Of a stretch of DNA of 64,000 nt, positions 1-64,000 are shown piece by piece. A program made the translations under genes and the position numbers. The stretch comes from Antedon mediterranea. Its lineage: Eukaryota > Echinodermata > Crinoidea > Comatulida > Antedonidae. Numbering within the stretch: the first letter of the stretch is position 1; the number at the start of each line of letters is the position of its first letter. The DNA is taken from contig NC_092675.1 of the NCBI RefSeq assembly GCF_964355755.1, positions 24,034,412 to 24,098,411 of the forward strand, written 5' to 3'. The notes under the pieces are model-generated. The model had not been told where the DNA came from and did no database searches. It saw only the letters and a list, made by a program, of their open reading frames with translations.

Positions 1-73
1 GTCAGATTTAGTACCCTACACAAGATCGGCATATGTATATTAAATCATTCATTGTTTTTTTTTTAAACTATAG

Positions 74-3000
74 TAGAGTACATGTTTGCTGCAGGGGCAG
101 GTGGGCTGGAGATTTTAAGTGGCAGTATCAATGAAGCAAGGTTAGTTTATCAGTGTAACTGATTATAGGCCTTGCCAGTCTACTTTTACATATCAGTATT
201 CCCCTGTTACTGGTTTTCCCATATCCCATCTCATCATCTGGTAGTTGCTACATTCGTTATTTGTCTTTCCCATTTTTTTTAAATAGTGCCATGAAACTAA
301 ATTAACTAATAGCTCTCTCCTGTCAAAATGTCAGTAATGTTAATGCTCAATTTAGAAGTTATCATCTGCAAAAAGAAACTCAAAATTTATGTTAACTGTC
401 TATTTCTTGGATTTATTGAGAGTAATTATTAATAATGATGTTTAAATATAAGTTTTTTATTGGCTTGATTGACTGTGTGTAATTTTGTATTTTCTATTGG
501 CAATGTAAGTTGTTGTGCTCTCTTTTTGCTGTTGTCTATTCGCACAGACAACAAGGTACACTGTGCCAATAGAAAACTTTACATTAGAGTGGATTTGTGG
601 CTTGGTGATTATGTAGTTTGTCTACCAATCCAAGTGTCCTGGGTTCAAGTCCTGTCATATGTCAGGATTTTTTCTAATGACAAATTACAACTCCACTTCC
701 AAAGACTTGTAATAAGACTTTGTTTATGTAGAGCATCTTGTGTAAATGTTTGTCTTGTGAACAGAATTGCCACCTTTAAGAAGGATAGTGAATGAATTTG
801 CTTATGATTATCCTTGGCAATATGTAAACAAACAAAACAAACAAAGATTTTTTTTGAAAAATATGTACCATGTATATTATCTATTGTAAAGTTTTCTTTT
901 TGTAATATTGCACACCGTAGAGTGGACAGTTATTGCCTTTATTTACTCCTTACAGAGTTGGTTTCCATTGCCCACCATTTACAAGTATGAGCCACCTGCA
1001 TATGCATATTTTGTATCCAGAAACAAGCATCAGATGGTGGAACAAACTCTTCTTTAAGCCTGATTCGTATTGGTTCACTCTGGTGAGTTTATATTCTACA
1101 AAAATTGACAAAAACATTTTGATTACAATTGCTAGTGATAGAAAGCCATAAATATGCTTCTGTTTGTGAAAATGATGTTATTATATTACTTTTTTGCTGC
1201 TATCTGTACATATCATTTTACAATAGACATTAATAAAAATGAAACTCCATCATTATCATAGTTATCCTTAATGAGGAACCACATATCTTTATTTTTTTTA
1301 TATTTATATAATTATGTTGGTCACTCCTTTTGTTTTCCTTTTTCTCGTCTTTGTGTATTTGTTATCGTTCCTGTTTTTTAGGTGTTGAGGGCCTCATGCA
1401 TGTTAGCCCCGGCTGTTTTGAGTCACCCTCATTAAACAAAGCTTAATAAATATGTGTAATTTATTATTTTCTATTGGCACTTTTGACCATGTGTCTTATA
1501 TTCGCACAGTGTATCTTGTTGTCTGTGCGGATAGAAAATAAAAGAGAGTCAATCGTGGCATCATCTCAATTTTACTTTGATTGAATCATTTTGTAATAAT
1601 TTGTAAATGTAATCACTATGTCTTAAAACAAATTAATGAAAACAATACACAGGTACTGTACTATCATAGGAGATCAGTTCCTCTATATGGTACCTGTGTT
1701 GTTTTCGTAAATTTGGTTAATAAAGGTGCTGACAAAACTACAGCTGAGGCAGCTTGCATCACACAAACCACAGTGAAAATTATAAACAATGTGTTTAGGT
1801 TTCTTTCCTTTGATTTTTCTAAAGCTCTGTCTACACATCAAACTTTATGTGACAAAAAAAATGTGATATGCCTATATATGGACATGATGATGTCATATTA
1901 CTACCATATTTGGTATATCAATACCATATTTGGGAATTTTTTTTGGCAAACTAATTTGATAGTGTAGGCAGAGCTTAAAACATTATTACACTGAATAATT
2001 ACCAGACCTTCTTTAAATTTATAATAGCGCCCTCAATATTTTTTTACATCAATATCCTTTATATGCAAATTTATAAAATCATTACTCAACTGAATTTGTT
2101 CGCTGTACTTAAATATGGTGGATATTGAAAGGAATTTTTAATGTATGTTTTTATTACCTTTCGATACTAACAATTCTAATTTTACTTTTATCTTTGTTAA
2201 TAAATTAAGATATTGTAGTACACTTACTTTACACATTTAAACAAATGGTTTTAGTCTTGTTTTGTTTTTCCTTTAAAAATTTACTTTTATTTCCTTTTTT
2301 TTCTCATGATTTCTTTTTAATCAATTCTAAATTTCATCAATTTAATTTAAAAAAAATTGGGCTAAGCCCTAGGCCTAAAAAAGTGTATTTGCTACCAGGC
2401 AACCAACAATTAGGAAGTGGTATATGATGAGGAATGATATGTTATTTCTTATGACCATTTACACAAAACGAGGAGAAGACGAGCGGTTTCTGTTCAGGAT
2501 ATTAAGATAAAAGACCATATTTTTACTGAAGAAGTCACCAAGTTTTATAATTGATAAAGAAATCAATAAATACAAAATGGACAGAGTTTAAAAAAAACAC
2601 TTTTAAAACAAATTTAGACCCCATATAAATAAATGTTATCTAGAGTGTTCTCATAAATTATGTTGTTCTTCTTGTACATTGATGATTATGAATTTGCTTT
2701 AAGGTTGAGTCACATATTTCAAAAGAACATTTTATCATGTAAACCATTCCACATTAGTCAGTTTAATTATATAACATTTTCACCGATCAATGATATAGGG
2801 ATATCATCAGTGAAAATGTCATAGAATTTTCTAGAAGATGGCAAGCACTATTTTTCTTTTTTTTTTCCATTTCTTGTTTTTGCATAAGCTGAAGTTCATG
2901 AACAATTTTTTTATAAGGTTTATAATGACTCACTCTACTACATTATGTTGATCATTTTTTTGCATTTTCAATTTTTAGAATAATGATTATTCAGAAGCAG

Positions 3001-6000
3001 GAAGCTGCTTACTGTATTATTTTTTTCCAAAAATGCATTTTAATATTTAATATCCATAATTATTAATATTGATATTTTAATAGCTGCTCTTCCCATTATA
3101 CAAGTAAGTCCAAATTAAAATTGACAATCAAAATGATTTGATGAAGTATCAAAAAATTACTAAATGAAAATCTTTACTAACTACATCATCCAATCAAATA
3201 CTTTCAGGTAAAAACCTCTTGCATATTATTCTAAATCAAAGCATACCTACATAGTGTTTGAAAGAGTTCTCACCATTTGCAGGCGAACCTTTATTGCTAT
3301 TCCTTCCACCTTTACCTGTACCTCTTGTCTGTGGAAGGCTAAGAATTTTGGTTAGGATGCTTGAAAGGGCATGGTGCTGCTGCATATATTCAAATTTACC
3401 ATAAATAGAATGTTCATGTACCTGCATCTGGTTGTTGTTGACATGGGGTTGGGGGGCAGGGTCCCAACCTCAAACCAGCAACAACCTCAAACTTGACATG
3501 TATGATACCAATAGAGGTTACTGTTTGTGCCAACTGTACTTCTTGGTTGATCCTGATAAAAATTTATTTCATTAATATTACCCAAACTTCCTTTTAAGTC
3601 GACCATTTAATAATACATTTTTAGGCTGGCAGAAACAGTGTCATATCATAATAAATATTATATTAAACGCACAATTTATAGTGAAATATAATATTAGGAA
3701 TTTGGTATTTTTTATGAGTACTCTGCTGCATAAAAAGCTACATATTTAAAGATATAATTTTTGTCGCAAAAACAGTTTCTAATCATGATATTTAACAGAG
3801 GATTTAATATGTATACCTTAATACCTTGTAATAATACTCTTAATTGATTTACAAAAAAAGTAACAGACTGGCTATTTTTTTTCCTTCGCTACATTTGAAG
3901 ACGTTTCCTTTAAATGAATTACTACTAGTATGCTACAGTATGACCATTATGAAAATTCTGATGAGTCAACGTAGCCAAGAGGTTTTCCCGATTTACACTT
4001 CTGTGACAAACAATAGCCTTGGCTAATTTGAATTAATGAATATGTATTGCTTGTTTTTTAGGTGTTTATTTCTCATTTATTCCTAAAAAACTATGGATCA
4101 TCTTATTTTTTTAATATAAAATAAAATATTTACCTCAAAATTGCAATGGAGAGTTGCAGTGAATTTATTTGTTGTATTGTGCCATCATATTTTGAATTAC
4201 ATTATTAATCAATCAAAAATAAAATGTTTATTTGTAATTAAATATTCATTTTAAAACATACTCCTTTTGCCGACTGTATAGTCGAGTAACTGAGCAGTTA
4301 ATGCAGGGGCATTGTACCTCTGCACAGGTTAAAGGCGCTCTTCAACTATAGTTCTGGTGGTAGAACGAGTCTTCTCGGATAAATACTTGTATGATGAAGT
4401 GAATGTCCAGTGTACACATCTTGTTTGTGTGCACTTTAAAGAACCTGGTATACTGGTCCATCTCAGCCCCTTTGATGGACAGCAGACGATGAATTAACGC
4501 TGTTTTGTAGCAGCACTCAGAATAAGGGACCTTTAGGTGGAAACATCCTTGTATGTGTGACGCGCTGTACATTATCAACACAGCTATTTTTAGGTACAGT
4601 ACAGTTAATGTGTGTGTGATTGAATACTAAAAATAGCTTTGGGGGCTGAACAAAAAAAATGCCGACGTGTTGCCGAGGTGGGCTTCGTTTACGTCGGCAT
4701 TTTTTTGCCGAGGTCATTTCGCCCCAATTTCGAGGGCTGTGTGTTACATCTGGTCCACTGGGCTTTGAGATGGTTAATAAAGCGCAATATTATAAATATT
4801 TTATAATCATTTAGTCATATGGTACCTTGTTTGACCTTCCACCTTGTACCTCGATCAGTCACTGATGCACAAATTAATTATACTATAGTAGTATAGTGAA
4901 TGTTCCATTAATTAAAATATATGATCAATTTAATATGCGTACCTTTGAATGTGTCAAGGTCAAACAGTTGTAAATACAATACTTTTAAAAAAATCATTAA
5001 TTTTTGCATTAATTCCTACTGAAACATCCATGTGAAATGAATTGTTGAGATTTTGTAGCACATCGTATATTAATGTGTGTATGCATTTCTACTGTATATT
5101 TGTTTTCTAATTATCATATTTTGATATTATAGGAACATCATGTATTTTAGATATGGTAATCTATCATAATAGTACAGTAATATTGTGTGTGACTCCCTTT
5201 CGTAATGAACATTAATTTTCAAATATACATCCAGGCAAAAAATAAAATTCATAAATAAATTAACCTTAGATTAATTTCTTTATATATTAATTAATCAGGG
5301 GGTTGTAAAATAAGCAACTCCCTGAATTAATATAATATTTTAAAATCAAACCAACAGTGAATTATCAATATCGGAATACAAAAAAAACACACCAAAACTT
5401 GCTGAAAATTTGGTAATGCTGTACGCACAATCATACACAAACCTGATCTGGAGCCGAATTGGATGTGATGTGAAAGACCCTTAAAAGGGGTATTACTATT
5501 AAATTGTAGTGATTAAAATAATGGTTCACCCGACATAAAATTCTATCTTTTGGCATTATTCTTTAATTCTGGGGATGTATGGTATGATATTATTATGTAT
5601 TAAAATTGTATGAAAAATGTATTGAATAATGATATGTTTTTGTGCTCTATACTTTATTTCTATGAGCATCTCGGCAAAAACATCTTAACTAAAAAGGTGG
5701 AATGTTATTTGCCTCTTGTGATGATGCATTAGGTTGCTGATCTAATTCACATTATTCTGTTATGTATAAGAAATGTACTATACCTACTGTACTTCTTTAC
5801 ATATCACCCAGACATTATAATTTATTTCATTGTCTGAGAAACCTATACAGATTTGTATTTTGCATAATGCACATTTGCCTAGCTGAATACTTGTTTGTAT
5901 GGGCCTGTTTTTGCTGCAAAGCGTCGAATAAACCGTTTATTAAAAAAATAAAATGTTTAGACCGACTGCATTTCTGCTCGCAATTTACCGTTTAAATTAG

Positions 6001-6346
6001 TGGTTGACAAAAAACGTTAACATTACCCAAAATGCATTGCAATTAGGCAATCAAACGATTACTGTAAATTTTATTATTGTATATTGTAGGTTTTGAAAAA
6101 TAAATGGATGTTAAAAATGAAATAAATAGGCTTCTTGTATTTTTACTTTAAAATTCCTTTTATTTTCAGTATGATACTATGCTGATGTCACTAAATGAAA
6201 TGGATGGTCCACCTGTAAAATGTGTTTCATTTCCGTCAACGACAACAGACACTAATGAGGACCCAACTAATACAGATCCAAAGCCTGAGACAAGTACTCC
6301 ACAGGTCAAAGTTGAAAACGAAAACATAGTGGAGGAGAGTAAATAA
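74..6346 (+). CDS. HINT3: HINT3-like histidine triad hydrolase, C-terminal exons (partial)
   Basis: This is the 3' part of a gene whose start lies left of the window. Three exons join in phase: 74-140, 956-1082 and 6170-6346 (stop TAA 6344-6346). Exon 2 encodes VGFHCPPF, then the triad segment SHLHMHIL, then DSYWFTL. This matches the HIT-family HxHxH active site and the C-terminus of HINT3, a purine nucleotide phosphoramidase. The histidines would bind and cleave the nucleotide phosphate; this is family knowledge. The last exon begins YDTMLMSL, where human HINT3 ends in a similar short helix, but here it runs about 45 residues further as a Thr/Glu/Pro-rich tail. The last intron is about 5.1 kb, so assignment of the last exon is the weakest step; it rests on phase, the TTTTCAG acceptor and weak similarity. 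Candidate AATAAA signals lie at 6758-6768. Confidence 0.8.
487..578. mobile_element. Short MITE-like inverted repeat, copy 1
   Basis: TTTTCTATTGGCA at about 490 is mirrored by TGCCAATAGAAAA at about 563-575, giving a roughly 90-bp element with short inverted ends. A related copy with CTATTGGCAC and CGGATAGAAAATAAA ends lies at 1464-1543. Both are in HINT3 introns. No coding capacity is seen. Confidence 0.5.
588..660 (+). repeat. tRNA-like, possible SINE head
   Basis: The segment has an A-box-like TGGCTTGGTGA and a good B-box-like GGTTCAAGTCC at tRNA-like spacing. The ends do not pair as an acceptor stem. It is therefore read as a tRNA-derived SINE fragment and not as a functional tRNA gene. 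Confidence 0.35.
1365..1450 (+). mobile_element. 3' tail of a non-LTR retrotransposon (relic)
   Basis: A pyrimidine-rich run is followed by GTGTTGAGGGCCTCATGCATG, TTAGCCCCGGCTGTTTTGAG and CACCCTCATTAAACAAAG, ending in TTAATAAA. This form resembles 3' ends of CR1/L2-like LINEs in marine invertebrates. The identification is from recall of that pattern. No reverse-transcriptase reading frame is present here. Confidence 0.4.
1464..1543. mobile_element. Short MITE-like inverted repeat, copy 2
   Basis: This is a relative of the 487-578 element. It shares the TTTTCTATTGGCA start and the TATTCGCACAG core, and ends in a degenerate inverted copy. It lies in the last HINT3 intron. Confidence 0.4.
1822..1977. 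mobile_element. AGCTCTGTCTACAC-family MITE, copy a
   Basis: The left end AAAGCTCTGTCTACAC is mirrored by a right end GTGTAGGCAGAGCTTAAAA. The interior contains GACATGATGATGTCATAT and several CATATTTGG-like motifs. The same ends and core recur at 13439-13518, 34602-34766, 35005-35104, 37346-37431, 39130-39254 and 47756-47919. No reading frame is conserved, so it looks like a non-autonomous DNA transposon. Confidence 0.7.
3246..3430 (-). other. Possible coding exon on the minus strand (unassigned)
   Basis: On the minus strand a stretch of higher GC content than its surroundings is open. It can be bounded by an AG acceptor near 3417-3430 and a GTAG/GTATGC donor at 3245. The peptide contains YGKFEYMQQHHALSSILTK, then a Gly/Asn/Lys-rich stretch. 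I do not recognise it and found no partner exon in phase on either side. It may be an exon of a nested gene, a retrocopy fragment or chance. Confidence 0.2.
4340..4465 (+). repeat. Dispersed repeat with GGTAGAACGAGTCTTCT core
   Basis: GTTCTGGTGGTAGAACGAG and the next bases at 4351-4383 recur at 44546-44578. The downstream GCACTTTAAAGAACCTGG has an inverted counterpart, AGGTTCTTTAAAGTGCAC, at about 34080. This is a dispersed interspersed-repeat family with at least three fragments in the window; its class is unknown. Confidence 0.5.
4652..4707. repeat. Imperfect hairpin with GCCGACGT arms
   Basis: AAAAAAATGCCGACGT and ACGTCGGCATTTTTTT flank a short loop containing GCCGAGGTGGGC. It is a strong local inverted repeat in DNA that appears non-coding. 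Confidence 0.5.
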
Positions 6347-7689
6347 AACAAAAACGAGTGCCTACATTTAAAGGTGCTACTACTGTGGATTCAATCCACA
6401 AACTTAATTTGAAAGCAAAACTACAACAATTTGGTCTTCTCGTAAAACGTCCTATCATGGACTTAATGATGCAGCATTTTTACGCTTTGCTCCACTGGGA
6501 CCCAATGCAAGTAATTTGACAAATTATAAGTTACAGTTTGCATGATCCGTCACATGTGATTGGTCAAATCACTTCCTTGCATTGCGTGTTATTTCAAGTG
6601 TGAACCAAACATTGGTATTAAAGTACTGTCACGTAAATGTGAAAAAAATGATTTTAGCCATACCTGCCTGCCTAATCTGGAAATGTGGAAGGATTTTTTG
6701 GATTAGAAACCCAGATGCACACCAATAGATATTGGGAAGCACTTTATATGTTATATAAATAAAATAAAGCAATATTTAATTGATTTAGAGTATCAATATG
6801 GTATGGATATATTATTATGTTGCTACATTACCAGCTGCAGTCTCTGATGCAGACTGATTTAAAAATAAAATAGATTTATATCAGTGCATCAGTTTATAAA
6901 TGTGCACATTTATTTTACAAGATTAATGGCATTTTAAAATAGACAGTTTTTAGCATTGAATGCATTAAAAATATAAATCTAGTATAAAATGTTAGCATTT
7001 GGTAATTTGCACATGCATTAATTACCTACTCACTGTAAACTACAGGGATTTACCCGCATCCTTTTGCTAATGCTTTCTGTAATGTTATACACAAAACAGA
7101 TATTGTAGTTTTAAAAAGAAATACTCTAATGTTCAAAACCTTGGCATAATTGCATGGTCAATATGTACATGGTACGTTCTGTCAATGCAACAATTATGAT
7201 TTCCTGTAGAAGCACCAACTGGCACTGCCAAGGTGCGCATACGTTTCTACAGTTCACAAATTTGTCATTTTCAACATGTTGAACATAATTATCTTCCACG
7301 GAATGAGCTGTTTTCCTGCAATTTTCCCAATATGCCACAGACTATCCTCTTTTTGCCATGCATTCAATACAGGATGATCAAATTCCTGTTTTTACCATAA
7401 TTAATACAATAACACCTCACGTGCACTTGTATTATAAGTATGACTACAAGTCAATTGATCTTTTGATGAATAATTCAGCTTGATTTTTAGACCTTGTTTG
7501 CAATATGGAAGATGAACTTTGTTTGTACAGTGTGAGCACACTATTCTATCTAATACACATTCTTCTTGCATTTTTAGCATAGGCAAATAAAGTAGAACCC
7601 TATTATTGGATCAAACAAAGTTTCCCATGAGTAGAGTTGATGGTAGTGTTAAATCATGTGTTTGCTTGTGCATTTCATGGGAACGGGAT

Positions 7690-7860
7690 GTCTCCTGAAT
7701 AGGGGTAACACATTATAAAGGGATGCTCACTGAATAGGGGTTTCCCCTGAATAGAGGAGATATTCCCTGAATTGGGGTACCACATTGATAGGGAGTGTGC
7801 CCTGAATAGAGGTGTCCCTTGAATAGATGTACCCCATTAAAGGGTGTCCCAAATGAAGAG
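7690..7860. repeat. Degenerate short tandem repeat based on CCCTGAATAGGGGT
   Basis: About eight imperfect units of a 15-25 bp motif related to CCCTGAATAGAGGTGTCC follow one another. They create open frames on the minus strand that are repeat artefacts. Confidence 0.6.
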
Positions 7861-10639
7861 TTCTTCTGTATATCATTTGGTACAAAGCAATAATGAATAA
7901 AATGCATACCTTCTTTTTAAGCATTAAAGTTGGAAGATTATAATTTCTCTCCCGCTTTCAAATGTTTTAAATGCTTTTAGTAGAATAGCATTCAATGTTT
8001 GTCCAACTTTAATTCTGAGTAGTTTGCAGACTAATTATAAAATTAAATTATTTTGTTTCTGAGGCTATAGGAAAAAAATGTTCATCATTAGCATGTCTAG
8101 AATTAAGTTTGATATTTGTGAGTGGCCGACACGTTCAAGTCTACTGTATGTCTGCTATGCATGCAAATTATGTGTCAATGCAAAGCTAGAAAATCAGCTC
8201 TTATACCAACATGTTTGCTATAAATCGTAAAAGGTTGCCTTCTAACCATGTTTGGAAAATGATATGATTTAAATTTATGTATTTTTAAAAACATAAATAC
8301 ATAAATAAATAAATAAATAAAAAAGGCGTTGTAAAACTACATGTCAAATAGGCTGATGTTGGTTTTTGTAAAAGATGTTATAAAACCTTAAACCAGAGGC
8401 CTAGTCCTTGAATTTATATCTTTACAAGCAAGAATACTTAGATGTTTGGTTAAGTTTAAACGAATAATGATATGGCCCTGTTTGCCATCCAATCCTTTAT
8501 TAAAAAATATGATCCCAGGCATATATACATATATATTTATCCCACCAAGCTTTCTTTTCAAAGATTTATGATATGATAATAATACTATAATATTGTAAAG
8601 TAATCCTGTTCCTGTATTTTAGATACAAAAAATGAAATAATGTTTTTATTTCTGAAGTATGTATTCCCTGTGGGAAACTGTTTAGATTTAAATATGAATA
8701 TTAAATGTATAAGTATATGTTATTAGTATGCTTTATTTTGAAAAATGTAGGTAATTTAAATTTAATTTTCATAATTTCAGTGCCATTTGTAATAGTTCCA
8801 TGATACAATCTGAAAATGCATGCATCTATTTCTACTGTTTTTATATTTTATTTCTTATCAAAATGTTATTGAGCAATTTTGTGATACTTAAATTTAGTTT
8901 TTTTAATAGAAAACTATTGTTTGAGTTTGTAATATAATAATTTAACGCTACACAATGTTTTTTGGGTGTTTTTTTTCTTTGATATATCATCTTATAAGAA
9001 ATACTATGCCACTAAGAGAATTTAGAAAATTTAGAAAAAATTTAAACAGAACACAGAACTTGTATTTGTTTGGTGTTGAAGTGTACTGTACTTAACGCAA
9101 CCTAAATGTAAAGTAATTTGACCAATCACAATGTGATGTTATTCCAGCTATCACATGTGGTTGTGTCTATGATGTTGTGTCCCTTTGCGTCCAAGTGAGA
9201 AGTAAACTTTAGGCGGAGGCTTATCGGCCACCCTAAAATTTCAAAATTTACAATGCAACAGAACTACTGTAGGTCATTAGGTTCAGTTTCATTTTACCAA
9301 TTTTAGCCACTTGATCCTGGATCCACTACTGAGACAAGGATAAGAAATAAGAACGTGTCTCAAAAGTGCTAATAAATGACATCAATTAGACCTATGCCTA
9401 CAAACAGATAGCAGACATGATATGGAGACAATAAAAGACAAATAAATAGGAAACCTTTTACAGGAAAAAAAAAAACAAACATAGAAGAGTCAAACCAAAA
9501 GCTTTAGAAAAGATGCAAGGAAACCTCCAGTATAGTTGCAAGCCAGATGGTGACTATTTTTTGGGTTATATTTAAAGGACATCTACAAATAGCAATCATC
9601 AATAATCATATTCAGCAGAACGACAGAAAAAAGAATTATACAGCATCCTGTTGCGTCATCAATATTCATCAGTTAAGATGAGGTATTATATAAGTTACAT
9701 AAAGAATCAGCAGCTGAATAATAATCATGAGGATATATAATCTAAAGTTAAAACCTTGCTACAGTAGGTACAGGACTTAAAGCAAAAGGTTAAAAGTTCA
9801 ATATTTCTCCAGATCTTAATGAATTTCTTTAGCATAATATTCAGCTTTAACACTTGCAGTAGGCTATGGATCTAGATGTTTTCATGTAATGTAGTGCAAG
9901 AAGGCACATATTGAAACAGTGAAAATGAATGAAATATATGAAAATATATTTTTAAATGTTAGTAGTAAAATCTAATCTAACCTAACCTTTCATTTATTGA
10001 AGATATTGTGGGCATATTCACCAATCACCAAAATTGAAAAGGGAGATATTTAAAATTAATTTGTTTTCACTTAAAGTCAACAAATATGTAAGAATTCGAA
10101 AGAGCCATATGAGAGAGAATTTGTAAATGCTTTAGCCGATCAGTTTGATTGGTAATAGGGCCACTGGATGCTGTAGTCATATTTAAGGTCTAATATATCC
10201 TCTATATTGAGATTGCCGCTTTAAACTTGTTTCATTATTCTGCATTATTTAAGTGCGTATGAGTCATACAGAAAATTGTACTGTGTCTGGTATTTTCACA
10301 GCATAGAATTTGATGAAGCTCTGATGGAATTTGCGACTTTTGGCAGCTGTTCAACATCTTATTAATTTCTTTTTTTTTCTTGTCTAGTTTCTGTTTTTGT
10401 GGAAAGATATACTGTATTATACTGTATGCTCTCCAATTTAAGTAATGATTCATTATTTACAGTACTGGCATCCCTCTACACCATTATATTATTAGGTTAT
10501 ATGCATTATCATGCATATAACCTCTTGATTCTGTCAAAATCTTTGTTTATTTATTCTTTCCTTAGCACTATTTTGTCCATGAATTATCTTGATATCAGTT
10601 TCATCTAGCTAAGTCAATTTTTCAGAGTATATTCCTTAT

Positions 10640-11090
10640 GGCCAGGAATCGATGTGGTTATGTTTTCACGGTGCGCAATCAAACATTACGCGGTCTACGC
10701 GCGATTTAATGAAATCACGTTTGTAATCATATCTTCACAAGCATAAATCATTTTTAAACAAAATTTGGTACTCATAAATTTCAGGTCATATTTCATCATA
10801 TGGCAATACAATTACGTGTGTAGCGCATATAACGCATGCGTACGCGCGCTTAAAATGTTCAAAATTGTCAAAATTTATTTTCGATGAAATTAGAGTACGT
10901 TTCAGGCAATTTTAAGCGTTTAAAAAATTACCATGAGTGCGCAGATTTTTGCACGCGCAATTTTTTATCCGATTACTGTTGTATAACCTTTCTTTAATAA
11001 TATCATATTTTATTCACTTTTCAACGCGAAACAGCGTTATACGAGCACGTCAAAAGTGACAGGCTACGCACGTGTAAGTTAACAAAATGG
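10640..11090 (+). repeat. Interspersed repeat rich in CpG and ACGC motifs, copy 1
   Basis: The sequence from TGGCCAGGAATCGATGTGG through CGAGCACGTCAAAAGTGACA is repeated in reverse complement at 56028-56470. Similarity extends over about 440 bp, including CGCATGCGTACGCGCGCTTAA. It stands out for GCGC/ACGC content in AT-rich DNA. No protein frame is evident, so it is likely a non-autonomous transposon or part of a LINE 3' region. Confidence 0.7.
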
Positions 11091-11519
11091 TAAAAATATG
11101 CTAAATTTTGAAATTAATATATATCGTTAGAATGCTCGGGAACACCAATTTTTTATTTCATTTTCTTGAAGTGTATGTATCATATGTATGACTTATTATG
11201 AAATTAAGAGAAAAAAAAGTTGATTAAGTCATCATTAATGGCATATTAAATTTAAAAAAATTAATTTTGACAATCAAACAAATTATAACATTTTCTTAGG
11301 CCGAAATAACAAACTTAACATTAACTTTCTTCCTTAAGAAGTTCATATATTAAAGTTAAAAGTATATAGTTTGACAGTGCATCATTTTTAAAAATTTTTA
11401 AAGATGTCATCATAGTAAAACATTATAATTCATTGCGGTATGTAATAATCTATCTGCACCAAAGTGGTTACTGCATAGTAAATACACGGAGGAATCTTTC
11501 CATAACTTTTAGTCAGTTG

Positions 11520-11590
11520 TGTATGGCTCGATGGTCTGAGCTCGTGTCTATGGCATTCAAGGTTCCGAGATCGAGTCTCACCTTGGGAAA
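11520..11590 (+). repeat. tRNA-like, possible SINE head
   Basis: TGGCTCGATGG (A-box-like) is followed about 45 bp later by GAGATCGAGTCTC (B-box-like with a short T-arm). The acceptor ends do not pair, so it is probably a tRNA-derived repeat. Confidence 0.3.
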
Positions 11591-11640
11591 CGAAATAAGA
11601 TTTTTTTTTATTATCCGTATTGTTTGTTCAAATTTATTTC

Positions 11641-12380
11641 TTAGTGTATAGATTTTACATATAATTTATAATGAAATCTAGATAAAAAGTAACTTATGTC
11701 TTTATTATTATTATGTAATATAATATATTATAACAAATGTGGTTTATGACATTATACGCAGAGGGATCTTGGATCGGATTGTGATACCGGCTATTGTATT
11801 CGAGTTAGCAAGGTCCTATCATATATTATAAAAATTAAAGAATCTGAGAAAATCAATCAATCAAAATATCTTTTAAAAATCAATTATCTTTATTTAAATC
11901 AATGCATATAACCTATAATTCGTCATAGTGACGAATTAAATCTAGTTTTATTTATTTTTTGTTTTACATTATTACTGTGGAAGTGAGGCAGCGTTGGCTG
12001 TCAAGCGAGACGTGGAAACACTATGTATCATCAGACTCTTCCCTTACCCGTTTTAATTGAATATATTTCTAGATGCAGATTTTGATGCTGATGATTCACG
12101 TTTTGGTACATACGAGTTTCCATCCCGACACGGCATTAGATCTGAGGTCAAACATTTTGGGACTACTGAACTTTAGTTTCCCCCAGATCCCGAGATAGCT
12201 TAGGCTACTATTATCAGAAGGAACAAACTAGCGTAACGGGCGTTAGTGTATAGATTATACACATGATTTATAATGAAATCTAGATAAAAATTAACTTATG
12301 TCTTTATTATTATGTAACAACAAATGTGGTTTATGACATTATACGCATATGGATCATAGTGACGAATTAAATCTGGTTAT
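11641..12380 (+). repeat. Direct duplication of about 120-140 bp, 600 bp apart
   Basis: A block running from TAGTGTATAGATT to GACATTATACGCA at 11641-11760 recurs at 12243-12350 with small deletions in an (ATT)n/(TAA)n tract. The adjoining CATAGTGACGAATTAAATCT occurs at about 11925 and again at 12355, so the unit is longer and partly rearranged. Confidence 0.65.
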
Positions 12381-13438
12381 TCTTGATTTTATTTCAAACC
12401 AAAACAATTTGCAATGTGAATATTAATTCGAATTTGCAACACCTGATAAGGAGACAACTTCCCTGAAAATAAGAATTGGTTATAGCATGGAGCAATAAAA
12501 ACGTCTCCATAGTTTTAATCTCTCTTTCCTTCATGTGAAGTGTATCCAAAAAAAGGGGATGAAGGTTATGATAAAATAAAACATTTATTTGTTTTTGAGA
12601 GTTCACATTAAAAAAAAAATTGATTTATGCCTTTCCCAATATTATTTTCACACAACTCAGATTTCTCAAAGCTCTCGTCCATTTATCTGTGCATGGATTT
12701 CAGTTAATTATCTGGCATTCATGCATGATTAGTCAGAGAGTAGTGATACTCGTTTAACGCTGACATAATTTAGAGCAATGATATAAATGATTAAATAACT
12801 CAAAAAGTGACAGTGAAAGCTTTGGTTTTTGGTCACTTCTAATCTAATAATACAGATTTGTTTCCAGATTTTTTCAGACTGCTTAGCCGTTCTAATAAAT
12901 CTATAAATGATCATTTTAAAGGACAACTTGACCGAGACCATATTTTTACAACGTATTAGGGATGCACATATGATTTCAGAACTATTGTGAGATTAAGGAT
13001 ATCGCTGCACACGCTTGCCGTACAGCCGTCGCCGTAAATTTCTGTGACGTCACAGGTGCATCGCAAAAAATACTTAATGGGTCCAGATAAGCAAAAGAAA
13101 CAATAAAAAAATCAACATTTAAATTTTTTACAATTTATTTACAAAGTGTGTTTACTAGAAATGTTTGCGATTTGCCAGACAACTCATGACGTAAATTTTG
13201 AGATGCACCTGTTATTTCCCGAAATGCTGTGGCCAACTGCTTCTTTGACAGCCAGTCGCCCTCAAATTTATCATTCGCATCTCCCAAAAAACTATTGACA
13301 TTCATACAAGAGTCTCAGACCACACCCCTGGATCGGCAGTAATTTCTCTTTTTTTGTTCGAGATCAAGTCCTAAAATCGATTCCACCAATTGAAGAGTTG
13401 CAGATCTTTCACACCATCAGTTTAATAGAAGCTAACAA

Positions 13439-13518
13439 CATGATGACGTCATACCGCTACCGTATTTGGGCACATCACATTTTTTTTGTCAAACTAGTTT
13501 GATAGTGTTGACAGAGAT
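13439..13518. mobile_element. AGCTCTGTCTACAC-family MITE, copy b (half)
   Basis: Only the right half is preserved: ATGATGACGTCATA, then GTATTTGGGCACATCACAT and TTTGATAGTGTTGACAGAGA. The left terminus is missing. Confidence 0.5.
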
Positions 13519-14744
13519 TTGGACCAATAAAGTGATGCTCTATACAAATATTTTGTTTTGTAAAACATTGAAATTCACAAGACGTTGAATGCAAGCTTGT
13601 CTTTATTTCGTACACACTGTAGCATTTACAACATTCAATCCACAAATTTACAAACAAAAACATAAAAGTAAACAAAATGAACAACAAAATAAACTTGATA
13701 ACAACATGCAACTTTATTGTAATAAAGTAAATATAAATTGAAAATTTGTACAAAATGAACATAAAAATCTTCAGCTGATTATGGAATATTTTGTAAGAGA
13801 ATATAAAAAAGAAACAATATACTTTACATAACTATAATTTTTGGCAAGTAATGGATATATCATATAGAAGAACTCAACACTTTACAATCATATAAACTTA
13901 TCTTAAATATAACGCTTTACAAAATTCAATCATATAAATCTATCTTAAAAAATATCATTTCTACTATAATTCCTCTATTAACTCTACAATAAACTATTCA
14001 TTAAGCTAAACCTAATACCAATCAGTTATTTGTCTATGGTAACATTCATTAATAATTATGTTAATATTAATATACATTAATACAGTACTTTTACATTGGC
14101 ACATTGGGTGTGCATTTTTATCACCTTTGCAATATATATAGGTTGGTTGACGATTAATAATGATTTTATAATGGCAAAAAAGTGGTCAATAAATATTCCA
14201 TCAGTTCAAGATTTGCATTTTAGAAGGAAGCAGTGTATTGCACATAAGTGTTTTATTTAGATATGTATGGATATTGGAAAATGAGTATTTAATTAGCCAA
14301 TACGTAGTTGCACTAAACACAGATTGAATACTTACTTACAGCCTTAGCACACTGGCTCGGTTTTCTGAAATTATATACAGTAGTTTGCATGCTATAAAAA
14401 TTGACGATCACTCTGGATCGCCAACATTAGCTATCATAATATATTTAACAAAAAAAAACCAATATATATTGTACTATTTAGTTTGCTGCATTATGTTACA
14501 TCTATCTATATGAATAACAGAAAATACAGTAATGTCCACAAATTACAGTACATGTACATGGACATTTTATGTGAAATATTCTAGTTTGAAATAAAAATGA
14601 CTACAAATCTACTGCTGAATTTCTTCTACTTAGTATTAGACAAACTGTTTGCAAAAAGCCAATTAGCAGTTTATATTCTATTTTGATAAAATGCAAGGTG
14701 GAACACTAGAAAGATATGCATCTAATACTCTTTATATCCATTTT

Positions 14745-15010
14745 AATTGTGATCAAGAGTTATAAGATTGTGATCAAGCGATTGTGATCAAGATTTCTGA
14801 TATTGTGATCAAGAGTTCAGATAGTGTGATCAAGAGTTCAGATAGTGTGATGAAGCATTTGCGATCACAAGTTCTGATATTGTGATCAAGAGTGCGAGAT
14901 CACAAGTTCTGATATTGTGATCAAGCATCTAATTTCAATCAAGAGTGATCAAGCATTTCAATATTGTGATCAAGTGGTGTAATTGTGATCAAGAGTTCTT
15001 GTGATTATCA
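14745..15010 (+). repeat. Tandem array of GTGATCAAG-containing units
   Basis: At least a dozen copies of GTGATCAAG occur at 15-30 bp spacing, typically as GTGATCAAGAGTTCAGATA with variants. Each core carries TGATCA, a 6-bp palindrome. It lies 3' of the stathmin stop codon and could be in an extended 3' UTR, although a nearer poly(A) signal is present. Confidence 0.75.
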
Positions 15011-15105
15011 AGTTTTGAAATTATGATTATCTATCTATCATTTTAAAGTAAACATTTTGTAAAAATTTAAACACAAATATAAATAACACTTAATAAATAC
15101 AGCTG

Positions 15106-15111
15106 TTTATT
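15106..15111 (-). terminator. Candidate stathmin poly(A) signal
   Basis: TTTATT on the plus strand reads AATAAA on the minus strand, 36 bp past the stathmin stop. It is not shown to be used. Confidence 0.4.
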
Positions 15112-15146
15112 TCAACATGTTGCCTTTGGATTGGTCCTTCTGCATA

Positions 15147-17116
15147 TTACAAGGTTTCGTCACATGCATCTCCAGAACTTCCAATCTCTTTCTTGCGTTC
15201 TCTTACTTTCTCAAAACGCTCTTTCTGCAGTGCCAAAAAAAAAAACCAAAAACCAGAATAATAAATTAAAAAGGTCAAGAATCTAGATTCTAGTTGGAAA
15301 TTGTACCCGTTACCATAATGACTAGGATTAGATTGTAATTGATTCTAGTTCATACGACAACTAACGTTTTCAAAGTGTTTGAAAGTCAAAGTGTTAATAA
15401 TAATTTGAATATCATTAGAAATATCTATTGTTTTAACGCATGGCAATATCGGAATGAGTAGTAGTGGTCAAATACCAACTGGGAAATAATAATAAGAATA
15501 TCCTGTATTTATATAGCGTCTAATGTTGTTAAACCTATAAGCGCTTAACATTATTACCCCACTTTTTTTTTTTGGGAATCAAACGCTCATGGAAACATAC
15601 CCCCAAAACAGCCAGTTATGTTTTTCTTGAGAGATAATCTACATCATTGCCTCCATTATAACTCATGATTACTATTCATAAGTGCTCATGTAAAAGGGTA
15701 TTATATGACCATTGACAAAATTATCCACAGTTAACTCATCGATAATTTCAGGATGAGTCATGCCTAATCATCAATTATTAGAGAGAATTTCTCTATTCGC
15801 ATCTCATAATTACAAACCACAAAATCAATACTACAAGTACAACACATGAAACATAATGACCAATTTTACAGTATGCATACCCAAGTATGCCAAATTTGTT
15901 ATTAATGATAGTCCGGTGACTGAGTCCATATACTTTAATACAAAACTAATTAAAATCTAAAACATACAGTATTCTTCACTATGGCAAAAATCTTAGTATA
16001 TTGAACATCTCAACTATTAGGTGAACTACTAATTAGTAGAGTATTAATTAATTAACCAACCAACACCAGACATGTCACATGCATTTACATTTTTCCATCA
16101 GATACGATTTACAGTATTCATTTGTTTTGAAAAATCTTGTTCAGCTGATTTGGCTCTGTATTGCCATCCCAACAGTATAATTTTACAAACTGCTTTGAAA
16201 AAAAAAACAAGAATTTTACGTACCTTTTCCTTTAGCTTTTGTTTGCGTTCTTCATCAAGCTGTTTGTAATTATTCTCAAACTTTCCCATGTCAGCTTCTA
16301 GCTTTTCTTTGGCAGATTTAATGAAGTTGTTATTCTGTTCCCGTGCTTTAGACTGAGCTTGCAGAATCTGTTCATTTTCTTTTGCCAGTTTTTCTAACAA
16401 ACTGCTTTCCATTGACTACAAAATATACACAAAGAGTCTCATGAAAAAAGAAGCAAGTAATGTACTGCATGTAGGATGTAACACAAGACCAGTTGAGCAG
16501 CCTGTATGGTAAAAAATTACATTCCCCAATACCATACTCCTTTGTGGTAGCTAAAAATGCTTTTTTTTTTTAAATTTAATTATAGTATTAGTAGACTTAT
16601 GAAAGAATTTCTGGGGACCAAAGTGTGTACTGTAGTTTCAACTTTTGATTCATTAGTAATTATAAAATAGCCAATTAGCTTGAATTTACATACAGTATGA
16701 CAAAACTCACCTTCCTTCGTTCTTCTGCTGCAGCTAGCTTGCTGTTGATTTCATCCAAAGATTGAACACTTTTACTTTTTGGGGGTGAAGGTAGCCGGTT
16801 TGGGGCATCTCCTTTACCAGGCTCCAACTCCAAAACAAAAGCAACGCCGCCATTAGATGTCTTTTTTTCAGATTCTATAATTAATACAAAATAAACAAGC
16901 TACTTTAATAATGTTCAAAATCAACAATAAAACACATTTAAAACCAGCAGAAAACAAACCTGGTTTAATGTTTTTAAAGTAATTTTAATAAATATCCATT
17001 AATTTTAAAAAACATCAAAAATCGCAGAGATAGATAGGACTAGCATCTTTAAACTGCATAGATCCCAAAATTTGGACACTTTTTAAAAGGGGCAGAAAGG
17101 GCTTACCTGAAGGCAT
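15147..17116 (-). CDS. STMN1: Stathmin, microtubule-destabilising phosphoprotein
   Basis: Four minus-strand coding exons join in phase: 17107-17116 (MPS plus one base), 16711-16874, 16224-16415 and 15147-15224 (stop TAA). They give 147 aa, against 149 aa for vertebrate stathmin 1. The N-terminal part is the stathmin-family segment GGVAFVLELEPG, followed by LPSPPKSKS. Ser33 aligns with a known proline-directed phosphosite. Next comes SLDEINSKLAAAEERRK and a long charged helix with REQNNNFIKSAKEKLEAD. There is no membrane anchor, unlike STMN2-4, so it should be cytosolic. Stathmins bind two tubulin dimers and promote microtubule catastrophe; phosphorylation releases tubulin. All splice sites are canonical. 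The first coding exon carries only 10 nt, so the 5' UTR or further noncoding exons lie upstream, beside the 17523-19604 fold-back repeat. The family call is firm; one-to-one orthology with STMN1 is less certain. Confidence 0.9.
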
Positions 17117-17522
17117 GTTTTTAATCAGGATTTTCGCGTTAGACAAGCAATTCTTAAGGCACTAAAACGGATTAATCTGTGAAATAAAACAAACTATGTT
17201 TGTCAACAATCAATACCATATAGGCCTAGGGCCTAGGCCTAATTAATACAAAACATCTGGCGTGTGGTGTTACAGTTTATGTTAATCTTGAAAGATCTAG
17301 GCCTAATTCTTAAAAAAACATCTGGGCTGAAGTGAAAGTGTGATGAACATCATATCATCTGATTTAATATGAATGTATTGAATCAAAGAAGAGTGTAGAC
17401 GTAGGCCTAATTGTTTAATCAGTTGAAGGAATGTGCCTTTTTATAATGGGAAGAAGAAACTGTAGCACTGAAGCAGGAGCTAGGTTTAGGCTAGGGTATG
17501 TGGGGAAAGCCTACAATATAAA

Positions 17523-19604
17523 TAGCCTGGGTGCAGAACAATTATTATACACATTTGCGGGAAAAAAGTATAGGAAAATTTTTGTTTGGTTTTTCTAATA
17601 ATAGAGTATACCATATAGAATGTCAGAAAAAAAATCCCCATCCCAGGGTCTTGAGGAAAATTTTTTATGACATTTTTAAATTTTGGCCTATATAACACAC
17701 ACAAATTTCTATTAACACACACAAATACCTATATATATAATATAGGGGATAGGGAAAATCAATTAACAGTTTTTGTTACTTGCAGTTGTGTTTTAATGAT
17801 TAAAATTAGTAGAGGCTTACTTTAATAACTGCTTCTCATAGTAGTTGATGAATCAAGTCGATACGATGACATCATCATGCCAGAATCCAATATGGCGGGA
17901 AAAACAGGGTATTGCTAAACCCCCTCAAACCCCTGGAAACCTGGAAAAAAAACATAGAAAACCCCACCGAACCAACATAAAAGTGATTGAATCATGGAGT
18001 GTACGACCCACTAGGTATGTCCATGTAAAAAAAATTAAAAATTTATACTGTTAACTACTTATTTTTGGGGTAAAACATCATTTTTTGGTTAAAAATTAGC
18101 AATCATTTTTTACCAAAAAATGATGTTTACCCCAAAAATAAGTAGTTAACAGTAGAAATTCAATATTTTTTTACATGGATATACCCAGTGGGTCGTACAC
18201 TACATAATTCAATCACTTTTATTATTTTGGTTCGGTGGGGTTTGCTATGTTTTTTTTTGAGGTTTGCAGGGTTTAGCAATCATTTTTGACCAAAAAATGA
18301 TGTTTTACCCCAAAAATAAGTAGTTAACAGTAGAAATTTTTTTTTTTTTTTTTTACATGGATATACCCAGTGGATCGTACACTACATGATTCAATCACTT
18401 TTATGTTGGTTCGGTGGGGTTTGCTATGTTTTTTTTTAGGTTTGCAAGGGTTTGCGGGGGTTTAGCATTACCCTGTTTTTTCCTCCAAATTGGACGCCAT
18501 ATTGGATTCTGGCATGATGATGTCATTGTTATCGACTCGATTTATCAACTACTATGAGAAGTAGTTATTAAAGTAAGCCTCAGCAAATTTTAATCATCAT
18601 AACACAACTCCAAGTAAAAAAAATGTGAATTTGTTTTCCCTATCCCCTATATATAGGTATTTGTGTGTGTAATAGGCATTTGTGTGTGTTATATAGGCCA
18701 AAATTTGAAAGTGCCGTAAAAAATTTTCCCCAAGACCCTAGGATGGGGATTTTTTTTTCTGACATTCTATATGGTATACTCCATCAGAAAAAAAAGAAAA
18801 CAATTTTCCTATACTTTTTTCCCGCAAAATTTGTACTGCACCCAGGCTAAAAATTAACAATCATTTTTTACCAAAAAATGATGTTTACCCCAAAAATAAG
18901 TAGTTAACAGTAGAAATTCAATATTTTTTTACATGGATATACCCAGTGGGTCGTACACTACATAATTCAATCACTTTTATTTTTTTGGTTCGGTGGGGTT
19001 TGCTATGTTTTTTTGGAGGTTTGCAGGGTTTAGCAATCATTTTTGACCAAAAAATGATGTTTTACCCCAAAAATAAGTAGTTAACAGTAGAAATTTAATT
19101 TTTTTTTTTTACATGGATATACCCAGTGGATCGTACACTACATGATTCAATCACTTTTATGTTGGTTCGGTGGGGTTTGCTATGTTTTTTTTTAGGTTTG
19201 CAAGGGTTTGCGGGGGTTTAGCATTACCCTGTTTTTTCCTCCAAATTGAACGCCATATTGGATTCTGGCATGATGATGTCATTGTTATCGACTCGATTTA
19301 TCAACTACTATGAGAAGTAGTTATTAAAGTAAGCCTAAGCAAATTTTAATCATCATAACACAACTCCAAGTAAAAAAAACGTGAATTTGTTTTCCCTATC
19401 CCCTATATATAGGTATTTGTGTGTGTAATAGGCATTTGTGTGTGTTATATAGGCCAAAATTTGAAAGTGCCGTAAAAAATTTTCCCCAAGACCCTGGGAT
19501 GGGGATTTTTTTTCTGACATTCTATATGGTATACTCCATCAGAAAAAAAAGAAAACAATTTTCCTATACTTTTTTCCCGCAAAATTTGTACTGCACCCAG
19601 GCTA
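17523..19604. mobile_element. 2.1 kb fold-back element with internal tandem duplication
   Basis: The ends are inverted copies: TAGCCTGGGTGCAG at 17523 and CTGCACCCAGGCTA ending at 19604. The left arm (17523 to about 18095) is the reverse complement of a right half that itself occurs twice, as tandem units of about 755 bp (about 18095-18849 and 18850-19604). Each right unit also has an internal partial duplication of TTTACCCCAAAAATAAG and the following CCAGTGG-GTCGTACAC segment. The centre near 18090 is a palindrome built on CATCATTTTTTGG. Open frames here are repeat artefacts. It resembles a Foldback-type DNA transposon that has been tandemly copied. Confidence 0.8.
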
Positions 19605-20527
19605 AAATGCAAGTGGCACAGTGTCAGGCTCACACCACTTCCTGTCAACACGCCCAACAAATCTTCATCATATCAAACGTTTTTTTTTCAGTCTCAAAAT
19701 ACCAACACAGACTGCGTGTAATTTTATGTTACTCCAAAGCACATGGCCTAGCGTCTTTTAATTATTGTTACTAGATAGCATAAACTCTATTATAAAATAA
19801 TTATAAATGAAATTCAAACCTTATTGCCTTCCTTTACTTGACCGTCTTTGAGACTCTTCCTAAGCGAGAATGAAAAAGAACGTGACGAGACGAACTGGGT
19901 GGAACCCTGAATGTTTGTGCGCATGCCATGCTTATTGAAATATAAATTATTCAAATTATGTGAAAAATGCAAGGCTTTTGATTGGCTAAAAGGTGTGCAT
20001 CAGAATTATTTATGAGGGCGCAATCAATAGTTTAGAATTCTAAAGTTCTTTTCGATAAACTGTTGTCCAAATACCGGCGCACTGCACGAATTGATGACTT
20101 TTATTCTAATTTTTTTTTTTATAATCTGCATTATTTTCATTCAGTATAAATATGAGAAAAACTTTTCTAAATTTTGTTGTGAATACAAGAATATAAATCA
20201 TTTAACTTATTTACTACAGTAAAAGTTACACACTACACTATACTACTACACACTTGCTAGTACAGTAACAAAAAATATTTGCTTGATTGATTTTTTTGCC
20301 ATTTGCCAAAATTCTTAAATTCCATTATTAATAATTACCATTTTTATGATCAATATTTATGATGTTATTGAGTCAATTAATACAATGTCACAGGATAAAT
20401 TAGAGAAATAAAAAAAAACTTAACATCATATTTCACTGTTTATATTTATTTGCAACATCACAACTCACATGCAGACCATATATAAATACATTTCATACAT
20501 TAACACACTTTTCTCATTACACAAACA

Positions 20528-21001
20528 TTTAAAGATGTATTGTCCCCCAAAACGTGTAAAGATGAAGGCAAATGCTTTTTTAGTATTTTTTTTCTCGACC
20601 CACGGTCAAAGTGAATAACTATTATGTGACATTAAAGTGGCCTATTAAAATTAATGTTTAAAAAAATGTTCAGGGGAACAATGTATCTTTAAAGATGTAT
20701 TGCCCCCAAAAACATGAAAAATGAAGATTAATTAAATTAGACTTTGAGTAGGGTATTTTGTAGTTTTAATCAAGGTAATCACTTCCATAGAAAAAAAACC
20801 CCTAAAAAATAATGTTTTCACTTAGAAAATGACAAAATAAATGGTTAAATTCAAATAAAAATTCATTGGCTGGCAGCCAATTTGACTATTTGTTTGCTTT
20901 AAATTACAGTTTTACACTATACTATTATGTTACATTAAAATGGCATATTCAACAGAAACATTTTTAATAATTATTTTTTCTTGGGGACAATACATCTTTA
21001 A
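20528..21001. mobile_element. Two abutting MITEs with AAAGATGTATTG ends
   Basis: AAAGATGTATTGTCCCCCAA at 20531 and GGGGACAATACATCTTTA ending at 21001 are inverted. An internal junction at about 20685-20710 (ACAATGTATCTTTAAAGATG, then TATTGCCCCC) looks like two copies joined end to end. Confidence 0.65.
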
Positions 21002-21119
21002 TGTAATCCGAATATCTTGATTTATTATAATACAACATTTACATCCAAGCCCACCCAACCAAATGTACAGTAGCATTGCTGATACAAATTCCATACTGAA
21101 AACATGGGAAATTTACTTA

Positions 21120-21527
21120 AGCCCGGCGCACAATAGAGCTTTCGGCTGAGCCAACTGGCACGAGTAACACTTGGCTCACTAAAAAATTTGCCGCAAACTG
21201 TGATCGCGTTCTATTGGACGCACACTACACGCCTCCAGTACGCGATTTTCTGATTGGATAATTACTTACTACGCTATACGGCACGCGCTGAAATATCATA
21301 ATAAATCAGAAAATGTCATGCGCAGAGGATTTTTCTAGTGAGCAGGAAGCTCACGTTCGGCGCACACTTGAGGAAAATGGCACGCATGCCAAAAAATATT
21401 TAACACGATAGATATTTTCCTCAGCGGCACGCGTGGCCAATTCCTCACGAAATCCCCGGCGCACACTGTGAGGCAAGTGTTACTCGTGGCAGTTGGCTCA
21501 GCCGAAAGCTCTAGTGTGCGCCGGGCT
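21120..21527. mobile_element. MITE with TTA target-site duplication (Harbinger-like)
   Basis: Inverted ends of about 40 bp begin AGCCCGGCGCACA and include GAGCTTTCGGCTGAGCCAAC; the right end is the mirror image. TTA at 21117-21119 and TTA at 21528-21530 form a 3-bp target duplication. It is 408 bp long, GC-richer than its surroundings, and has no transposase frame. Confidence 0.75.
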
Positions 21528-22305
21528 TTATGAGCAGGATGCCAACAGCAGTCATTTTCATGACCTATTAATTTTCTTCTCTCTTCTAAAATGCTTTTAT
21601 ACATTTGTTTATAGAAACAGTACACATTTTTTAGGCTAATCAATTTGAAAACAGTATTATAACAAAATCTCCATGCACAAACTGTAATAAATACTATGTT
21701 AGGTAGTAACACACTATCAGAGAAAGGTTTACAAAAATGTACCATTTCGAAGTACAGTATATATTGCATATTAAACGAATTGTGCTCTGTGAAAATGAGG
21801 TCCAAATTAAAATACAACTGGATAGATTTCGGCAAAATATGTAAACATTAACGGATTATCTCATCATTTTATTCATTTCTAGTACAGTTATGTTAACATA
21901 CTTTGATGATTTCTACTAAATAATAGAACATATCCATTGTGCAAGCAACACACAACACTCATATTTTAAAAGAATTACGATGGAAGGCCTAGTCTTGAAA
22001 ATAGCATTTTTAGTGTTTGATTACAAAAAAAATTTAATAAAAAATCACTCTTCCCTGATTAAATTTACAATTTTTGTCTAATAATAATAATAATATTAAT
22101 TATTGTTAGTAATTAAATTGCTTACGTTTCTCAATACACTTTTCTTAATGTTTTGTTTGAAGCTAATATGAAGAAGTAAGGTTCTTGACGCATGTGCAGA
22201 TCAATTTGTTTAAAAAGTGGGTGGTCGTTCTTGCACATTGTATGTTGGGATATGTTAAGGTTTCCATGTTCTGCCGAAAACTATTATCTAGTATGATTCT
22301 ATGTT

Positions 22306-23700
22306 TTACAAATGTGTTATATTTGGTTTGGAGTCTTTCCTTTGATTTTGTCTTACAGCTCTACCAGGTAGTCCATGCGACTCATCGTCTTGCTGATTCT
22401 TCTGAGAGCTTGATGATGTAAGAGAATTTGTTCTCCTTGGCAATGGTGGAGGGATTAACTCTGGCAAAGGTGGGCAATTCCGTGCCAACTGCCTTGCAGA
22501 CAGTCTTCGTGGGTTTTCACTAATACTCAAATCACTCATTTTCCCATCTAGATTCAAGGGTGGAACCATTGGTGTTGGTAGTGGTTCAGTTCGTCTGTCA
22601 TTTAAATATGTATGATGAGCCACATTGCCGACAGTGTCATACAAGGATGGCGTTGGCAGTTCTACCTCCTCTTTTGTAAACGTACGTCCAGATCTTTTTT
22701 TAGCATTTCTTGAAATCTTTCTAGTTGGTGGTAGATTAGTATTTGTTGTCTCAGTATCGACTGAGACAATATTGCCTTGTACACTAGACCCATAGTTTTC
22801 TGCTCTATGGTTTTCATACTGTAATGCACCAACATTTTCACTTGATAATGAGTCTGTTCTACTACTGCGAGTTGATGTCATGCTTGCATAGCCACTAGAA
22901 GCACGATCCCACTCTGGAGTGGAGTTAATGTAACTTCGAGGGGGTGAATCATTGCTTACAGGGTGAAAGGTATGCGAGCTAAGTTCATTTGCTGGGTTAC
23001 TGATTGTTAAGTATTCTGGTTGTTCATTTTCATTTGTGTTAGTAAACTGTAGTGAGCTGGCATACACAGGATCTTCAGATGCACTATCCTCTTTTATGTC
23101 GACAGCTTGTGTCTTCCTTACTTGAGGTGCTGTATTTGATTTCTTATCCTCTCCATCACACGAACTACGTTTTTGGTCTGGTTTAGCTGTTTTCTGCATC
23201 TTTAACCCAGCTACACCCTTTTTCGGAGCACATATTAAGTCGCGTTTAATAATTCTCTGCCTTGTGGGATCATTGCGTCTCATCTGTACCATATTCTCAA
23301 AGTCAATAACATAAAGGAATCCAGCAATGAGAATCTCTACAGATTCTTGTTCTTTAGAGTACGCCGTTTCCAGTTCTTCATTTGTGCGTTCATCGTACTG
23401 CCACCAACCATTTCTACCCTCGTAATACCATGAATATTTTTCTTCACGTTCAGATGACTCGTTCTCATTACTTTGTTGTAGTTCCTTACTAATTTTCACT
23501 AGCCGTGGGTGATTGAAGTAGTCCATAGGTATCTCCTTGCGACACAAAGCACAGCGTTTACTTCTGTTGGCTGCTCCTTTCACACATAGAAAACAGAAGA
23601 TATGACGACAAGGCAATTGCACTGGATAGATACATGTTTGGAGACACACAGAGCATTCCAAAGGATTATCAGCAGAATTTGCATCACTTTTGGTAGTCAT
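22306..23700 (-). CDS. RNF146: RNF146 (Iduna), poly-ADP-ribose-dependent E3 ubiquitin ligase
   Basis: This single coding exon of 464 aa is read on the minus strand. The ATG lies just inside an exon whose acceptor TTTTTAATAG is about 15 bp upstream, so the 5' UTR is spliced. A C3HC4 RING spans residues 16-53 with C16, C19, C31, H33, C36, C39, C50 and C53. A WWE domain follows at about 88-154, with [20 protein letters not shown] and later [14 protein letters not shown]. The RING-WWE order is diagnostic of RNF146, which binds iso-ADP-ribose on PARylated proteins and ubiquitinates targets such as axin with tankyrase. A candidate tankyrase-binding motif, RSSCDG, sits at 178-183. The C-terminal 280 residues are low-complexity, Ser/Thr/Pro-rich, and longer than in human (359 aa total). 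The domain identification is firm. Confidence 0.95.
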
Positions 23701-23788
23701 CTTGGACTTGTGTAATTCTATTAAAAATAAAATAATAATTAAATTAATTCTACAGCCCTAAAGTTTCAAATAACTTTTATAGTGTGTA

Positions 23789-25466
23789 TATATGTTATGC
23801 GCGATTTGAACGATTTGCGCAATTTGAAATTGCGCAAAAAAATCCTTGCGCAATTTGAAATTGCGCAAAGAATTCTTGCGCAATTTAAAATTGCGCAAGG
23901 ATTTTTTTGCGCAATTTCAAATTGCGCACTCAACTTGCGCAATTTGAAATTGCGCAAGAAAATCTTTGCGCAATTTTAAATTGCGCTGCACAATTTGTAA
24001 ATTGCGCAAGATAGTTCTTGCGCAAAATGACACCTTTGCGCAATTTGAAAACGAACTGTAAATTTTCAAATTGCGCAACAAAATTCTACCAGACAATCGG
24101 TATTATAATAATTTATTGGAAACTAAATAACTCAAAATAAAACATAATAAATGCGAAGATAACATGTGTATAATAAATACATAACATTTATTATTACAAT
24201 TAAATAATATTATCACTGTAACTTGAAATAAATCAAAATAAATGTAAAAATTAAGTTTTTAATATTAGTTTAAGCTAGGCCATGTAACCTAGTCAGTATC
24301 AGTAGTCCAGACCCTAGCTAGGCTAGAGTAGTATAGCCGGCCGCCCGCGCCGCGCCCGCCTGGTGGAACACCACCGCTTCGTTTTCCTTCGTCGGTTCTT
24401 CGACGGTATGCTAACTTATAACAATATTTGCACTACTAAAATAAGGAAATGCGATATTTATCTTTAATTTTGAATCATTCTTAGAAATTACTATAAAAAT
24501 ACGCCGTGGCTAAAGATACGGTACCGTATTCTAACTTCTGTTTACTAAAGGTACGGTAAAATTGCATTACGTCATAGCCAACCAATGGGGTGCTGGTACA
24601 TGTATGACGTCATCGTATAAGGACTTTGGATTTTTTTTCATATCGCGTCTCTGTTGTTTTGTGTAGAGAATTCCTATCGGCGGCGCCAGGCTGCGTGGGT
24701 GTGTGTGCGCTGCAGATGAGGGTTTTATTTTTATTCCAAATGGCCTATTTATGCCTATATTTTTTATTAAACTTTGTTTACAATGGTGACCATAAACAAC
24801 AAGCAAATGCAGACAATAAAGGGGCCCTCAAATACTATGATTTTGACAGTAGCCCCAGGCTAACGAGTCACAGAAATCAGCGCACACATGCAGCTGGCCC
24901 CAGCCTGGCATCGCTTTCCCTACACAAACAAACTCATATAATGAGGTTATAGTAGGCGTAGTAGGCCTAGCCTAGGCCTCTTTTGAAACGGTTTTCTGTA
25001 TTCTAGAATTAAAATCAACATGTTTTGGCTTTTCAATAATAATAACAGACGTAGGCTACATTTAGTTTTTGTCACACACGATGGCGATAATAGCGATAAA
25101 TAAAGCATAAAGAAAATGCGGTTGATCACTGTTTTCGCGATATGAAAAAAATCCACAAAGTCCTTATACGATGACGTCACACATGTCCCAGCACCCCATT
25201 GGCTGGTTATGACGTAATGCAATTTTACCGTACCTTTAGTAAACAGAAGTTAGAATACGGTACCGTATCTTTAGCCACGGCGATAAAAATATGGGTGTGC
25301 ATGATTTCACAATCTGTCGAAAAACCTTGCGCAATTTGCAGATTACTTGCACAATTTAATACGTTGCTTGCGCAATTTGAAACACATGTTTCAATTCAAA
25401 TTGCGCAAGGATTTTTTTTGCGCAATTTCAAATTGCGCAAATCGTTCAAATCGCGCATAACATATA
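23789..25466. mobile_element. 1.7 kb palindrome-rich fold-back element upstream of RNF146
   Basis: The outer inverted ends are TATATGTTATGCGCGATTTG (23789) and its mirror ending at 25466. Next to each end lie arrays of the near-palindrome GCGCAATTTGAAATTGCGC, about eight to ten units at 23815-24085 and fewer at 25325-25445. Inside is a second inverted pair of about 147 bp (24502-24647 and 25135-25282). Both inner arms contain a CCAAT box (24582-24586 and 25198-25202) and the CRE palindrome TGACGTCA (24605-24612 and 25172-25179). The centre is GC-rich near 24330-24420 (CCGCCCGCGCCGCGCCCGCC). Small open frames here come from the repeats. It may contribute promoter sequence to RNF146. Confidence 0.75.
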
Positions 25467-25468
25467 CG

Positions 25469-26650
25469 CAGGGATGTCACCAGCTTTTTGGAGTGCAGGT
25501 CGGCAAATTCCGCCCGGGGGGGGGGGGGGGGTACACCCCCGGGGGGTATACCCCCGGGGGTTGTCGTTATTTTAGCGAAACATAAAGAATTATGAAAATA
25601 AATAACAACAAATTGCGTCAGGTCTAGACCTAACCTTGTACCACCGGGGAGTCGCCGTTAATATTCGCGAAAACAAAAAAACGCATACGAAATGAATAGC
25701 AATAGATCGCGTCAGGCTTAGGCCTAGCCTTGGTAGACACTACGACCACTACTAGGCCTAGCCAAGGCTTAGATAGATGCCCCAAAATCTGAATTCCACA
25801 AAAACAGGCGCTTCCTTATTTAGGCCTAATCCCTAATCAAATACTGTAGATAAATTATTAGCCTAGACCTTAATACTACTTGTTGCTCGATATAATGTTC
25901 GTGTTCTTTTGCGCGAGAGTTTTTTAGCGTATTCGCGAATTCCGGATTTTTTGTTTCACAACTGTGCGGCAAGCATGTAGTGCATGGCCGGCAAGAACAG
26001 ACACGTGTTTATCCAGGGACGTGTAATTATTGTACCATGCTCGACGATCATTAACGAACGAAATTGCCGGGTCTCACTGAACCATGCGCATGTTTTTTTA
26101 TTTTTTTTAATAGTTCGTAGAGTACAAAAATGTAAAACTAGTAACATAATATAATTAAAGCAGGGTGACAAAACATTCAGCAATTACAAATTATTTTGTT
26201 TGGGTCTATGTAGTTGTACATTTTTAATTACTGCGTACTTGTTTGTATTTTTAATCTGTGCAAAATAAAACGCTTGAATGGTCGCTTTGTGAACTTTAAA
26301 CTTGTACACTGTGCTGTGTAGCACGTTGTTCGCCATGACTCACAAGCTGTAACAATGAATACCAGGGCAGGGTAGGCCTGGTATTGTGTTACAAATAAAG
26401 TAACGTACGTAACCACGGAAACATTTGCTGTAGTCTTTTGTCTTATCTATATGAATGAGGCTAGCTTGTCTGTAATTAACGATGTGCTAGGTAAAATGTT
26501 TCAGTACGAATTTTAGTAAGGCCTAGGCCTAATATAAATATCGTAATGATTAATAAATAATAGTGGTGGTCGGCAGCCTGTAAATCCTGGTCGGAAATGT
26601 TGAGTGCTGGTCGGGGCCGACCAGCGCCGACCAGCGTGGTGACATCCCTG
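25469..26650. mobile_element. 1.2 kb DNA-transposon-like insertion, CAGGGATGTCACCA ends
   Basis: CAGGGATGTCACCA at 25469 is mirrored by TGGTGACATCCCTG ending at 26650. TATACG occurs directly outside both ends (25463-25468 and 26651-26656), consistent with a target-site duplication. The ends resemble the CAGGG-type termini of hAT elements, although those normally make 8-bp duplications. No transposase frame is visible, so it is presumably non-autonomous. It abuts the fold-back element at 23789-25466. Confidence 0.65.
25514..25560 (+). repeat. 16-base G run with CCCGGGGG palindromes
   Basis: Sixteen consecutive G residues at 25516-25531 are followed by TACACCCCCGGGGGG and TATACCCCCGGGGG. The run can form G-quadruplex or hairpin structures. 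Its length may be unreliable in assembly. Confidence 0.8.
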
Positions 26651-26656
26651 TATACG

Positions 26657-27163
26657 TATACCTAGGCATAGTTTCTGTCTTTGAAAGGAAAGAGCTGATT
26701 CCTGTGTGACAGCAGGGTGCAGCAACAGTGACTGACTGAAAGCTACACTATAGGCCTAGGCAGCTATATTGTCTAGCTAGCCTACTACTACTGGCTAGGA
26801 ATCACCCTGGCTAGCTAGGCTAGAGAGGCCTAGATTAGAGAGCAGACAGCAGTGACCTGTTTTGATCAATCTGATGAGTATGTGGCGATACCCAAACTGT
26901 ATGCAAAACTAGAGAACATCTGATTAGGACAAATTAATATGCAAACACTTTAAAACGGTATGTCGTTTATAAAATGTACAATATTTACCGTAAAAACTTT
27001 ACCAGGTTTCCAGTCTTTTTTTCATGTCAAAACAATCACAGGAAACAACAATTTCTTTTGTACCCCCTCTACGGTGTATTGAAAACCGTACAAAATTTAT
27101 TTCACAACCGCCCTCTATAATTATTTTTTTCGTCGCTCTTTTTTTTTTCTTTCTACCGGCATC
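26657..27163 (+). promoter_or_regulatory. Upstream region of EIF3E
   Basis: About 500 bp lie between the transposon and the EIF3E start. It contains (AGGCCTA)-type short repeats at 26750-26830. A long pyrimidine tract (CTCTTTTTTTTTTCTTTCTACC) ends about 8 bp before the ATG. A 5' terminal oligopyrimidine start is usual for translation-factor mRNAs, so transcription may start in this tract; that is inference. Confidence 0.4.
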
Positions 27164-30100
27164 ATGGCGGAATACGACCTGACTTCAAAAATTGGTCAAT
27201 ATTTAGATCGACATTTGGTGTTTCCCCTTTTGGAATTTTTGTCAGTAAAGGAGGTAAACTGCTATAACTATACTTGATTAAACAATGGTCTTAATTGTAT
27301 GTATTTTAGGTGATTAATACAATGAAAACAAGCAATCATCTGGATGAGTTGTACACATCATGCATGGAAATGCATGATTGATTAGAAAGCATGTAGGCTA
27401 GCCTATAGGCCTGGGATGACATGTGTTTTTTTTTTGTGTGGAGACGATTCGGCCCAGCCAGGGATGTTTCGGCCCATTTAGGAAGTTAGCTGTTCTTGGT
27501 AGGACGGCGCCATATAAAAACCTTAATAATATATAAACCTCCTTCATGATGGAAATAGACCTATTATATGTACCTACCCTACTAGACTTTTCTGCCTATC
27601 TATTGTATTAGGGCCTACTGTTTTTTAATGGGTTTTTTAACCATTATTTTAACCAGCAATTTTTATTATCAGTTAATAAAAACTGCCAAGAAATTGGACT
27701 CCTAATTTGTTCGCACAGTTAATAATTGTTTATTTTTTTCGCAGGATAAACAGGACATTTTTAGTTTTATCTTTCATTAATTATCAAATAATTAATCTTT
27801 ATAGATTTACGATGAAAAGGAAATGCTTCAAGGAAAAATTGATTTGCTAAGCAACACTAACATGGTAAAACTTCGCTTTACATTAAGCCGATTTTCCACT
27901 AGGCGAATTTGTTCGCGCGAATCGAACGCGCCAGTTTGTACGCATGTGTATTCATGTTTACGTCTTCCAAATCCTTCTCTACGCATGCGTATTAGCTGAC
28001 GCCTTCGATTCGCGCGAACAAATTCGCCTAGTGGAAAATCGGCTTTACATTATTTTGTCTTTTATTAAATTCTAAATTATAACAATAAACAATAAATGGA
28101 GTGCTGGATAAACACTCTTTGCATAATTTGATCTGCAATTTACAAAGCAGTTTGATGCAATTTGATAGTTTAATATTAATTTTGTGTTATTTGAGTGAAA
28201 TGAATATCATTCGGAATGATCACACTTTTTTTTTGTAGGTGGATTTTGCAATGGATGTGTTCAAGCAATTGAATACAGAGGTAGAGGTACCACCTAGTGA
28301 GTAGTAACGCTTTCTAAAACCAGAAACCCAGAATATTGCTAATATGTTGTCAGTACATTTAATTAGTTTTTTTTATAAATCCAGCATTAAGATATCTACA
28401 ATAGTACAAACCATTTTCACCCATCATCAACATATTAAAATTGATGATATTTAAAAAGTCTGGTATATTTTTGCTGTATCTTTAAATGTTTTGATAAAAT
28501 TGCTTTTATCTACTGAAAACACCTCTCTTACACAACCTTGAAAAGATAGCCTTCTATAACATATTTCTCTTTTTCTTTAGAGCTGCGTGAAAAAAGGACA
28601 GAAGTTGTTTCTCAACTGAAGAGGCTTCAATCCCAAATTGACCCAATTGTTAAAATTTTCCTTGACCCTGAGGTCAGCAAGCAAGTCCAGTCTACAAGGG
28701 ATGGACAACAGCTATTTGAATACCTGAAAAATGAACACAGTGTAAGATCTTTTTTTTTTGCTTATTTCTATAAAAAGTGTCCATTTCATTTGTAAAACTC
28801 AATTAATTAATGTAAAAAATGGTAGATTGTTGCACTAAATACTTTAAAATATTACTAAAATAGTACCAGCTTACTCATGTTAGAGAAGAAACAAATGGCT
28901 TCTTTAAATTGTATTGTTTCAAGGTGAGAACCATGGGGAATTTTTTATAAATGTTTTGAATATTTCTGGGTGGTACACAACCAACAGTGACATGCTGAGC
29001 TAAGGGAGATCTGGAAACATCTTTTTAATAGGCTCATTATGTAGGCTAGGTCTCCTAACTAAATGCATCTATTTTTACTCGGGGTACCCGAGTCTAGGAC
29101 TCTCTCATCTTCTCCTCCATCCGACACTATTGAGTAAAAAGTGCGATTTATAAAGTACTACTCCTCCCTTATTCATTGTAATATTGAGCTGGGATTTGGC
29201 TTGAATATACTACAGGGACATGTTCTCAAAGCTATAGAGCTGGATTATATTTCAAACCGGATGCAGCCATATGACGTCTCGAAGATGGTACCGTATAGCC
29301 GTATTTGGTAGCGAGGTTATTGATGTGTATGTGACGTCACATCCCGTCTTATGACGTCATTACAGCTTCTTTTGTTGTACCCTGAGTATCGCACCTTCGT
29401 GCTTGTTCTTCTCTGTACCAGATATTCCCTCTCATTTCAAAATGTTGTTAAATATACTGACAATACTAACCAACCAAGCAACAACTTGCTTGGTTTTGGG
29501 AGAATTGACTGATTCTGTACTTGAATATTTGACCTCCATAATTATATTATATTTTGTTTGTTTTTAGTTTACTGCTGAGATGGTTGAGTTACTTTTCCAG
29601 TATGCCAAGTTTCAGTATGAATGTGGCAACTATTCTGCAGCTGCTGAATATTTGTATTTCCATAGAGTACTGGTAAGTATTGTGTGATTTTAAAACTAAA
29701 TCTGTATCCATGTTTTTTGTTATGAAAACTGAAAATGTGAATGTGCAAGTCGATGCAAATAATGAATGTTTATAGCATATTTTTATCAGTTGAAAGATAG
29801 CATGTCCATATATAGACCAGTACATCTTTCAACGAATTAAAATACTATATCCATTCCATAAATAAAATAAACCATTGTTTAAAAAAGCATTACACAGCAA
29901 AATTTAAATAATTAAGCTATGTATATGTGACTGTGTTACACACTACAATGCACAACAGTCAATATCGTTGTTATTTTAATAGAATTACATTAAGGTATAA
30001 TGAAATAAATTTTGTTTTCTTTCTTCATTAGGTGTCACCTAGCGACCCTTGCTTCATGAGCTCATTATGGGGAAAATTAGCATCTGAGATTTTAATGCAG

Positions 30101-33100
30101 AATTGGGAAGCTGCTCTTGAAGATCTAAAGAGATTGCGAAATACTATTGATTCAAATGTAAGGCTTCAAATAAAATTACCTGTTTGTGAGTGAGTGGAAA
30201 TGTAAGCTGGTGGTTGAAATTGATACAGCATTTATTGACTGTGTGTTCTGTAAAAGGGAAGTGTCACATTGTTACAGTGATTAAATTTGCTATGTTTAAT
30301 ATTTTGTTTTGTAGCAAGCATTTGTGTCACCTCTCCAACTGCTTCAGCAAAGAACATGGTTAATACATTGGAGTTTGTTTGTATTCTTCAACCATCCTGA
30401 AGGCAGAGATGACATCATTGATCTATTCCTATATCAACCTCAGTAAGAACACCTATAATTTGTATAAACGTTTAATTGTACTGTACATTACAGCTACGCA
30501 TAACCCTTTGTAGTCTATGCCCATGTAGATTGCAGTCCTACAAGGTATTATTATTACCTTCATTTCTCTACAAGTTGGATATATTTAACACTATACTTTG
30601 TAGTCTATGCCCATGTAGATTGCAGTCCTACAAGGTATTATTTTTACCTTCATTTCTCTACAAGTTGGATATATTTAACACTATACTTTGTAGTCTATGC
30701 CCATGTAGATTGCAGTCCTACAAGGTATTATTATTACCTTCATTTCTCTACAAGTTGGATATATTTTACACTATATTTTGTAGTCTACGCCTGTGTAGAT
30801 TTTAGTATTTTATTGTAATATCTACATGTCTCTACAAGTTCGATCATAGGGCTAATAAACAAACACCATTGTTTCCAGCATTTAAAACAAAAAAAATGCT
30901 GCAAATTGTAAATGCCTAAATGGTATTTATAATAATAGATAGTATTTTAGTATGTTTTAGCCTTATTATCAAAAACAAAAATGTTTGCTGATAAAGTTTC
31001 TTTACTACTTCTGCTTGTTTTTTTCTTAGTTACTTAAATGCTATACAGACCATGTGTCCGCACATTCTACGATACCTTACTACAGCTGTAATTACAAACA
31101 AGAAACGACGACAATACTTAAAAGATCTCATAAAGGTTATACAACAGGTAAGGTTGTCAATTATTTAAAACGGAAAAAGTATGGCTGATTTAGATAGTTA
31201 CTAGGATAACGCAGAATTGTAAACGTCTTCAATAGTATTAATTGTATAGTTGCTGAACTTTCTTTTTTGACCAATTTTTCACCTGTGTGTATTTTTTATT
31301 TAGTTAGTTCTATAACTTTACTAGGATAAGTACCCTAGTTCTGACAAGGCCTAGACTCGGCTGGTATCCCCATATACTTTGGTTTGGGTGCTGTAAAGAG
31401 ATTCCTCTTTCTCTTTCCCTTTTCACAGCCCTTCAAGACTTTGTTTTTTTACACTATACCAATTTATTATTATACAATAATAATATTTACTTTTGTAGGA
31501 GTCGTACACTTACAAAGATCCAATAACAGAGTTTGTTGAGTGTCTTTATGTTAATTTTGACTTTGATGGTGCTCAACAGAAGTTACGGGACTGCGAAATT
31601 GTAAGTATAAATGCAGGCTGGTTTAATGTGAATCGTGTACCCTGTTTCCGCAGTCGGTATGTGTCTTATGTCAGCCTAGCCTAAATATTATGGCTTTCAA
31701 ATTTGATGCGCTCACCATTATAATGTTTTTTGTTTTATTAGGTGCTTGCAAATGACTTTTTCTTAGTTGCTTGTCTGGAAGATTTCATTGAAAACGCCAG
31801 ATACTTTATTTTCGAAACATTCTGTCGCATTCACAACTGCATCAGCATAAGGTAAAGTCTTTATACATTGATTTCCAAAGTGGATCAGTGTATACAAAAT
31901 ATATGTTTATTCTTTGTTAATTTTAGTAGTTAATCATAGTTATTGTGGATTGATAATCTTGCACTCTGTTTAAACAGTTGTTTTTATTTGTAACATTGTC
32001 CACTACACTTTGGGACCGTTATCATAAATCCCACTATTAATATGAATCTATTATTATACATTAAAGCTTGGTTCCCATGGGGATGTAAGTGTAATGCAAG
32101 TAATTTATTTATTCCAACTGTTGGTTGTCATTGGTCAACTTACTTGCGCTTAAGTCCTTTCGTTACATTCTAGTGGGAACCAAGCTTAAAGGCACCGTTT
32201 CTACACACAACCAATGTTGAATAATTATTGGTATTTTTTTTCAATGATTTTTGATTTTGGGATTTTCAGCACAAGATAGTATACCTCACATCTGACACTA
32301 TTAATTGTACTGTTGTGCACAGCTTAAAACCCCAATATAGAAAAGTTATTAATTTTGTTGATATTTATCCATTTTAATTGGCTCATATTAATGTATTAAT
32401 TAATTTATTTACAAACAACAAATTATACATACGTCAAGTATAAATAAATAGAACAAAAGTTGTACGGAAGAAGAATATTTTTCTTCTTCTTCTTTATTGT
32501 ATCAAACAAAAACAATTTCCAATACAAAAGGTAGCCAAGGTATAGCCGAAGCTAATCAAGCTTGGTACCTTTTATCTTAACTAACTTAAGCTACGAAATT
32601 AACAAATAAATAACAGAACTTAAAAGAAAATAAAAATTTGATAACGTCAAAAACAAAACAAAAAATGTTGAATAATAAATAAATAACATAACATAAAGTC
32701 CTGTATGTACTATACTGTAAGTATGTAAGTAGTGTACTAAGTTAAAAGAGATATTTATTAATTGTTATCTTGTTCCATTACAACAAAAGGTAAATAAATG
32801 TTACTTTGAACTTTGTTTTCAGTATGCTGGCAGAGAAATTAAACATGAATCCGGATGAAGCTGAGAGATGGATTGTAGAACTGATTAGAAATGATGTCAG
32901 ATTGGATGCCAAGATTGATTCTAAATTAGTGAGTGATTAATATATGATGATATTACAACTTTAAATACCTTCGAACCTCCTTTAAGTCTGTTGAAGTAAT
33001 TTGCGTTGAGGCGGCCTCATTCAACGATTTCACAGGAAAAAGGACATTCAGGATTTACGTCAAAATATTTTGGATCACTGAAATGTTAATGGCTGATAAC

Positions 33101-34333
33101 AAAAGGGGTTAAAATCAATAATCCAAAGACTACAATAAAGGCCCATTTACACTAGGACGATAACGATTAAGGATAAATATATCAACATGCATTTTTTTAC
33201 ATAAAACAAAAGAAATTAGAAAGGTATTCATTCAGAACTATAGGATAATCATTTATGCTGTCTTTGATAAAAATAATATTTTTTAAATTCCCATCAAATG
33301 ATGTCATGATAAGTATAAAAACAATAAAATCATTGTATCGTCACAATATTTTTGCTCTTACTAATCATGACGTCATTTGATTGGATGTGTGAAAATATCA
33401 TTTTCATCAAAGGAAGCATAGATGGTTATTCTATAGTTCTATTTTATATATTTTTTTGTCTATTTGTCATCGATTGTTATCATCCTAGTGTAAATGGGCC
33501 TTATGTCTGCTAATAGGTTTAACTATATTTATACAATAATCATATTTAGAATATCTCTATTTAAATTTTTTTTTTCTATAGGGACATGTTGTTATGGGTG
33601 TAAAGTCTGTGTCACCCTATGAGCAAGTTCGTGAAAAGACCAAAAATTTAGCCTTCAAGAGCCAGATGTTGGTCATGAATATAGAAAAGAAAGAACAAGC
33701 TATAAGAGCAAAACTGTCTGGGGTAAAAAGACTTATTTCTGATATTATCTCCTTTGTTTGGTTCCTCAAAAGCTTAAACAAAGAAAGAATTTGAAGCCTC
33801 TCCCTTTAAAATATTTGAATTACTGTATATGTGACATTAAATATAGCCTATTGAACCAAAAAAATATTAAAATATATATATGCATATATAATGCGACATT
33901 TATATAGGACTATTTCATGAAGATCAGAGCACTGTGGACTTAGATTCAACAATATTTGTCTCCCCTAAGGGTCACATCGTGTCATCGGCAGCCAAATACG
34001 GCGCCATTACGTCTGTCCACGACAAATGTGTGTGAACTAGTACACCGGGGTAACCCCATACTCATCTCAAAAGATGTACTAGGTTCTTTAAAGTGCACAA
34101 ATATAAATACTTTACATAGTAAATTCATTAAATAAACATTTGATTTTGTTATACTGTAATATGTATTTGTTATAAACAATTGCATTCTGGCTGAAAAACC
34201 ACCGTAGCACTACTTAAGCCTAGTGATTTAAATTTGGTTTGTCAACCCGATTTTGATGTGTGAATTTGAAAGTAAAATATAATAATTGTTTAATCCACAG
34301 GCACCACAATGGGGAGCACAAGATGTGTATTGA
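27164..34333 (+). CDS. EIF3E: Eukaryotic translation initiation factor 3 subunit E (INT6)
   Basis: Thirteen coding exons join in phase to 445 aa, the same length as human: 27164-27253, 27805-27864, 28239-28296, 28581-28741, 29568-29672, 30032-30157, 30315-30442, 31030-31147, 31499-31600, 31742-31851, 32823-32928, 33582-33722 and 34301-34333 (stop TGA). The protein begins [20 protein letters not shown] and ends [10 protein letters not shown]. Conserved landmarks include [57 protein letters not shown] and [15 protein letters not shown]. The PCI domain lies in the C-terminal half (roughly 220-400). eIF3e is part of the eIF3 complex that loads mRNA on the 40S ribosome. Introns carry several MITEs and a 90-bp tandem repeat. 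A candidate AATAAA is at 34880-34885. Confidence 0.97.
27886..28044. mobile_element. MITE with TTA duplication in EIF3E intron 2
   Basis: The ends AGCCGATTTTCCACTAGGCG and the mirror image continue into AATTTGTTCGCGCGAATCGA on both sides. TTA at 27883-27885 and at 28045-28047 flank the 159-bp element. A related longer copy lies at 35107-35384. Confidence 0.8.
30507..30840 (+). repeat. 90-bp tandem repeat, about 3.5 copies, in EIF3E intron 7
   Basis: Units starting TTTGTAGTCTATGCCCATG at 30507, 30597 and 30687 are nearly identical; a fourth at about 30777 is partial and diverged. Because 90 is divisible by three, the array stays open in one frame for 109 codons, but the intron position, lack of splice context and AT bias argue against coding. 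Confidence 0.85.
32065..32186. mobile_element. MITE with TAA duplication in EIF3E intron 10
   Basis: The inverted ends are AGCTTGGTTCCCA and its mirror, with TAA at 32062-32064 and 32187-32189. The element is 122 bp, with GCAAGTAA and TTACTTGC inner repeats. Confidence 0.7.
33139..33501. mobile_element. MITE in EIF3E intron 11
   Basis: AGGCCCATTTACACTAGGA with CGATAACGAT is mirrored by ATCGATTGTTATCATCCTAG, then TGTAAATGGGCCT. The flanks are TAA and TAT, so a Harbinger-type 3-bp duplication is possible but imperfect. The element is 363 bp. Confidence 0.7.
33960..34110 (-). repeat. Dispersed repeat fragment in EIF3E intron 12
   Basis: AGGTTCTTTAAAGTGCAC near 34080 is the inverse of a motif at about 4430. 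The GC-richer segment with GGCAGCCAAATACGGCG and ACACCGGGGTAACCCC stands out from the intron. It is an inverted relative of the 4340-4465 repeat. Confidence 0.45.
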
Positions 34334-34601
34334 AGATGATGTCAAACTAGAAATACAACTACATGTTTCATATGCAGTACAACAAGCAGATAGTTATTGT
34401 ATTATCTCTCTACTTTTTGTTTCTTTACAAATATAATATAAACATCATATAGAATCTCTACAATTTTAGTAACTATAAAAATAGTTTCCAAATAGTTTAG
34501 TTTATAATCATTTAAAACTGAATGTTCAGTGCAAGCATATTTAGCTATTTAGTTTTGTGTATTTATGATGCATCTACAGTGGTAGATTTCACTTTCAGTG
34601 T

Positions 34602-34766
34602 AAAGTTTTGTCTACACTATCAAACTACTATGACAAACTAATTTGATGTGCCTAAATATGGTGGTGATATGCCCAAATATAGTAGTGATATGACATCATC
34701 ATGTCTATATATGGGCACATCACATTTCTTTGTCACATAAAATTTGATAGTTTAGACAGAGCTTAA
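34602..34766. mobile_element. AGCTCTGTCTACAC-family MITE, copy c
   Basis: The ends TTTTGTCTACACTATCAAAC and TTAGACAGAGCTTAAGTC flank a core with GATATGACATCATCATGTC. It lies in the EIF3E 3' UTR. Confidence 0.7.
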
Positions 34767-35004
34767 GTCAGGTTTAAAACAAGGCCCAAATTAAATAGAT
34801 CAGGCAGTAAATTACTTGCACATAATATTGTGCCAATTCCATAGTAGTGCTGAAATTATGTTAATCTGATTTGTATTTAAATAAACTATTGTGATTTGTA
34901 ACCAATACAGGTTTGCTTTATATATACAGTAGAGTACTGACTTTATATAATGGAAATAGTCCAGCAGCTCCATACTACATCAAACACAAGTTCTCCATGT
35001 GCTT

Positions 35005-35104
35005 TAAGCTCTGTCTACACTATCAAAAAGGTGGTAGTGATATGTCATGTCCATATATGGCACATCACATTTTGTCGCATAGAGCGACCGTGCAGACAGA
35101 CCTA
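35005..35104. mobile_element. AGCTCTGTCTACAC-family MITE, copy d (truncated)
   Basis: It begins TTAAGCTCTGTCTACACTAT, has a shortened core with CATGTCCATATATGG, and ends in a degraded GCAGACAGACC. It abuts the next MITE. Confidence 0.55.
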
Positions 35105-35106
35105 TA

Positions 35107-35384
35107 AGCCGATTCTTTCCACTAGGCGAAATTTGTTCGCGCGAATCGAAAGCGTCACTATGTGTATGCGTATTCAAGTTTCTGTTTTTCATACTCCCTT
35201 CAACGAATTCTAGTACCTTTGATTTTTCGCTTCAGCGAAATTTACTAGTTCGAATTGTTTCTACTTTTTGCGAAGCGTATTATTGTGCAACCAATCAGAA
35301 CTCAGGAAATGAGCTATGACACTTTCATGAGCACTCATGCGAATCGAAATGCTCAGCAACCACGCGAGGAGTGGAAAATCGGCT
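35107..35384. mobile_element. MITE related to the 27886 element
   Basis: AGCCGATTCTTTCCACTAGG, followed by TTGTTCGCGCGAATCGAAAG, is mirrored by GGAGTGGAAAATCGGCT. It is longer (278 bp) and more degenerate than the intron 2 copy. Confidence 0.65.
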
Positions 35385-36077
35385 TAAGTTCATTTGTTTC
35401 CTGTTCATTAAAATATAAAACAGTCATACAATTCCACCAAGAAATTTGAAGACCTAAAAGGAAATATGTTAAATACAAACATCCTTTTATTTCAAGTGTC
35501 CTTGAGGCATGTGCCATTGCAGAAATAGATAACAGTTTGAGCAAATGGAGAGCCTTGCGAGGCACACTAATCCACGTTAAATATTTTGACCATGTTATAG
35601 TATGCTAACTGTAACAAATTTTGGGTTAAACCCATGCACAGGTTAACATAACTATTGTTAACGATTTTGAAAGTTACAATGAAAAAAATATAAAACTACA
35701 AAGTAAAGTTAGACAATCCTTTATTTCAATCTTGTTTGAGTTGAACAAATCATACTTTTGAAGTATCTTTATAGTAACAATATTTAACTTCTCACCATAT
35801 TATGCACTTCACGTGTTAGTATTTATTTAATCTTTTGAAATGTTCATATAAATACAGTAGTTTATATTGTGTTGGAAAACAATTGATTTTTACCAAAACA
35901 ATAACACACTTTTATTTTAGGAAATTGTATTTGATATTTTGCTTCAAGCTTCCCTGCTCTGACTCAAAATACATGGAAATTTTCTCCAAAAAACTTGCAT
36001 TGTCAATATATATATTTCTGTTGATTTCGTAAAAGCAGCTCCACATGCGTGGATGATGATAAAAGGTGAAACTATCA

Positions 36078-36083
36078 TTTATT
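36078..36083 (-). terminator. Candidate HADHB poly(A) signal
   Basis: TTTATT on the plus strand reads AATAAA on the minus strand, 41 bp past the HADHB stop codon. Confidence 0.45.
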
Positions 36084-36123
36084 TACAATTTCAATCTATT
36101 AATTTCAGTGTATTGCAACTCTA

Positions 36124-39100
36124 TTATGCTGGATACCTTTCAATAAGCATACCATGTCCCTGAAAAAGAAACAAAATGTGGTTAAAATACTATAAATATA
36201 AGCTCTTACTTCAGGCCAGGATTTTGGACATAATTTATTAATAGGTAACCTGAATGTTAATTTGGTTTTTTAAGTTAGTGTGTTGGTTTATAAACAGATT
36301 AGATGTTGTAGCATTGTTCTTACCAGTCCTCCTGCAGCACAGGCTGCAATCAGTGCAAATTGTCCATCCTCTTTCTTGAGTCTGTTGGCAGCTGTGGTAG
36401 CTAAACGAACACCAGTGGCTCCAAATGGATGGCCTATAGATAAGGATCCTCCCCATAGATTGAACTTATCCATTGGTGGAACGCCAACCTAGAAAGAAAA
36501 AAAAAATGATAACACAACAAAATAATCCTTGCCATGTGATTACACATGACATGGATTCCACATTCTTATGGTTAAGTGGTACATTGCATGTTAAGGTGGC
36601 ACAAATTGCACATTCAGGTTTTTGTGAAATAAACATTAATTATTTGTATAATACAGTATTATCTTATCATCAATTGATATTAACATAGTATAATAACACA
36701 GTATTATGTTAGGTGATAAGGCATAATATACAGCAGCAGTTACCTTTGTTTTCCTTCCCATTTGTGTTTGAGCAAAGAAATCTGAATCCATGGCTGCTAA
36801 GTTTGCAAGGATTTGACCAGCAAAGGCTTCATGATACTCAAAGACATCGATGTCGGACATTGAAAGACCTGCCTTCTCAAGAACTTTTGGAGTTGCATAT
36901 GCAGGCCTGCAAAATTCGCAATGTTTAGTTATAGCAAAATAAAAGCTTAAAGCTTAAGATTTAAAACCGACAAAAACTCAAACTTTAAGTTGGCTTGTTA
37001 ATTGCATCTCAGGCCTACTATTTGCAAATCATCATAGTTGATTCTTACCCAAGCAATAGCTGATCTTTAGGGTCCTGTGACACATATGCAAAGTCTCTAA
37101 GGTATGCTTTAGGCTTATAACCCATGGCTAAGGCTTTCTCTTCTGACATTATTAAGCATGCTGAACCACCATCACTCTGTAATAAAACAAATTATACAAT
37201 GCTTTTACTTTGTTAGAAATACTACTTCAATACGTTTTCAGTCTTTTATTCCATTTTTAGTATCTAAACCTTATTTTGTTTCTACGCCACTGATAGCTTT
37301 CCCTTTCAGTGTCTAGGTATCAAAGTCACATATCTTTTCTATACTTAAGCTCTGCCTACACTTTCAAACTAGTTTGACACAAAAAGTGTTTTTTTTTTCA
37401 CATAAAATTTGATAGTGTAGACAGAGCTTAAAACTTGACACCACTGGTAAACAAAAATGCAAGTACAGTACAGTATGGACACACTATTAGAGAGACACAT
37501 TCTCGCTATACGGAGGATAACGAGGGGGAATATACCTTTAACACTAGAGCCTATCCCTATGACTTTACTTGGCAGGGTTCTACTATATATATATAGCCTT
37601 ACCAGAAAAGATGAGTTTGCTGCAGTAACTGTACCATGGGGTTTGACAAATGCTGCTCTTAGACTGCTCATTTTTTCCATGCTGGTTGGTCGAATGCCAT
37701 TGTCACGTTGCACAACTTTACCCTTTCCTGGCACTGTGTAGTCAAGACGATCACTTAAGAGTCCTTCATTTGTTGCCTTGTCGGCCAGAGTGTGTGATCG
37801 TAAACCAAACTCATCCTGTTCTTTCCTTCCAATTCCAAATGCTGCACAGAGTCTATCTGCCGAATGACCCATGACCTCATTAGTTGAGAACTCTGCTACA
37901 GCAGGCAACTATAACAAGTGAATAAAATGACATGGAAATACCAATACTGTAATAAATAATAGTCAGAACAGTTTATTTGAAAACATATTTAAAAGGGAAC
38001 AAAAATGCATATATATTTATTTTGTTTTCATCAGTATACCATGTCCCGCATAACTGGCTCAGGCTATATACTAAGCTGCACTGACCAGATCCAATAAGAT
38101 CGAAACTGTCTACAAAGTGATATATAAATCTATATAATATACAATAGACTGATATAACAGGCTTACCTCAGGTGCAAATGCTGCCATACTTAATTGTCTA
38201 GAAGCAAGGGCAAGTTTGGCTGAAACAGACTTTGCCTAAAGAAAAAAAAAAAAAAGTTTTTATGAACTGAAAACATCATCAACATCTAGCAGCAATGATT
38301 TTGTCCACTCCAACACAAACGAAAAAAGTTTTTTTTATGGAAAATTATATTGTGCTTTATACAAATACTGTCTTAAAGCACAGTGGACCACAGAGATAAT
38401 TTAGTATTAAGATATAGTAGAGGACCCTGTCATAAATATTGTAGATATTGCCACCTGTACGATTAAAGTCGATACCTTTTGTTGTGTTATCATGAATTTT
38501 CTCATTTGTCTGCTGTGTCTTATCGGTGCATCTGACATAAAGTCAATGCCACCAGCGATACCAGAATCAATCTGTCCCATTGCAATCATGCCCATAACTA
38601 GAAAATGAACAGAGCACCTCAAGCTATTATTCATTCAATTAAAAAAGTGTTGGTAAATATTAACTACCATGTTTTGGGTGGAAAATTGACTTGTTATACA
38701 GGCTTACATGCAAATGAACATTTAAGTGTAGATTTTGCAGATTAGCTCTCAATACAGTCTGCTCTCTATTATTGTGAACAGATGCTTGTTGCAAGTGTCT
38801 TTACAGTTGATACTACTTTTATTTCGAAAATCACAAATAAGAAAACTAAGAATGTTGTGTTTGCTGGTCAATTTCTTATATTTACACAACTTCACTTGCA
38901 TTGGGTGGTCAGGAATGGTTCACAATTGGCTAATTAAAAAGATGGCTGATTTTAAATCTTTTACACTACAGTATTAATAAGCAAATGCACTTTGAATGCA
39001 ACTTACCTGATGTAATGGCCTGGTTGGATGATATGCATGCCATTGTTACTGTATGTGCTGGAATCTTTTCAGAGAATCCAGCTCCCAATGCAGCCTATAC

Positions 39101-41276
39101 ATAAATACAATACAAACTTTATGCATCAACAAATGTGATGTACCCATACATGAACATGATGATGTCATATCACTACCATGTTTGGACATATCACTAACAT
39201 ATTTAGGCACATCATACCTTTTTTGTCAAACTAGTTTGATAGTGTAGACAGAGAATGATTATAGAGTGAAACCATTTTGAGCTACCCCCATTTTCTGTTT
39301 TTTTTTCTATTATATTTTGGAATCTAACCATCATTTGGAAAAAAATATTATGAAAGAAGAATTTTGGGACACTAAAGCCAATGTACAGCTTACCTCTCTT
39401 GCTACATTGCTTGTTTTAACCTCTTGAATGACAGTTCCAAAGCATATGTAATCAACAGCATCTACAAAATAGGTGCTCTCAAATTTAATACATTTGCAAA
39501 TATCAATCATGCAAGGGAAAATTTCAGTAAATCGAGCATAACATTATAGAATTTTTACTCAATGGTATAGGAAGTTTCTATACAGGGTCATCTGGGAGAA
39601 CAGTATTGTAATGAAGAGGTCACCCATTATAAAGGTGAATATTTAAAAAAAATGACAGTAGTTAATGAAGATTACAAAAACTTACCCTTTGGTATATTTG
39701 TACGTGCCACAAGTCCCCTAAAAAACAAGTACATTTTTTTTATATATTTTTTTTAAAACCTAAATTAATTATCACTTACAAATGTATTTACAATTGCAAA
39801 CAATTAGTGGCGTAACAAAGAAATTCTCTGGTGTTTACAGTTTTCAGAGAAACTATTAAAAAAAATGTGGTTTTTTGTCATGACCTTTTCATGTGAATTT
39901 GTTTTAAATTGTTTTTCATATTAAAATTTGTTTGTTGTATTTTGTACCTTATGCCTACATGTTAGTGTTAGTGTAATATTGAGATTACAAAATAAATCTA
40001 TGTACTAAAGTACTGTAAAATCCACTTGTCAGTTACAAGAGTCATAATGGAAATTTAATAGTTACTACAAACTTACTCTAAAGCTCCTCTTGCAAGATCA
40101 TGAGGCATCAAGTCTGCATAACTAAAAAATAATAAACCTTCAATTTAATATATAAAATAAAAAATAGAGAAAATGTAATCAATTCCAATGTTGGCTAAAA
40201 TGTACATTTCTACAACTACAGTACTACTACTATATACCTACAGACGTATATACAATAGTATAATTTTATTATATTTTCCAATAAAAGTACTCGCGTTCCC
40301 CGAAGTAGGGGTATAGCCTCTAATCCGACACCACCACTTATCAAAGGAAACCCCGTAAAATCGATGGACAATTATGTTTTACATTACAATGGCCAATATC
40401 TATTCAGACACTCATATTAAGGAGACACTGTTGGGTACCAAAGTTGTCACTTAATAAATGTTTTACTGTTAAATTATTTATTATGCATTCCTGAAAGAAA
40501 AATTTGAAGCACATTTAACTATTTTATGTTTAAATCAAATATTCAGTTGCTAGAGATATTATCGATTGTAGTTTCTTAAACTTAAAACACTCTTTAAAAA
40601 AATGTCAATTCCATGTCACTTTTGTTTAGAAATTTTTTAATTGTTATATACAATAAAAGATGTATATTAAGGAAATTGTAGACCTACTCTGTGCCAGACA
40701 TCAGGAAAGGTGTTCGAACTCCTTCAACTAACACAATGTTCTTTCCATTTGGTTTAGATACTGTTTTCTTCGCTGCTGCATTATGGGTTATTGACGTGCT
40801 CAAACAACGTAGACCATCTAAAAACAAATTTTTAGTTTTACTTACAACTTGTTACTTTTTGCAATGTGTGAAAAAAAAGATATTAATTAAGCTTAAATAA
40901 AGTTAATAAAAGCCTTTTTAAGTAAGGAAAACCTGTTTTTTTTTTATTTAAACACAATCATTAGCCTACCACAAATTTGTACATTTACTATACTCTAGTA
41001 GGCCTACAAACGGCTCTCTCCCTCCCTCCTGTACACTAATAAATTCTAGGACCTCCTATACTACTTGCATGCCACAACAATCATAGCTAGAGACAGCGCC
41101 ATTCATTTGGTTGAGGAGGCCGCTGGACTGGAATCAGTCAGGCCGCTGAATCGCCGACCCGGCCTAGCTTGCTTAGACATTTTTGCCGGTTTAAATCAAT
41201 AAACAAACTATGAAACTAAACACCCACTAGATTGAATATGTCCGGAAAATCTTCCTATTGTGGAAATAAGCGCCAT
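36124..41276 (-). CDS. HADHB: Mitochondrial trifunctional protein beta subunit, 3-ketoacyl-CoA thiolase
   Basis: Thirteen minus-strand exons join in phase to 466 aa (human 474): 41228-41276, 40688-40817, 40077-40121, 39686-39717, 39394-39461, 39007-39094, 38476-38597, 38167-38235, 37603-37908, 37049-37176, 36744-36906, 36324-36488 and 36124-36159. The start [20 protein letters not shown] is a typical mitochondrial presequence (basic, no acidic residues). Thiolase landmarks follow: [12 protein letters not shown], the acyl-binding cysteine in [12 protein letters not shown] (Cys128), [10 protein letters not shown] (His371), GHPFGATG (His420) and CAAGG (Cys450). The enzyme cleaves 3-ketoacyl-CoA with CoA in the last step of long-chain beta-oxidation, in an alpha4beta4 (or alpha2beta2) inner-membrane complex with HADHA, its divergent neighbour. 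Exon 4 is only 32 nt. The first exon rests on phase, a GTGGGT donor and presequence character. Confidence 0.96.
37346..37431. mobile_element. AGCTCTGTCTACAC-family MITE, copy e (short)
   Basis: The ends TTAAGCTCTGCCTACACTTT and GATAGTGTAGACAGAGCTTA are well kept but the central core is missing, leaving 86 bp. It lies in a HADHB intron. Confidence 0.7.
39130..39254. mobile_element. AGCTCTGTCTACAC-family MITE, copy f (left end lost)
   Basis: The core (GAACATGATGATGTCATATC) and right end (TTTGATAGTGTAGACAGAGA) are present; the left terminus is degraded. It lies in a HADHB intron. Confidence 0.6.
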
Positions 41277-41621
41277 TGCTTATATATATAGATATATTTT
41301 TTGTTATCAAAGAAAGATGAGAAGATTAATCATGCGCCGCAAAAAACAGTTGTCTCTCTCCCTCGATTTCTCTCTTTTTTTTTAAAGGTCAACCTTTCTG
41401 GTCATGTGTGGTATAATTTAATATTTTAGCGGAATATAACAAATAAATCAGAGCATTCTAAACAGAATATTCTTTTCTATATTAAGTAATAAATAATTAA
41501 TTTTTTAGGCTCTATATTTCCTTTAAAAAATTACGAAAACTTCAATTGAAATCAGTGATTAAAAAACAAGTGTGCACATTTTGAAAGGTCAAACAGGTCA
41601 TTCTCTTTAAAAGTCGGAAAC
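41277..41621. promoter_or_regulatory. Shared divergent promoter region of HADHB and HADHA
   Basis: Only 345 bp separate the HADHB start codon (minus, 41274-41276) from the HADHA start codon (plus, 41622). Three nuclear-receptor-type AGGTCA half-sites are visible: 41386-41391 (context TTTAAAGGTCA) and a direct repeat at 41586-41591 and 41595-41600 with a 3-bp spacer (AGGTCAAACAGGTCA). No TATA box at a fixed distance is evident for either gene. HADHA and HADHB are also head to head in vertebrates and controlled by nuclear receptors such as PPAR and ERR. A similar mode here is inference. Confidence 0.7.
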
Positions 41622-44600
41622 ATGGCTACTCTTCGTGGGTTTAGAGCTCTAAAACGAATTTCCTGTGGCAAATTATCGATGTCCACAGGTTTGTTTTTCT
41701 AAAATCTTTTTATAATAGTAACCTTTAATAATTAATAATAGTTATTAACTTTTTCAATTATTTGTTTGTGATGAATATGACACATTAATGTTGCACCGGC
41801 TTATAATGAAGTGGTTGATGTCGTCATGATGATGTCGTCGGTAGGGCTAAATTAAGCTACCACACTGGACTGGCACTTGCTAGGAGCCGCTTGTTGTTCG
41901 TTCCGGCCGCCGTGGTTTAATTCCGGCCGCAATTCACTCCGGTACGACTATTGAGTCAACTATTTCAGCATTGTTATTTATGTTGACTTGTAATTAATAT
42001 ATGAACTGTTTTTCTTTCAATTCTGCAATTAAAGATAGGCCTACATTCCCTATAGGTCTACAACAATTTTTGTTTTTGTAAAAATAATTCATCCTAGCTA
42101 GGCCTAGGCTCTAGCCTAATTCTTATTTATTTATTAAAATTAATATGTGCAATTTAAATATTTTTCACAATTTTAATCAAAATACATACTCAATTCAAAT
42201 TGCACAGAAAATTTAGAATTTCGCAAAGTATGTCAGTATTATTAATTAATAAAACTAAAGCTAGATAACCTTATGCACTTGTCAATTGTATGACTCACTA
42301 TACGACCCCCGGGAGAGGTGCGTCATGGGTGCGTCATTTACAAATAATTACTGACGCAGGGGTGCGTCAAAAAACCTAGATGGTACGTCACATCAATGAA
42401 CACGGTGTGTCAATGTCTGTCACTTTATCACCCACCATATCATAAACAACATGGTCACAGTGCGTCAAAATGGGTGCGTCATGGTCACCTAAAGGTAAGT
42501 CACACGGGTGCGTCATGGTATTCAAAAGTATGACGCACATCGGACAAATGACGCACCTCTCCCGGGGGTCGTATAGTGGGTCATACAATTGACAAGTGCA
42601 TTACATTGATAAAGCAAATAATATTATTTATTATCTACAGCTTTTTTTCCTATAATCGATGACAAACAAAAGTATGCTGCACCGTTCTGCACTTTCCTGC
42701 ACTGCATTGTTTTTTTTATGGAAGATGTGTTCATTTTCGTGAAAAAGATGTAACTTAACAGAATAAAATGTTATAAATATAATTAAAACGATTGTGTTTT
42801 TAAATTATTATTATTCTTTATTTTTTCCAATATAAAAAAATAGAAATTCCTCTTGTATACACTGCAGAGATAGTAGGGAGGTTTCGCAACCTTACGAATA
42901 CGATAACGAAAACAAAAACGGATACGTCATACATTTGTGAAACTTTTGAGCTGATCCCCATTTCATATTCGTAAAGCGTATTCGTGTTGACGAATATCAC
43001 CAGTCATATTCAGAACTACAAAACAAGTATAGTTTTTGATCTATTTTGCATTTGAATCAGGAATGATTCATGATTATAATATAATTATAGATTTATTGAA
43101 AGTAATTTACTAAAGTAATTTACTAAAATGCCAAGTCAATTTTGATAAATAGCAGTTTTTAAAGTCCTCACTCGCTTTGATGTTACGCTAGGCCTAGGCA
43201 GCCAAGCACCAAGCAACACGTACCTGCGCTTCGCTCAAATTTACCGCAGTCATATTTTGGACACGCCTCAATATTTCGTTGCCATGCGAAACAGATTTTT
43301 TTATGGCTTACGAAAACGAATACGTGTGCGTGACGTATCCGTTTTCGTTATCGTATTCGTAAGATTGCGAAACCTCTCTAATAACAAATATACATACAAA
43401 ATACAAATCAATATAAAATCACATATGAAATATCAAAAAGTCTACAATCCAGGTGTTCTCTCCATGAGACGATAAATTAGATAGACAGCAAAATTAGGCT
43501 AAAAGTCGCTCAAATTCTGTATGCACAATCTGACGCAAACTTGAAGCTGGACCAGAGCAGCCTGTGTAAAAGGCCATTTATACCATAGACTATACAGACA
43601 GTAGGTTAGGTATAGCTTAAGGTTAAAACTACTTTTTTTACATTTATTTATCAAAGAAACAAGCAAGTTATTCCTTGTGCAACCATTTTATTTTGTGTAT
43701 ATCGTCAAGGCTGAAATAAACAATTTTAATGTGGTGTAGTAATTTTGTGATATAACTGATAGTATTTTAGTGCCATGAATATGGAGTTCAACTATTTTTT
43801 TTTAGTTGCAAATATGAATCATTGATTCATGATGGCTAATCCAGTATGCAGTCAGTCAGTCAAGGGCACTAAGCTGATTTTTGTCTGTATTATTATTTAA
43901 TAGAAAAAAATGCTAGTACAGTGGAAAAATAGGATAATAATAAATTAATAAACTTTTCAATTTTTTTCAGGCTGTTCTGCAAGGAATTTTTCACTTTCCA
44001 CTGCGGTTTCTGGTAAGTAAATCTTGCAACCACTTCTTAATATTCATGTAATTATTTTTTATTTTTTTAATGTATTAAATGTTTCATTGCTTACAAATGA
44101 ACATGTAATTGTGCTGTTTCATACAGTACTAAAGCTGGAATGATATTTCTAATAAATGTAATAGAAACTAATCCATTAACAATTATAAAATACAGTTTTA
44201 TAATGATTAAAGGTTTAAATTGATTTGTTATAGCACGAACACAGTTAAACTATGAAGTGAAAGATGATGTGGCAGTTGTGCGAATTAATCAACCAGATTC
44301 TAAGGTAACCCAAACTTTAAAATGTAATTTAATATACACCCAATCTTGTAGAGAATTCTCCATAAGATCAATTTTCGCTGCTACCTAGCCTGCGATCTAG
44401 CCTTCTATCTTATAAGAAAAATCAGATTCTTTCTCTACCAGTGCTCTAGGTAACAATTATAGGTGGGGCATAACGGGCACATGCACACCAAACTTGTACC
44501 TTGACATATTAACATCGGCAAGGGTTCAAGCCTCACTCGCTCCATGGTTCTGGTGGTAGAACGAGTCTTCTTGGATAAGGACTATAAACAGTAGTCCAGT

Positions 44601-47600
44601 GCACACACAGACACTTATCATAACTCATACTGTAAGGTGAAATAAATAAATAAATAAGGTGAAATAAATAAATAAATAAGGTGAAATAAAACTCACTAAA
44701 TAGACCTTTTACTGTGCAATAGAATTAATAAATACTAAATCTTAAATAATACACTTTTTTAGGTTAATACATTGTCAAGGGAATTTAATGCTGAGATTGA
44801 AGAGGTTATGCACGAGATATGGGCCAATGATAGTATAGCAAGTGTTGTGCTTATCTCATCTAAACCAGGATGTTTCATTGCTGGAGCTGATATTAAGTAA
44901 GCAAAACAATTAATATAAATCTAGTTTTTGGCAAATCTTTCAATGACTTAAAGAATCAGTTTTTCCCTGTGATTTCTCACACCTCAGTTATGATGGAAAA
45001 GTCTTTGTGATGCCATGTGTTAAACAGTACTGATGTTGGCATTATGCTGTAAATACAGTACATACTGAGTAAAATTTATCATTGTTTTTTTAGATCTTAA
45101 AATCAATTATGGGCATAAAAAAATATATCTTGCATTTGATTGTTATTTTCACGTCTATTTTTTTTTTATTTTGTAGTTTTTCATTAAAAAACAACTTGTA
45201 GCTATTACTGAAAATTACAATTAAATGTAAATTATACAATTTTTCAAATTTTGTGATTTTGAACAAAAAAAATTATAATATTATTTATAGTATATTTTCA
45301 ATATTAATATTGGCATTGCAATTGCTAATGATATACCAGTATATTTGCGATTGTCACTATCATTTGGAATATGTTAAAATAAAACAGGGTAGTGTGGATA
45401 CATATACATGCCTATTGTACATGGATCATTATTAATTCATTTTACAGGATTAAAATGTCTAAATACAAGGGTACCATTCTAATGAACAAATTAATACTAT
45501 TACAAACAAGTTTACATTGTTGAAATTATAATACATAATTCTTGAATTGATTAAAAAGTTGATGATAAAATATGGTACTACACTGAATGAAAATATTTTG
45601 TTAAAATCTAGATGCTATTTGTTAAATTTAATATACTGAAATGAAAACTACTGCCTAGTATAATTTTATCATCAATATCAATCAATCATTCAATTTGACA
45701 TTTCCAAATTACATTAAAAAAAATTATGTTTTTAAAACATTATTTCTGGTAATGAATAGAATTATCAAGTTACTTTTGAAATTAATTAAATATAAGACAC
45801 ACTCTTATATATAATTAGTATCCTACTGTGTTGAAACATTCAATACTTTGCTAATATAATGAGACTACAAGTTTAGTTAAGATAGTGGTGATGTTAATAT
45901 ATAAAGTATGTAGACCACTAGTAAAACTGTAGTTTTCACATATTTTGTAAAGTGCTAAACTTATTTACATCAATTTACATTTTGTTTCCTTTCTTCGTAC
46001 AGCATGTTATCACGATGCAAGACTTCAGAAGAGGTTAGTAAATCAAGACTCATGATTGAACCATTCAAACTAGTAGTTCGTTTGTTTTTCCTTGCTACTG
46101 TAGTCTAGCAAGGGTTGATCTGCAGGACAATTTCTTTTTTTAAAACTTTTTTTTTAAATTTTATGGGTTCTTCTCACTATCATTCTTCTATTAAAGCATG
46201 ATACAGGATGATTTGAAAAATGTATTTAAATTATACAGGCTCACTTGAGACACACCCGGCCCACGACAGAAATAAACATCACAAAATAGTAGAAAGAGCT
46301 TTTTCTAATGAAGCATATTGAATATATAAAAAATGTTTGTTTGTATTAAGTGAGCATATTTTATATTTCAGGTTACCCAACTATCACAAGATGGCCAGAA
46401 GCTACTGCAGCTGGTTGAGGACAGCAATAAACCAGTCGTGGCTGCAATCCATGGTAGCTGTATGGGAGGTGGCTTAGAGGTTAGTCTAGACACAATGTTC
46501 TCATCTGAAACCAATGGTTTTAGTTGATCCTGTTGACATATTCTCATGCTATGACACTGAACAGTTAAAAAAAAAACAATGATGGTTTAATGATTTTGAC
46601 TGCTGCTTGAAGAACCACTAGTATCGTCAACAGAAAATAATAAAAACAAAATCACAAGAGTCTGAACTTTTGAAAAAATGGATGATATGAAAATAGATTT
46701 ACTGCTAAAAAATCACCACCTTTGAACATGCTCATTAAACAATCTCAACAGAAAATTTACAGAAAGAATAAATATAATTTAACTTCAATGTTAATTGTTT
46801 GTCCTGTAGGTTGCGATAAGCTGTCAATACAGAATTGCTACAAAGCATCCAAAGACGGTATTATCCGCTCCAGAGGTTATGTTGGGTCTTTTACCAGGTG
46901 GAGGTGGTACGCAAAGAATTACTAAGATGGTATGATGTTTTTTTATCTTCATAATTCCAAATATGCATACAAAAAATAGTCTTGTTATTGTTTATGATTT
47001 GTTGGAAGGTAGCAAAACAATTATACCTAGAAGAGAGATCAATAGAAGAGCTTTTGCTGTGATTAGTGTAAACAAAAAATCAACAATCAACGTTTGTAGC
47101 CTACATATGGAGTATTTTATATGAGATTTTTTCTCACCATGTTAAAAAACGAACACTGTCAAAATGTTTATTTGTTAGCTAGGCTTAGTGTATGGCTTTG
47201 AATTGTTATAAACATTACATTTGTATTTGAATATTATTTATGTACCTAGGTTGGTCTTCCTAGTGCGTTTGATATGATGCTAACTGGAAAGAACATTCCA
47301 GCTGATAAAGCCAAGAAGATGGGATTAGTCGACCAGCTCATTACTCCTATTGGTAAGAAATGACAGACTTGTGCTATCACAACATTTAAAATATTAAACC
47401 CTAACCCTCTAAATAATCACTCTCTAAAGAAAGAACTGCAATTCTAGCTTAGCCTATACTTAGCATAAAGTACAATAATGTCAGAGTAGCGCAAACACTT
47501 GACCAGCTATGTGAATATGATTTTAAACATTTTTAAATGTATTCATGTTTTAGGAGTAGGGTTGAAGTCTGCTGAAGATAACACCATGTCATATCTTGAG

Positions 47601-50600
47601 GAAGTTGCTGTACAAGCTGCTAAGTACGTAAACACAAAACAAAATCTGTAGTTAGTTTGTTTGTAATTTCAAAACCAAAATTTAGAAAATCATGACTTTA
47701 TCAACTTGACAACAAATTAAATGATTTCATATAAATTGTACAAAGACTAATTATAAAGCTCTGTCTAAACTATAAAACTAATTTGACAAAGTGAGATGTG
47801 GCCAAATATGACAGTGATATGCTTAAATTTAGTAGTGATTTGCTTAAGTATGGTAGTGATATGACATCATCATGTCAATATAATTTGGGCACATCACAAA
47901 GTATGATAGTGTAGACAGGTCAATGTAGAGCCATTGCAGATGCTAAAATGATTATCCTAATTTATTTTTTGAAATTTTTTTTTCCAGAGATCTTGCTTCT
48001 GGCAAACTCAAAACTGAGAAACCTAAGTCAATGATGAAAAGTAAGTCTAAAATAAATATGGCTGGTAATTTGATGATAATGCTCATCTTTATTAACTTTT
48101 AATGGAAGCATTTTGGTGCAAAAAAAAGTTGCCTTTTATTGTATTGGAAACAATTGCTATTTGTGAAATATTGAAATGCCTCATCATTGTAGGGAAATAT
48201 CAGTGTAATGTTAGTTTTACAACCTAAAGATTGCATTATTATATTAATTGTACAAATGAAACAAATTACTAATTTTGGTTTTACTTTAATAGACATAATG
48301 GATGGTGTGATGGGACTTGGTTTTGTACAAAATCAAGTGTTTAAGAAAGTACATCAAACTGTAATGAAGATGTCAGGAGGACTCTATCCAGCTCCATTGA
48401 AAATTATAGATGTAAGCTTGAAGTTGAAATAAGCTCTGTCTTATGTATTATTAATTTATTCGACGCTATCGTCGTTGAGCGTTAAAAGTTCAACGACGAT
48501 CGTTTGAAAACGATCAAGTTGAAATGATAACGATAGCGAGTACCTTTTCCTGTAAATCGTTAACATTTCAATGTTTACGTAGGAGATCGCTGATTATTAA
48601 CGATAGCGTCGAATAACGTCGAGAGGAAAACAGAAAAATCTCAGAATTATATCAACAAATATTAGTAATAACAACTGTTGTAATTTGTGTGATTTGTTTA
48701 GGTTGTAAAGACTGGAGTTCAACAAGGTAGTGACGCAGGATATCTAGCTGAATCTAAAGGTTTTGGTGATCTTGCTATGACAACACATTCAAAGGCTCTG
48801 ATTGGACTCTTTCATGGTCAGGTGGGTAGTTATACAATACAATGATATTTATTCTGAGCAAACTAAAGATTTGTCTATCGTGATAACAATGTAATATTTA
48901 AAGTTTTGAATACTATAAATATTATATGCAATATTATAAGTCACCTAGAACATTGCTCCCTAGTGTTTGAGAGAGAGGGAAATGTTATGGGAGTTAAGGT
49001 CTTACCTGAAAAATACAAACACACCTAGAATATCAGATTTGTATTGTGGTACCTTCTGCCAAATGCAAGGCCATATCCAGCATGAGGCATACAAGGTGGT
49101 AACCACAGCTGATCGTGCTGGTGTTCCTCTGTATAGCTCCATCTTTACCCCGTCTTTTTAAAATAAAAAAAAGCCCTGAGGAATATGCATGCAATTTTAA
49201 TCATGATATTTATTTTGAATAATAATAATTATAAGGAATGATTATTTTTATTTTTTAGACAATATGCAAGAAGAATAAATTTGGTAAGCCTGCAAAAGAA
49301 ACAAAAACATTGGCTATTCTAGGTGCTGGTCTGATGGGAGCTGGTATTGCTCAAGTTACCTTAGATAAAGGCGTTAATGTACTGTTAAAAGATATGAGTT
49401 ATGAAGGCCTAGCCAGGGGTAATCAACAAATCTACAAAGGGTAAGATGAGTCGGACTTAATACTGTATATGCCCTGTGGGGGTCTGGTCATTACATTTAA
49501 GGTGGGATTGTAATTGAATTGTATTAACAATGGAATTGACAAGCTTGTGTCTCCATATTTTGCACAAATTGGCGGGTGAAATTGTACTCAAACTTGGGAT
49601 TATACTCTTTTCATATACAGTAATTTTTGCTGTTCAGGCCTAATAAAAGATTTTTTTTCCTATTTAATGTATCATAAATAACCATTGGTAGTGAGATTTG
49701 ATTTGATGAGTCTATTTTTACTATTTCATTTACCCTTATTTTTTTTTTACTTCAGACTCAACACTAAGGTAAAGAGGAAGAAAATTACAAGGTAAAACAA
49801 CATTTAATAGATTTAATAAGGTGGTTTCCATCAATATAAATGAGGAAAGATATATATGCTCCCTTGAGGGATAGTTAAACCTACTGTAAGTGGACACCAT
49901 CTTTTCCCGAAAACTACCTAAAAATATTTTTCAATTGATTTGTTTCAGTTTTGAACGTGACCAATTACTGTCACATCTCAGTGGACAGTTAGACTACACA
50001 AACTTTGATAAATGTGACATGGTCATTGAAGCAGTTTTTGAAGACATTAACATAAAGCATAAAGTAATAAAAGAAATTGAAAAGGTATGGTAGACACTAT
50101 CACTTGTTTTATAGTTAATCCAATGCTGAATTTATAATTTATTTTAATTATTTATTTCAACACTAAGCTTACGTATAAAATGTTCAATGTCATTTTGAAT
50201 AAAAATTAAAGATATATTTTCATATACACAAAAAACTAAATTATAAGTCTAATCCCAACTACAGTATTTAAAAAAATAATTGTCTAAAACACTACAGTAA
50301 TTTATTTAAATACAGTTTTCAAAATCATTCCACCAAATTAAAATTGCATTAAATTGGTCATGGGGAATTCTAAAGTCACTGTTATATAGACTTCTTTGTT
50401 GGTGTCTATAACCTGGGTTATTTTTACAATCATTAGTAGGACATTAGTAATGATGCATACATTAGCATTGTATGTTTGAGTATTTGGTTAAAATGTTTGG
50501 GTGATAAAGAAGAAACCGTAAAGATATTTTTTGGATGAATTATTTATATTTCAGGTTATTCCAGAGACGTGTATCTTTGCATCAAACACATCTGCACTAC

Positions 50601-53476
50601 CCATCACAGAGATAGCAAAAGCAAGTAAGAGACCTGATAAGGTTAGTAGTTAAACATTTGACATATTCATATTTTACAAATGATATCAAAACATTACAAT
50701 ATTTCTGTAGGAAGGGCGTAATCAGGCTTAGTTGGTGATCCAGCAATAACTGATCATGTTCACGTTATCCTCATTATTAATACTGTTATCATAAAATGGT
50801 TCAATTTATTTATAGGTTATAGGTATGCATTATTTTTCACCTGTGGATAAAATGCAGCTATTAGAAATTATCACAACAGACAAGACATCAAAGGATACAA
50901 CTGCTGCTGCAGTTGATATAGGCCTGAAACAAGGCAAGGTTATCATCACAGTGGGAGATGGGCCTGGCTTCTATACTACTAGGATCTTAGCGCCATTCTC
51001 TGCTGAAGCAGTCCGACTCATGCAGGTATAAAGAATTGTTTTTCTTTTTGTGAATGATCTTTCAAGACTTTGTACTCTTGCAAAACAATACCCAATACAA
51101 ACATTACTATAGTTGCTTTGTTGTTGAATGGTGATTGATATCCCAAAATATAATGAACCTGGGAATGTATGCTATAACTGTCAACTGAAAGAGAAACCTA
51201 TTCTTGTATTATTTGTTTATTTACCAGATAAATAATACATTAAATAACAACACAAATAAGCTAATTTGGCTACCTATTGACTCCTGTATAAAATATAAGA
51301 TCCTTTTACTAACATTTAAAGCGTGCTACTTCTTAAACAACCTACTTATCTTCTTGATCTTCTTTCCTCCTACACCCCTCGTGCTTGTCTTCGTTCGGCT
51401 GATCAAAACCTACTGGTTGTTCCTAGAATAAACACCAAATCTTATAGACAAAGGTCTTTTATGTTCTCTGCTGCTTCTCTTTGGAATTCTCTCCCTTGAC
51501 ATATTACTAAATCAACATCTATTGGTATTTTTAAAAAGAACTTAAAACGCATCTTTTTAAAATCTAATACAAGTGCCTTTTACTTCGGTTTAATTGATAC
51601 TGGCACAATACAAATACCTACATTATTATTATTAAATTAATTTAATGATAATATGGAATAAACTAAATTTAAAAACAACAATAATAATAATGAAACAATA
51701 AGTAATTTTTTTTATTGAAATTAATTGAAATAAAATCTGTATCAAATTATAGGAAGGAGTTAGTCCAAAGAAACTTGATCAGCTGACCAAGTCCTATGGA
51801 TTCCCAGTCGGTGCTGCAACTCTTGTAGATGAGGTTGGAGTTGATGTTGCTGCTCATGTAGCAGAGGATCTAGGAAAGGCTTTTGGTGAACGTTTTGGCA
51901 ACGCTGATGTTGGTGTACTCAAAGATATGGTGGCCGCTGGATTTCTGGGTATGATACTCTTTCTGGGTTTAAAAAGAGGGTTGTTCTGCTTCCACACTGT
52001 TGAAGTGGGCTTATTATCAAGGTTGTTTTTTTATAGTAACAATAGAAACTTTAAAACACTTTCTCTACAATGCGTTTACTTTTTAAAAAATAATGCATAT
52101 AATTATATTACCTTAAAATCAATAAACCAGGTCATTCCTTGTCTTAAATATACGTTTCATGGGTAATTATGATAAAAAGAGAGAAACAATGCACTATCTA
52201 AGTAGCTTGCGTTTAATGTCCTCTCATAGATGGTCTTGGGCCTAGCCTACCTGCATTTTAAGGGCATTTAATTATTTGTCTGTACTGCATGCTCATTATT
52301 TTATTTTGTTGAATTTTTAATCAATAAACCAGGTATACTTATGTTTAAAAGCATTACTGTATCTTATATAATATTTTAAATAACTTCTTATAAACCCTAT
52401 TATATTATAACAAAATCGATTGTTATTCTGCTCAAATATTCAGGACGAAAGAGTGGAAAGGGATGCTATGTTTACAGTGGTTCTAAAAATCGTGAAATCA
52501 ATGAGGAAGCAGAGGCAATCATGAAACGGTACTTGATAGAACCAAGAGGAGCCAACTCAGATGAGGACATGCAACTAAGATTGGTATCAAGATTTGTTAA
52601 CGAGGCTGTACTTTGCTTTCAAGAGGGCATTTTGAAGACTGCTGTAAGAGCTCACATTTATTAAAAAGTAATAGGAAAAATCGTTAAAAATTAAATAAAA
52701 TGTGTAGTTATTAAATTATTGTTATATTTTGCAGGTTGAAGGAGATATCGGAGCTGTCTTTGGCCTTGGATTTCCACCTTTCCATGGTGGTAAGTTTTTA
52801 ACAAATTTAAGACTATTCAGCTCAATGTACTATCTAGCATGGTTTCCTATTACTGTAGATTGGAAGGTTTTTTTAAAGCATGACCAAACTGTATGGTTGC
52901 TATAATACATCAAAATGTAAATCAAACTGTAAAGGGTGTTGTTAAATAATTTGGAGAAATTTATTTAGAGATACTTATTTAGAGATGGTAAAAATAAGTA
53001 TGTCATGGTATTCCAAAAAGAAAAATGCAACTCAATATTTTACTTATTAATCAATTTATGGAACAATGTAGTATGTTTAATAATTTCTTATTAGTATCTA
53101 GAGCCTAAATTCTGTATTAAAGATTATAAATAGATAAACATTATCTGGATATTTTTTACATTTATGAAAAATTTTGGGTGGTGTTTTAGCAGGAGAGTGG
53201 GAGATGACACGGAATATCGAGAGGCTCTCGCTATTATTGTTGAGAGTTGGGAGGCCTATGTTATAAATATGATCTACTATTTGCCTTACTTAATTTTGTT
53301 ATTAAATTGTATTTTATCTTGTAGGTCCATTCCGATTTGTAGACACTTTTGGTGCTGACAAACTGGTTGCCAAAATGAGAGAATTTGAAGCCCTTTTTGG
53401 AGCGCCTTTCACACCTTGCCAGCTGCTCCAAGATCATGCAAAGGACCCAACAAAGAAATTCTACCCGTCCAACTGA
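41622..53476 (+). CDS. HADHA: Mitochondrial trifunctional protein alpha subunit
   Basis: Twenty-one exons join in phase to 763 aa, exactly the human length: 41622-41688, 43971-44012, 44234-44304, 44763-44896, 46003-46033, 46372-46479, 46810-46929, 47250-47352, 47554-47623, 47988-48040, 48293-48411, 48702-48821, 49259-49440, 49756-49791, 49949-50084, 50555-50641, 50816-51025, 51753-51948, 52444-52643, 52735-52789 and 53325-53476 (TGA). A basic presequence, [20 protein letters not shown], is followed by the enoyl-CoA hydratase domain: FIAGADIN, then catalytic Glu151 in CMGGGLE and Glu173 in APEVMLG. The 3-hydroxyacyl-CoA dehydrogenase half has the NAD-binding loop [12 protein letters not shown] and catalytic His498 in [11 protein letters not shown]. 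Glu510, mutated to Gln in human LCHAD deficiency, is kept. Exons 5 (31 nt) and 14 (36 nt) are very short. A candidate AATAAA is at 53766-53771. Confidence 0.98.
42274..42600. mobile_element. MITE with TTA duplication in HADHA intron 1
   Basis: Long inverted ends start TGCACTTGTCAATTGTATGA and continue into ACTATACGACCCCCGGGAGA. They are mirrored on the right. TTA at 42271-42273 and at 42601-42603 flank it. The interior holds many copies of GTGCGTCA/TGACGCAC. The element is 327 bp and has no transposase frame. Confidence 0.85.
42874..43380. mobile_element. 507-bp inverted-repeat element in HADHA intron 1
   Basis: TAGGGAGGTTTCGCAACCTT and TACGAATACGATAACGAAAA at the left are mirrored by TTTTCGTTATCGTATTCGTA and TTGCGAAACCTCTCTA at the right. 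The interior has further TTCGTTTTCGTA-like words. It is non-coding. Confidence 0.8.
44546..44625 (+). repeat. Dispersed repeat with GGTAGAACGAGTCTTCT core, copy 2
   Basis: It matches the 4340-4465 repeat over about 33 bp, followed by a similar CAGTCCAGTGCACACA stretch. It lies in HADHA intron 3. Just downstream (44634-44690) AGGTGAAATAAATAAATAA is repeated three times. Confidence 0.5.
47756..47919. mobile_element. AGCTCTGTCTACAC-family MITE, copy g
   Basis: AAGCTCTGTCTAAACTATAA at the left and TGATAGTGTAGACAGGTC at the right flank a core with GATATGACATCATCATGTC. It lies in HADHA intron 9. Confidence 0.65.
48459..48613. mobile_element. MITE in HADHA intron 11
   Basis: TTCGACGCTATCG at 48459 is mirrored by CGATAGCGTCGAA ending at 48613. 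The interior has CGTTGAGCGTT and AACGACGATCGTTT hairpins. The flanks TTA and TAA suggest a 3-bp target of the TWA type. Confidence 0.65.
51229..51600 (+). mobile_element. Non-LTR retrotransposon relic (C-terminal reverse transcriptase)
   Basis: Translated pieces in two frames match the region C-terminal to the polymerase domain of CR1/L2/Jockey-like elements: [12 protein letters not shown], then after a frame change [12 protein letters not shown], then AASLWNSLP and [12 protein letters not shown]. Frame changes and a stop after WNSLP show it is dead. It lies in HADHA intron 17. Confidence 0.75.
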
Positions 53477-54496
53477 AGTATACCGGACATACAGTGATCA
53501 TATAAATGCATAGAAATGATGTTATTGCATTTGATAATGCAATGAACCTTGAGCTTTCGTGAAGAAATACATTTGAGAAAGAGGAAATCCCCAAGTACAT
53601 GTTTATAAATGAAAAACTATTAAATTGTTATAATTTATGGCACATTTACCAATGATTTTGACTCAATGGATAAGGATTTGTGTGAACAATTCTAGCAACA
53701 ACCTAATTTGTTATTGAAATAGTCTTCTGCAATATAGAGATGTGTGTGTATATAAACTATAAACTAATAAACTGAAAATTTATTCAACAATGTTTATAAG
53801 TAATATCTAAATGCTTAGTAAACATTTGACTTTAGCACAACTCGTAATTGTTGACAACTTTATTCTAATTCAATATACAAATAAAATTTATTATGAAATT
53901 TGTTTTTATTTTCATGTTGTTCTACATACATTAAAATGTATTTGATAGGCTTAAATTGGGAATGCTCTGTTCCCAGTAGAGATGCATGAGCAGATGCGTA
54001 AGCACAACGTAAATGCTTTGACCAATCACAAGTGATAGATATGTGAACTGTCGTCACTCCGTGATTGGTCAATTTGCTCCTTTTCTTCTCTTTCCTTAAA
54101 GATCATTGTTATTTTGTTACTTTCTATCACAAACAGTATCAATACACTAGAGTAGGCCTACCTGTACCCACAGGATTTAAATTTGGGGCTTTTAATGACC
54201 TTTATTCAATATTAAAATGAAAACCAATCTAAATTTAATGATTGTTTAGTTATAAATTACTATATATAGGTTTTTATTGTTATTATATTGTTTGCCTGAT
54301 GTACACAAACAACATTCTTGGGAAAAGTCTATATAAGACTGCAGATGAAATAGTTAAATTAACCCAATTTTTCTTTATAAAAAAATTTCCCCAAATATTT
54401 TGTTTTCCCTCAATCTCTCTTTTTTTATAACGTCTTGATAATTTTAACGTCGTTGGCGGCGACGTTCCGTCGTCGTAGGAACTGTCTGTAAACAAC
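53477..54496 (+). other. HADHA 3' UTR and spacer to the next gene
   Basis: The HADHA 3' UTR probably ends after AATAAA at 53766-53771. A TTGACCAATCAC/GTGATTGGTCAA inverted pair at about 54018-54073 is a probable MITE remnant. CpG-rich sequence at 54445-54480 (ACGTCGTTGGCGGCGACG) just before the next ATG is likely its promoter. Confidence 0.5.
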
Positions 54497-57400
54497 ATGA
54501 ATTTTCCCGTTTTCTTGACGACACAAAGTGTTTCTAAAATTGTTTCTTTACCAGTAAGAATTTACCATTTATGTATAGACCTAGGCTTGTAACTGTATTA
54601 TATAATAATTGTTTCATATTAATTTTATTTGATGACATGTTAAGCCAGTAGGTAAGCTCTTTAGGCCTAGCCTAGCTAGGCCTAGTTTGGTAGGTCGGAT
54701 TAATAATAGCCCTGCCTGCTTGTCCATGGTCTCTTTAATACTCAATTTTGTGTTAGTCGTTTCGCCCTCTTTCTGGGATCTCTTTGAGTATTATGTATGT
54801 ATCTTTCCTTTCCATTTATAGTACATTATACCAATCTCCTTCTAGTTGCATAAGTTGATGACCAGTCATGGAAAGAGTAGTGTAGAGTAGAGAGATATGT
54901 CAAACGTCGTTTACATAAATACAGTACTAAAAATGGTTTCATTTCAAATTACCCTTTTTTTGTAGAAGGAAGGTGGGCAAATGGTTCTTGCAGATTACCT
55001 GGGTTACAATGCTGAAGATTTCCTAAAATTAAAGAATTCTATTCTACTTGATTTTCATTATAATAATTTAATGTTAGCTGTTGATAGTGGGTTTTCTTTG
55101 CAACATTCCACTGAAATGTTTAAGCTTGGACAAGAGATGCTACAAGAATGTACAGGTTTGTTATAAAATATTATAATAATAAAATGATTATTAATTGTTC
55201 ATTATTATAACTGAGAACTCATATTCTGTATTGTATTTATTGCCTACAATTAATTACGCCATATGTTCAGTACTGATGTGTTTAATTTTAAATATAATAT
55301 TCTACCTATAATAGTATTAATTATGATTATTTAAGGTGTTGAACTACCCCAAGCGATTGAGATCTACCAGGAAAAGGTTCTGCATTTATCAAATTCAATC
55401 GAACATGAAAAGTTGAAATTGTTTACAAATCATTTCTTTGGAACATTTATGAAGCATTACAGATTGTATCAGTTTGTTTTGACACAAGGGCAAGAACCAA
55501 TGTCTTCAGAAGTTAATGTGCATGTCATACCTCCAGTTGAATGTCAACAGCTAAAGGTACAAACACCTCCTTTTTGACAGCTTTTGAAAGGAAAATGAAC
55601 AAAGGGCAATATAATTATGTTTGAATACTATTAGTACAGTCACATATGTAAGGAAAACTAGCTCCAGCTCGATATTTGTGCCAAACTAGAATTTATTGCC
55701 TAACTTTGTTATTCTTGAGTTGCTGAATTAAAAAAAGTTAGGTGCCATTTTTTCTTACCACTCCTTCAGCCGCCATTTAGTATTTCAAAATGGCTAACAT
55801 TCCACATTCATGGTATCATCAGAAAGGGAATGTAATACTGATCATTTTATCCCATTACGTCCATATAAAACAAGGCCAACAGCCATTAAGTCGCGTGCTA
55901 CAATGCATAGTGATACCGGACCGACAGACAGACCGACCGACCGACATAGTGAACTATACTGACCGAAATTACTGAACATGTTTAAAAATGTTGAAATGTT
56001 TAAAAACATTTATATTTTTTTAATTTACACGTGCGTAGCCTGTCACTTTTGACGTGCTCGTATAACGTAAGTTCGAGTTGAAAAGTAAGTCAAGAAAACA
56101 GAAATCGGGCAAAAAGAGTGCGCAATAACATTTAACGCGCAGTGCGCGCGCAAAAATATGCCCACTCATGGCAATTTTGTAAACGCTTAAAATTGCCTGA
56201 AATGTACTCTTATTTCATCGAAAATAAATTTTGAAAATTTTAAGCGCGCGTACGCATGCGTTACATGCGCTACGCACGTAATTGTATTGCCATATGATGA
56301 TTTATGCCCTGAAATTTATGAGTACCAAATTTTATTTAATTGTGATTCATGGTTGTGAAGATATGATTAAAAACGTGATTTCGTTAAATCGTGCGTAGAC
56401 CGCGTAATTTTTTATTGCGCACCGTGAAAACATAACCACATTGATTCCTGGCCATAAGGAATATACTGTGAAAAATTTACCTAGCTAGATTAAACTGATA
56501 TCAAGATAAGGTCAGAAAGCGATAAAACGCATAGTGATACCGGACCGACAGACAGACAGACAGACAGACAGACCGACCGACCAACCGACCGACATAGTGA
56601 ACTATAGAGTCGCTTCCACGCAACTAAAAATGCACAGTTACATAGTTATTTAACAATAAATCAAGTCACGTGACCAATAACTAAAAAATCTCAACTCATA
56701 AAATATTCTCCCTATTTAACCCATAAACAATCATTATTTGTATAATTAACTGCAGAAAAAAAATAATCATAAAATGTTAGAGCTGATTTTTAGTCCAGTT
56801 CAAGCGTGGCTATACCTTTGTTTTAAAAGCAACTTAATTATTTTGAAGGATGCTAAAATTTTAAATATTTGGGAGTATGAACAAAAGTTGAACATTCTTG
56901 AACGTGATGAAGAAAACTGCAAAACAACCTTGAATAAACAAAAGCAGGAAGAAGAATATGAAAGAGAAAGTCAAAAACACAACCAATTTACGGTTGATTC
57001 TTCAGTTTTAAACCGTGAGGTAATTCCCACATTTGATTATTATTGTTTTTCCTTAAATTTCAATTTCACTATTGTATTTCAAAATACAGCTGAAATTCGT
57101 TTGAACTGTAAAATATACGTAAAATTGTTGTATTAGTCCCATCACAAGATATTTTCTTTTAATTAATTTTTACAATAAATATTACAAAAACTTTCAAAAT
57201 GTTTTATTGTAAATTGTCTATAGATTATTTCTGAAATGATAAAGAGAGCATCTGAAGCTGAATCAACTTATGAAGAAAAACTTTTAAAATTAGAAGTTGA
57301 AGAAGCACATGAAGATTTAGACTACTACTTGCAAAAAACAGCATTACCTAGGCCTGCTGTACTAGGTGCCCCTCCCAGGACTAAAGATCCACCAAAGCTG

Positions 57401-57502
57401 CCTTCAAGAGGAAAATCCAGTTCTAAGACGGTACAAAAGATTGGCTTAGAACCTCAAATAGCACGAGGTTCAACAAGAGGAAGTAGAAGCAAGGCCAAAT
57501 AA
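54497..57502 (+). CDS. C8orf74: C8orf74-like protein of unknown function
   Basis: Five exons join in phase to 305 aa: 54497-54553, 54966-55155, 55336-55556, 56849-57019 and 57224-57502 (stop TAA). The best-conserved parts, compared from memory with human C8orf74 (about 294 aa), are NSILLDFHYNNLMLAVDSGF and FFGTFMKHYRLYQFVLTQGQ, in the same order. The middle (exon 4 to start of exon 5) is a charged predicted coiled coil. The tail is basic and Pro/Ser-rich, ending RGSRSKAK. No signal peptide, membrane segment or catalytic motif is seen. Human C8orf74 is mainly testis-expressed, so a ciliary or sperm role is possible but is inference. The ATG sits in a CpG-rich stretch. Exon 4 has a weak acceptor (TTTTGAAG). 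The poly(A) signal is at 57594-57599. Confidence 0.65.
55790..56620 (-). repeat. Interspersed repeat copy 2 with GACA/GACC microsatellites
   Basis: The segment 56028-56470 is the inverse of 10640-11090. It is bracketed by two related stretches, ATAGTGATACCGGACCGACA at 55909 and again at about 56531, each followed by (GACA)n or (GACC)n and CGACATAGTGAACTATA. The pair suggests two joined copies of one family. It lies in intron 3 of the C8orf74-like gene. Confidence 0.7.
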
Positions 57503-57593
57503 AGACACTTGTACATTTGAAGCTGAACTTTATTGTCTACTAATAATGTAGTTTACTGTATATAAGCAAAGTAATTTTTATGTCTTTCATAAA

Positions 57594-57599
57594 AATAAA
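57594..57599 (+). terminator. Poly(A) signal of the C8orf74-like gene
   Basis: AATAAA lies 92 bp after the stop codon, followed by a T-rich stretch. Confidence 0.6.
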
Positions 57600-58214
57600 C
57601 CATCTTTATATTATTTTTTTCATTTTTTATTTAATATATGATTCAAATTATTTAATTGAAAAAGAATATTAAACATATAATATATTTTTAACCAAATTAT
57701 CTCATAAATTATAATCTCTTATTTAAAATTGTTTCAATGTTTTATCTGTTTACAGTACATGTTTGTTCTTATCCTGTTCCAATATTAAACATTATTTTAA
57801 GGCCACCACTACTAGCTTTTAAAATAATAAATCTTCAATTAAATTACATGCAACTCATCATGACAAGTTTAATTTATTTACGCCTGAAAATATGCATACT
57901 AACAAGTTATACACTATACAATGTAAACCTATAAAGCTATTGAATTATTAAGAGACCAAGCCATTTCTAAAGAAACCATTGATACATGATCGCACTAGTT
58001 CATTTACTACCCATCCTACAGGCATGACAAAATGGCACAGGACGGAAGCAAGGCCAATTAAAGTATAAATAGGAAGATGCTCAAAATTGAATATAATTAT
58101 ATAATCTGAATAAATGCATATTTTTTTACCTTTTTTAAATATTTTGTTTAAAATGGTAATGAAACGAATGATCGATCACTGTTCTGACAGTCTCTCAATA
58201 TTGTTGTTTGTTTA

Positions 58215-58410
58215 CTGATCTGACCATCCTTTCCAGAATAAAGTATCTTTCTCATTGGATCACGGCTTTTACCATCTTCTCCAGAAATAAAGAATCTTGC
58301 TTTTTGGATCGCTGTTTTACCATCTGATCTCCAGAAATAAAGAATCTTGGTTTTTGGATCGCTGTTTTACCATCTTCTCCAGAAATAAAGTATCTTACTC
58401 TTTGGATCAT
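58215..58410 (+). repeat. Tandem repeat of about 62 bp, four imperfect copies
   Basis: Units contain CCAGAAATAAAGAATCTTG, then TTTTTGGATCGCTGTTTTAC and CATCTTCT. The first and last copies are diverged. It lies just 3' of the membrane-protein gene on the minus strand. Confidence 0.75.
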
Positions 58411-58603
58411 TTGATTTTTTTCATTTATTTATACTGTACAAAAAAAGTATCCAATTTCGAGCTCATCATCTTTAGTTTTAATGTGGCTACTGTTTGGATG
58501 TGTGATAACATTTCTTAAACTTGAATTGGAATTCGACTAAACCGAGCATGCGATGGATGCCAAATCCGTGGACAAGCAAGAAGATAAACAAATAATTTAT
58601 TAT

Positions 58604-61600
58604 TCATAGTTTAATATCTTCGTATACTGGTTCCGAAGTTTTGTTGTTACGCTTAGCAGGGTTTGGCTTAGAATATAACTCACCAACGTTGATATAGTGG
58701 GATGTTCGTATCGGTTTTGTTTTCTGATCATTATTGTCGTCAGCGGGAATATAAATTATATTTTCAACGGTACCAACTAGGTTGTCTTCGTCCATTGAAT
58801 TATCATCTACAACTGTTGACGATTGCTTGTTGACACTGCAAGCTAAGATTGATGAGTCAAAATTACCAGATGCAACCGATTGCGCCTTGATACCATCACA
58901 ATTTTCAGCTGACTGTGTGTTTACAACGCCAGCTGCAGCCGACTGCTTTCCGACACCACCGTTTATACCTTCAGCTGCAACAAGTTGAGTGTTGATCTTT
59001 TGTATTGAGTCCATACAAGGAGTTTTCTTATTTTGTCCATCTGCAATAGTTTCGTATGGTTTCTCATTGATACCCTTTTCTATGTCATTTTCTCCCGTAT
59101 CATCTTTCACACAGTGTAATTTCTGAACGGGGGTGTTCTTTTCTTTATCAATGACTATCTGTGTTTCGTATATTGCATTTTTGTCAGTCTGTTTTACTGA
59201 ACTTGCTGGGCACTTATGTTTATCCTCAATATGTATTTCGTTTATTATAATTTTATTGCTGGTCTCTTCTTTTGACACTTTATCTAAAACCAGTACGGTA
59301 GATTCTGAAATGCAGCTTCTTTTCTCTTCTTTCGCTAGTTTCTTTCTTTCATCGTCGTTGGCATTGGCTTCCGAAATCTGTGGACAAGACTTAACAGCTT
59401 TTGATAAAGCTACACAAACTGCTTCAGTATTCTGCTGCCCATTATCTATGTCGTCATCATCACCCATGTTGATTTTCAATGGCATTTCCTCAGCCGGATA
59501 AGGTTGATCATTAGTTTCTGTAAAACATATAGCATTCTGTGAGTTTGAACATATTTGCTTTCTTTCTCTTAAACCAAATGTTTTCAGATCTTTGTCACAA
59601 GCTTCGGAATTGTCAATTATTTCTGTTAATTCTTCTTCTGGACTGTCGTTAATAGATTTATTTTCTTCGGGGTTTTCTTCGTCGGATTCATTAATTGAGG
59701 GATTTGATTCATCTGGTTTTGGAATATACATGTTCTGTAATTGTTTATTTTTGCGACTGAAAAAAAAAACAGATTAAAATGAGCATGGTTTCTTAATTGC
59801 AATGGCATTGCAAACATTACGTCAGTATTATTGTTAAAATGGTAACTATCTCTATCCATTTCTTTGGCAATGGACTGCATTTAAACAGGTAATACCAATG
59901 CATTCACAAATTTAATAATTTTTCGTCATACATCACAATCATTGTTTTCTTCATCATTACATTATTAATCATAATTGTCATCATTTTAATCATGCTAAAA
60001 GCACTTTAGCTCGCGCTCGGGAAGAAACTATTATGCCTACAGGTTGGTGAATAATATTTACCATTGTTTGCACAAATTTATTGAGAGAATCACGATGATG
60101 AAAAATGACAGACCAAAATAAATCCCAACTGAAAGAAAAATGATCATAAAAATACACTTTCTTTGACTCAACACCAACAACATTACAGAGTGTTTATTAT
60201 CATTTACAAGATTTAAAAAGAAAGAGATACATAATGTAAGTTGATTATAACTCTGATCATCCTTTTAACTCAAAATTCTAAAGATTATTTAAATTTATAC
60301 CAGACTTTAATTAAATAATTTTCTTTAATGATATCAGTTTCATCCAAAGAATCAATCTAAAACACTGGTTACGTTATTTGATGTCGCATTCATTATTCAG
60401 TTGTTATTTTTTCCTATAGTACAATAAACACAATATGTCTACTTTATTTTTGTTTATGTCATGTAATTCACATACCATGTCATGATGTAATCATTCATAT
60501 TCCTAGAATAACTTACCGACAATACAGCATTTTTCAAAATCTATATAAATAATGAGATGAAAAACAATAAATACAAAAGAGAGAGCAAGGCGTAAATGCA
60601 AAAGTCACGGACAGGCATGTGAAATTCCACAATTAGAATTGGGTACAGAATTATAATAAACCGTTAGCTAATTTACTATGCTTAAATTTAAGTTAACGTT
60701 AATAAACGTAAAATTTAATTCATTTAGGCATATGAATGATGATTATATTTTGGAAGCGGTAAAGAACGAGAAAATGTTTATACAAATTGAGTACAACACT
60801 AATCCTTACCTTGAAATAAAGGGTCCAGAAAACAACAACCTGTTTGCAGGCCTAAAAATAGCAGAAAATAAATTATTTTTCTTCTCTCACATTTTACTCA
60901 CTGCACAAAATAATAATAATGAACATTATTTCATATAAAGCTTATTTTCTTCCTATTCAAACGATTTTTCTCTCTTTCGTGGGTTTAGCCCACTTTTATT
61001 CATTATTCTATTCATGACAAAGGTATACAAAGATTACAAAGTTAAAAAAAAAATTACTAACATGTATGTACAATAATATGGTTAAAAGAGATATCTTTTT
61101 TAAAACATAACATAATTGGATATCTTTTAAAACCTAACATAATTGATTATATTGGCACATAACCTCTTATAAAATTTGGCTAACGTATTGAAGCGTTGTT
61201 TTTCTTTCCTTCCTTTTCATCTTTCTGTTTTATATAGTAAAACACAATAAGTGTATTAAAAAAAAGTTACTTTTGTATTTTTTAAAATTTTTCTCAATAT
61301 AGAAGAAAGAAAGAGAAAAGAGAAAAAAAAAAACGAGTTTTCATTTCGATTTTATGAAATGTGATTCATTAATTTATCTTTTACTTTAGCCCATTTAATG
61401 TGAGCTTTATTTACATTACAAGCATATTGGTTAGCTAATACATTTCTGAGCTAATTAGATACATATTTGTGTAACCGTACTAGACTGTTATAAACATATT
61501 CAATATTCTTTATATTATAATATTATTAGTTATAATAGACGTTATCTAAAAGTTGAATTAATTGCATTTCATTGTTTTCACTACTATTGGAATAAATAGT

Positions 61601-63316
61601 AATAACATTAGGCGTATTATTATTTTATTTATCTTTTATAATACATAAATTTAGAAATGACAAGAAACACAATGACTGGAATGCTTACCCGGTGGCGACG
61701 GTGAATCTGATGCTGTGCTCATGATTTCTGTGACTGTTGTACAATCAACGAAAAACATAATATTCATTACAATTTGATTCATATTATTGCATTTTTGAAA
61801 GGTAAATAATAATAACAATAGTAACTAAAATAAAAGTAGTAATACGACAAATCATGTTGCGAATTAAGAGACGTTCACTATATAACTTCCGAATTTAATG
61901 ACAAAAAAATGAGGTTTCGGGACCATCATAGAATCATTCTCAAATGATGTATGCAAAAGTCGATATTTTGTGTCATTAAGTCAAATCATTTTCTACATCT
62001 ACTACAGCACTAAGACAGATATATTACTTAAATGATAAAATAATGTTAACCTACTTTTGGATCTTAAGTATTATTTGGATTTCAAGTTCATTTAATTTAC
62101 TTCAAAGTGTGCTGTAATGCATCTCTAGTATCGCGTTGTATAATACAAATTGAATTAATTGCATTTTTTTTACTATTACAATATGAATAAGAAATTCTTA
62201 CCCTCTGTATTTGTGCTCCCCATGATTGTTGTGCCGATTGTATTCCCTAAAAACATGATATAAATTTTATTTTATTTTATTTTTATTTTTTTATATTACA
62301 ATAATATGAATAAGAAATTCTTACCCTCTATATTTGTGCTCCCCATGATTGTTGTGCCGATTGTATTCCCTAAAAACATGATATAAAGCATTTGTTACTA
62401 TTACAATATATGAATAGATAATAATTGTTATGTTTTATTTAAAAATACATATATAAAGAAAATCTTACCCACTGTATCTGTGCTCCCCGTGATTGTTGTG
62501 CCGATTTTATTCACTAAAAACATTATATAAAGTTATTTAAAAAATGCATTCTGACTATTTGTTTTCTCATTTTTAATGTATTTTGTAAAAATAAAACAAT
62601 TAATTAATCTTTTACCTTACATTATCATACTTTTTAGTATTCAGACAGCACTAAGACAAATATATTATTTGAATGATAAAATAATATTAGCTTACTTTGG
62701 GATCTTTAAGTATATTATTTAGATTTCAAGTTCATTTAATTTACTTCAAAGTGTATCTTCACATTCGCGTTGTATGATACAAATTGAATTTATTGCATTT
62801 TTTAAATTATTACAATATATATGAATAAATAACAATTGTTATGTTTTATGTAACATATATAAAGAAATTCTTACATTTGTTGTGTTCTCCATGACTGTTG
62901 TGCCGATGATATTCACTAAAAACATGATCTGTTTTTCTCATTTTTAATGTATTTTGTAAAAAAAAGTAGTTAATCTATTAACTTACATTATTTAGATGTT
63001 TGTCAGTGTTCCTTCCACGTTCCGTGTTTATTCTAAAATGATAAAAGAGATTCAAGAATAGATTCAATAAGTCGATAGCTGTAACAAAACTAAATCTTTT
63101 GAACACATTTTTAGGGAAAATCCAGATCGATTATCAGAACATGAAACATGTTATTATCTAAAATATCATGGCTCGTTATTAGAGGTTTCAACAATTTGCT
63201 GAGGTACAGGTACTTACCAAACTGCGAATTTCGAGGATGGAGTAGATGTCTTGTCACCAGTATTCGGTCTGCTGTATTCAGTTGATTCAGTTTGTTTTAG
63301 TCTGAAGGTTTCTATG
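58604..63316 (-). CDS. Single-pass membrane protein with Thr-rich repeat stalk and acidic tail (partial)
   Basis: I do not recognise this gene. Eight minus-strand exons join into one open frame of 512 aa lacking its N-terminus: 63218-63316, 62875-62915, 62469-62513, 62325-62369, 62202-62246, 61689-61733, 60062-60128 and 58604-59756. The outer part is Thr/Ser-rich, with 15-residue repeats such as NTIGTTIMGSTNTE from separate 45-nt exons, a probable O-glycosylated stalk. One transmembrane segment follows (GIYFGLSFFIIVILSINL), then a basic stop-transfer CKQCRKNKQ. The tail of about 380 residues is very acidic and Ser-rich, with loose repeats of the VNTQSA and KAQSVASG kind. It ends with HYINVGELY and PVYEDIKL. 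YINV fits the Grb2 SH2 consensus and YEDI resembles pYEEI. A signal peptide must lie beyond the window if it is type I. The TM and tail are well supported; the two upstream exons are tentative. Confidence 0.6.
61689..62915 (-). repeat. Tandem array of mini-exons (exon plus intron units)
   Basis: Four 45-nt units at 61689-61733, 62202-62246, 62325-62369 and 62469-62513 share TTTTTAG-type acceptors (except the first listed), GTAAG donors and the same phase (one base carried over). A decayed 41-nt copy is at 62875-62915. The units at 62202 and 62325 differ by one base within the exon, and their flanking introns (GAATAAGAAATTCTTACC and CTAAAAACATGATATAAA) are also nearly identical. Confidence 0.85.
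61985..62890 (-). repeat. Larger direct duplication enclosing the mini-exons
   Basis: AGCACTAAGACAGATATATT, then GGATTTCAAGTTCATTTAAT and TTACTTCAAAGTGT at about 62006-62115, recur with modest changes at about 62647-62755. Each copy leads into GCATTTTTT, ATTACAATAT and a mini-exon. The array therefore grew by at least two duplication scales, about 640 bp and about 123-144 bp. Confidence 0.75.
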
Positions 63317-64000
63317 CTGCAGTGTACAGAAAGTGATACTCTAAACTGTTATGCTCATATTGAAACTATCGATATGCAGATTATGTTTTTAAAACAAATA
63401 GACAAAAGGTTTCAATAATATGTTGAGGTTTATAAATATAATGTAATCGTGATTAGGCCTAAACTCTTGCGTTGTTTAGATAGCAAAGTAGCTAGGAGGT
63501 GACATTCGCTTAGCTTGTCTGAATTTCAGACAAGTATAATTTTAGGATTATGGGATACATTTGAGAATATTAGGTTATTTTAAAAAGAAGTGGGAAACAA
63601 AATCTATGGGATGCGAAAGATTTGATCCGCAAAACCGCGGAACAAACAGCATTGATTCAATCATAGGCCTATATACGTTTTTCAAGATTCTGAATAAAAA
63701 TTTTACATGATTAGTATTGCCATCGTTCTCATAATACCTAACTTAACTTAACATTGGGAGTATTGAAATGTAGGCCACGTAGTTGTTTGTACTCCTCCTC
63801 CCTACACAGAGTTAATACAGTTGTGGATATTTTACTTCGTTTTTTGATCCCAGCAGTTCTTATTTAATGTTACCATTTTAAGTTATTGTAATTAATGTAT
63901 GCTGTTTTTATTTCTTGAACTGTTTCTAAATAAATTGCATTTTTTACCTAGGTCAAAGGTCAAATTCTCAAAAAGTGCAATTCAGTGACCCCGTACATAT
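63317..64000. other. Right edge, no gene identified
   Basis: Upstream exons of the membrane-protein gene may lie here or beyond the window; none could be supported. A perfect AGGTCAAAGGTCA lies at 63950-63962 and a short palindrome around CTTGTCTGAATTTCAGACAAG at about 63516-63536. Confidence 0.5.
63950..63962 (+). promoter_or_regulatory. Perfect DR1 nuclear-receptor element sequence
   Basis: AGGTCAAAGGTCA is two AGGTCA half-sites with one base between, the consensus for RXR heterodimers and HNF4. It lies 0.6 kb upstream of the first visible exon of the minus-strand membrane-protein gene. The function is unknown and chance is possible. Confidence 0.3.

Follow-up and report, generated by a model that had tools for sequence, protein, structure and literature searches.

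The window analyzed here, the whole stretch of 64,000 nt at C6:24034412-24098411, raises the question of what a tandem run of short, exon-like units on its minus strand represents. The first-pass annotation read the run as copied 45-nt mini-exons encoding a Thr-rich stalk on a receptor-like membrane protein. We found that the observation behind this reading was largely right and is partly confirmed, and that the interpretation was plausible but overstated, with part of it supported. All features of the array gene lie on the minus strand and are listed in Table 1.

Three good 45-nt units, U1, U2, and U3, carry the array, each in phase 1-1, open in a Thr-rich frame, preceded by a TTTTTAG acceptor, and followed by a GTAAG donor. 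They are homologous tandem exons (two being the minimum for a symmetric-exon array) with a length divisible by 3 and a shared phase, and their identity to U1 is 98% for U2 and 89% for U3. The earlier statement that the units at 62202 and 62325 are almost identical, intron flanks included, held up: a single base of the 45 separates U1 from U2, their downstream introns are identical over all 37 aligned bases, and their 20-nt acceptor sides agree at 18 positions. Such near-identity fits recent copying, with homogenisation also a possible cause. A 123-nt period was detected by TRF and a four-copy, 101-nt family by repeat search. The window contains 7 matches to the pattern [CT]TTTAG-N38-46-GTAAG, compared to a mean of 1.15 and a maximum of 3 in 20 dinucleotide shuffles; five of the seven matches fall at 62.2 to 63.1 kb, and another is exon J. 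Together with the homology of both exons and introns, this period and this clustering bear out the tandem copying of exon-intron units. The units also stand out in base composition, with a GC content of 39 to 53% compared to 7 to 25% in the flanking 60 nt (for U1, U2, and U3, 44 to 47% against 7 to 18%); 45% GC is reached by 2.7% of the other local 45-nt windows. A second pair of similar candidate mini-exons was not found over 94 kb on both strands. The segment at 62987-63032 was considered as a sixth unit and rejected, since it is 46 nt long, yields stops when joined to the units, and is dissimilar to them, its scores against units being equaled or exceeded in 207, 130, and 51 of 500 shuffles.

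Table 1. Features of the array gene, with positions in the window.
Feature	Position	Strand	Description
Unit U1	62202..62246	-	45-nt phase 1-1 mini-exon, (G)NTIGTTIMGSTNTE; acceptor TTTTTAG, donor GTAAGA, open
Unit U2	62325..62369	-	45-nt phase 1-1 mini-exon, (G)NTIGTTIMGSTNIE; 44/45 identical to U1; 78 nt between U1 and U2
Unit U3	62469..62513	-	45-nt phase 1-1 mini-exon, NKIGTTITGSTDTV; 40/45 identical to U1
Unit U4	62875..62915	-	41-nt copy, homologous, splice-like ends; frame-breaking in the Thr frame
Unit U0	61689..61733	-	Old diverged copy with shifted borders, (V)TEIMSTASDSPSPP; frame open as well from the ATG at 61782, upstream
Intron block F of U3-U1 group	62000..62201	-	Duplicated at 62640-62874; 88.6% identity, 166 aligned positions
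Exon J	60810..60851	-	42-nt phase 1-1 juxtamembrane exon, (G)LQTGCCFLDPLFQ; acceptor and donor consensus, compatible phase
Transmembrane (TM) exon	60062..60128	-	67 nt, phase 1 in, 2 out, (V)GIYFGLSFFIIVILSINLCKQ; phases as in the TM exons of two neighboring receptors
Cytoplasmic tail exon	58604..59756	-	384 residues, ends ...EPVYEDIKL stop; coding score +91 bits; unique in genome
Possible upstream exon	63218..63340	-	Ser/Thr-rich, QTESTEYSRPNTGDKTSTPSSKFAV; good donor, open frame; coding score not above background; weak

An open frame of 480 codons, stop included, runs from U3 through U2, U1, U0, J, and the TM exon into the tail. The TM exon that the first-pass annotation had placed at 60062-60128 is indeed an open, exon-like segment of 67 nt with the phases listed in Table 1, and the TM segment is followed by a basic stop-transfer sequence. 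The tail exon, in phase 2, contains eight tyrosines, among them those in SHYINV (with the ITIM-like YINV), YETI, and the terminal YEDI, and includes YxxPhi motifs; its coding score was obtained with a small codon model, for which nearby genes served as the training set. Thus, the TM segment, the stop-transfer sequence, and the YxxPhi and ITIM-like tyrosines speak for the predicted membrane protein with a signaling-type tail, while the search for its ectodomain and signal peptide was unsuccessful. Just past the 3' end of the array gene, at 58223-58408, there is a 48-nt tandem repeat of 3.8 copies.

The search for the front of the gene covered Pfam domains, signal peptides, and paralogues. A three-frame Pfam search of the minus strand, through the array region and the 10 kb upstream of it, detected no domain, and the following 10 kb, in two of the three frames, gave only one meaningless sub-threshold match; as a positive control, a plus-strand search by the same method recovers the SRCR and WSC domains of a neighboring gene. 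A convincing signal peptide was not found upstream on the minus strand, so this region yielded neither of the two hallmarks of a complete receptor, a signal peptide and a ligand-binding ectodomain. Paralogues of the tail or TM exon, sought across the genome because they might reveal an ectodomain, were not found either.

The gene layout can be compared with that of two receptor genes that lie on the plus strand of C6 past the adjoining end of the window, an SRCR-WSC gene (L002:1070-6941) and a double C-type lectin gene (L003:1302-5084). These genes encode Pfam SRCR, WSC, and Lectin_C domains, and each combines a TM exon with a long tail rich in tyrosines. Like the array gene, they have short phase 1-1 stalk exons, a TM exon that runs from phase 1 to phase 2, and a large phase-2 tail exon; the short exons, which we read in the sequence, lie just before the TM exon, and one of them is 27 nt long (L003:3101-3127). 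Unlike the array gene, both have recognizable ectodomains, and neither has tandem copies of a stalk exon. By its layout, the array gene would belong to this cluster of receptors with tyrosine-rich tails, and we read the U units and J as stalk exons because their position and phase match the layout of the neighbors. Since a signal peptide and an ectodomain were not found, we call the gene receptor-like on the grounds of layout and do not file it as a member of the cluster. SRCR domains number in the hundreds in this genome, with 150 scored matches from 408 candidates; in this respect it resembles those of sea urchin and sponge, for which massive SRCR expansions are reported (PMC10855680).

With moderate confidence, we propose that the array consists of tandemly duplicated juxtamembrane stalk exons in a gene for a receptor-like, single-pass protein, whose splicing, expression, glycosylation, and signaling, as well as a function for stalk length, are predictions from the DNA sequence. 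At least three nested rounds of copying would have multiplied a juxtamembrane stalk exon together with its intron, giving first U0, then a block that became U4 and the ancestor of U3 to U1, and recently U3, U2, and U1. Each 45-nt phase 1-1 copy would add 15 Thr-rich residues, and the added repeats would lengthen an O-glycosylatable spacer, much as the tandem hinge exons of IgG3 do. The splice-like borders, the GC islands, the open frame, the coding score of the tail, the intron homology, the uniqueness of the array, and the layout of the neighboring genes argue for this stalk-exon reading.

The history of the array can be read from its introns as well as its exons. The intron block at 62000-62175 matches that at 62640-62812 with 88.6% identity, and the introns flanking U3 are 88 to 93% identical to those flanking U4. 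These identities give an order of copying in which U0 split off first, a block duplication then gave the U4 block and the U3-U1 block, and U3, U2, and U1 followed, with U1 and U2 last. The array arose as exons were duplicated together with their introns, in tandem and in nested rounds. Across the 354-Mb genome of 18 contigs, the array and its exon core match only themselves, and because the array is thus unique, a dispersed transposable element or satellite was ruled out as its origin. Two interspersed repeats lie close by: one of about 490 bp (60960-61450), with dozens of copies in the genome, has inserted into the intron that separates exon J from U0, and another of about 106 bp (63830-63935) has at least 40 copies.

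Sequence divergence among the units is less favorable to a functional stalk. Exon identity among the older copies (82 to 89%) is no higher than intron identity (88 to 93%). Of the 11 changes scored, 10 are nonsynonymous in the Thr frame (P = 0.19) and 6 in the alternative frame (P about 0.05); these are few changes, and in neither frame is the difference from chance a clear one. Relative to the introns, the units show no sign of purifying selection. The equal divergence of exons and introns and the 10 of 11 nonsynonymous changes count against the stalk-exon reading, as do the frame break in U4 and the unsuccessful search for an ectodomain or signal peptide. The array gene may have lost a ligand-binding ectodomain, and it may be truncated or decaying. 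In the fullest form of this alternative, the ectodomain was lost through a rearrangement, the tail remains open, and the array, with U4 already frame-broken, drifts neutrally; the equal divergence and the lack of a detectable front fit it well. Beyond the window, a receptor-like tail exon on the plus strand at about 64169-64332 (L002:281-444; KDYQNG...YENMSIAALP stop) has a good acceptor, and no TM exon was found upstream of it; it looks like a relic, apparently an orphan, and a second plus-strand relic lies near 64643-64844. Because these relics and the two dispersed repeats suggest a rearranged region, we regard decay as a serious rival, if an unlikely one, against which stand a 384-residue tail without a stop, with its strong coding score, and the compatible phases kept in J, the TM exon, and three of the units.

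A less probable alternative turns on U0, one of the two copies for which the claim that every unit is 45 nt long and in the same phase, correct for U1, U2, and U3, breaks down. The ancestral U0 acceptor, TTTTTAG, is now TTTTTCG, so splicing at this unit must use the present acceptor, CAACAG, which lies further in; the 3' end is longer, and the 45-nt length of U0 is therefore a coincidence. That U0 is nevertheless a copy is indicated by its alignment score with U1, reached by none of 1,000 shuffles, and by its downstream intron, which keeps a trace of array-intron homology (2 of 1,000 shuffles). The absence of a good polypyrimidine acceptor at U0 and a frame that is open from the upstream ATG to the donor would suit a coding sequence that starts in an extended U0 (ATG 61782, MNQIVMNIMFFVDCTTVTEIM...), leaving U1 to U4 as untranslated or intronic tandem repeats or as alternative first exons; the in-frame ATG of U1 to U4 in ATGTTTTTAG means that each of them could also start translation. 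We consider this improbable, given that the ends of the units resemble acceptors and donors, that the units form stretches of exon-like GC content inside an AT-rich intron, that the alignment of U0 with U1 maintains the Thr frame through an in-frame 3-nt gap, and that such a start does not produce a usual signal peptide.

U4 is the other exception, in that this 41-nt copy, when joined to U3 in the Thr frame, gives a TGA at the next junction. Not every copy in the array preserves the frame, and we regard U4 as a degenerate copy that does not belong to the functional set. It is very unlikely that U4 instead works as a frame adaptor, leading from the possible upstream exon (63218-63340, ending in phase 2) through its other frame to U3 in phase 1, with skipping or inclusion switching the frame: the chain from that exon through U4, U3, U2, U1, U0, and J to the TM exon is open, and synonymous changes among U1, U2, and U4 are more frequent in the alternative frame (5 of 11, P about 0.05), but the acceptor of the upstream exon is poor and its coding score does not rise above background, the phase agreement is expected about one time in three by chance, and U3 has a stop in the alternative frame. 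Slightly less credible still is a recently copied mini-exon stalk with a 41-nt frame switch, whose inclusion would set both stalk length and whether the TM frame is reached.

If the units are stalk exons, as we favor, the array would be filed with known cases of tandem duplication of phase-symmetric spacer exons, of the IgG3-hinge kind. In human IGHG3, the hinge exon is duplicated head to tail, with up to four exons and a triple 15-residue repeat that is O-glycosylated, and hinge length differs between allotypes (PMC4202688, PMC10328927). The array would share with it a head-to-tail copied spacer exon and a 15-residue repeat; however, the IGHG3 hinge belongs to an antibody, is rich in Cys and Pro, and is known from proteins and alleles, whereas the array would encode a putative stalk that is Thr-rich and membrane-proximal, and the two have no evident sequence relation. 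The chicken BG genes of the butyrophilin family are membrane receptor genes with numerous short exons of a fixed length, whose number varies from gene to gene, and show splice variation (PMC5938342), but their 21-nt exons encode a cytoplasmic coiled-coil tail, while the array exons are few and predicted to be extracellular. A looser likeness, for which we claim no homology, is to the micro-exon genes (MEGs) of schistosomes, which contain series of short exons with lengths mostly divisible by three (PMC10526429); these encode secreted parasite proteins and have mostly smaller exons and introns of up to about 5 kb. The resemblance of the array to IgG3, BG, and MEG exons would be one of mechanism and layout, and we claim homology to none of them.

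Transcription of the array would make it an invertebrate parallel to the multiplication of IgG3 hinge exons, in which receptor spacer length evolved independently by copying of phase-symmetric exons, and the copies are young enough that copy-number variation would be expected. If it is not transcribed, the locus would be an example of exon-like arrays persisting in a decaying receptor locus.

Elsewhere in the window, we observed at 18096-19449 a tandem pair of about 180 nt and, after it, a 19-nt repeat, the whole arrangement being duplicated about 757 bp downstream, and a 90-nt tandem repeat of 3.3 copies with 96% matches (30506-30801). The minus strand also contains, at 22306-23757, a single-exon open frame of 483 codons with RING and WWE domains, which is RNF146-like.
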